A stretch of 33,827 nucleotides of DNA, from positions 1 through 33,827 of the IMG/VR virus record IMGVR_UViG_3300042526_000622; one strand, written 5' to 3'. The notes beneath the pieces were generated by a model. That model was not told the origin of the DNA. It made no database searches and saw nothing but the letters and a program-made list of their open reading frames with translations. Below, one piece after another: positions 1-33,827 of this stretch; the first letter of the stretch is position 1, and every line of letters starts with the position of its first letter. The position numbers and the translations under genes were made by a program. This stretch comes from a virus.

Positions 1-127
1 CGGACCCCAGGCCATTTAGATGACCTAGGGATTCCAAAACATAATCGGTCTGGCTGCCTAGAGTGCAGCATTAATGATCATCTTGATCAGGACTTTCAGA
101 ACAATCGCCCAAGGGATAATGCCAAGC
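1..127. repeat. Terminal direct repeat, left copy (circular join)
   Basis: These 127 bases are identical to 33701..33827. An exact 127-base overlap equals a common maximum assembler k-mer, so this is most simply the artefactual overlap of a circular assembly and not a biological long terminal repeat. The true unit is about 33,700 bp. Genes cross the join: the gene ending at 58 is followed directly by the HNH gene that starts at 33771 (equivalent to position 71). Confidence 0.9.
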
Positions 128-387
128 TCAACTGGTGCGCCTTCTGCGGGTCGTTGATACTCACCCTTAAGCTTTTCTAGAAGGGCTACCACCTCATCAT
201 CAGAGATGGGGTAATCCTGCACAGGTTCAGGTTCTGCGCTTTTAACTGGCACTTGGGTAGCAGCATAACCTGCAAGATTCCATGCAGCGTTTAGGGCAGT
301 CTGCAATGGGATTGGTTTTCCTCTGAGTCTGTCGATTAGTATTCCTACGCCTTCAATGGGTAGGTCTTGTGGGAATGGTAATAGCAT
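58..387 (-). CDS. Small protein with hydrophobic C-terminus, end of lysis region
   Basis: I do not recognise this 109-residue protein. The middle (about residues 50-85) is acidic and hydrophilic. The last 20 or so residues (IIPWAIVLKVLIKMIINAAL) are strongly hydrophobic and could form a membrane-associated helix or tail anchor. Its ATG overlaps the stop of the upstream membrane protein as TAATG, which implies translational coupling. Its position after the holin-like gene suggests a role in lysis or at the membrane, but that rests on context only. Its end overlaps the start of the HNH gene across the circular join by 14 bases. Confidence 0.75.
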   Translation of the reverse strand: MLLPFPQDLPIEGVGILIDRLRGKPIPLQTALNAAWNLAGYAATQVPVKSAEPEPVQDYPISDDEVVALLEKLKGEYQRPAEGAPVELGIIPWAIVLKVLIKMIINAAL

Positions 388-779
388 TAGTTCTTTTTCT
401 CCTGTGCTTCTAGGTGGTCTGAAATTTTTTGTGTTAGATGAATGATCTGGCTGCTTTGGTCATGCTGGGTATCTACGATCCTACTAATCCCAGCCTCTAA
501 TCGGTCAAGGAATATCAAGTGCCTTTGATGAATGGGCATTAGGATGTTATTTCCTAACCATCTAGCACTATTATGGAGGCCATAACCAATGGCTATAAGG
601 GCCACCACTGGTAGCCCTAATCGGTCAATGATAGTTAGCCAGTCAAAGCTATACACAGCATCCTCCCCTTTTGAATCTGCCTTTGATTCTGATTCGTTCA
701 CGGGTAATTTTTTTAGCGGGTGAAGTGTAAACTTCTGCACCAGATACACATGATTTGCTAAAGCGTTTACATTCTTCAC
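387..779 (-). CDS. Holin-like single-span membrane protein
   Basis: A hydrophilic N-terminus rich in Ser, Lys and Glu is followed by one hydrophobic span (LGLPVVALIAIGYGLH). The C-terminus is a long, probably helical segment rich in His, Gln and Ile. This architecture suits small phage holins or holin-associated proteins; no specific family was recognised. The longest reading starts at a GTG at 779 with no visible ribosome-binding site and overlaps the next gene by 131 bases. An internal GTG at 701 leaves the membrane span intact and cuts the overlap to about 50 bases, so the start is unresolved. It lies just after the peptidase and the small exported protein, consistent with a lysis cassette. 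Confidence 0.65.
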   Translation of the reverse strand: MKNVNALANHVYLVQKFTLHPLKKLPVNESESKADSKGEDAVYSFDWLTIIDRLGLPVVALIAIGYGLHNSARWLGNNILMPIHQRHLIFLDRLEAGISRIVDTQHDQSSQIIHLTQKISDHLEAQEKKN

Positions 780-831
780 AGGAAGAATCCACTGGGGTCA
801 TCGCCAAAACTGCTGCTAAAATAAATGACAT
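649..831 (-). CDS. Small exported Cys-rich protein
   Basis: Sixty residues from the ATG at 831, which has a strong AGGAG five bases upstream; the longer TTG-start reading is rejected for that reason. Residues 1-14 form a short Sec-type signal (MSFILAAVLAMTP). A cluster CEECKRFSKSC and a basic stretch (KKITRERIRIKGRFKR) follow, ending in GGCCV. No proper lipobox is visible (the residues before Cys18 are D-S-S), so this is more likely a disulfide-rich exported protein than an Rz1-type lipoprotein. Its second half overlaps the holin-like ORF in another frame, a layout reminiscent of nested spanin genes, but homology to spanins cannot be shown. Confidence 0.6.
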   Translation of the reverse strand: MSFILAAVLAMTPVDSSCEECKRFSKSCVSGAEVYTSPAKKITRERIRIKGRFKRGGCCV

Positions 832-842
832 AATCACTCCTG

Positions 843-1757
843 TTAAATTAACCAATCAAGTTTCTGTACTGGAAACCCTTCAAAGTTAGATAGGGAAAAC
901 ACTTCCCCATCTTTGCAAATCCAATCCATGTCCTTAGCCTGAATCCAAAAACCACCTTCTGGTTCATGGTAATGTCCTGGGGATTTCCCATGGCACACCC
1001 CCCATGAATTTTGAATCCAGAATATATCCTTAAGCTCGGGATGATCGACCCATGCTAAGCAGCACATCTGATGGCCCCACTGGGTCACCCTTCTATTCAG
1101 GATGACTGCAGGTGTACCTTTAATTGGTGGGTTCATTTCCCCACCCCAGTTAGAAGCACAGGTCAAGGGATACCCATTGATTAATGCAGCCTTGGCTTCT
1201 TGCCATGACTTGATTCGTGCGGATGTTTGCAGGGTGTATTTTTTAGACTGCAATAGGAATGCAGGTTTGATCGCTGCGCCATCTGACCACTGCATTTCCG
1301 CAGCTTCCCCCCATGTCCATGCCCCATCCACCAGTTTGGGTTTGGGAACTGATGGATCATCGGATGGCAGGGTGCCAAATTTCATGAGGGCTTCTATGGC
1401 AGCAGATCCGAAACTTCCTTCACCTCTACCACTCATGCCAGCAAGTTCGCGCGATTTTCCGTAGGGCAATAACCAAAATGGGCAGACAGGATTTTCAAGC
1501 TGGCCGAGTTGGTTAACCTCTATGGATTCAAGGCACCATAGGGCCATCCCTAGGCCATTGCCTACACATGATCCGGTTTGTTGGTAGAAGGGTTTATGAT
1601 CATGAATAAATCGATAAAGAAGGGCTGAGGTGGGTTCTTTGTATTTGCCCCTAATCTTGAAGGGTTCCCATCGAGATTGGATTTGTGCGTCCAGCTCGAT
1701 CTGTCCTGAGGTGCGTTCACTGGGTGGAATCCATCCTAGATTGGATGGTCCGCTCAT
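843..1757 (-). CDS. Papain-like (C1-type) cysteine peptidase, candidate lysis enzyme
   Basis: A 304-residue protein with a recognisable papain-fold active site. Residues 58-66 read YQQTGSCVG, with Cys64 as nucleophile and Gln59 or Gln60 as oxyanion residue. His229 lies in WGHQMCCLAWVD, and Asn250 opens the diagnostic NSWG after FWIQ. No signal peptide is visible. Clan CA/C1 peptidases hydrolyse peptide bonds. The gene sits in the late region between an exported Ig-like protein and a holin-like protein, and no lysozyme or amidase was found, so a lytic or envelope-degrading role is inferred. Alternatives are processing of a structural protein or release from host surface proteins. Its start overlaps the upstream stop as ATGA. 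Confidence 0.85.
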   Translation of the reverse strand: MSGPSNLGWIPPSERTSGQIELDAQIQSRWEPFKIRGKYKEPTSALLYRFIHDHKPFYQQTGSCVGNGLGMALWCLESIEVNQLGQLENPVCPFWLLPYGKSRELAGMSGRGEGSFGSAAIEALMKFGTLPSDDPSVPKPKLVDGAWTWGEAAEMQWSDGAAIKPAFLLQSKKYTLQTSARIKSWQEAKAALINGYPLTCASNWGGEMNPPIKGTPAVILNRRVTQWGHQMCCLAWVDHPELKDIFWIQNSWGVCHGKSPGHYHEPEGGFWIQAKDMDWICKDGEVFSLSNFEGFPVQKLDWLI

Positions 1758-2416
1758 TTAGTTATTCGCTCTAGGGCTTTAGATATTTCCATAAATTTCC
1801 CACTTATCATTTTTTTTATTTTGTCATCCAGCTTTTCATCTGGATCAGTCGGGAAACCTAACAGCTCTGATTGTATCCGGACTCTTATTTCCCGCAAATC
1901 TGAAGGGCTAAGCACCCTTGCCACTGCTTCTTTGCATAACCCTAATAACTCCCCTGCGGTTTGGACTTCCTCACCCTTGACAGTGGTGGCAAAGCTGGCA
2001 TAAAGCTCGCTTAGTTTCTTTACCTTCCCCTGCTTATCATCCTCACCTAATGACACATAAAGTGACTTTAATTCTCGGGTTAGTTTGGTGGTGGTTTCAT
2101 CCGGTGCTGGTATGGGTTCAGGTGGATTACCAATCAAGACTGTGGTGAGTGCAGGTTTAGATGCTACATCCCCTTTGGCAGCATAGGCCAAGACTCGATA
2201 CTTACCAGGGTTGTTTGCAGATACTACTGCGGTAGTGGTATCCCTGAGCAGCTCCACTGGAAAAAGGTTTAGCCCAACATCAAGGACCACCCATTGAACG
2301 GACTTGCAGTCGGTCACACTTGGGATGGAAATGAATTGCCCTGGTTGCCCATGGATTTCCTGAGGCAGGGTAACCTGCTGGCCAAGGGTTAATAATAGAA
2401 TGGGTATTAGGTTCAT
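1754..2416 (-). CDS. Exported Ig-like domain protein with helical C-terminus
   Basis: Residues 1-13 look like a short signal peptide (MNLIPILLLTLGQ). Residues 20-97 are beta-rich and end in a pattern typical of Ig/PKD-like sandwiches (GKYRVLAYAAKGD). A Pro-rich hinge (PPEPIPAPDE) leads to a helical, charged region of about 120 residues. Such proteins may act in the envelope or on the virion surface; no catalytic residues were seen. It is the upstream partner of the peptidase (4-base ATGA overlap), so the two are probably made together. Exact function unknown. Confidence 0.75.
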   Translation of the reverse strand: MNLIPILLLTLGQQVTLPQEIHGQPGQFISIPSVTDCKSVQWVVLDVGLNLFPVELLRDTTTAVVSANNPGKYRVLAYAAKGDVASKPALTTVLIGNPPEPIPAPDETTTKLTRELKSLYVSLGEDDKQGKVKKLSELYASFATTVKGEEVQTAGELLGLCKEAVARVLSPSDLREIRVRIQSELLGFPTDPDEKLDDKIKKMISGKFMEISKALERITK

Positions 2417-2419
2417 GGT

Positions 2420-2605
2420 TTACACCTGTGCATCAAAATAGGTTTTAAGTAACTTCTTTAACTGTTTAATTTTCACATCCACTTCTGATCCTTCTGGGAA
2501 GAAGTCTGCATCATTAATCGTTTTCTTTTTGTTGCGATTGATGAAAGTTACATTACAGCCTGTGATGTTTTCACTGGTTGTCGTTTCGGTAATAAGTATT
2601 TCCAT
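2420..2605 (-). CDS. Small hypothetical protein after tail fibre gene
   Basis: A 61-residue, lysine-rich protein, not recognised. The first half is probably beta-structured (EILITETTTSENITGCNVTF) and the second half helical (EVDVKIKQLKKLLKTYF). The ATG is preceded at good distance by AGGAAC. The gene fits the space between the collar fibre gene (stop at 2614) and the Ig-like protein gene (start at 2416) almost without gaps, which supports its being real. Its position between fibres and lysis genes gives no specific function. Confidence 0.65.
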   Translation of the reverse strand: MEILITETTTSENITGCNVTFINRNKKKTINDADFFPEGSEVDVKIKQLKKLLKTYFDAQV

Positions 2606-2613
2606 GATGGTTC

Positions 2614-3543
2614 CTAGGTTTTGATGATGTAATTAAGGACAACAACAGGAGGTACCACACTATGTCTAGACCCGCCACCTTCTGCGTTGATCGTGTGTTG
2701 GTGGTTGGGTGCTGTGTCTGTGTCGTTCACTCCATCACCATCAGAAAATCTGTGTAAGGTACCTCCTGGTGTTGATGCGCTAATATTTCCATTTGGAGCA
2801 TTATAAGACAAAGCTGGTTTGCCAAAACTATGAAAGTGACTTCCAGCACTTCCTGTGTTTGCTGTGTGGTTATGGCTTGGCATTTCTGAAATGCTTAAAA
2901 GATGTGTTTCTTCCCCTAGCCACTGGCCCCTAGTCCTAGCTGTTTGTGCTGTTCCACTTGGTGCCCCTGTGCCTGATGCGTTCTGCCCAGTACCTGTTCC
3001 AGCACCCATCGGAAGCCTGCCCCTAAGATCAGGCAGATTAAAACTAAGTGCCCCTGACCCTGTGTAAGCTGATCCACCATAGGTGTTTGATAACACTGCA
3101 TGGAGTGCTAAATAAGTTGAACTACTTACACTGCTGCCATCACAAAGAAGATATCCAGTAGGTGCTGTGGCCCCTGCATAGGGCATGAGTGCGCCAGTTG
3201 GCATGGATGATGATGCTGCTGGTGTAGTGCTTTGCCAGGTTGTCCCATTGCTGGTGAGTAGGTTGCCACTGCTACCAGGAGCAACAAAGCTTGGGGTGGA
3301 AGTTCCATTACCAAGGATGACATTGTTTGCCGTTAATGTTCCTAAACCTGTACCACCATTTGCAACAGTTAAAGTTCCTGTATGGTCGGATCGATTAAGT
3401 GACCCTACCAAAACATTTGCATTACCTGCAGCATTACCTAAAAATATTTTACCATCGGCTGCATTAATACCAAGTTCCCCACTTACCAGAGTTGGGGTAT
3501 TGGTTGCTGTGTAACTTCTTTTAGGTCGGATGGTGTTAGCCAT
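2614..3543 (-). CDS. Tail fibre/collar-domain protein
   Basis: A 309-residue fibre protein. The N-terminus carries the short adaptor motif also seen in two neighbouring fibres (TIRPKRSYTATNTPTLVSGELGIN shortened: IRPKRS...P..L...ELGIN). A fibre repeat NGGTGLGTL follows near residue 65. From about residue 115 there is a phage tail collar domain: GYLLCDGSSVSSSTYLAL, then LPDLRGRLPMGAG, and a His-rich end (MPSHNHTANTG, NHQHTI). Collar domains of this kind form trimeric tips in short and long tail fibres. It differs from its neighbours in lacking the DGG-x-F C-terminus. A role in adsorption is likely. Confidence 0.85.
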   Translation of the reverse strand: MANTIRPKRSYTATNTPTLVSGELGINAADGKIFLGNAAGNANVLVGSLNRSDHTGTLTVANGGTGLGTLTANNVILGNGTSTPSFVAPGSSGNLLTSNGTTWQSTTPAASSSMPTGALMPYAGATAPTGYLLCDGSSVSSSTYLALHAVLSNTYGGSAYTGSGALSFNLPDLRGRLPMGAGTGTGQNASGTGAPSGTAQTARTRGQWLGEETHLLSISEMPSHNHTANTGSAGSHFHSFGKPALSYNAPNGNISASTPGGTLHRFSDGDGVNDTDTAPNHQHTINAEGGGSRHSVVPPVVVLNYIIKT

Positions 3544-3545
3544 TT

Positions 3546-4403
3546 TCAGAAAGTCCCGCCATCGATGCTTGGTGGTAGATCATTTAACTCTGACATTAGC
3601 ACAGGAGTGCCATCAGATGACCCAACCCATATACGCTTATCGGAAATATTTACCGCCAGTTCATAGGCCGCCAAAGAACTTGGAACGGCTGAAGCAGTCG
3701 TGCTGCGCTTGGGTCGAATAATGTTTGCCGGTGTTGGGCTTGGGCTTGGACTGGGTGTTGGAGTAGGTGTCGGTGTTGGAGTCGGTGTTGGTGTTGGTGT
3801 TGGCGTTGGTGTAGGAGTCGGTGTTGGCGTTGGTGTAGGAGTCGGTGTTGGTGTAGGGGTCGGTGTTGGAGTTGGGGAACTACAAGCCCCTGCGGTAACT
3901 GTGGGGGCTGATGCTGTACCATAATCAGTGGACCAAAGGCCAGTTAAGGTTGATGCGTAATAAAGTCTAGTGGAATCATTAATGATTTCATAAGACCCCA
4001 TCATGCCGTAACCCATTTTTAAAAGGGGCTGGGTGATGTGCTGCCAATATCCAGACATGAATTGGTTGTATGAACTAGAATTAAAACTGTAAGTGCCATT
4101 AGCTACTGTCGTTCCCGCACTTGCCACACAATAAGGATCTACTAAACAGGCTCCCTCTGTTAGCGTTGGTGCTGTTCCTGTACCATTACCAGACACATTC
4201 CATCCAGTTAAAGGTGGGGTAGCACTATAACTAGCCGCAGTGTATCCTTCCGTACTGAAGTTAATAAAATACCAAAGCCCATCACCATTATAAACAATCT
4301 TAGATGAAGCGTTGTCTGTTTTTCGGTATTCACCCGCTGCATAATAATCAAAGGTTCCATTGTAAAATGATGTACCAGCATTTTGGACGCAATAACTAGG
4401 CAT
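3546..4403 (-). CDS. Receptor-binding-type fibre with duplicated domain and Pro-Thr linker
   Basis: Three parts are visible. Residues 1-165 hold two related copies of an aromatic domain of about 80 residues, each starting with YCV..AGT...NGT and ending with P(T)xTxGAC; such repeats occur in phage fibre tips and may bind glycans (inference). Residues about 168-222 are a low-complexity Pro-Thr then Pro-Ser linker. Residues 226-285 hold the shared fibre adaptor ([15 protein letters not shown]...YELAVN) and end in IDGGTF, as do two neighbours. The order is inverted compared with the other fibres, with the adaptor at the C-terminal end. It is coupled to the upstream fibre by overlapping start and stop at 4403. 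Confidence 0.8.
3724..3880. repeat. Low-complexity GT-rich tandem repeat encoding Pro-Thr linker
   Basis: About 150 bases of degenerate hexamers (GGTGTT, GGAGTC, GGCGTT and similar on the plus strand) encode alternating Pro-Thr on the minus strand. Third-position variation between units suggests the protein repeat is maintained by selection, while slippage can alter linker length. The alternating Gly-Val frame on the plus strand is only its shadow. Confidence 0.9.
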
Positions 4404-5533
4404 CAGAAACTCCCCCCATCTATATCCACACCACTCAGAGCGGTAGCGGAAAGTACTGTGGTTCCATTAATTTTTAAGACCTTGCCAGTGGCTAGATCAA
4501 TATGCTCGGAAGATGTCCAGCTATCGGTGGCATCAATCCAGTTAAAGGTTTTATCGGTGAGACCTTTGATGGTTATCCCACCCCCATCAGCACCCGCATC
4601 GGTAGTGTTCGCACTGGCCAGAACTATGTTCTTATCCCCAACAACTAAAGTGCTGGAGCTAATTGTGGTTGTGGTTCCATTGACTGTCAGATTTCCTGAA
4701 AGCACTAAGCTAGTTCCAGTAGCTGCACCAATATTAGGAGTGATAAGAGTAGGGGTGTTAGCTAGTACCACTGCACCCGAACCAGTGCTGGAAGTTTGGC
4801 CTGTGCCACCATTAGCTACTGCAACAACCCCAGTTACATTAGATGCGGTACCTGTGGTATTTTGGTTTAAAACTGGGAATGTGCAGTTGGTTAAAGTACC
4901 AGATGAGGGTGTCCCTAAAGCACCATTTGGTGCAACATAATCAGTGGCAGCAACAGCAGCACTCAGTGCCGTTCCATTGCCTTTGATTAGGCCAGTGATG
5001 GATGTGCTTATCGTGATGGCTGGTGTGGATGTTGCTGTGGAAACAGTTCCTGCAAAGCCATTGGCACTTACCACACTAACACTAGTTACTGTTCCACCTA
5101 ATCCGGTGGCAGCTATCGTGAAGGATGGATAAGTTCCTGTTACTGTAACACCACTGCCAGCCGTGAGGACTACCGTTTTATCGGAAATGAGACTGCTGTA
5201 CAAACTGTTGACAGCGTTGTCTCCAGAGTTACTCCCGCTTAAATTAGCTACTGCGGTATTCGCCAACATCGCATTTGTGATTGCTGCGTTAGCAATGCTG
5301 GTAGTGGTGCCTACAGAAGTGACTACCCCAGTAAGGTTGGGTATGGTACTAGAAACAAAGTCAGGGCCACCTATTGCTATCACACTGGAAGCTGTGCCAC
5401 TGACATCCCCCAATCCGTAGTACAACACCCTACCCCCAGATGTTTCGTTAAAAGCCAGCTCTGAGGATGCAAGTGTGGAAGGTGCGCCCACTGTAGAGCT
5501 TGACCTTCTTTTGATTCTTAGTGTTGTTGGCAT
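4403..5533 (-). CDS. Tail fibre protein (Ser/Thr-rich shaft)
   Basis: A 376-residue fibre. The N-terminus has the adaptor [20 protein letters not shown] followed by ELAFNE, a pattern common at the start of phage tail and fibre proteins. The middle is low-complexity Thr/Ser/Val/Gly with the shaft motifs [15 protein letters not shown] and [12 protein letters not shown], typical of beta-helical trimeric fibres. The end reads GVDIDGGSF, matching the ends of two neighbouring proteins. It lies directly upstream of two other fibre genes and downstream of a collagen-like protein. A role as a host-contact fibre is likely. Confidence 0.85.
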
Positions 5534-5544
5534 AATCGATTCCT

Positions 5545-5886
5545 TTAAAAGTTTCCACCATCGAGACGGTTGCTATTAGTCCAGACACCCAAGCCCTGCG
5601 AATACCGTAAAACATCCCCATCTGCAGCACTGACAATAAGAACATCGGTCAGGTCATCCAGTGGGCCATTGCTAGTGCCTGTTGCGCCTTGGGGTCCAAC
5701 TGGACCAACTGGGCCAACATATCCAGGGCTGGATACCTCTACTGCATTACTTGGGAATAACACACTGATGCGGTTTGCCCCAGTATCCACCACTGCAACT
5801 TGACCACCAGACTGGGTGACCGCCACAGCATTGGATTCTTGGCTGACTAGAATGGTGTTGTTGATTTCGTTTACAGTTACGCTCAT
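5545..5886 (-). CDS. Small collagen-like tail protein
   Basis: A 113-residue protein with a beta-rich N-terminal half. A short collagen-like stretch around residues 54-72 (GYVGPVGPVGPQGATG) is followed by LDDLTDVLI..A..GDVLRY, a motif frequent in phage fibre proteins. It ends in RLDGGNF, related to the ends of the two following fibres. Collagen-like Gly-x-y repeats in phages drive trimerisation of fibres. Probably a fibre connector or spike; it overlaps the upstream gene by 4 bases (ATGA). Confidence 0.75.
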   Translation of the reverse strand: MSVTVNEINNTILVSQESNAVAVTQSGGQVAVVDTGANRISVLFPSNAVEVSSPGYVGPVGPVGPQGATGTSNGPLDDLTDVLIVSAADGDVLRYSQGLGVWTNSNRLDGGNF

Positions 5887-6230
5887 CGGGTTACCTCAGC
5901 TTTAACATAGAATCTACCTTCAATGAGTCGCGTCACTTTCCCACTCGGTGCAGTGATTTCCAGATCGTAAACATAAATTAAGGGTGCGATAGCTGATAGG
6001 ACGGAAGCAGCCACTAAGATGGTGAGGGTGCCAGCAGCTCCATTAATGGTGATGCCTGCAGAGCTGGTTAGTTCTAGCACTACAGTAGGACTTTCTGCGC
6101 TGGTGCGGACCTGCATTTTTGCGGTATAGCCAGTCAGGTTGATGATGGCTTCTGCAGAGTCGGTATAGGTAATTATTCTTTCTAAGGTTGCGCCCTGCTC
6201 AGCGTAGATAGCATATTGTCCTGCTGGCAT
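5883..6230 (-). CDS. Baseplate/fibre-associated beta-sandwich protein
   Basis: A 115-residue protein. It begins MPAGQYAIYAEQGATLERIITYTD, then INLTGYTAKMQVR, and ends YDLEITAPSGKVTRLIEGRFYV (quoted here in parts). This layout is common in small phage tail proteins resembling the N-terminal, virion-attached domain of baseplate upper proteins (BppU-like). Known members connect fibres to the distal tail. A strong AAGGGGG lies upstream of the ATG. It is coupled to the collagen-like protein. The family match is from memory of sequence patterns. Confidence 0.7.
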   Translation of the reverse strand: MPAGQYAIYAEQGATLERIITYTDSAEAIINLTGYTAKMQVRTSAESPTVVLELTSSAGITINGAAGTLTILVAASVLSAIAPLIYVYDLEITAPSGKVTRLIEGRFYVKAEVTR

Positions 6231-6328
6231 AATGACCCCCTTGAATAGATAATGACCACAGAGCTTTCAACATTAGTCTGACTAAATGTGACACCCGCAT
6301 TCCAAACAAAATAGACTTCACTTCCCAT
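6182..6328 (-). CDS. Possible 48-residue ORF filling an otherwise empty gap
   Basis: Between the genes starting at 6230 and ending at 6318 lie 87 bases without an assigned gene. An ATG at 6328, overlapping the upstream stop by 11 bases, opens a frame reading MGSEVYFVWNAGVTFS... that runs through the gap and stops at 6182 inside the next gene. The product is hydrophobic in its middle. There is no clear ribosome-binding site, and the 49-base overlap with the next gene is large, so this may not be translated. Confidence 0.3.
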   Translation of the reverse strand: MGSEVYFVWNAGVTFSQTNVESSVVIIYSRGSLCQQDNMLSTLSRAQP

Positions 6329-6578
6329 TCTTTCGCTTCCTTGGCTGCATCAACCTTGCTTGAATCTGCCGGATCGTAACCCTGATTAAACTGGGTTCTA
6401 TATCACAGGGCTTTTCAATGATTTCGATAATCAGAAAACCATTCGAAACCACATACAATCCGGTGATGCCGTTGTAATGCCAGTGATTATCCTTACCTAA
6501 GCTTACCCCAGCCTTAAGTGCATCTCCAAACAGTAGAGATTGAGTCCATGAAGGATGCAATTCAAAGTGAATAACCAT
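6318..6578 (-). CDS. Small hypothetical tail-region protein
   Basis: An 86-residue protein, not recognised. It is aromatic and probably beta-rich (HWHYNGITGLYVVSNGFLIIEIIE) with a very basic C-terminus (RQIQARLMQPRKRKNGK). It lies just after a 632-residue tail protein with an 11-base gap. Co-orientation and tight spacing suggest it belongs to the tail operon. No catalytic motif is visible. Confidence 0.6.
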   Translation of the reverse strand: MVIHFELHPSWTQSLLFGDALKAGVSLGKDNHWHYNGITGLYVVSNGFLIIEIIEKPCDIEPSLIRVTIRQIQARLMQPRKRKNGK

Positions 6579-6589
6579 GGTTGAATCCT

Positions 6590-8488
6590 TTAGCTTGGGG
6601 GTGGTGGAATAGATGTTAGGCTGGTGATGTAAGCATCCGGATGAAATGATGTAATGTAATAAAAGTAGTTCTTGTAAAAATTATATGGTTGATAACTGGT
6701 GCCAACAGGTTGTCTTTTTATAGCTGATTCATAAGACGAATAAAATAAATCCATGCTCCTGTTTTTCTCTTTCAGTCTGAAATAGGGTGGTGGTGGTGGG
6801 CTAAAATAAACATAGGCGTTATTGCCATACCAGTTTGTCGTTGCATTGGTAACAGTAACTGAAATAACCTGCCCTTCAAATTCACCTTCCCCTAAAGTGG
6901 CAACACAAATGGCATTAGAATTGACAACAACAACAGTCGGTGGAGTTATATAACCAGATCCACGACCACCTACTAAAGACACACCAATAACATGGCCTTC
7001 AAGGTCGAAAATCGGATTTCCCGCAGCGGTCCCAGTCAGTATTACTTTAGCTCTAGAATCTATGAATGGTTTCCCGTGTGCTAACCCTGAGAATATCCCC
7101 CCAAAACCAGCCCCTGCTTCAGATAAACTGCCAACAAATGGTCCTCTTTCTTCAATGTCATTTGTAAAATAAAGTGGTGGGGTGCGTGCGCCAAAATAGT
7201 ATGGACCTTGGTTTGTTATGGTGTCATAAAATAGCCCATCGCCACTCTCGGAAATTTGAGAATTAATACCTCCCTGCCCAAAACCTATACCCATTCGATT
7301 TGGATTAAATGGGTTGTATGCTGCTGCTACTGGGTAAAAATTAAAGGGTATGTAGTATCGACCTTTTATTAAGTAATGATCTTTTATGTCAGAATAATAA
7401 GCCCCAAGGATTGAATCGTAGTTCAAGGCTTCTGCTATGTTGCCCAGTGGTATGTTTCCTTCAGGAGTTACAAAAACTGCATCGGGCATATTAAGGTAGA
7501 GAGTGCTAGGCATGGTAACATTTGCAGCACTTCTAGAAACTGAAACCGTATGCGGAATCGGTAGACCTGCTGGAGTTTCATAATAACCCATAACGCTAGG
7601 TCCAAAATAATCAGCGTCCATATTATTCAATATCGTGCAGGTTCCATCATAATCAAATTCATCTTTATGAACCCATTCAGAATAATATTCCTGAAGTGTT
7701 TTCAAACCTCCTCCATCCGCTGGCATATTCCCTGGAGTTAAAGCCCAAACAGTGCATAGAACCTTTATCCGTATATTCCCAGTCGCTAAACCATTAACAA
7801 CCTGATGATCTGTCATCATTTCCCAAGCAATGGTATACATTTGGTTGACAGTTTCGTAACGACTAGGGCCAGCATAAATGTTGGTCTGCATCCTTGTGAT
7901 TGGAACATAGGGTTTGTTCCTGCTTTTGTAGGCAAGGTTTGCTGGTTGATACCCCAAGGGTGGTACCCAATTAGGTACCGAGTTCATAACCTTGTAAGTT
8001 GCTAAATAATAATCACCTGAATCATCTTCTGAGCCAGTATCCAAGGTTAAAAACTCTGGGATGTTGGTGTTTAATTCTGCTTTTGGTGGACAACAGAACA
8101 TATCCTGAACATTCGTAGCTGCTCTTTCTATGCAGGGAAAGGTGGTGTACTTGTAATCAACTGTCCATGCCTCACAAGTGACAAATCCTTCTAGATTCTC
8201 AGTGGTAAAATCAAATGGGTTATTGTTATCAATATCGTCTGTAGACAAAAAAAGAAGGTTTGGGTTTGATCCCCCTAATTGCCTCTGAAGATAATAGATC
8301 CTATTATTCTCTAAACCAATTGGAAGATTGCCCTTTAAAAATACACGATAGGTAAACAGTTCGTATTCAGGAAGTCGGACTGGAACATTCTGGCCAGATC
8401 CCCAATCGATTATATCTGTGGTAGGGTTAATGTAAGCTCGTAAAATAATCACCCTTGACTGCCTGTCAATGTTGGTCCCAAATTCCAT
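6590..8488 (-). CDS. Large distal tail/baseplate protein, unrecognised
   Basis: A 632-residue protein rich in Tyr, Asn, Pro and Gly, as is usual in virion structural proteins. Around residues 510-525 it has GGRGSGYITPPTVVVV, a short repeat type (G-x-GY-x-x-PP) common in fibre and baseplate proteins. A stretch of prolines follows near residue 575. No enzyme motif was seen. It is coupled to the upstream coiled-coil protein by a one-base start/stop overlap (TAATG). Its position, four genes after the tape measure, fits a tail-tip or central fibre component, but I cannot assign it to a family. Confidence 0.75.
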   Translation of the reverse strand: MEFGTNIDRQSRVIILRAYINPTTDIIDWGSGQNVPVRLPEYELFTYRVFLKGNLPIGLENNRIYYLQRQLGGSNPNLLFLSTDDIDNNNPFDFTTENLEGFVTCEAWTVDYKYTTFPCIERAATNVQDMFCCPPKAELNTNIPEFLTLDTGSEDDSGDYYLATYKVMNSVPNWVPPLGYQPANLAYKSRNKPYVPITRMQTNIYAGPSRYETVNQMYTIAWEMMTDHQVVNGLATGNIRIKVLCTVWALTPGNMPADGGGLKTLQEYYSEWVHKDEFDYDGTCTILNNMDADYFGPSVMGYYETPAGLPIPHTVSVSRSAANVTMPSTLYLNMPDAVFVTPEGNIPLGNIAEALNYDSILGAYYSDIKDHYLIKGRYYIPFNFYPVAAAYNPFNPNRMGIGFGQGGINSQISESGDGLFYDTITNQGPYYFGARTPPLYFTNDIEERGPFVGSLSEAGAGFGGIFSGLAHGKPFIDSRAKVILTGTAAGNPIFDLEGHVIGVSLVGGRGSGYITPPTVVVVNSNAICVATLGEGEFEGQVISVTVTNATTNWYGNNAYVYFSPPPPPYFRLKEKNRSMDLFYSSYESAIKRQPVGTSYQPYNFYKNYFYYITSFHPDAYITSLTSIPPPPS

Positions 8489-9381
8489 TATGGGTTCTCC
8501 AGTGCTGCTAGCCTGGATTCAAAGTCGGTAGCATTTGCCTGCAATGTAGTAACATTGCTCTCAATGGCAGTAACCCTTGTAGCAAGTGAATTAGATAAAG
8601 TAACCACTGATGCTACTGCTGCATCTATGCCTGTTAATCTTGAATTAATAGTAACTACATTAGCTTTAAGTGTTACTATGTCTGCCTTAATCGTTGATAT
8701 GTCCGCTTCTAAGGTTCCTGCATTAAGCCCAAACTCTAAACCAGTGGCAGAAGAATTAACCTTAACCACTCTGTTTTGCTGCCCTGAATAGGAAACAGGT
8801 ATCACATCCGATAGCCCAAGGAACTGCCTTATCACTGCGGTATCGTAGTCTTTTCCAGATAACTGAATAGTTTGCACCTCAATTCCTGTTGGGGTACATA
8901 TCACATCACTGACTACTTCTATAACCGCATTTCCACTGGGGGTTATATTGGGGTTAGCTGGTTTTCCTATCATGACTCTTGGCCGTTCGCTAGAATCATA
9001 TTCAAAAATAACCCCTAGATAAAACCCTGCAAAAACAGATGGGGCAGATTCAGATCCAATCCTAGGAGTAAAAGTTGTGCAGGTGATGCCGCCATTTATA
9101 TATCCGGCAGTATCGGATTTACCCCACTGCAGAGAACCGTTACTATCTTTACCAATGTTGAGAGGGTAACAGGTCGTTGCTCCTGGTATTTGCCAAGCTG
9201 GTGGGTTTCCAGATAATGTACAAGTAACATTGGCAGGAACATAAGCCCACATAAAAGCAGGGCTATGATCCAAAGGGATAGTATCATCTATCTCGGAATT
9301 GTAGCTACCATCCTTGGACTTCTTCAGGAGTCTTAGAAGTTGCTTTGCAGTTTCAAATTCAAACGCTACTGGATCGGGCAT
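8488..9381 (-). CDS. Tail protein with C-terminal coiled coil
   Basis: A 297-residue protein. Residues 1-200 are probably globular and beta-rich, with Cys residues in CTLSG, CYPLN, CTTFTP and VICTPTG. Residues 205-225 contain NRVVKVNSSATGLEFG, a motif frequent in phage fibre proteins just before a trimerisation region. From about residue 225 to the end there is a heptad-like coiled coil of Ile, Val and Leu (TLEADISTIKADIVTLKANV). It resembles fibre or baseplate proteins that trimerise through a helical bundle. The start overlaps the preceding stop by one base. Confidence 0.75.
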   Translation of the reverse strand: MPDPVAFEFETAKQLLRLLKKSKDGSYNSEIDDTIPLDHSPAFMWAYVPANVTCTLSGNPPAWQIPGATTCYPLNIGKDSNGSLQWGKSDTAGYINGGITCTTFTPRIGSESAPSVFAGFYLGVIFEYDSSERPRVMIGKPANPNITPSGNAVIEVVSDVICTPTGIEVQTIQLSGKDYDTAVIRQFLGLSDVIPVSYSGQQNRVVKVNSSATGLEFGLNAGTLEADISTIKADIVTLKANVVTINSRLTGIDAAVASVVTLSNSLATRVTAIESNVTTLQANATDFESRLAALENP

Positions 9382-10361
9382 TAGAAGAATCCTAGTCCTG
9401 GTAAAGTTGCAAAGTTGATAGTTCCGTAAATTTCAGATGATGTAAATTGACGATAACTGCTAGAACCTACATTCGCTTTTTTCCCAAGTCCATTAAGCTT
9501 TACTGGTGTGGTGACTTTTTGCCCACCCTCAAAAATTGGGGCCATCTCTCCATCATCTTTCCTGAACCTATACCCCATATCAAGTATGTACATATCCCAC
9601 CCAATCACAGTGGTGTTATCTATTGGGCTAACACTGGTGTTGATTTCAATTTCATAGGTTAATCGCCAGTATTGAAAGCTACCTTCTAGCAATAGTTCGG
9701 TGTTGATATTCTTAATCTTTCCAGTCTTAGCTGGGATCGATAACACACACCCAGTGCCTGTGGTAAATGTCACACTGGTGGAATTAACTTTTCCTATATA
9801 GGTGGCTAGGGTGTAGCTGTTGATGCTCTTAACATTGCATCCAATCGAAAACACTGGCCTAAACTTTTCCACTGTGATGGGTGGAACAAAAGGATCACCT
9901 GCACTGTTGTTAATGTTCGGCACTATGTAAGGGAATGAAACAAAGTTCACTTTAAAATCGGGTGGTCTTAGGGTGGGGTTTGCTTCCCTATCTGCTGGTT
10001 TCTGTCCAGTCTGCTGGGTTTCCACTTGGGGTGGTGGGGTGCTGCCACCGCCAGAACCACCCGAGTTGCTGGAGGCTGCATCTGGGTTGCTTGAATATTC
10101 AATCGTAACTTTCCAAGTTTGCGGGTCATCCTGTTCAGGGCTGATGTTTACATTCTGAGCGTATGAATCATCATCCCCAGGGAAAAGATCCCCAATTTGT
10201 GGGCAGTTCGGATGCCCATAAATGGCATCATAAATATTAATATCCGTCTGCTCTAAAGTATTAGTATGAACAATGAAAGACCGCGAAAAAGTATTCTGGT
10301 AGCTCTTATCCAGAGTTCCTTTTCGCTCCTGCCATAGTTCTTCAAATAGATCAATAGCCAT
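9381..10361 (-). CDS. Distal tail protein with Gly/Ser/Pro hinge
   Basis: A 326-residue protein located directly after the tape measure, where distal tail or tail-tip proteins normally lie. The N-terminal region (1-95) is followed by a flexible hinge (SSNSGGSGGGSTPPP, about residues 98-112). A beta-rich region of about 200 residues completes it and ends LPGLGFF. No family was recognised with confidence. The two-domain arrangement with a flexible linker suits a baseplate hub or tail-associated protein. An AGGAAT lies upstream of the ATG of the preceding spacing, and the downstream gene is coupled by one base. Confidence 0.75.
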   Translation of the reverse strand: MAIDLFEELWQERKGTLDKSYQNTFSRSFIVHTNTLEQTDINIYDAIYGHPNCPQIGDLFPGDDDSYAQNVNISPEQDDPQTWKVTIEYSSNPDAASSNSGGSGGGSTPPPQVETQQTGQKPADREANPTLRPPDFKVNFVSFPYIVPNINNSAGDPFVPPITVEKFRPVFSIGCNVKSINSYTLATYIGKVNSTSVTFTTGTGCVLSIPAKTGKIKNINTELLLEGSFQYWRLTYEIEINTSVSPIDNTTVIGWDMYILDMGYRFRKDDGEMAPIFEGGQKVTTPVKLNGLGKKANVGSSSYRQFTSSEIYGTINFATLPGLGFF

Positions 10362-10369
10362 GATGATTC

Positions 10370-13300
10370 CTAAGGGTTAAGGGCTACTGCAATGGCTTGT
10401 GGTCTTGGCATTGCTGCGGGTAGATTCTTAATGGCTGCAGCAATCTCTCTAGCAGCTTCTAACTGTTGGGCTTCTACCTCTGCAGCAGCTTCCATCAGTT
10501 GCCTAATTTCTTCCTGGACATTTTTGCCTTTGCCCATCTCATCAACCTTGACCTGAAATTCTGCAGCCGATCCAGCTTGCACTGCACTAGCAAATTGCTG
10601 TGGACCGCCTAGGCCAGTGGCATCTTTGAGCTTCTTGATAGCTGCAGCAGAACCGATTGCAAAGGCTTTAAGTCCGTTTGGCCCTTGTGTTGGGTCTAGA
10701 AGTGCGCTAAGTTTCTTTAATTCATTCTGATAGATCTGTAATGGTGTCAGGTTATCTGCTAAGAACTTTTCCCACTTGGGTGGTTCCTTCCTATTGATCT
10801 CATCATTTAGATCCTTAAAAGCATCATTTAAATTTTTGACTTTTGGTTCCAGCTTCTCCAGAACATTATCTAGTAAAGGGAATTTATCCGAGCTTTTTTT
10901 ATCTCGATTGTCATCAAATATTTTTGTAATCTCTTGGTTGAAGTTCCTTAATCGGCCAACCTTTTCACTCCATTCTTTTGCACCCACATTATTCTGAATT
11001 GCGTTAACATTAGCCTTGTAAAAATCAATTAGTTCCCTTAGCTCGCTTTTAGGCTTTTCCATTTGATTTGGATCCATCAAATTCTTAGGTGGTCCAAATT
11101 CAAGGGGCTTTGCTGCCTCTCTTTTTAAAATATCTAGCTTGTTAATCTGATCATTGAAAAACTTTTCTGTCTTATCAGTTTTGATAGGTACAAATGGTGG
11201 GAATGGTTGGTGAATTACAGGGTTGTTTTTTTCAAGAAGATCAAGGCCAGGCGTATCTTTGCCCAATGGCTTGAATTTTATAACCGCATCAACCACCCTA
11301 GGCTTAAAGTTTTTAATAGTATCAATCAGCTCATTAAAGCTGTTAATAATTTCAGTGAGTCCAATTATAACTAGTTTAACTGTTTCTAAAAGGGAGGAAC
11401 CAAAGTCTATTGCAGCCATCTTTGCGCTTTTCATAATATCTTCAACATTAAATTCTTCCGCTTTACCTACCCAACCTTTAAAGAAATCCTCCACCGAATT
11501 TCCAATGATCTTAAACACACTTGAAACGAATACACCAAACTTTAAAAAGTAGGGTTTCAACTCATCCAATTTGTTTCCTATGCTCTTAAAAGTTTGGGTG
11601 ATCGTGTCCGAAAGTTTAACCAGGCTAAAGCCTTCAACAAAGTAACCACCTATCTTCTGGAACAAAGCTAGGATGTTATTGCTGGCAGTCTGCCAAATAC
11701 CATAAAAGCTATTCGCTGTTTTCGCAAATCCTTCAATGTGCTTGGGATCATTGGCTAGCATAGCAATTGCTGATGATGCTTCAGCCACTGACACAGTACC
11801 AGCAGCTACAGCAGCTTTGGCCTCTGCTTCAGAAATCTGCATCCTCATAGCTAGTACGCTGTAAGCGTTCACACCCTCTTCAGCTAACTTGTCCAGGGCT
11901 GCAGTGGTGGCTTGACCTTCACTGGCCATATCGCCAATCTTATCCACGATCAAAGCCATGATCTTTTCAGGATTTCCAAGGGCTATGCCAAGCTTGTTAA
12001 ATTGACCAGTTAACACCTGCACAGAATTTGCATCAAACTTCAGAGCAGCCAATCGGGTGGCATGTTCGGCCAAGGTGTCAAAGCTCGCACTGGGTCCAGA
12101 TTTCATGATGTCTTGCAAACCTTGGGCCATGCCTGAAACACCAGTCAATGAACCTAGCCGGATATCCACTTGCTGGAATTTAGCACCCGCATCAATGATG
12201 TCTGTCCCTAGTTTCCCTACTGCGCCAATGACATTACCTACACTGGTGAACATGCGGTCAAAGACTGCGGTGAAAAAACCTATGCCTAGCATATCGGTGA
12301 TTTTCATGCCACCACCAGATGCTGCACCCTTGGTGGGCGACTTAACCTTTTCCTTGGCTGTCTGACCCCTACCCGCTGCAGCATTGATCTTTTGTTCTGC
12401 ATCTGCCAGTTTCTTTTCAGCCTTTTCTAATGCGGATAGTTCCTGTGCCAACTTAGCAGCAGCACCACTATCAATCATCATCTGCCTAGCTTGCTGATCT
12501 AGTTTCTTATTGAGGATGTCCGTTTCTGCAGACATCTTTTTAGCATTCAATACAAATGCTGCGGTGTTTTTATTCTCTGGAATTGGTGGTGGTTTGATCG
12601 GTAGTGGTGGGGGAATTCCCCTAGCCTTATTCTCTGCAGCAATTAATTTCTGCTCGATCTGCTCCAACCTGACCATTTCATCGTGAAGCTTTTTAGTAGC
12701 CCCTGAATCAATGTTCATTTGCCTTGCTTGCAGTTCCAAAGCCTTGGTTGCTAAGTCTGTCTTAGACTTCAGGTTAATTTGTTCCTGGACAAACTCAGGG
12801 GTATTACTATCCACCTTGGGTGGTTCTACCACTGCGGGTGGTTCGATGATTGGAACTGGTTGATTGATACCCTTTACCTTATCTTCAGCTAATGCCAAAG
12901 CTTTTTCTTGCGCTTCAAGTTTTACTAACTCATCATGAAGCCTTTTAGTTTCTCCACTATCTAACATCATTTGCTTAGCTTGCAGTTCTAACTTCCGAGC
13001 ATTGATGTCTAGTTCTGCATTCAATGTTTTAGTAGATGCTGCATAACCTATTGCCTGATCATCCAAAGCAAGCATCGATGCAACCACATTCTTATTTTCT
13101 AGGGCTAGTAGCTTTTGCTTCTGGGTGTTTAACTCGATCAATAGCGTATTGTTCTTAAATGCTGCATCATTCTTGATCAGATTGTTTTCTAGTTCTTTAT
13201 AACCTGTGTTGAGTTTAGCAGTCTGGAATTGTAATTCGTTTTCATCCTTGGCTAATAACAGGGTTGCGCCATCGAGCAAGACCATCTGATCCACTGCCAG

Positions 13301-13552
13301 CTTAGCTGCTGCAGATGTTTGCTTGAACATGGTCGCATTGATAGAACCTGATGCTGCTGCCTGTTGGAGCTGCTCAAGCGATAGCGTTACCTTTTCGGTT
13401 GCGGTGGTAACCTTATTGGCATCCATAGCTGCAGCTACACTGCTACTACCAAATGCTTGAACTTTTGTGGATGCTGTATCTAAGGAAGATGTGAAGCCTG
13501 ATAGGTCTGCTGTAACGGATAGACTGGCTCGTCCTAAGGATGTATCTGCCAT
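10370..13552 (-). CDS. Tail tape measure protein
   Basis: A 1060-residue protein, the longest in the genome and right after the G/GT chaperone genes, as expected. Residues 1-160 are helical. Residues about 176-392 contain three copies, 78-84 residues apart, of a charged helical unit centred on QA(K/R)QMxxDSG, separated by Pro-rich links (PPAVVEPPKV, PPPLPIKPPPIP). A hydrophobic segment follows (IGFFTAVFDRMFTSVGNVIG, about residue 420), then a typical tape-measure core (LAALKFDANSVQVLTGQ, MASEGQ). The protein sets tail length; at roughly 1.5 A per residue this predicts a tail near 150-160 nm. An AAGGA lies upstream of the ATG. Confidence 0.93.
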   Translation of the reverse strand: MADTSLGRASLSVTADLSGFTSSLDTASTKVQAFGSSSVAAAMDANKVTTATEKVTLSLEQLQQAAASGSINATMFKQTSAAAKLAVDQMVLLDGATLLLAKDENELQFQTAKLNTGYKELENNLIKNDAAFKNNTLLIELNTQKQKLLALENKNVVASMLALDDQAIGYAASTKTLNAELDINARKLELQAKQMMLDSGETKRLHDELVKLEAQEKALALAEDKVKGINQPVPIIEPPAVVEPPKVDSNTPEFVQEQINLKSKTDLATKALELQARQMNIDSGATKKLHDEMVRLEQIEQKLIAAENKARGIPPPLPIKPPPIPENKNTAAFVLNAKKMSAETDILNKKLDQQARQMMIDSGAAAKLAQELSALEKAEKKLADAEQKINAAAGRGQTAKEKVKSPTKGAASGGGMKITDMLGIGFFTAVFDRMFTSVGNVIGAVGKLGTDIIDAGAKFQQVDIRLGSLTGVSGMAQGLQDIMKSGPSASFDTLAEHATRLAALKFDANSVQVLTGQFNKLGIALGNPEKIMALIVDKIGDMASEGQATTAALDKLAEEGVNAYSVLAMRMQISEAEAKAAVAAGTVSVAEASSAIAMLANDPKHIEGFAKTANSFYGIWQTASNNILALFQKIGGYFVEGFSLVKLSDTITQTFKSIGNKLDELKPYFLKFGVFVSSVFKIIGNSVEDFFKGWVGKAEEFNVEDIMKSAKMAAIDFGSSLLETVKLVIIGLTEIINSFNELIDTIKNFKPRVVDAVIKFKPLGKDTPGLDLLEKNNPVIHQPFPPFVPIKTDKTEKFFNDQINKLDILKREAAKPLEFGPPKNLMDPNQMEKPKSELRELIDFYKANVNAIQNNVGAKEWSEKVGRLRNFNQEITKIFDDNRDKKSSDKFPLLDNVLEKLEPKVKNLNDAFKDLNDEINRKEPPKWEKFLADNLTPLQIYQNELKKLSALLDPTQGPNGLKAFAIGSAAAIKKLKDATGLGGPQQFASAVQAGSAAEFQVKVDEMGKGKNVQEEIRQLMEAAAEVEAQQLEAAREIAAAIKNLPAAMPRPQAIAVALNP

Positions 13553-13554
13553 GT

Positions 13555-13821
13555 CTAATTCCTTTTCTTAGTGACTAACCCGCCTAACATTGCTGCTATC
13601 ATTTCAGGTGTCTGCTTATTTTCAGATGCTTTCTGACCTAACCAATCAGGGATAAAATCAGATAGCTTGTGTTTGCTGGTGGATGTGCAAGCAACCTGAG
13701 TATGCTGAACACTACCAGCTAGGAAATCTAATCGCGCATCCCCTATGGGTTCGATCCTTGCAAATGCGACCCACTCCATGAATTCAGAATGGCTCATATC
13801 CTGCTCGATCTCGGACACCAT
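13555..13821 (-). CDS. Tail assembly chaperone, T part (made by -1 frameshift)
   Basis: The 88-residue ORF has MSHSEFMEWVAFARIEP near its start, a pattern found in the C-terminal part of GT-type tail assembly chaperones. The frame stays open upstream of its first ATG to the slippery site at 13878..13884. A -1 shift there adds LRESPSRLFLFRLAGHLKK and joins it to the G protein, giving a 224-residue fusion (117 + 107). In lambda and relatives the fusion recruits tail tube subunits to the tape measure. It is therefore probably expressed mainly as the fusion, not from its own ATG. It sits directly before the tape measure gene, with only two bases between. Confidence 0.85.
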   Translation of the reverse strand: MVSEIEQDMSHSEFMEWVAFARIEPIGDARLDFLAGSVQHTQVACTSTSKHKLSDFIPDWLGQKASENKQTPEMIAAMLGGLVTKKRN

Positions 13822-13874
13822 CTTTTTAAGATGTCCAGCCAGCCTGAATAGAAATAATCTACTCGGGCTTTCCC

Positions 13875-14228
13875 TTAGTTTTTTTCCGCATCCTCTACTG
13901 CCCCTGCTCCAATGCGATTGATTTTAAGAATCGCATCAAAGATTTTTTCTAGGATGGTTGCAGGTAACACATTCACTTCTGCGATATCCGCTTCTGTAAA
14001 TAATGCTTTTCCCTTTTCATCGCAGCACCCTTTAATAAGCATCCTTGCTCTAAGGTTGTCAGGTGTTTTATTCTTGACTCGTGCTGCGTTGAATTCGTTA
14101 TCTATTGAATCTCGCTCACCTACTGTCAGACTTCTGACCCAAACAGATCCTTCCCATTCTGGAACTAAAACTTCCTGCCTAGGCAGGTTGTCTTTTTTCG
14201 AAAGGATCTGTGATCGAGATAAAGCCAT
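13875..14228 (-). CDS. Tail assembly chaperone, G part
   Basis: A 117-residue protein with the typical start of this family: a basic N-terminus, then VLVPEWEGSVWVRSLTVGER near residues 20-40. The C-terminus is helical. A GGAG lies nine bases before the ATG. The last codons read GCG GAA AAA AAC TAA, containing a perfect A AAA AAC slippery heptamer just before the stop. The gene lies between the tail tube and tape measure genes, the conserved place for G/GT chaperones, which coat the tape measure before the tube polymerises. Confidence 0.88.
   Translation of the reverse strand: MALSRSQILSKKDNLPRQEVLVPEWEGSVWVRSLTVGERDSIDNEFNAARVKNKTPDNLRARMLIKGCCDEKGKALFTEADIAEVNVLPATILEKIFDAILKINRIGAGAVEDAEKN
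13878..13884 (-). promoter_or_regulatory. Programmed -1 ribosomal frameshift site
   Basis: On the coding strand the heptamer is A AAA AAC in exactly the X XXY YYZ register of the upstream ORF, followed at once by TAA. After a -1 slip the next codon is CTA and the frame is open for 107 codons, continuing into the T ORF. In bacteria A AAA AA(G/C)-type heptamers promote -1 slippage. A downstream stimulatory structure was not resolved. Confidence 0.88.
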
Positions 14229-14244
14229 ATTAAAAAACTCCTAG

Positions 14245-14643
14245 TTAAATATAACAAGCGCCTGAGACTTTAATCGTGAAAGATGCCTTAATCAAGTCAT
14301 CGCTCACAGCAATGGTGCTAATACCCCTAGAGGTAATAAAACCTTTGACTGCAATCGCCAAGGTGATAGGGGCAGGAATGGTAATTGTGAATGTGGTTTC
14401 TACCACAGGGCTAGCATTTGCAAGCGCATTCATGGCTGCATAATTTGCTGAAGTCAAGTTAACTTCAAAGCTCATTTCCCCTGGATCTTCCCAGCCTGCG
14501 ATAAAGGTGTGGGTTTGACCAGTGGTGGAAAGGTTGCTGGTTTGAATGGCTGAAGTTTTGCTTTGGGGTGGAGTGATGGAAATCACTTCTCCAATAGCAG
14601 TGCCAGCGGTGAGGGTAACTCCATAAGTTGATGCTACTGACAT
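14245..14643 (-). CDS. Major tail tube protein
   Basis: A 132-residue protein from the ATG at 14643, chosen because GGAGG lies nine bases upstream; a TTG five codons earlier is less likely. The sequence is Thr/Ser/Ile-rich and beta-structured (SNLSTTGQTHTFIAGWEDPG, then FEVNLTSANY), a pattern typical of siphovirus tail tube proteins. The end (VSDDLIKASFTIKVSGACYI) is beta-rich. It lies between the tail terminator and chaperone genes, the standard location. It should form the hexameric rings of the tail tube. Confidence 0.87.
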   Translation of the reverse strand: MSVASTYGVTLTAGTAIGEVISITPPQSKTSAIQTSNLSTTGQTHTFIAGWEDPGEMSFEVNLTSANYAAMNALANASPVVETTFTITIPAPITLAIAVKGFITSRGISTIAVSDDLIKASFTIKVSGACYI

Positions 14644-14647
14644 AATT

Positions 14648-15070
14648 CTAGCCTCCAAAAAAATCGGTTATTGGTTCTGTGAAACTTACCACTACATCAA
14701 TCGTTGCTCGGTGGATCCCAGTATCTTTTGCAGATTCCAGATCCCACCCCACATCCTGCGAATCCAATCTGGACTGATGGATGTAAGTGGTGTTCCAGTT
14801 CCCACGAAAACCATCTACCCTGAGTCTAATGGATTCAACTATCGATTCGCAAACCGTACGGCTTGCAGCAAAAATATCACAAGTGATTCTGGCAGTGCAT
14901 ACACCTGTTGCCCCACGCAAAGTCAACTGCCTATCCACAGATGTTTTTTCATAGACCAGAAGTGGCAGCGTTGCATTCTGCGGGCTGGCATCTGGGTAGA
15001 TCCTAGTTCCCAGCAGTGTGGTGATGCTTGTTTGGCTTGTGAGGTAAGAATAAAAATCTGCTTCAATCAT
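14648..15070 (-). CDS. Tail terminator/completion protein (DUF3168-like)
   Basis: A 140-residue protein matching the pattern of the DUF3168 family: a short helical N-terminus (FYSYLTSQTSITTLLGTRIY), then PDASPQNATLPLLVYEKTS, and later ARITCDIFA and IRLRVDGFRG. Family members cap the tail tube and join it to the head. The gene order gp10-like, DUF3168, tail tube supports the call. It overlaps its upstream neighbour by 4 bases (ATGA). Confidence 0.85.
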   Translation of the reverse strand: MIEADFYSYLTSQTSITTLLGTRIYPDASPQNATLPLLVYEKTSVDRQLTLRGATGVCTARITCDIFAASRTVCESIVESIRLRVDGFRGNWNTTYIHQSRLDSQDVGWDLESAKDTGIHRATIDVVVSFTEPITDFFGG

Positions 15071-15666
15071 TTTCGGCCTCCTGATTGCTGGATAATTTCT
15101 ATCATCTTTTCGCCAAACCTATTAAAGATCTGTGACCCAACAGCAGCAAGTGCAGGTTTCATGAATGGTTTTTTGGTTGCTCCAGGATGTCGGTAACTGC
15201 TCAGGGTTACCTGCTTTTTGGATCCTTCTTTCAATGGACCCATAAAGGTGTTTAATCGTTCTAATTTTCTTGGCTTAATTGCGTGTGAGGTTGCGCCTCT
15301 TTCAACAAGGTGGGCATATTTGTGAGGCTTTGATATAAATTTCCCTTTAACAAATATGGTGCTAATCTTAGGTCCAACAAATCCGACGATTCTTTTCTTT
15401 ACACCCCTGCCATATTTCTTAGTTTTTAGTCCGATGGATTTTCTGAGAAGTCCTAATCTACCTTGTTTATTCTTGTTGCTTCTTTGCCTTGGTGCATTGG
15501 CCTTCACTTGTTTCTGCAAGGGCTGTAGGGCATAGCGCATAGCCGAAACCAACTTGGTATCAGACTTGCCACCAGTTAAATCTTTAAAGGTCTGCAATAG
15601 GGCATCTAATCCACCAATGGAAACCTTGCCCTTTTTAATCAGATTGGATCGATCTAGTTTGCTCAT
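15067..15666 (-). CDS. HK97 gp10-like head-tail junction protein
   Basis: A 199-residue, strongly basic protein. It begins with a Lys-rich segment and GGLDALLQTFKDL, then ALQPLQKQVKANAP and, near the end, a YAHLVERGATSH motif and KKPFMKPALAA. These are hallmarks of the HK97 gp10 family, which act at the head-tail interface. The middle (residues 66-110) is unusually rich in Lys and Arg. It is coupled to both neighbours by start/stop overlaps (TAATG upstream, ATGA downstream). Confidence 0.87.
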   Translation of the reverse strand: MSKLDRSNLIKKGKVSIGGLDALLQTFKDLTGGKSDTKLVSAMRYALQPLQKQVKANAPRQRSNKNKQGRLGLLRKSIGLKTKKYGRGVKKRIVGFVGPKISTIFVKGKFISKPHKYAHLVERGATSHAIKPRKLERLNTFMGPLKEGSKKQVTLSSYRHPGATKKPFMKPALAAVGSQIFNRFGEKMIEIIQQSGGRK

Positions 15667-15986
15667 TAGTTCACCAGCTCCACGCAGTCCACCTGCAAAG
15701 TGTGGTCGCCTTCATCAACATTAATGATGCTGGCAATATTAAAGATTCTTGCATCCATTTTGATCCGGTGGCCATGCTCCAAACCAGCAAACCATCTGAG
15801 GGTAATCCGGTGGGATAGTTCTGGCCTGACCGATTTAGCGTAAAAACCTTCTCTGGATGTCAGTGGAATAATTCCTGCCCATCGTGTTTGGGAGGTGGTC
15901 CAACTCATCACAGGCTGACCCATGGCATCCCTTGTGGATGTCGGTTGCTGAATCTCCACCCTATACTGCAATAGTCCTGGGCGCAT
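15666..15986 (-). CDS. Head closure/head-tail adaptor
   Basis: A 106-residue protein with the pattern of the phage head-tail joining family (SPP1 gp16-like): LQYRVEIQQPTSTRDAMGQP near the N-terminus, W..I.PLTSREGF, then HRITLRWFAGLEHGHRI and a C-terminal VDCVELVN. Members close the portal channel after packaging and form the tail docking surface. Its ATG overlaps the stop of the connector gene (TAATG). Confidence 0.87.
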   Translation of the reverse strand: MRPGLLQYRVEIQQPTSTRDAMGQPVMSWTTSQTRWAGIIPLTSREGFYAKSVRPELSHRITLRWFAGLEHGHRIKMDARIFNIASIINVDEGDHTLQVDCVELVN

Positions 15987-16561
15987 TAGTGGTAGATTCC
16001 TGTGGTGTACTGTTGGATGATAGACTCCACAGCCATTGGAACTTCTTTAAGGTCACCATCTGTGACCGCTGATCGGTTTTCATACAGATGGGCAGCATAG
16101 AATAACATTCCAGATTTCAGCAATTTAGGCACTAGGTTAGCATTGGCATAGCCTGTGGTATAACTGACCTCCACTGCATTTACTACATCTGCAGTGGCTG
16201 GCCATGAATCTCCAAAGGAAGGGGTAATTCTTGCAGGGTTACTGACTAGATCTTCTATCCAATCATCCATTTCCCGCACAATGTTTTTTGAGTCTGCGTA
16301 ACTGATATCTTGTACGGACTGAACTGGGCCTTTAGGCAGATAAATGATGTCATCGAAATAATCCAAAGCCAGCAGCATTGTTTGACTGGCTATGGATATC
16401 TCGCACTGCGATTCAAAGTACATCCTTGCACTTGTAATGCAGCTATTAAGCAAAGCATCATCAAAACTACCATCAATCCTTAGATGGTTTTTTAGTTCTG
16501 ACAGTGTCAGAGGTTCGGTTGTCGGTTGTGTCACTACCTGCGTTCGACCCTTGATTTCCAT
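15986..16561 (-). CDS. Head-tail connector (gp6-like)
   Basis: A 191-residue protein from the ATG at 16561, chosen because GAGGT lies eight bases upstream; the longer frame to 16675 lacks support. It reads LTLSELKNHLRIDGSFDDALL, the usual start of gp6-like connectors (here quoted as LTLSELKNHLRID then DDALL), then ARMYFESQC and IIYLPKGPVQSV, and ends with a helical region. Members form a ring below the portal. Its first 89 bases overlap the end of the gene at 16473..16739 in another frame, a large overlap for this genome. Confidence 0.85.
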   Translation of the reverse strand: MEIKGRTQVVTQPTTEPLTLSELKNHLRIDGSFDDALLNSCITSARMYFESQCEISIASQTMLLALDYFDDIIYLPKGPVQSVQDISYADSKNIVREMDDWIEDLVSNPARITPSFGDSWPATADVVNAVEVSYTTGYANANLVPKLLKSGMLFYAAHLYENRSAVTDGDLKEVPMAVESIIQQYTTGIYH

Positions 16562-16739
16562 TTTTTCGTACCTCAGGTATGACTTTTGAACTAGCCTTTT
16601 CAGTTGCTGCTGGTGAGGCAGGACTGGCATAACCAATCCTGCACCACTCAGAAGCGACATCGTCTGGGAGATCAACCACCTGTCTGTCTTGGAATGATTT
16701 TCCCAATCCAGACAGGTTTTTTAAAATAGTTACTAGCAT
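16473..16739 (-). CDS. Small capsid-adjacent protein
   Basis: An 88-residue protein. Its ATG overlaps the capsid stop (TAATG). The N-terminal 40 residues (ILKNLSGLGKSFQDRQVVDL, then PDDVASEWCRIGYA) follow a pattern I have seen in small phage proteins encoded after the capsid gene. The last 45 residues are Ser/Thr/Lys/Asn-rich and look disordered; they are encoded where the connector gene overlaps. It may be a minor head or decoration protein; function unproven. Confidence 0.7.
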   Translation of the reverse strand: MLVTILKNLSGLGKSFQDRQVVDLPDDVASEWCRIGYASPASPAATEKASSKVIPEVRKNGNQGSNAGSDTTDNRTSDTVRTKKPSKD

Positions 16740-18061
16740 TAGGAAGCCGCCATAATTAAATGTTTAACAGGGTTATAAGTGGTTGCATTAGCTGTTAGCA
16801 ACAATCCACTGGACCTTGCAATAGCTACCCAGCCGATTTGGCCGGAAGTCGCATAGGTTTCAGATTGTCGAACAATGGTGATACCACCATCACCTGCAAC
16901 ATCACGCACAAAGTACTTGCTAAAATCACCAAACAACAGGACTTTGCCAGCAGCAGATAGGCTAGATGCCATGTTGGAATTGAGGGTCACAGGATAACCC
17001 ATGATGGTTGGCACCCTTGCTTCTGCACCAGAATAGTTCTGGGAAAATACAGGAGTACCGCTAGTGTCCTTCAATTTAGCAATGGCTGCCAAAACAGAAG
17101 GGTGACACATGAAACCAACATTGCCAGTGGTCTTATATGCCTGGTCTACAGAGAACACCAAATCAATAATGTCATCAATAGTGATGGCATTGGTTGCAGC
17201 AGCAGTTTTACCTGCAGCACTACCAACCACAATACCTTGGGGCTGGGATGATCCAGTACCAGTTGTGAATAAGCTTTCCTGAATTCTCCCGATCCTAATC
17301 CCGGCTTGTTCAGCAACAAGGCTTTCCACATCAATGAGGGCATCTTGCATGAGTTCATAACTGGTCAGAACCTGACCGGATGAAAACTTATAAGCTGCCA
17401 TGGTTTTGTTAGTGAAAGTCAAAGCTACTTCCGAGATGGAACCATTTTCTGCAATCAGGGTTCCAGCGTTGCTGGTGTCATCAAGGCATGGCATTTGAAT
17501 GTTACTACCATTGCTGGTGCTGATTACAGTTGCTACCTGACGGACAGCATTATAATCGCGCATAGCTTGCGTAAGGGTGCCATAGAATTCATCATTAACC
17601 AAGGCACCACCGATGCCAGTAGAACCAACACCTTGGGCACGAGCTTCAAGATTGAGTTCGTTGCTATTAAGGTCTAGTCCAATTTCATTTGCTGCAGCAG
17701 CAAATTCAGACCTGAAACCCCTGGTACCTCTAAGGAACCAACCACGCACAGCATTGGCTTTGGTTCTCTTGGATTTTTTATCAGAAAGATCAGCAACAAA
17801 GTTTGGAGCTGCAATAGGTGCAGATTTTCTTACACTGCGTTTGACAGCTTCCAGCTTTTCGGAATTTTGTTGGATGGATGCACTGCCAGCAGCATTGTCT
17901 TCTAGGACTGCAAGTCTGATATCGATATCTGCTACAGATGCTGCAAGATTATCAAAGGAAGTTTGTTCTTCTGGGGTCAATGCCCTAGATGCCATGGCTT
18001 CCATGGAGTTGACCTTTTCGATGCGATCAAGCTGCAAAGCTTTGATTTCTGAAATACTCAT
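16739..18061 (-). CDS. Major capsid protein, HK97 fold
   Basis: A 440-residue protein starting at the ATG at 18061, with AAGGA at good spacing upstream. Residues 1-105 are a helical, charged region (SISEIKALQLDRIEKVNSME) that matches the scaffolding delta domain usually removed by the prohead protease. From about residue 130 it has the Phage_capsid pattern: GGALVNDEFYGTLTQAM, RQVATVISTS, FSSGQVLTSYELMQDA, GTGSSQPQGIV, and near the end FGDFSKYFVRD and WVAIARSSG. It forms the icosahedral shell. It is preceded by a long structured leader. Confidence 0.95.
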   Translation of the reverse strand: MSISEIKALQLDRIEKVNSMEAMASRALTPEEQTSFDNLAASVADIDIRLAVLEDNAAGSASIQQNSEKLEAVKRSVRKSAPIAAPNFVADLSDKKSKRTKANAVRGWFLRGTRGFRSEFAAAANEIGLDLNSNELNLEARAQGVGSTGIGGALVNDEFYGTLTQAMRDYNAVRQVATVISTSNGSNIQMPCLDDTSNAGTLIAENGSISEVALTFTNKTMAAYKFSSGQVLTSYELMQDALIDVESLVAEQAGIRIGRIQESLFTTGTGSSQPQGIVVGSAAGKTAAATNAITIDDIIDLVFSVDQAYKTTGNVGFMCHPSVLAAIAKLKDTSGTPVFSQNYSGAEARVPTIMGYPVTLNSNMASSLSAAGKVLLFGDFSKYFVRDVAGDGGITIVRQSETYATSGQIGWVAIARSSGLLLTANATTYNPVKHLIMAAS

Positions 18062-18196
18062 AAGTATTGTTCCTTGAAAAGATTTCTTCAAGGTGCCCGC
18101 TCAACGCAGTGGCACCATGCCGGAATGCTCCGGTGGCCACCATGCGTAAATACTGCAGGGCTACACCCATTTTTACATGGGTTTAAAATGTGTCAA
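18062..18196 (-). promoter_or_regulatory. Structured leader of the capsid operon
   Basis: Several inverted repeats precede the capsid gene. The arms at 18072..18078 and 18087..18093 form a perfect 7-bp hairpin whose proximal arm contains the capsid Shine-Dalgarno AAGG. Further arms are 18092..18097 with 18111..18116, 18120..18124 with 18129..18133, the palindrome GGTGGCCACC at 18132..18141, and 18165..18170 with 18177..18182. TTGACA (coding strand) lies at 18191..18196 with only a weak -10 after it. This suggests a start of transcription and translational control here, not a simple spacer. Confidence 0.5.
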
Positions 18197-18349
18197 ACTG
18201 TAGGGAATGATGAAAAACAGCGCATGCTGAATGGCTATGTTTATAGCGTTTATGCTTTTGCTCACGAAACAGATTGCGTTATCAAATCTAGGTTGCTACT
18301 AGCCTGAGATATGGATGGGTTGAGGCTTCATGTTGTAGCGTGACTACAA
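18197..18349. other. Non-coding stretch between capsid leader and terminator
   Basis: No gene is supported on either strand. A plus-strand open frame (18074..18307) crosses it but has no family pattern and lies opposite to every other gene. The only clear element is a 17-base dyad (TTGTAG, five bases, CTACAA) at 18333..18349 next to the terminator T-run, which could be an operator. Confidence 0.5.
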
Positions 18350-18382
18350 TAAAAAAAAGCCCCTAGGGATTAGCTAGGGGCT
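18350..18382 (-). terminator. Rho-independent terminator
   Basis: On the coding strand a perfect 9-bp stem (AGCCCCTAG with CTAGGGGCT, arms 18374..18382 and 18358..18366, 7-base loop) is followed by eight T. It lies 17 bases after the ribbon-helix-helix gene and ends that transcript before the capsid leader. Confidence 0.92.
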
Positions 18383-18398
18383 AGTAGTGGATGGGTGA

Positions 18399-18566
18399 TT
18401 ACTTTTTTAATTTGAAACTAGCCACAGCAGCGATCAATGAAAACTTTATGGCTAGGGTTTTATTAGGCAAACCAAACTTTTCCATAATCTGCCTGATCAA
18501 TTCGTTGTCCCCTTCTGTTAACCTAAAGGACTGCCTAGGGGTATTACCCTTGGGTTCTGGTTTCAT
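18399..18566 (-). CDS. Ribbon-helix-helix DNA-binding protein (Arc/CopG type)
   Basis: A 55-residue protein too short for many gene finders: MKPEPKGNTPRQSFRLTEGD continuing NELIRQIMEKFGLPNK and ending KLKK. The beta strand RQSFRL, helix A (DNELIRQIMEKFG) and helix B (NKTLAIKFSLIAAVASF) fit the Arc/MetJ/CopG fold, which binds DNA as a dimer through the paired strand. The ATG overlaps the upstream stop as TAATG. It is followed directly by a strong terminator. Operator-like palindromes lie in the promoter before its operon, so autoregulation is likely; it could be an antitoxin-type or phage repressor. Confidence 0.75.
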   Translation of the reverse strand: MKPEPKGNTPRQSFRLTEGDNELIRQIMEKFGLPNKTLAIKFSLIAAVASFKLKK

Positions 18567-18778
18567 TATTTGGTCACCTCTGGCTCTATCAGAAAATAGA
18601 AACTTTCAAGGCTATTGAGCATCTCAACAAACGCAGTGGCATCTTCACCCCATGCTGGAAAATATTTGTGATCTCGGATAGCATTTGTTATCTCATCAAT
18701 AACATCACTGGTTTCATCCTCACCAACTCGTTCTGACACCCACAAGCGCAAATCAGTAACAGTCGTAAAAATCTTCAT
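18566..18778 (-). CDS. 70-residue protein paired with ribbon-helix-helix gene
   Basis: I do not recognise this acidic, helical protein (KIFTTVTDLRLWVSERVGED, later KYFPAWGEDATAFVEMLNSL). It starts the two-gene operon driven by the promoter at 18830..18858 and is coupled to the DNA-binding partner by a one-base start/stop overlap. The order unknown-then-RHH resembles some toxin-antitoxin operons (usually antitoxin first, so reversed), but no toxin family motif is present. A partner that modulates the repressor, or a small anti-host or immunity protein, is equally possible. Confidence 0.7.
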   Translation of the reverse strand: MKIFTTVTDLRLWVSERVGEDETSDVIDEITNAIRDHKYFPAWGEDATAFVEMLNSLESFYFLIEPEVTK

Positions 18779-18796
18779 GCCTATAACCCTTTGTGT

Positions 18797-18819
18797 TTGG
18801 CTAACCGAATTGGTTAACC
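18797..18819. promoter_or_regulatory. Direct repeats in 5' leader of the RHH operon
   Basis: TTGGCTAACC at 18797..18806 and TTGGTTAACC at 18810..18819 differ at one base and are 13 bases apart. They lie between the -10 region and the start at 18778, a place where a repressor would block transcription. GGTTAACC in the second copy is itself palindromic. Confidence 0.5.
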
Positions 18820-18829
18820 TTATACCTAT

Positions 18830-18862
18830 AGTTTATAATGTGTCACGACAACTGTCAAGACA
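18830..18862 (-). promoter_or_regulatory. Sigma-70-like promoter with tandem palindromic operators
   Basis: On the coding strand TTGACA (18858..18853) is followed after 17 bases by TAAACT (18835..18830), with an alternative TATAAA two bases upstream. Two 10-base palindromes of form TGTCnnGACA at 18841..18850 and 18853..18862 are 12 bases apart; one covers the -35 box and the other the spacer. This is a typical layout for a repressed promoter and drives the 70-residue/RHH operon. Confidence 0.7.
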
Positions 18863-18899
18863 ACCTAGGAAGATTTATTAAATAAAATAGCATTACTGT

Positions 18900-19349
18900 C
18901 TAGTTTGGAACAAGAAACCATTGGCCAGTCAGGATGACAGGACTGCCATCTTCCCGCATTGCTGTGCCTTTAATTGTTTCTTTTTGGTATTCATGTGCCC
19001 CAACAGTAAACTGGATTTTGTCATTATTTTTCCATTTACCCTGATATATTTTTTCCGTAACTTTTGTTCCATCATCTCGGTAAAAAGTTGCTTCTACACT
19101 AACATCATTAAGATTTTGGTTTGTATTATTTCTAATTCTGAAACGATCTTTCTTAAAGAAGCTATCATCCCTGTTAAACCATTCTGCTTCAAATTCTGAG
19201 AAGGTATTTTTAGTAGCTTCTTGGGCAACACTATCTGCTTTTTTGTTACCTGAGGGCCACGGAAATAAAATTAGCCCAGTAATTAGACAGGCAGCAATAG
19301 CACTAACATACCAATTGTTAATCAAAACAGGCGCATCTTTATTATCCAT
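18900..19349 (-). CDS. Membrane-anchored exported protein, accessory
   Basis: A 149-residue protein from the ATG at 19349, which has AGGA seven bases upstream; an in-frame start at 19382 is less likely. Residues 10-32 form one membrane span (WYVSAIAACLITGLILFPW). The remainder is an exported beta-rich domain: RIRNNTNQNLNDVSVEATFY with following YRDDGTKV, as in FxLYD-type domains of secreted bacterial proteins. It interrupts the protease-capsid gene pair, which suggests an accessory (moron) gene. Surface modification or superinfection exclusion is a reasonable guess but unproven. Confidence 0.7.
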   Translation of the reverse strand: MDNKDAPVLINNWYVSAIAACLITGLILFPWPSGNKKADSVAQEATKNTFSEFEAEWFNRDDSFFKKDRFRIRNNTNQNLNDVSVEATFYRDDGTKVTEKIYQGKWKNNDKIQFTVGAHEYQKETIKGTAMREDGSPVILTGQWFLVPN

Positions 19350-19411
19350 GGTTCCATCCTCATGAAAGAGTAATGAAACCATGCTATCAGATCACTTTTG
19401 GGATACCAAGA

Positions 19412-19981
19412 TTATTTTACTTTTAACAGGCTTACCAGATTTATTCTTCTTTGAATCTCTGATTCCTGCTCCTGTTTTTGTGCTAAGAAACTTGACAGAC
19501 TTCTTAAGCCTATTTCAGTATTTAAATAGGCTGGATAAGTTACTGCTGACACATCATGAAGGTCTACATCGAGCAGGGTTCTAATATTCTTTTCCCCCTC
19601 TTTATCCCATGCATCCTTCTTGGTGATGAATGCAAAACTCATCTGGGTAACATCTCCCCTAGACATGCTAACCATTAAATCCCTTGCATAGCTGGTGTCC
19701 GGTGGAGTAATTTCTACAAGCAGACCTTCAGAATCCACTGAAAGATTAAGAGTGCCACTGGTGGACCTACCTAGGATTAGGTTCTGATCATGGTTAATAA
19801 GTGCGCGAACATCTGCACCCTGTGCCAGTGATCGGGTAAAAGCTTTGGGGTCAATCTGTTCTAGGAATCCACCCAAGTCCTGAGATCGGTTAGGGCTGAA
19901 CTTGGCAGCATAACCCACCAGTTTTTTCCCATCCGCTTCAACTCGGAATTCTGTGGTGAATCGTGTTTCTAGTTTAACCAT
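19412..19981 (-). CDS. Prohead protease (HK97 type, U35)
   Basis: A 189-residue protease. His64 lies in ALINHDQNLILGR and Ser115 in VTQMSFAF, the conserved pair of the family; LHDVSAVTYPAY at about residues 141-152 carries the usual acidic residue and SAVTxPAY signature. It should cleave the scaffolding N-terminus of the capsid protein during head maturation. It overlaps the end of the portal gene by 13 bases. In most HK97-like phages the capsid gene follows at once; here an accessory cassette of about 1.3 kb separates them. Confidence 0.92.
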   Translation of the reverse strand: MVKLETRFTTEFRVEADGKKLVGYAAKFSPNRSQDLGGFLEQIDPKAFTRSLAQGADVRALINHDQNLILGRSTSGTLNLSVDSEGLLVEITPPDTSYARDLMVSMSRGDVTQMSFAFITKKDAWDKEGEKNIRTLLDVDLHDVSAVTYPAYLNTEIGLRSLSSFLAQKQEQESEIQRRINLVSLLKVK

Positions 19982-21600
19982 GATGTTTTCTCCCAGTTAG
20001 CTTTGGTATCGATCCAGTTTTCTAATTTAGCATCGGCCAAAAGTTTTAGATTTCTTGGGGTGGCACTTCCTGCAAGATCCAACCATTCAGCCTTCAATGC
20101 TTCACAGTGATCTGCAGCAGCTCGGACACCACCACCCGATTCCGGCTGAATGAATTCAAGGACAGGTTCCAAAATAATCTGGACCCTCTCTTGATGGGCT
20201 TCCAAAAACTTTTCTAAGGATGGTATGAATTCCCCAGGCTTATTAGAAATCCGGCCAAGATGATTGGCTTCAATCTTGCGGATTTGTTTCCTTGCAGCTT
20301 CCAACAGTTTGGCAAAGCCAAAGGTATTTTGTTGGGGTGCAGGTGCTGGATCGGGCAGGGGTGGGGTTGGCATCTGTCCTAAAGTTTTTGCCTGATCTAC
20401 TGCTGCTGGTGTTTGCCCTGGTCCAAAGGCAGGGTCCATGTTTTTTGGAATCATGTAGGCATCACCACCTTCAAATGGTGGTAGGTTCTCCAATGCTCTC
20501 ACATCATTTCTAGATAACCATCCCCAACTAAGCGCACTAGCATAAAATGCTGATCTGCCTGCAGTGTCACCCCTTAGCAATGCATCTTGATTATGTTCAG
20601 CATAAAGTTGGTCAAGGCTACTAATCAACTTGAAGTTGATTTCCTGTTCCCACCTAATCAACCAAGGGCGCAAAGTTTCCTGAAGGAATGCTAGGTTATC
20701 CTGCTCTAGACTACTGTAAGTTCCTGCGCCTGCACCAATTTTGCTGGCTGGAATCTTAAACCATCGTGCCACTTCTTGAAGTTGAAAAGATCTACTGGCT
20801 ATCCACTGGGCATCGTCTGGTGGGGTTCCGATTGTTTGGTAGGTTACACCATTCTGAAGTATGGCTACTCGATGTGCATTTTTTACAGTCGCATGCATAT
20901 CTTCCCATGATTTACGCATGTTCTGGATAGCTTCTGAATTTAGTTTCCCTGGTACCGAGATGACCCCAGCAGGTTTGCCACCCTGACCAAAGAAGGTTGA
21001 TCCGAATTCTTCAACAGCCATTCCAAGACCGATTGAATTTTTAGCCTGGGCAATTACTGAATAGCCTTTGACACCATCAAAAGACAGGCCTTTGATATGC
21101 AAAATCTCAGTGGTCAGAAAGATTACTGATCCGTATTTGTAATACAGTTCGCCTTTTTCATCACGCACAGGTTCCACAAGTGATGGATCCATTGGCCAAA
21201 GTTGTTGCACTCTGCCAGTGTTTTTATCCCTAACAATTTCTGCATAGCCATTACCCCAAACGAGCGCATGCCCCATGAGGGTTTCACGAAAAGTTAAGGC
21301 AGACATCTCTGGGTTTGGTTGGTCATGAAGGATTCGATAAAGTGGATGATCATTAGCCTTTGACCTTGAACCATCATGACCCCTTCTAAATACTTGCAAG
21401 GGCAGACTGGCTACACCTTCAGAGATTGCCCGAACTGCTGCCCACACTGCGCTGTAGGTAAGGGCTGAAGCTTGATTAACATTCTGGCCAGTAGTGCTTA
21501 TGCCTGTGTAGGTCCATGATCCTGAATCACTAATCAAACTATATCCAGCAAGTTTGTTTACAGTGTTTGCAAATAGGGATCTTAGGGATTTAAATGGCAT
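19969..21600 (-). CDS. Portal protein (HK97 family)
   Basis: A 543-residue portal. Family signatures include ALTYSAVWAAVRAISEGVAS near residue 50, LPLQVFRR, HPLYRILHDQPNPEMSAL, then VWGNGYAEIVRD, and VARWFKIPASKIGAG. The Pro-rich region around residues 410-425 (PTPPLPDPAPAPQQ) leads into a longer C-terminal helical domain. Twelve copies form the channel through which DNA enters the head and to which TerL docks. It sits three bases after the terminase large subunit gene. Confidence 0.93.
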   Translation of the reverse strand: MPFKSLRSLFANTVNKLAGYSLISDSGSWTYTGISTTGQNVNQASALTYSAVWAAVRAISEGVASLPLQVFRRGHDGSRSKANDHPLYRILHDQPNPEMSALTFRETLMGHALVWGNGYAEIVRDKNTGRVQQLWPMDPSLVEPVRDEKGELYYKYGSVIFLTTEILHIKGLSFDGVKGYSVIAQAKNSIGLGMAVEEFGSTFFGQGGKPAGVISVPGKLNSEAIQNMRKSWEDMHATVKNAHRVAILQNGVTYQTIGTPPDDAQWIASRSFQLQEVARWFKIPASKIGAGAGTYSSLEQDNLAFLQETLRPWLIRWEQEINFKLISSLDQLYAEHNQDALLRGDTAGRSAFYASALSWGWLSRNDVRALENLPPFEGGDAYMIPKNMDPAFGPGQTPAAVDQAKTLGQMPTPPLPDPAPAPQQNTFGFAKLLEAARKQIRKIEANHLGRISNKPGEFIPSLEKFLEAHQERVQIILEPVLEFIQPESGGGVRAAADHCEALKAEWLDLAGSATPRNLKLLADAKLENWIDTKANWEKTSWLN

Positions 21601-21603
21601 GAT

Positions 21604-23151
21604 TTACAGGAATTCTATCCCTGCTCCTGTGGTTTCAGTGTGTGTTTCAGCTCCTGCCGTAACCATCCACCTGCCTAGCCCCATGACTAAAGCTATAATC
21701 CCATCGATCTTATCACGGCTCTTCTTTTTGGACAATTTGTAGTTATTGTTATCGTCAAGGCTTACTGAGATGTTGCCAAGGTTCCAGCGCAAAACAGGGT
21801 TTCCATCGTGTGAAATCTGCTTGGCTAGTATCCATTCCTCTAATTTTTTGGTGGGTGGTGATAGGTTGGCAGGAGTCTGCCCAAACTTTACCATGCTGAA
21901 ATCATCTGACAGCTCATGAACAATCTGGTCACTGTGCCAAGGGTCGTATGCAATCTCTTGAATCTTGTAGATTTCGCCCAGTGCCATGATATCCCTTTTG
22001 ATCTGCCGATAGTCCACACGATTACCAGGAGTAGCTGTTATTTTTTTAGCCTTAACCCATGGCTTAATTCTGAATCGGTTTAACCTCTCCCGCAGTTTGT
22101 CGGCTTCTTCAGGTGCCCAGTAGAAGGGCAGAACATAGTGTGGTTCATCTTCATTTTCACTTGGGAAAAAAAGTGTTAGGGCAGTCATATCCATGGTTGC
22201 ACTTAGATCCAATCCTGCCCAGCATTCACGACCAGTAAGATCTGGAGTTGGTATCTGGCATTCATCCCACTTAAGTGGACTGATCCATCTAACATCCGTT
22301 TCAATCCATTGATTTAAATGATCCCTTCTAAAGGCTGCTTCTAGTGCTGGATTATCTTTGCACTCCTGAACCTTCTGGTGAAAGTAAGCTGGCTTAACAG
22401 TGATCCCATAACCAGGGTTAGCTTTCTTCCAAGTTGCTTCAGATGTCCAGTCATCATCCAAATCAGCAGCAAAGATTTTTGCATAGAATGTTTTGTCCTG
22501 AATAGTTCCATCCAACCATTTCATAGCCTGACTGTGCATGTCATGGCAGAAACTAGTTCGATCACTTCCAGCAGTGGTAATCATCACGCAGAGTGGTTGC
22601 CTTCTAGCTAGGGTTCCAGTCATTAGGGTGTCATAAAGTTCGCGCGATTTCTGGGTGTGCAGTTCATCAATCACAATTCCATGAGGGTTACCACCATGGG
22701 CAGTATGTGCATCTGCTGAAATGGACTTATAAAAGCTTTTAGTGTCAGGATAGATGATGGTATTTTTGAATGGTTGCAGTTTAGCAGCTAGTGGTGGGCA
22801 TGCTTCAACCATGTTCTTAGCTGAATCAAAACAGATGTGTGCCTGTTCTCTGGAAGCTGCTGCGGAATAGATCTCTGCGCCTGGTTCACCTTCTATCAAA
22901 AGCCACAATGCAATTGCTGATGCTAGGGTTGTCTTGCCAGCTTTCCTTGGAACTTCCAAGTAGACTTGCCTGATAATCCTGTTTCCATGCTTATCTACTT
23001 TCCCAAACACTTCACGCAGTATTTCCTTTTGCCATTCTTGAAGGGTGAATCTCTTCCCTGACCATTCACCCTTGTGATGTTTCAAGGCTCGTTCGATGAA
23101 TGGAATGATCAATGGATCTGCAGTTTTTTTCTTGGGTTTCTTAATCGCCAT
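21604..23151 (-). CDS. Terminase large subunit
   Basis: A 515-residue packaging motor from the ATG at 23151, which overlaps the TerS stop; an upstream in-frame start at 23172 gives seven extra residues and is less typical. ATPase: Walker A-like PRKAGKTT at 68-75 and Walker B GIVIDELH at 158-165 (Asp162, Glu163). Nuclease: Asp315 in GLDLSATMD, with Asp321 close by, and KSRDKIDGIIAL near the C-terminus giving the last acidic residue. It belongs to the Terminase_1/HK97 type. It cuts concatemers and drives DNA into the prohead. Confidence 0.95.
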   Translation of the reverse strand: MAIKKPKKKTADPLIIPFIERALKHHKGEWSGKRFTLQEWQKEILREVFGKVDKHGNRIIRQVYLEVPRKAGKTTLASAIALWLLIEGEPGAEIYSAAASREQAHICFDSAKNMVEACPPLAAKLQPFKNTIIYPDTKSFYKSISADAHTAHGGNPHGIVIDELHTQKSRELYDTLMTGTLARRQPLCVMITTAGSDRTSFCHDMHSQAMKWLDGTIQDKTFYAKIFAADLDDDWTSEATWKKANPGYGITVKPAYFHQKVQECKDNPALEAAFRRDHLNQWIETDVRWISPLKWDECQIPTPDLTGRECWAGLDLSATMDMTALTLFFPSENEDEPHYVLPFYWAPEEADKLRERLNRFRIKPWVKAKKITATPGNRVDYRQIKRDIMALGEIYKIQEIAYDPWHSDQIVHELSDDFSMVKFGQTPANLSPPTKKLEEWILAKQISHDGNPVLRWNLGNISVSLDDNNNYKLSKKKSRDKIDGIIALVMGLGRWMVTAGAETHTETTGAGIEFL

Positions 23152-23623
23152 TGGCACCAATATCCACACCACAAAGATCCTTGATCCAATTGCCCTGGCT
23201 AACCACAGGATCAGAAACCATCTTGGATCTGCTCATAGGCGAAAGCCCAAGAGATTTTCCAAGGGTGGACAGTCGGGCTGATAAACTGGTTAGTTGATCT
23301 ACTGCTGGATCACTTTTCTTTGGTCGGCCATCTTCTTTGATGAATCCACCTGAATCATTAATCTGTTGCTGGCACCTGACCACCTGCGAATACATCGCAC
23401 AATAAACAGCGATAGCATCAGCATCCACGGATGAAAGAATAGCCATTGGTTTTAGACCTGTCAGAAGATCGTGCCATTTTTTCTGACCGATTGCATCCAA
23501 CCAGTCTGGCATTCTTGGGTCGTTCACATCCCATTCAACAGGTGATGGGTTTACTGTCGATGGTCTTGGGTTTGGATTAAGAGACAATAGTTGTCTCTTA
23601 TTAGGTTTTCTACCTCTAGTCAT
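23141..23623 (-). CDS. Terminase small subunit (P27 family)
   Basis: A 160-residue protein starting MTRGRKPNKRQLLSLNPNPR, the classic basic start of P27-type small terminases. WHDLLTGLKPMAILSSVDAD with the following AIAVYCAMYSQV and RLSTLGKSLGLSPMSRSKM complete the family pattern. It recognises phage DNA and recruits TerL. Its ATG overlaps the stop of the small upstream ORF as ATGA, and its end overlaps the TerL start by 11 bases. Confidence 0.92.
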   Translation of the reverse strand: MTRGRKPNKRQLLSLNPNPRPSTVNPSPVEWDVNDPRMPDWLDAIGQKKWHDLLTGLKPMAILSSVDADAIAVYCAMYSQVVRCQQQINDSGGFIKEDGRPKKSDPAVDQLTSLSARLSTLGKSLGLSPMSRSKMVSDPVVSQGNWIKDLCGVDIGANGD

Positions 23624-23769
23624 AACATCACCTCATTTTGCCCTAAAAAATCATGCAAAAATCTCGTTTTTTTCGAGAAGGTACTCCCGCCCCCCTGCTG
23701 GATTTGTTGACCCCCCCCTACCTGCCGTTCTGTCATGTGGTTTTCCCCTGAGATTTTGAAGGTTTTCAT
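23620..23769 (-). CDS. 49-residue Gly/Gln-rich linker ORF between HNH and TerS
   Basis: The frame starts at an ATG overlapping the HNH stop (ATGA) and ends at a TGA overlapping the TerS start (ATGA). This double coupling is unlikely by chance and argues for translation. The product reads MKTFKISGENHMTERQVGGG, then a Gln/Gly-rich part, and ends FLGQNEVML. The DNA holds runs of eight and six C (plus strand), so the frame depends on correct homopolymer counts. The C-rich stretch is also where a cos site might lie between HNH and TerS. Not recognised. Confidence 0.5.
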   Translation of the reverse strand: MKTFKISGENHMTERQVGGGQQIQQGGGSTFSKKTRFLHDFLGQNEVML

Positions 23770-24059
23770 TTTTTTCGCCCCCAAGTTTCATGCCATGTCT
23801 TAGAGTTGTGGCAGGAAACACACAAAGGTTGCAGGTTTGTCTTGTGGTTTGTGCCACCTTGTTTCAAAGGTTGGATATGATCCACACAGGTGGCTGGCCC
23901 TTGGCATCCACGACATAAGGGTTCTTCTCTGAGGATAGCTAGCCTTATTTTTTCCCATGCTCGGCCATAGCCTCTGCGGTGTGGGCTTGGTCGGTCTGTG
24001 CGCCTTACCTGCGCTGGTCTTGGGTTGTGCTTCTTGTGATCATGATCTGATGGCATCAT
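23766..24059 (-). CDS. HNH endonuclease next to terminase
   Basis: A 97-residue protein from the ATG at 24059, which overlaps the RusA stop. After a basic N-terminus (GYGRAWEKIRLAILREEP) it has two zinc knuckles, CRGC and CVSC, and the HNH core: VDHIQPLKQGG, then N at TNLQPLC and H in CHNSKTWHE. HNH proteins beside terminase genes are known to assist cleavage at cos sites in several HK97-like phages. The position immediately upstream of TerS suggests the same role here. Confidence 0.9.
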   Translation of the reverse strand: MMPSDHDHKKHNPRPAQVRRTDRPSPHRRGYGRAWEKIRLAILREEPLCRGCQGPATCVDHIQPLKQGGTNHKTNLQPLCVSCHNSKTWHETWGRKK

Positions 24060-24418
24060 GCACCTGCTATGGTTAGGTGGCATTCTGCGGGTCTACCATC
24101 ACCTTTGGAGTAGGTGACTAGCAATCGGGTAAGGTGTTGACAGTTATCTTCCTGAATGATTCCTATGTGCTGCAACAGATCCAGCACAGGTTTCCAGCAG
24201 TTATCCAAATCGCGATCCTTGCGCCATCCTGACCCACCAATGATGACCATGGTAATTGCATAGGGTGGATTAATTACCTTGCCCTTCTTAGTAAGCATTG
24301 CCATTAGTTCAGCAGCTTTGTGCCAATCAACATATTTTTTGGATCGGTAGACTTGACCCCTGCGGGATGCCCGAAAGATGTGATTTGCGCTCGGTGGTAT
24401 TGGAAGCTCTAGCCTCAT
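24056..24418 (-). CDS. RusA-like Holliday junction resolvase
   Basis: A 120-residue protein beginning MRLELPIPPSANHIFRASRR, the typical RusA start. The catalytic region reads DRDLDNCWKPVLDLLQHIGI, then IQEDNC, containing the conserved acidic residues that bind metal. RusA enzymes cut four-way junctions during recombination and before packaging. It overlaps the HNH gene by four bases and lies at the end of the early/replication block. Confidence 0.9.
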   Translation of the reverse strand: MRLELPIPPSANHIFRASRRGQVYRSKKYVDWHKAAELMAMLTKKGKVINPPYAITMVIIGGSGWRKDRDLDNCWKPVLDLLQHIGIIQEDNCQHLTRLLVTYSKGDGRPAECHLTIAGA

Positions 24419-24456
24419 TCCCCCATTTTTGCCGATAATCCTTTAGATACAAAATC

Positions 24457-24675
24457 TCAAGGACTGGATTTAGCCCTTGACAGCTTAGCCTTGGCAGTCT
24501 GCAGTTGAAACTTTAACAATCTTCTCTCATGCCTTAGCTGTTTAATCATGGCTTTCTGTTTGCCTAATAGGATCATCAATTGTGTAGTTGTTCTGGCTTC
24601 AGATCCGCAGTAATTGCAGACACCATACCTAAGCATCCTGATCCTTAAACATCTCCTGCAAGTGCCTTCAGTAAT
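24457..24675 (-). CDS. Zinc-ribbon/coiled-coil protein with apparent ATT start
   Basis: No ATG, GTG or TTG opens this frame before its zinc ribbon, yet the protein is clear: CRRC and CNYC knuckles 11 residues apart (CRRCLRIRMLRYGVCNYC), followed by a basic coiled coil (KAMIKQLRHERRLLKFQLQT). The best start is ATT at 24675, seven bases after GGAG, giving MTEGTCRRC and 72 residues. An internal ATG would remove the first knuckle. It may bind DNA or RNA; function unknown. It lies 10 bases after the nuclease-like gene. Confidence 0.6.
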   Translation of the reverse strand: MTEGTCRRCLRIRMLRYGVCNYCGSEARTTTQLMILLGKQKAMIKQLRHERRLLKFQLQTAKAKLSRAKSSP

Positions 24676-24685
24676 AACTATTCTC

Positions 24686-25234
24686 CTACCATTTTAAAGT
24701 TTCGGGTGGGGTTAAATACTCTTGCTCTATCGTGATCCGGTGCAGCCCTTCATGCCACCAGTGTTCTTTAAGCCTGTCCACAACTTCACCATGGATGCTG
24801 CCTATGATCTCAACCGATATAGTCTCAGGTTTGCTGGGGTGTTCACTTTGGACTACACACAGCACATATCGAACCTTGGTATCTAATTTATGAGGTGTGA
24901 TAATTAGCCAGGGGATTGGGTCAGTGATCAAATCCCTAGTCTTGACATCCAGTCCTGGCATATCTGTGCCACCATCGGTCAGGGATTGGGATTCATGAAG
25001 GTATGCCTGTTGCTGCCAAAACTCTGAAAGATCACCGTATAGCCATTCCCACAAAGCTGCCTCACCTGCAAGCCCACAAAACTGGTTATAGGTTCTGGCC
25101 TGCTCTTCAGAGATGCCAAACTTAGTCATCCTCTGAATATGGATCGGCCAGTTATTTTTTTTAAACCAGAGTGATTTTGCTTCACCAATTCGCCAAAGTA
25201 AATTTGTAGTGTGTGGACCAAAATCAATTAGCAT
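24686..25234 (-). CDS. PD-(D/E)XK-like nuclease
   Basis: A 182-residue protein. The helix GLAGEAALWEWL has Glu58. The loop LTDGGTDMPGLDVKT has Asp91, Asp96 and Lys98 spaced as in PD-(D/E)XK active sites (D96-x-K98), followed by beta strands (PWLIITP, VRYVLCVV). A length near 180 residues suits single-domain phage nucleases. An AAGGAA lies upstream of the ATG. It lies among replication and recombination genes, so a recombination or DNA-processing role is likely. The specific substrate is unknown. Confidence 0.75.
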   Translation of the reverse strand: MLIDFGPHTTNLLWRIGEAKSLWFKKNNWPIHIQRMTKFGISEEQARTYNQFCGLAGEAALWEWLYGDLSEFWQQQAYLHESQSLTDGGTDMPGLDVKTRDLITDPIPWLIITPHKLDTKVRYVLCVVQSEHPSKPETISVEIIGSIHGEVVDRLKEHWWHEGLHRITIEQEYLTPPETLKW

Positions 25235-25275
25235 GGATTCCTTTTCCGGTTGCGGGATCCATCCCTAATCAGATT

Positions 25276-25950
25276 TTAGCCGTAAGTTCTGACCGATGCA
25301 TCCACTATCATTCTTGCTGGTGGTTCCTCTACTGGTTTCTCCTTAAACCTTTTGGCTATCCGGTCTAGGATATCATCCAAGGGTTTGTTTCCATTGGGTG
25401 CTAAGTCATTCAGGGTTTTAGCTAGGTTGCGTTCGGATTCTTCACATGCTGCCATCTGGCGCATCCAGTCTGGATTCCTGAGTTCATAAATTTCCAAGGT
25501 CATGATGGATTTTTTGCCTTCACCTGAAGCAGTGCTTTTAAATGGCAAACTGTTAATACAAATACAGCTTACCCAGCATTTGCTTTTGGATGACCAGATC
25601 CCATTTTTCACATGGGCTAAGAATGGCACCAGAACTAGACCAGTGCCCCTGCACATCGAGCAATCGGAAACCTCAGGTTTAATTGTTCTGCGGTAATTCT
25701 CCCTGCGGATCCGTAAAGCCTTTTCTAATTCGTGAATGGTTTCCTCTCTTTTGAATATTTTGACCCCTGTCAGATCCTTGGATGCTGCCAAGAGTTCTTC
25801 AGGTCCATAACCCTCTGATGCAAAATAGGTTGACCAGGCTAAAAGCATTTTAAGTTCTCTTTCTTGATCCCAGCCGTAGAAGGTGGAATGAAACTGAATC
25901 CAATCGGGCCAATCGAAATAAGCTGCGGTTGAGTCAATAGTGATATTCAT
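25276..25950 (-). CDS. Cys-cluster protein paired with replication initiator
   Basis: A 224-residue protein. Residues 1-90 are helical (DQERELKMLLAWSTYFASEG). Around residues 97-131 a Cys cluster CSMCRGTGLVLVP then CWVSCIC could bind zinc; CRGTG resembles the DnaJ zinc repeat. The C-terminus is helical (DDILDRIAKRFKEKP). It overlaps the initiator gene by four bases (ATGA), the position lambda-like phages use for their helicase loader, so a loader or initiator partner is a fair inference. No ATPase motif is present. Confidence 0.65.
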   Translation of the reverse strand: MNITIDSTAAYFDWPDWIQFHSTFYGWDQERELKMLLAWSTYFASEGYGPEELLAASKDLTGVKIFKREETIHELEKALRIRRENYRRTIKPEVSDCSMCRGTGLVLVPFLAHVKNGIWSSKSKCWVSCICINSLPFKSTASGEGKKSIMTLEIYELRNPDWMRQMAACEESERNLAKTLNDLAPNGNKPLDDILDRIAKRFKEKPVEEPPARMIVDASVRTYG

Positions 25951-26741
25951 GGTTGAACCCTCTGTGGTAACTGAAATCCTCTAGGCATTGCTGATAAAGC
26001 TGCCTGCAGGTCAGGCTTGGCTTTGCCATTGGTTTGGAAGCTTCTTGGTTGAGCTGGCCTATCTGTTTGGGTTGCCATCCATCTGGACAGGAATGATGGC
26101 ATTCCCTTTGCCGTTTTTCGCTTAGATGTATTGGTCTCTGCCCAAAGCTTGGCTTTTTTAATCCAATCCAAAATAGGGGCATCTGGATAGGCTTCTTGGA
26201 TCTGATCAAAAAGCTTTTGAGTTAGTGACCATGTCTTTGGATTTCCTACACATGGAAAGATCATTTCAGGTTGGTAAAGTTCTGGGCTGGTTGGCTCAGA
26301 GATGGGAACCAGCTCAGAGCAGGTGTCTGCCTCTCCTCTCCTCTCTCTCTCCTCTGTCTCTTCCTCTTCTCTTCTCTCCTCTACTCTAGGCACTGTTTTG
26401 CACACATCTGCTTGCAGGTTGCTAGCATCTGCTTGCATAGTGCTAGCATCAACTTCTATAATTTGAAATAAACCTTTATCCAGTAATGACTTAATACCTT
26501 TTAGGCATTCAGCATCAGTAACCCTCAACACCACTGCAATGTCTTCAATGCTGTAAGGTATGTGCCCATCTGTATAGGTACTAGCTAAAATCCACAACAT
26601 GGGGCAAAGTGACCTGCCGAACACATCTAGCCTAAGAAATGCAGGGTCCATCAGGCACCCTCTGTGCAGTTTTATCCAGGGTGGATTCCTGTTCTTGTAG
26701 TGTTGAAAGTTGGACCAGTTTTTAGGTACTAGGAATTGCAT
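25947..26741 (-). CDS. Replication initiator (phage replisome organiser type)
   Basis: A 264-residue protein. Residues 1-96 form a winged-helix domain of the replisome-organiser kind (FQHYKNRNPPWIKLHRGCLM, then YTDGHIPYSIEDIAVVL and IKSLLDKGLFQI). Residues 98-111 are a repeated heptapeptide DASTMQA/DASNLQA. Residues 121-137 are extremely acidic and basic (EERREEEETEERERRG). A C-terminal domain follows. The repeats in the linker DNA look like iterons, as in lambda O. Expected role: bind the origin and recruit helicase. The ribosome-binding site is weak. Confidence 0.8.
   Translation of the reverse strand: MQFLVPKNWSNFQHYKNRNPPWIKLHRGCLMDPAFLRLDVFGRSLCPMLWILASTYTDGHIPYSIEDIAVVLRVTDAECLKGIKSLLDKGLFQIIEVDASTMQADASNLQADVCKTVPRVEERREEEETEERERRGEADTCSELVPISEPTSPELYQPEMIFPCVGNPKTWSLTQKLFDQIQEAYPDAPILDWIKKAKLWAETNTSKRKTAKGMPSFLSRWMATQTDRPAQPRSFQTNGKAKPDLQAALSAMPRGFQLPQRVQP
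26330..26450. other. Candidate replication origin inside the initiator gene
   Basis: Two adjacent 21-base repeats at 26409..26429 and 26430..26450 match at 18 of 21 positions; each contains the palindrome GCTAGC. They are followed at 26330..26382 by a 53-base polypyrimidine/polypurine tract with one interruption (G at 26356). Iterons plus an unwinding-type tract inside the gene for the initiator is the layout of the lambda origin. The tract is not A/T-rich as in lambda, so unwinding by triplex or strand asymmetry would be needed. Confidence 0.5.
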
Positions 26742-26858
26742 TTTTCTCTCTTTAGTTATGGGTGTGGTAATTCCCCCACCCTGTTATAAAAACCCACTGC
26801 AAAGTTCAACCGGCCGTGTCTCACTCCCAGGTAGGATGAGGTGGCCCAGTGCAGTGGA
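26742..26858. other. Intergenic region with inverted repeats
   Basis: No gene fits. On the coding strand ATCCACTGC (ending 26851) and GCAGTGGGT (near 26793) form a 9-bp stem with one wobble around a loop of about 50 bases containing CCGG-rich segments. A second hairpin (GGGTG/CACCC) lies between it and the initiator start. This may be a structured leader controlling the initiator; no known riboswitch was recognised. Confidence 0.35.
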
Positions 26859-27155
26859 TTACTCCTTTAAACTGTTGGCTATCGCCAGATAAGCTGCTGC
26901 ATCTTCCAATGAATCCTGATGATGCCCTTTAGATAACCTTGCGATCTTAAGCTGACACATCATGATTGCGACATCGTATGGGGTGACTTCTGATCCAAGA
27001 TACTCAGACCAGTAAAGCGCAATCTTGGTAAAGCTAACTACTGGGGTTTCATACTCGCAGGCCCTTTCCCTGATCAGGTCATAGCACCTCTCAAAGAATG
27101 CGCTGATGTTTTCATGTTCATCTGGTGGTAGATGTGGGATGGGTTCAAAAGTCAT
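26859..27155 (-). CDS. DUF6378-like early protein
   Basis: A 98-residue protein. The pattern FTKIALYWSEYLGSEVTPYD, VAIMMCQLKIARLSKGHHQD and SLEDAAAYLAIA matches what I know of the DUF6378 family, small early phage proteins of unknown function with a conserved h-A-x-x-W, D-V-A-x-M-M and K-I-A-R core. It precedes the replication initiator. The name is from memory of the sequence pattern. Confidence 0.7.
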   Translation of the reverse strand: MTFEPIPHLPPDEHENISAFFERCYDLIRERACEYETPVVSFTKIALYWSEYLGSEVTPYDVAIMMCQLKIARLSKGHHQDSLEDAAAYLAIANSLKE

Positions 27156-27179
27156 AGGTTTTCCTTATAAATATCTAAA

Positions 27180-27788
27180 TTAAGAAAGCAGTTTTTTGCC
27201 GCACTCTGTGCAAACCAGCTTTAGCAAATCTTTGTTTTCCGCAATGTGTAACCACTCATGGCTGTTAATCCACTCGTTGATTTCATTTCTTGTCCAGAAG
27301 ATTGGACTAGTCTTGCCACACTCGTAGCAGTTGCCTTGGTTGGTAGCTACACTGATAGGGAATATGTATTCATCTTTGGGTGCTGTAAGCATAGCAACAT
27401 GCTGACCCATAAAGATAACCCTGAAATCATGCCAAGCATCAAGATAAGAAAGCCCGCCTGGACCCCATGTGTTCATTCTTGGCATCTGAAGAAGTGCCAT
27501 CCTAAATAGCCAGTTCCTGAAATCATCTTCAGTTTTAATTAAATATTCTCGATGAACCATTGCCCCATCATTTGGACCACCTATATATTGCCCACTCCAA
27601 GTGAAAGCATGATCCCAGTTGCAGGTTAAATAATTAGCCTCTATAACTTTTACAATGTTTTTAATAGCAGACTTGTTCCCCAGTCCCTGCACTAAATGAC
27701 CTACACTAAAGTATGGGTCATCATAGCTCATCGAGTCAAAGGTTAGGTCTTGGGGAAATGGTGTCTTTTCCAGTTGTTCTAGTTTCAT
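27180..27788 (-). CDS. Early protein with C-terminal zinc ribbon
   Basis: A 202-residue protein not recognised as a whole. It is aromatic and probably globular (WDHAFTWSGQYIGGPNDGAM), with two zinc knuckles near the C-terminus: CYECGK at about residue 153 and CTECGK at about 193. The knuckles are about 40 residues apart and may fold together. It is coupled to the HNH gene by a 4-base overlap. No enzyme motif was seen. Confidence 0.65.
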   Translation of the reverse strand: MKLEQLEKTPFPQDLTFDSMSYDDPYFSVGHLVQGLGNKSAIKNIVKVIEANYLTCNWDHAFTWSGQYIGGPNDGAMVHREYLIKTEDDFRNWLFRMALLQMPRMNTWGPGGLSYLDAWHDFRVIFMGQHVAMLTAPKDEYIFPISVATNQGNCYECGKTSPIFWTRNEINEWINSHEWLHIAENKDLLKLVCTECGKKLLS

Positions 27789-28006
27789 GAAAGCTGTTCC
27801 TTTTTTGCGTGAAGTATTACGATATGGTGATACTCACAGAGAATGATTAAATGGTCAGGGTGTTCAGCCGAAAATGCGCTGTAGTCCTTGTGGTGGGCTT
27901 GAAGATTAGAACGGCAAGCACACCTTACACCATCTGGGTAGACATGTTCACATCTTCCACCCGATGCCATTAATGCTTCAAATCTGGAAACAGGATCAAT
28001 CTTCAA
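27785..28006 (-). CDS. Small HNH-type endonuclease
   Basis: A 73-residue protein from a TTG at 28006, preferred because AAGGGG lies seven bases upstream; an ATG at 28057 would overlap the preceding gene more. It reads CEHVYPDGVRCACRS, then LQAHHKDYSAFSAEHPDHL and CEYHH: zinc cysteines, the HH of the HNH core, Asp and the final His. The domain is compact but complete. Such free-standing HNH proteins are often nicking enzymes or homing-like elements. It overlaps the neighbouring gene 27996..28256 by 11 bases. Confidence 0.65.
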   Translation of the reverse strand: MKIDPVSRFEALMASGGRCEHVYPDGVRCACRSNLQAHHKDYSAFSAEHPDHLIILCEYHHIVILHAKKEQLS

Positions 28007-28256
28007 TGTGGTACCCCTTATTATTTCTTTTGACTTTCCATTTTCTAAAAAAAACATTTTTAGTAAACAGGGCATAAGTAATCTTTTGCAATCCATCAGG
28101 CATTGATCGATTATTCCTGTGCCTGCTCCTCCTCAAGATTTCTGCCTCTGAAAAATCATTAAGCAAAAAGTATTCCAATTGTTCATTCGAGATAAACTTA
28201 TGCTCGGATAGGTGGTCTTGAATTTTCTGGGTGCTAGTTCGTTTTCTAGGATTCAT
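27996..28256 (-). CDS. Small helical protein (possible winged helix)
   Basis: An 86-residue basic protein. The start (STQKIQDHLSEHKFISNEQL) and the helix FSEAEILRRSRHRNNR suggest a DNA-binding winged-helix or helical domain; the end is basic (RKWKVKRNNKGYHIED). It starts two bases before the end of the ParB-like gene's stop region and ends just after the HNH start. Family not recognised. Confidence 0.6.
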   Translation of the reverse strand: MNPRKRTSTQKIQDHLSEHKFISNEQLEYFLLNDFSEAEILRRSRHRNNRSMPDGLQKITYALFTKNVFFRKWKVKRNNKGYHIED

Positions 28257-28258
28257 AT

Positions 28259-29299
28259 TTACTCCCTACTAATTTCAGCTTCCCACCTTTTGATGTGAGT
28301 AGATGCAACACTTAGGAAATGTAAAAACTGGATTCGCTGTTCTGGATTAAATCTAAGGTTCTTAATATTGCTTCTAGTTAAAAAATTTGCAGCGGCTGTC
28401 ATCGTGGTTATAGCCTGATTGATCTGTCGCTGATCTTCTCGCATCCCAGTTGTAAGTTGGGATTCTTGCAGCTTCACATCGGAAACTTTCTCAATGTCTT
28501 GTATGATTTGATCAGTTGAATTCCCCAAACTATTCCCAGCTTTAATCAGTTGCTGTACAGTAGGAACGCTCAATGAAGCCCCTGCATTAAGGATGCAGGT
28601 AGCAAATTTTATATTTGCTTTATCATCATTCCTTTTTAAAATCTGCCAAGAATCTTCAAGCACCCCCCTCTTCATAATGTCGATTTTTTCTTGCGGTAAC
28701 CCAGACCTCTTAAGCTCCCTTTTACTTTGCTCGATTTGGAAATTACTTCTAAGGGTTGCCATTGGAATATTAAAGTTTTTGGCTTGCTCCATGAATAGCG
28801 TTGCTAAATTTAACAATGGGTTTTTATCCAATAGCTTGCACACCTCTTGGGTAGCCTGTTTGATTGCTATCTTCTTTCGTTCTATTGGGTCATTCATAAC
28901 CCCATGAATATCATTGGCTCGTGAAGAAATTGCGTAACAGATATCATCAGAAACTTTATTATCAAGAACATATGCAGGGATTTGTTCCAAATCCTTAGCA
29001 AACACATAATGCCTATGCCTGCCATCTATAACAGAATGTGTACCATTAAAATTTTTCCTAACAATAATAGCAGGGAATATGGCACCTGCCTTACTATCAG
29101 CCTCTAAGTCCTCAATTATTTTACTGGATAAGTGAGAGTTATTAGGGTGAGTTCCTTGATTCAAAATCCTGACTTGGAAGCTAGAAGATTGTGAAATTTT
29201 CTTGGTTGGAACATATTCCAGAGTAGCCTCCACCTGAAGATCTTGGAAAAGGTTTTCGGTTTGTATGTGCTTGTGTTTTATTAATTCAACTGCTGTCAT
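28259..29299 (-). CDS. ParB-domain DNA-binding protein
   Basis: A 346-residue protein from the ATG at 29299, which has GAGG six bases upstream. Residues 33-120 form a ParB/Srx-like domain: FQVRILNQGTHPN, then FPAIIVRKNFNGTHSVIDGRHRHYV (quoted in parts: AIIVRKNF and SVIDGRHRHYVFAKDL). The GRHR motif corresponds to the nucleotide-binding G-x-R-R of ParB. The rest is helical. Such proteins act in partition, regulation or DNA modification. It lies directly after the folded non-coding block at 29330..29501, which is a possible binding site. Confidence 0.75.
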   Translation of the reverse strand: MTAVELIKHKHIQTENLFQDLQVEATLEYVPTKKISQSSSFQVRILNQGTHPNNSHLSSKIIEDLEADSKAGAIFPAIIVRKNFNGTHSVIDGRHRHYVFAKDLEQIPAYVLDNKVSDDICYAISSRANDIHGVMNDPIERKKIAIKQATQEVCKLLDKNPLLNLATLFMEQAKNFNIPMATLRSNFQIEQSKRELKRSGLPQEKIDIMKRGVLEDSWQILKRNDDKANIKFATCILNAGASLSVPTVQQLIKAGNSLGNSTDQIIQDIEKVSDVKLQESQLTTGMREDQRQINQAITTMTAAANFLTRSNIKNLRFNPEQRIQFLHFLSVASTHIKRWEAEISRE

Positions 29300-29329
29300 T
29301 TGTATCCTCAAAAAAAAGGGTTTTAAAAA

Positions 29330-29501
29330 TATCAGGCTGGCTAGTCTGACAACAAGTCAGGTGTGTTACTAAGCCAATATCTCATATGGCATAACCAGCC
29401 TGATAAGCTCATGAATACGATTGCTGTCAGTGGGTGGGTGCTGACAGCCCCATCAAGGTTGTCTCAGGGGCAATGATAACCCTGCCACCCCTAATGGGTG
29501 G
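29330..29501. other. Highly structured intergenic element
   Basis: The 190 bases between the SSB-like and ParB-like genes hold no gene but many inverted repeats. A perfect 11-bp stem (29330..29340 with 29395..29405) encloses two hairpins (29346..29350/29356..29360, and 29373..29380/29384..29390 with one bulge), forming a three-way junction. Beyond it lie an 8-bp hairpin (29423..29430/29441..29448), a 5-bp hairpin (29465..29469/29480..29484) and a 6-bp hairpin (29485..29490/29496..29501). It could be a structured RNA, a partition or origin site, or an operator region. Confidence 0.6.
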
Positions 29502-29502
29502 T

Positions 29503-29955
29503 CTAGAAGGGCAGTTGATCCAGTTCAGCCTGGAGATCTGCATTTGATTCTGATAGCTCATCCAATCCAATAGAAGGGTAACCATTAGATGTGGTGCTTT
29601 TGTGGAAACTCAGGATGTGATTGGTCAGAGTTTCGCCAGCCTTGATAAGCTCATTTTCGTAAGGCTTATTAAACTTTGGCCCCCATGCTTCAACATCAAA
29701 GCCAAGTCTGCCCAAGCTGGTTAGAAGTCTTCTTAAATCTGCATCAGTCTTCAACCAATAAGTGATCTGAGTTTCAACTCCTGCAAGCATCACCTTAATT
29801 TGATAGGTTTGCTTTTTCTCACCAGTTTCCTTAATAGTTATTTCAACAAAACCAGCAAAGGAAATCTTTCCTGAGTATTTGCCATCTGCAAGGTCATTAG
29901 CTTTGGCAAACTTTGACTTTGATTTCAAATCCTGTTGCTCATTCATAAAATCCAT
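29503..29955 (-). CDS. SSB-like single-stranded DNA-binding protein
   Basis: A 150-residue protein with an OB-fold-like beta pattern (GKYSGKISFAGFVEITIKET, then TYQIKVMLAGVETQITYWL) and an acidic tail ending ELDQLPF. That ending resembles the DDIPF tip by which SSB recruits partners. It sits with Gp157 and an annealing-protein candidate, a common phage recombination set. A GGAG lies eight bases before the ATG at 29955. Confidence 0.7.
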   Translation of the reverse strand: MDFMNEQQDLKSKSKFAKANDLADGKYSGKISFAGFVEITIKETGEKKQTYQIKVMLAGVETQITYWLKTDADLRRLLTSLGRLGFDVEAWGPKFNKPYENELIKAGETLTNHILSFHKSTTSNGYPSIGLDELSESNADLQAELDQLPF

Positions 29956-29966
29956 TAATCATTCTC

Positions 29967-30491
29967 CTATTTAATTCTTAAAGAAGTTCCGCGCGGTAGT
30001 AATTTGACACCTTGAATTTCCGTACCCATCTCCAAAGCTTTCCTAATGCTTGCGTTATCTGCTTCAATGGTTATTTTTTGGAACTGTGTTGGTAACTGAT
30101 CTGCTGGTACATCCACCACTAAGGGTTGGACCCCACCATTATTGGCAATGCTTACTTTAAAGGTTTTGCATTCAAGCTTTTGAATGGATTGAGTTTCAAA
30201 GAAAAACTTTAATCTTTCTTTCAGACTCTTAACCATGTTTTCATTAGTCAGGGCCAAGTTTCTGATCCTCTTGGCTTCTGCTTGCCTTACTAATGCCCTG
30301 CCTTCAAGCTCCCTAATTAGCCAGCAGTAATTTTCAATCTTGGCTTCAATGCTGCCTTCAAGTTCTTTTAATAGATCATCAATGGTGGTATCGATTTCAC
30401 CTGTCAACTCTCCTGCATCATCCGTCTTGGCTTCTGTTTCCAGCCAGAATTTCATGATTGCTGCAGAAGAGGATAAATCAAATAAGCTCAT
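29967..30491 (-). CDS. Gp157-family protein
   Basis: A 174-residue protein with the siphovirus Gp157 pattern: an acidic helical N-terminus (SLFDLSSSAAIMKFWLETEA), coiled-coil centre (EAKIENYCWLIRELEGRALV, LKERLKFFFETQ) and a beta-rich C-terminus (QKLECKTFKVSIANNGG). Gp157 proteins occur beside annealing proteins and have been linked to phage resistance in streptococcal systems; molecular role unclear. Its ATG overlaps the upstream stop (TAATG). Confidence 0.85.
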   Translation of the reverse strand: MSLFDLSSSAAIMKFWLETEAKTDDAGELTGEIDTTIDDLLKELEGSIEAKIENYCWLIRELEGRALVRQAEAKRIRNLALTNENMVKSLKERLKFFFETQSIQKLECKTFKVSIANNGGVQPLVVDVPADQLPTQFQKITIEADNASIRKALEMGTEIQGVKLLPRGTSLRIK

Positions 30492-31210
30492 TATTTAGCC
30501 CCCATCTTTTTGGCTATCAGCTTTTCAGCATCGATCCGTTGAGCTTCTACCAACTGATCCACAGAGGTGACTTTGTAGTATTTCAGCATGGCTTGCATGG
30601 TGCCAGGGAAAGCATGTTCAACTGCTAGGCATGCATCTTGAAAAGTTTCCATGGGCTTATGCTCATCAACTACTACTGGTGCTGCCAGAGCTGCGACAAC
30701 AGGCCTAATAGGTTGGGCTTGAATCTGGGATTCAACTTCCGTTTCATCTAACCAACCAAGACCGCAGATAGATAAAGTGACCCTGCGCTTAGCCTTGGTT
30801 TCAGCACACATAAGTTTGTTGGATCTGGCTTCACCCTGCAAACCCTTAAGGGAAACCACCCCACAGGATTCATCCGTTCGACCTGTCATATCCTCAGCTC
30901 GAGCTGTTACTGTGTAGATATCTTCAACCAGTTCCCTGCTCAGGATCTGAATAGATACCCCATGAAGTTTCCGTAACTGATCAGAACAAGCCCTAGTTGC
31001 GTATAGCTTCAACTTCCCACCCAAAGGGATGAACTCAAAGGGCTGGGTGTGTGGGTTTAGGCCAAGACTTTCACAGACCCTAAGGTAATAGGCTGACCTT
31101 TGATCTTCACTCAGGGTAGATAGATCACCCTGGATAAGGACTGCATCCGTTTTGATAGCTGCCATTTCAGCAGGTTTACCAGTATTATTTTTTGTCTTCA
31201 AAGCTGTCAT
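30491..31210 (-). CDS. Single-strand annealing protein candidate (RecT/Red-beta-like)
   Basis: A 239-residue protein from the ATG at 31210, with AGGAAG six bases upstream. The core reads CESLGLNPHTQPFEFIPLGG, KLKLYATRACSDQLRKLHGV, and later ETKAKRRVTLSICGLG. This resembles the N-terminal part of RecT/Bet proteins (G-L-x-P ... GK..YA). It forms a set with Gp157 and the SSB-like protein, supporting a role in strand annealing during replication and recombination. No paired exonuclease is obvious; the PD-(D/E)XK-like gene at 24686 is a candidate. The family is suggested, not proven. Confidence 0.65.
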   Translation of the reverse strand: MTALKTKNNTGKPAEMAAIKTDAVLIQGDLSTLSEDQRSAYYLRVCESLGLNPHTQPFEFIPLGGKLKLYATRACSDQLRKLHGVSIQILSRELVEDIYTVTARAEDMTGRTDESCGVVSLKGLQGEARSNKLMCAETKAKRRVTLSICGLGWLDETEVESQIQAQPIRPVVAALAAPVVVDEHKPMETFQDACLAVEHAFPGTMQAMLKYYKVTSVDQLVEAQRIDAEKLIAKKMGAK

Positions 31211-31373
31211 TAAATACTTCCTGTCGATAAATTTTAAAACTTCTTGGCCCATCAAAACCTAATTGATAGGATCCATCCACTGCTCGCTTAAGGGTGACCA
31301 CCAGAATCTTGTTCGGGTCGGATTCATCCCAGATCAACACTGACTCATTCACTTTTCTTTCTAATACCAGCAT
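31185..31373 (-). CDS. csrA: CsrA/RsmA carbon storage regulator homologue
   Basis: A 62-residue protein starting MLVLERKVNESVLIWDES, the classic CsrA start (MLVLxRK). The core VVTLKRAVDGSYQLGFDGPR and IYRQEV matches the five-strand fold; Arg50 corresponds to the RNA-binding arginine of CsrA. Bacterial CsrA binds GGA motifs in mRNA leaders and usually blocks translation. The loop near residues 16-22 is slightly longer than usual. A strong AAGGAG precedes the ATG. It overlaps the next gene by 26 bases. A phage copy could act on host or on phage mRNAs. Confidence 0.92.
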   Translation of the reverse strand: MLVLERKVNESVLIWDESDPNKILVVTLKRAVDGSYQLGFDGPRSFKIYRQEVFNDSFEDKK

Positions 31374-31378
31374 CCTTG

Positions 31379-31576
31379 CTACTCCTTATCTTTGGGTTCA
31401 TCGTCATGTAAAACCGTTATGTACTCAGCCAGGACTTCTAGATGTCGTTTCACTCTCCCTTCAATGTGCTTTTGTTGTCGTTTGGTATTCTCAGGGTGTA
31501 GCTGGGAACTGAAGTCCAAGACCTTGGACATCTGATCCAGTAACAGGTTCGCCATTTGTTTTGTCATCCGTGCCAT
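31379..31576 (-). CDS. Small helical protein upstream of csrA
   Basis: A 65-residue charged, helical protein (MARMTKQMANLLLDQMSKVL... with HPENTKRQQKHIEGRVKRHL). I do not recognise it. The ATG at 31576 is chosen since GGAG is eight bases upstream; a GTG three codons earlier is less likely. It is the first gene after the repeat-rich promoter region at 31612..31665 and shares an operon with csrA. Confidence 0.6.
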   Translation of the reverse strand: MARMTKQMANLLLDQMSKVLDFSSQLHPENTKRQQKHIEGRVKRHLEVLAEYITVLHDDEPKDKE

Positions 31577-31611
31577 GTGTGTCACTCCTATAAACTTATT
31601 CTATCTTAATA

Positions 31612-31665
31612 GTTTACAGTTGTCTGTCTGACACCTGCCTGACATCTGCCGGCAGAAGTCTGACA
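31612..31665 (-). promoter_or_regulatory. Repeat-rich control region before the csrA operon
   Basis: CTGACA (plus strand) occurs at 31628..31633, 31639..31644 and 31660..31665. The spacings of 11 and 21 bases put all copies on one face of the helix. The palindrome CTGCCGGCAG fills 31646..31655. Coding-strand promoter candidates are CAGACA with TAGAAT after 18 bases, or TAAACT. The site 31612..31624 resembles the motif shared by the two regions near the RHH operon and capsid leader. Confidence 0.55.
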
Positions 31666-31668
31666 TGG

Positions 31669-31959
31669 CTATCTGTTGATTTTGTAGCCACCTTTTGCAC
31701 GGATTAGAATCATCCGCTCGACCATGTTGCTGAGACATGCCCGAAAGCTGCTGCTGTTATCTAGCTGAAGGAGGTTGGCTATTTGCTGTGCTGATATGAT
31801 TTCTTTTTTAACAGACCTAATCACCAACAATTCAAGCTCGGTAAAGAACCGCCAGTGGGAAGGCCTTTTATTTTTCTTCTTGGGAGAAGGTAGGGCATCC
31901 TGCCCTGAGGTTTCATCCTGAACTAGTTTAAACAATTTCCCATCGTCCTGATTATTCAC
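31669..31959 (-). CDS. Winged-helix DNA-binding protein
   Basis: A 96-residue protein starting at GTG 31959, with AAGGA eight bases upstream. Residues 40-95 (ELELLVIRSVKKEIISAQQI, LLQLDNSSSFRACLSNMVER, MILIRAKGGYKINR) have the helix-turn-helix and wing of a small regulator. A basic stretch KKKNKRPSHWRF precedes it. It lies between the integrase and the repeat-rich region, so control of that promoter is a fair inference. It might be the phage's lysis-lysogeny regulator. Confidence 0.75.
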   Translation of the reverse strand: MNNQDDGKLFKLVQDETSGQDALPSPKKKNKRPSHWRFFTELELLVIRSVKKEIISAQQIANLLQLDNSSSFRACLSNMVERMILIRAKGGYKINR

Positions 31960-31995
31960 GGTTAGAATCCTTTCTAATTACATTTGTCTGAAGTG

Positions 31996-32904
31996 TTAGT
32001 TTTGAATTTCATGATTAAGGCCACCAATAAAGTCACCATTGGGAATCGGTGTCCCTGCATAGTGACTGGTCATCCGCTGATCAGTATGACCCAGCAATAT
32101 TCGTGCAGCCTCTAGACCATGCATTGTTTGCATGTGTCTGGCTCGGCCAGAGCGAATGCCTCTAATAGTCCATTCAGGCGGGTTCTTTAGAATTCCATTC
32201 TTAATTAATTGTAGTGTACATTTTTTCACTACTCGCTGGTAGGTTAGCCTTGTTAAAAATCCCTCAATATTTTTTTTACTGGGAAATAGGAATCCTTTGG
32301 GGCATGGTTCAATCTGTTGAACAATCCTAATGGCATCAGATCCTAGATATAACTGCCGATCCTGACCCCTCCAAGCACCTTTGTGATCTGGTAAAGTCCA
32401 GATCCAGAGGTCAGGCTTAACTTTGGAAAAGTTGTTTGAATTGATCTGCACTATCTCGCATGGCCTAGCAGCTGTCAGCCAGTGCAGCTGGATTAGGTTG
32501 GATAAATATGTAGGTAAATGTGGTAGGAGTTCTGCAATTTGTATCCAAGTTACAGATTTAGTCCTGACAGGTGCGCGACCCTGCCTAGGGTTTGGCATCC
32601 AAAGGGATTTGCATGCTAGATAGGTTGCTTGTGAAACCTTGCCCTGCTCCCAGCAGAAACCCACCCACCTGATAATCCGGTGCAGGTATTCCCTGATGGT
32701 CTTGCGGGCCAGCCCCTGAGCGATCATGTGATCTCGAAACTTCCGCAGGTGGGTTACAGCTAATTTTCTAGGATCGGGTAAACTGACACACTCTAGGAAC
32801 TTAGCCTGGGCGCATCTGTGGGTGGTTAACTCGGTTGAGTTTTGAAGATAGGTCTGGAGGTAGTCCAGAAAATTACGAAACGAAATGGTTACTAAACTTT
32901 TCAT
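31996..32904 (-). CDS. int: Tyrosine recombinase (integrase)
   Basis: A 302-residue integrase from the ATG at 32904, which has AGGA nine bases upstream; an ATG at 32940 would start within five bases of attP. Residues 1-105 form a SAM-like core-binding domain. The catalytic domain has Arg147 (TAARPCEIVQI), Lys175, Arg251 in TIRGIRSGRARHM, His273 in LLGHTD and the nucleophile Tyr282 in SHYAG. The position of the first His of the HxxR box is Arg248. It catalyses integration at a tRNA gene through the adjacent attP. Confidence 0.93.
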   Translation of the reverse strand: MKSLVTISFRNFLDYLQTYLQNSTELTTHRCAQAKFLECVSLPDPRKLAVTHLRKFRDHMIAQGLARKTIREYLHRIIRWVGFCWEQGKVSQATYLACKSLWMPNPRQGRAPVRTKSVTWIQIAELLPHLPTYLSNLIQLHWLTAARPCEIVQINSNNFSKVKPDLWIWTLPDHKGAWRGQDRQLYLGSDAIRIVQQIEPCPKGFLFPSKKNIEGFLTRLTYQRVVKKCTLQLIKNGILKNPPEWTIRGIRSGRARHMQTMHGLEAARILLGHTDQRMTSHYAGTPIPNGDFIGGLNHEIQN

Positions 32905-32942
32905 AGGGTTCCATCCTAGTAAGGGAAAAAGTATCCTCATCT

Positions 32943-33008
32943 AGGGTGGTCGCTTGGTTCGGGACCAAGAGGTCGCAGGTCCGAATCCCGCAGAAAAGTG
33001 ACCATCCT
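32943..33008 (+). other. attP: Phage attachment site attP (tRNA-Pro fragment)
   Basis: The stretch 32953..32991 is the 3' part of a tRNA: stem CTTGG, loop TTCGGGA (anticodon CGG at 32960..32962, proline), stem CCAAG, variable AGGTC, and a degenerate T-arm (GCAGG / TCCGAAT / CCCGC, with an A-C mismatch). No D-arm or acceptor stem is present, so it is not a functional tRNA. A 9-bp inverted repeat with one wobble (AGGGTGGTC at 32943, GACCATCCT at 33000) flanks it. Location directly upstream of the integrase fits attP; the identity core probably covers about 32951..32980. Confidence 0.88.
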
Positions 33009-33015
33009 TAGATAA

Positions 33016-33417
33016 TTAGAAGTCTATTAGATCATCCTCATCGATGTCAAGGGTAATTCTTTTAGGTGCCCAATTATTTGATAGCACACCCTTTCTTTTC
33101 TTCATGCTTCCATCTGATTTAAAGTAGCAATCAGGTGTTACCACTGCATCATCTGGGTGATGAATTTCCCTGAGATCCTCTAGCCTTTGCGCCATCACTG
33201 CCATCTTTTCTTCTGACCCTGGTAGAAATTCTGTGGGGTGATCTGGTAACCCAATAGGCTCCATAAATGCGTTGGTATTTCTTTCCACTCTGTGTCTGGT
33301 TTCGATCTTTAATGGTTCAGATTCTGGCCTCTGATAACAGGCAAGGCAGAGGTTTCTAGATTTGTGGGGTTTGGTTTGTCCGCATAATAAACATTCAATC
33401 ATCCTGACAGTGGGCAT
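33016..33417 (-). CDS. Zinc-ribbon protein of unknown function
   Basis: A 133-residue protein with N-terminal knuckles CLLC and CLAC (CLLCGQTKPHKSRNLCLACY), a helical centre (EEKMAVMAQRLEDLREIHHP) and an acidic C-terminus (DIDEDDLIDF). The first knuckle pair forms a compact zinc ribbon. The ATG is preceded by AGGAT. It lies between the HNH nuclease and attP. It could be a transcription-linked or DNA-binding factor; not recognised. Confidence 0.65.
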   Translation of the reverse strand: MPTVRMIECLLCGQTKPHKSRNLCLACYQRPESEPLKIETRHRVERNTNAFMEPIGLPDHPTEFLPGSEEKMAVMAQRLEDLREIHHPDDAVVTPDCYFKSDGSMKKRKGVLSNNWAPKRITLDIDEDDLIDF

Positions 33418-33444
33418 AGGGGATCCTATTGCTGCGGATCCATC

Positions 33445-33771
33445 CTAAGGTCGTGTTTCAATTTTTCGATAATACCTGACACAGTCCATCCTAACATCTC
33501 TGTTATGAGAGCGCCAGTTTAGCAGGTGGCCATGAACGAAATGACATCGCCCACTACCCATGCACAGGGTAAGTAGATTTTCAAAGTCTAGTTCTAGGGA
33601 TTTGCCTGCAGGGGTGTGGTATGGGGTGACATGATGCACCTCTAATTTTTCGGTGCTACCACATGCAGCGCAGAAGGGATTCAACTTTAAAAACTGGGTG
33701 CGGACCCCAGGCCATTTAGATGACCTAGGGATTCCAAAACATAATCGGTCTGGCTGCCTAGAGTGCAGCAT
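33445..33771 (-). CDS. HNH endonuclease crossing the circular join
   Basis: A 108-residue protein with a full HNH core: CAACGSTEKLEVHHVTPYH with the HH pair, Asn in FENLLTLC, and C-x4-CHFVHGH. The N-terminus (MLHSRQPDRLCFGIPRSSKW) lies in the duplicated end region, so on the circle it overlaps the end of the gene at 58..387 by 14 bases. This is one of three HNH genes here. It may be a free-standing homing-type nuclease or a packaging accessory. Confidence 0.8.
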   Translation of the reverse strand: MLHSRQPDRLCFGIPRSSKWPGVRTQFLKLNPFCAACGSTEKLEVHHVTPYHTPAGKSLELDFENLLTLCMGSGRCHFVHGHLLNWRSHNRDVRMDCVRYYRKIETRP

Positions 33772-33827
33772 TAATGATCATCTTGATCAGGACTTTCAGA
33801 ACAATCGCCCAAGGGATAATGCCAAGC
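33701..33827. repeat. Terminal direct repeat, right copy (circular join)
   Basis: Identical to 1..127; see the left copy. It carries the start of the HNH gene and the end of the gene at 58..387 in the same arrangement, which confirms that the two ends are the same locus. Confidence 0.9.

Follow-up and report, generated by a model that had tools for sequence, protein, structure and literature searches.

The non-coding gap behind the SSB-like gene of the phage sequence analysed here almost certainly encodes a member of a previously undescribed, real and functional family of structured RNAs in environmental phages. The sequence is IMG/VR virus record IMGVR_UViG_3300042526_000622, the entire 33,827-nucleotide stretch of which we refer to as the window and whose phage genes lie nearly all on the minus strand. 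The element is about 175 nt long, comprises six helices including a three-way junction, and has its shape preserved through compensating paired substitutions across dozens of relatives, which is why we regard it as a functional RNA. It is uncommon for an RNA family supported by covariation to be missing from Rfam, to occur in phage contigs only and to be linked to a single gene.

A two-domain RNA maintained by compensatory change

The element is present in 43 other IMG/VR contigs, in one copy each and with 29 distinct full variants. Proteins encoded next to the element served as one set of queries for these relatives, and DNA patterns derived from the element itself as a second, independent set; the latter, which did not start from SSB, found the element solely behind SSB genes. 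In all complete cases the covariance models R1 and R2, one for each half, place the two domains next to each other. By blastn the element matches none of 50,697 phage and none of 72,556 plasmid records, its 56 pattern matches in bacterial genome contigs are all chance matches, and 297 genomes of one order gave two weak model matches (L201 and L202), both inside cellular genes and without domain 2. Rfam 15 returned nothing at the gathering threshold over the window (best on the element E=5.8, unrelated miRNA/snoRNA families), and ARAGORN found no tRNA or tmRNA in it.

When compared with dinucleotide shuffles the minus (gene) strand of the element folds exceptionally well (z -5.43, 0 of 200 shuffles as good) and the plus strand less so (z -2.27). 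The densely folded gap between SSB-like and ParB-like genes, from which the original prediction had started, is thus real, although about 203 rather than 190 bases separate the SSB-like stop codon from the next ATG. Likewise present are the perfect stem (29331-29341 with the 29395-29405 region) that encloses two hairpins and the 8-bp hairpin containing CTGACAGC (29423-29430 with 29441-29448). The layout had however been read on the plus strand; its stems exist, but the RNA is the minus strand and the order of the domains is reversed, with domain 1 (P1-P3) at the 5' side and the three-way junction (P4-P6) at the 3' side (Table 1). Of the three further hairpins that had been named, the third, if CCACCC/GGGGTGG was meant, is not conserved: this competing hairpin is broken in the L010, L013, L037, L049 and L065 types, whereas P1 (consensus CCCAUY/RAUGGG) is kept in all variants. 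The surmise of a new structured RNA belonging to no known family has held, given the covariation in the 43 other contigs and the lack of an Rfam match, and covariance analysis of homologous intergenic regions, which had been named as a check, finds the stems kept by compensatory change.

Table 1. Positions in the window of the RNA element, its parts and the genes around it
Feature	Sequence	Position	Strand	Basis or remark
Whole structured RNA element, two domains, ssb stop codon to conserved GATATTT		29327..29506	-	Models R1 and R2 (covariance); also in 43 further contigs
P1 5' strand	CCCAUU	29493..29498	-	Paired in every sequence; topmost pair U-G, C-G or U-A
P1 3' strand	GAUGGG	29449..29454	-	Covariance alignment, domain 1
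Part of J1/2, candidate pseudoknot strand	GGGUGG	29485..29490	-	Complementary to P3 loop; invariant in all relatives
P2 5' strand	CAGGG	29480..29484	-	Double changes at 4 of 5 pairs
P2 3' strand	CCCUG	29465..29469	-	Covariance alignment, domain 1
P3 5' strand	GCUGUCAG	29441..29448	-	Double changes at 5 of 8 pairs
P3 loop	CACCCACCCA	29431..29440	-	CCACCC (29432-29437) able to pair with GGGUGG
P3 3' strand	CUGACAGC	29423..29430	-	Covariance alignment, domain 1
Linker joining domains 1 and 2	AUUCAUG	29410..29416	-	Nearly invariant
P4 5' strand	AUCAGGCUGG	29395..29404	-	Double changes at 4 of 10 pairs
P4 3' strand	CCAGCCUGAU	29331..29340	-	Covariance alignment, domain 2
P5 5' strand	GCCA	29387..29390	-	GCC/GGC, GGC/GCC or UCC/GGA in 22 of 22 distinct sequences (script)
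P5 3' strand	UGGC	29373..29376	-	Script check, same 22 sequences
P6 5' strand	CUGAC, loop UUGUU	29356..29360	-	Double changes at 4 of 5 pairs
P6 3' strand	GUCAG	29346..29350	-	Covariance alignment, domain 2
SSB-like gene, constant upstream neighbour		29503..29955	-	150 aa, OB fold (predicted), C-terminal tip DQLPF
Downstream gene, weak ParB_N match, varies beside element		28259..29311	-	ATG at 29299
CsrA-like protein gene		31185..31373	-	Pfam CsrA E=2.7e-10, above cutoff

In divergent types MAFFT failed to align P2 and P5 correctly, and covariance-model alignments were used instead; P5, which is misaligned in some rows of the domain 2 alignment too, was checked separately by script. With the caveats that the sequences are related, so that counts of cells do not represent independent events, and that the alignments were fitted to the structures tested, domain 1 (26 distinct sequences) is paired in 99.2% of cells, has 9 doubly changed pairs and reaches a covariation score of 0.383 (shuffles: 0.163, with 0 of 500 attaining the observed score), and domain 2 (22 distinct sequences) is 95.0% paired, also has 9 doubly changed pairs and scores 0.255 against 0.109 (again 0 of 500). 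Sliding the partners by 1-3 columns lowers the score of domain 1 to at most 0.066 and destroys the pairing support of domain 2 as well. The compensatory changes are spread over five helices, come in several combinations and are visible in the raw sequences; moreover, RNAalifold on the full alignment also recovers P1, P3, P4 and P6. We infer that domain 2 folds as a three-way junction. For domain 1 a pseudoknot is possible: formation of P1 leaves the invariant J1/2 (GGGGUGGC) free, and its GGGUGG could form six pairs with CCACCC in the P3 loop, whose ACCCACCCA is invariant across all relatives. Covariation is silent on this interaction because neither side varies.

Within the helices counted (P1-P3, P4 and P6) G-U occurs 30 times and A-C not once; 19 of the 30 fall on one P1 position, and six positions in four helices contribute in all. 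This asymmetry identifies the minus strand as the structured one and favours RNA over single-stranded DNA. The latter, as an assembly site, an origin or a site for SSB or recombination, would suit a location amid SSB, Gp157 and other early genes, and for the STAXI motif, which occurs near SSB genes, a role as DNA has been entertained (PMC2864571); yet a DNA structure would not explain why the coding strand tolerates G-U with A-C never seen, nor why that strand outfolds its complement in 7 of 7 tested variants by energy and in 6 of 7 by z-score, and we consider it very unlikely. The same asymmetry, which points to an RNA of one strand, disfavours the second replication site that had been suggested for the gap. 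Three other candidates were rejected. No frame stays open across variants, whose lengths fall in all three phases, as a small protein would not allow; a U tract, as in an intrinsic terminator, is confined to the types of the window, L002 and L003, and a terminator scan found none at the element; and the spacing from the SSB stop codon to P1 differs by 1-2 nt between variants, unlike that of a readthrough signal.

A constant upstream gene and an exchangeable downstream slot

The element begins 0-6 nt past the stop codon of an SSB-like gene in 45 of 45 contexts with upstream flank, a few of which are overlapping loci of one contig. The SSB-like family falls into at least four sequence groups that are 35-45% identical to one another, and all members end in an acidic tip followed by LPF. 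A modest AlphaFold model (pLDDT 73) and a Foldseek match to PrgE (8s4t, E=6e-5) suggest an OB fold whose nearest relatives are the ssDNA-binding protein PrgE and RPA. Altogether 42 of the 44 SSB relatives found are followed by the element. The two others, L146 and L147 (3433-3506), carry in its place a simple 10-bp hairpin, GGGTGGTGGA...TCACCACCC, and then ATATTTTAAA; this hairpin resembles the GGGUGG/CCACCC pair of the element.

The gene after the element, in contrast to this constancy, belongs to any of 11 unrelated clusters. The ParB-like one, whose Pfam ParB_N match in the window (E=0.01) is below the cutoff, follows in no more than three contigs, the window among them, and a partition-like site for that protein, as had been proposed, is thereby rejected: a parS-like site should stay with its ParB gene. 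The variable slot (L008/L058, L013, L043, L012 and others) is possibly a hotspot for accessory genes. The fold does not take in the start codons of the next genes or their Shine-Dalgarno-like sequences, the ribosome-binding sites lying a few tens of bases past it, and the operon runs through the element. A position exactly at the start of this slot, whichever gene occupies it, would be expected if the nascent RNA modified RNA polymerase in cis so that the variable genes behind are transcribed, for which the HK022 putRNA, a folded phage RNA acting on polymerase, is a precedent (PMC9378689). Such a put-like role is nevertheless quite improbable, as an element of about 175 nt with a three-way junction, located several genes into an operon, has little in common with putRNAs of about 70 nt, and as it would leave the linkage to SSB unexplained. 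About equally improbable is that the element represents a new class of riboswitch or of self-cleaving ribozyme: a possible pseudoknot, a three-way junction and many invariant unpaired bases are features of such RNAs, and the element has no Rfam match, but the downstream genes share no common pathway, their start sites are not covered by the fold, and no known catalytic core is found in the element.

Both flanks of the element have been exchanged. The elements of the window and L043 are 98% identical, their SSB genes 54% at the nucleotide level and their downstream sequences 53%, which is background level; L013 and L035 give the same figures (SSB 54%, element 98%, downstream 53%). Conversely, L002 and the window (28259-29955) share downstream DNA that is 99% identical next to SSB proteins that are only 43% identical, which places a recombination boundary at the element. 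By these comparisons the element is an RNA island within a mosaic, its flanks swapped on both sides, and a fixed point between exchanged SSB genes and exchanged downstream genes. The element itself appears to recombine too, since P3 and P6 variants are found in all four combinations. Such island-like inheritance, together with two compact domains, many invariant unpaired bases and a single copy per contig, would be in keeping with a small RNA that is processed from the ssb 3' region and acts in trans, its position merely supplying transcription. We regard this as unlikely, because neither a promoter nor a terminator belonging to the element is seen to be conserved, the operon continues through it to the ribosome-binding sites beyond, and constant linkage to SSB is unexpected for a freely moving sRNA gene. 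Rather unlikely as well is an autonomous RNA of two domains (pseudoknot and three-way junction), handed from phage to phage as a module whose flanks are unrelated, that would work with the phage SSB or recombination machinery in a catalytic, ligand-binding or protein-assembling capacity and represent a new functional class.

The order of genes is that of an early recombination-type operon: CsrA-like protein, an unnamed 254-aa protein, Gp157, SSB, the RNA and the variable genes. A replication protein (PHROG 26426) is encoded at 25947-26741 on the minus strand, so that within the early region the element has the Gp157/SSB cassette on one side and replication genes on the other. Of 28 contigs that extend far enough upstream, 25 carry the CsrA-like gene, about 1.7 kb ahead of the RNA; in L049 and L050 that place is taken by an ORF that looks like CsrA but is more divergent. 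That the element is a target or sponge of this protein, encoded in the same cassette and well supported by its Pfam match, is nonetheless highly improbable. CsrA sites require GGA, usually in hairpin loops, and GGA is absent from 21 of 29 element variants, which makes direct targeting unlikely; moreover, L146 and L147 have the CsrA-like gene without the element. Elsewhere in the window, an ORF with a long Pro-Thr repeat (PTPTPT...) is found amid tail-region genes (3546-4403, minus strand). No host was assigned from TerL, whose best matches within the phylum of the Pirellula genome are only 47% identical, compared with up to about 46% for known phages.

A possible role on the ssb message

What, then, might the element do? 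A constant SSB gene, strand and distance combined with a changing next gene are most simply read as those of a cis-acting element of the ssb message, and we tentatively suggest, at somewhat under an even chance, that the element with its proposed folds serves retroregulation or feedback from the 3' side of that message. It would presumably be transcribed together with the SSB gene, and both domains would then act in cis on the ssb message, with decay and processing blocked or directed at the element and the ssb cistron thereby controlled apart from the variable genes behind it. The invariant loops would probably be read by a protein, either SSB itself or an RNA-binding protein of host or phage, as the large number of bases that are unpaired yet never vary suggests recognition involving a protein or a tertiary fold and not the stem alone. 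Two points count against the proposal: an element serving stability alone could do with fewer such bases, and nearly identical RNAs stand beside SSB genes of only 35-45% identity, so that the recognition surface of SSB must be conserved if SSB does read the RNA. Against action on ssb altogether stands that L146 and L147 manage without the element. The covariance model can be searched with at once, and an RNA of 175 nt is easily tested for cleavage and for binding of a ligand, SSB or RNase.

Relation to known systems

The sib element of phage lambda effects retroregulation of int and is a simple hairpin cleaved by RNase III. Like sib, which acts on the message of the gene before it, the element is a phage RNA structure fixed on the sense strand directly past a stop codon, here that of SSB; it differs in being a far larger fold with invariant loops. 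A structured RNA directly behind one gene family is also seen in the L17 downstream element (RF01708), for which feedback regulation from the 3' side has been proposed (PMC2864571), with phage precedent for regulation of upstream genes cited alongside. That element follows a ribosomal protein gene in Lactobacillales and Listeria, whereas ours follows an SSB-like gene and does not match the Rfam model. The STAXI motif, an RNA candidate of unknown function near SSB, topoisomerase, antirestriction and integrase genes (PMC2864571), shares with the element the proximity to SSB genes and the pseudoknot, the latter only a candidate here; yet STAXI is a short pseudoknot repeated two or three times in tandem, whereas the element is a single copy of two unlike domains, one a three-way junction. 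The HK022 putRNA is likewise a folded RNA of a phage operon and acts in cis, but consists of two stem-loops in about 70 nt, downstream and close to early promoters (PMC9378689), as opposed to six helices. Finally, precedent for an SSB mRNA with a folded control element comes from the translational operator of T4 gene 32, in which the message of an SSB bears an RNA pseudoknot that is read by the SSB (PMC535899). The T4 operator is short (a pseudoknot of about 28 nt) and located in the 5' leader. Should the element prove to act on the SSB message, a phage SSB would have a regulator situated behind its gene, opposite to the textbook arrangement of gene 32.
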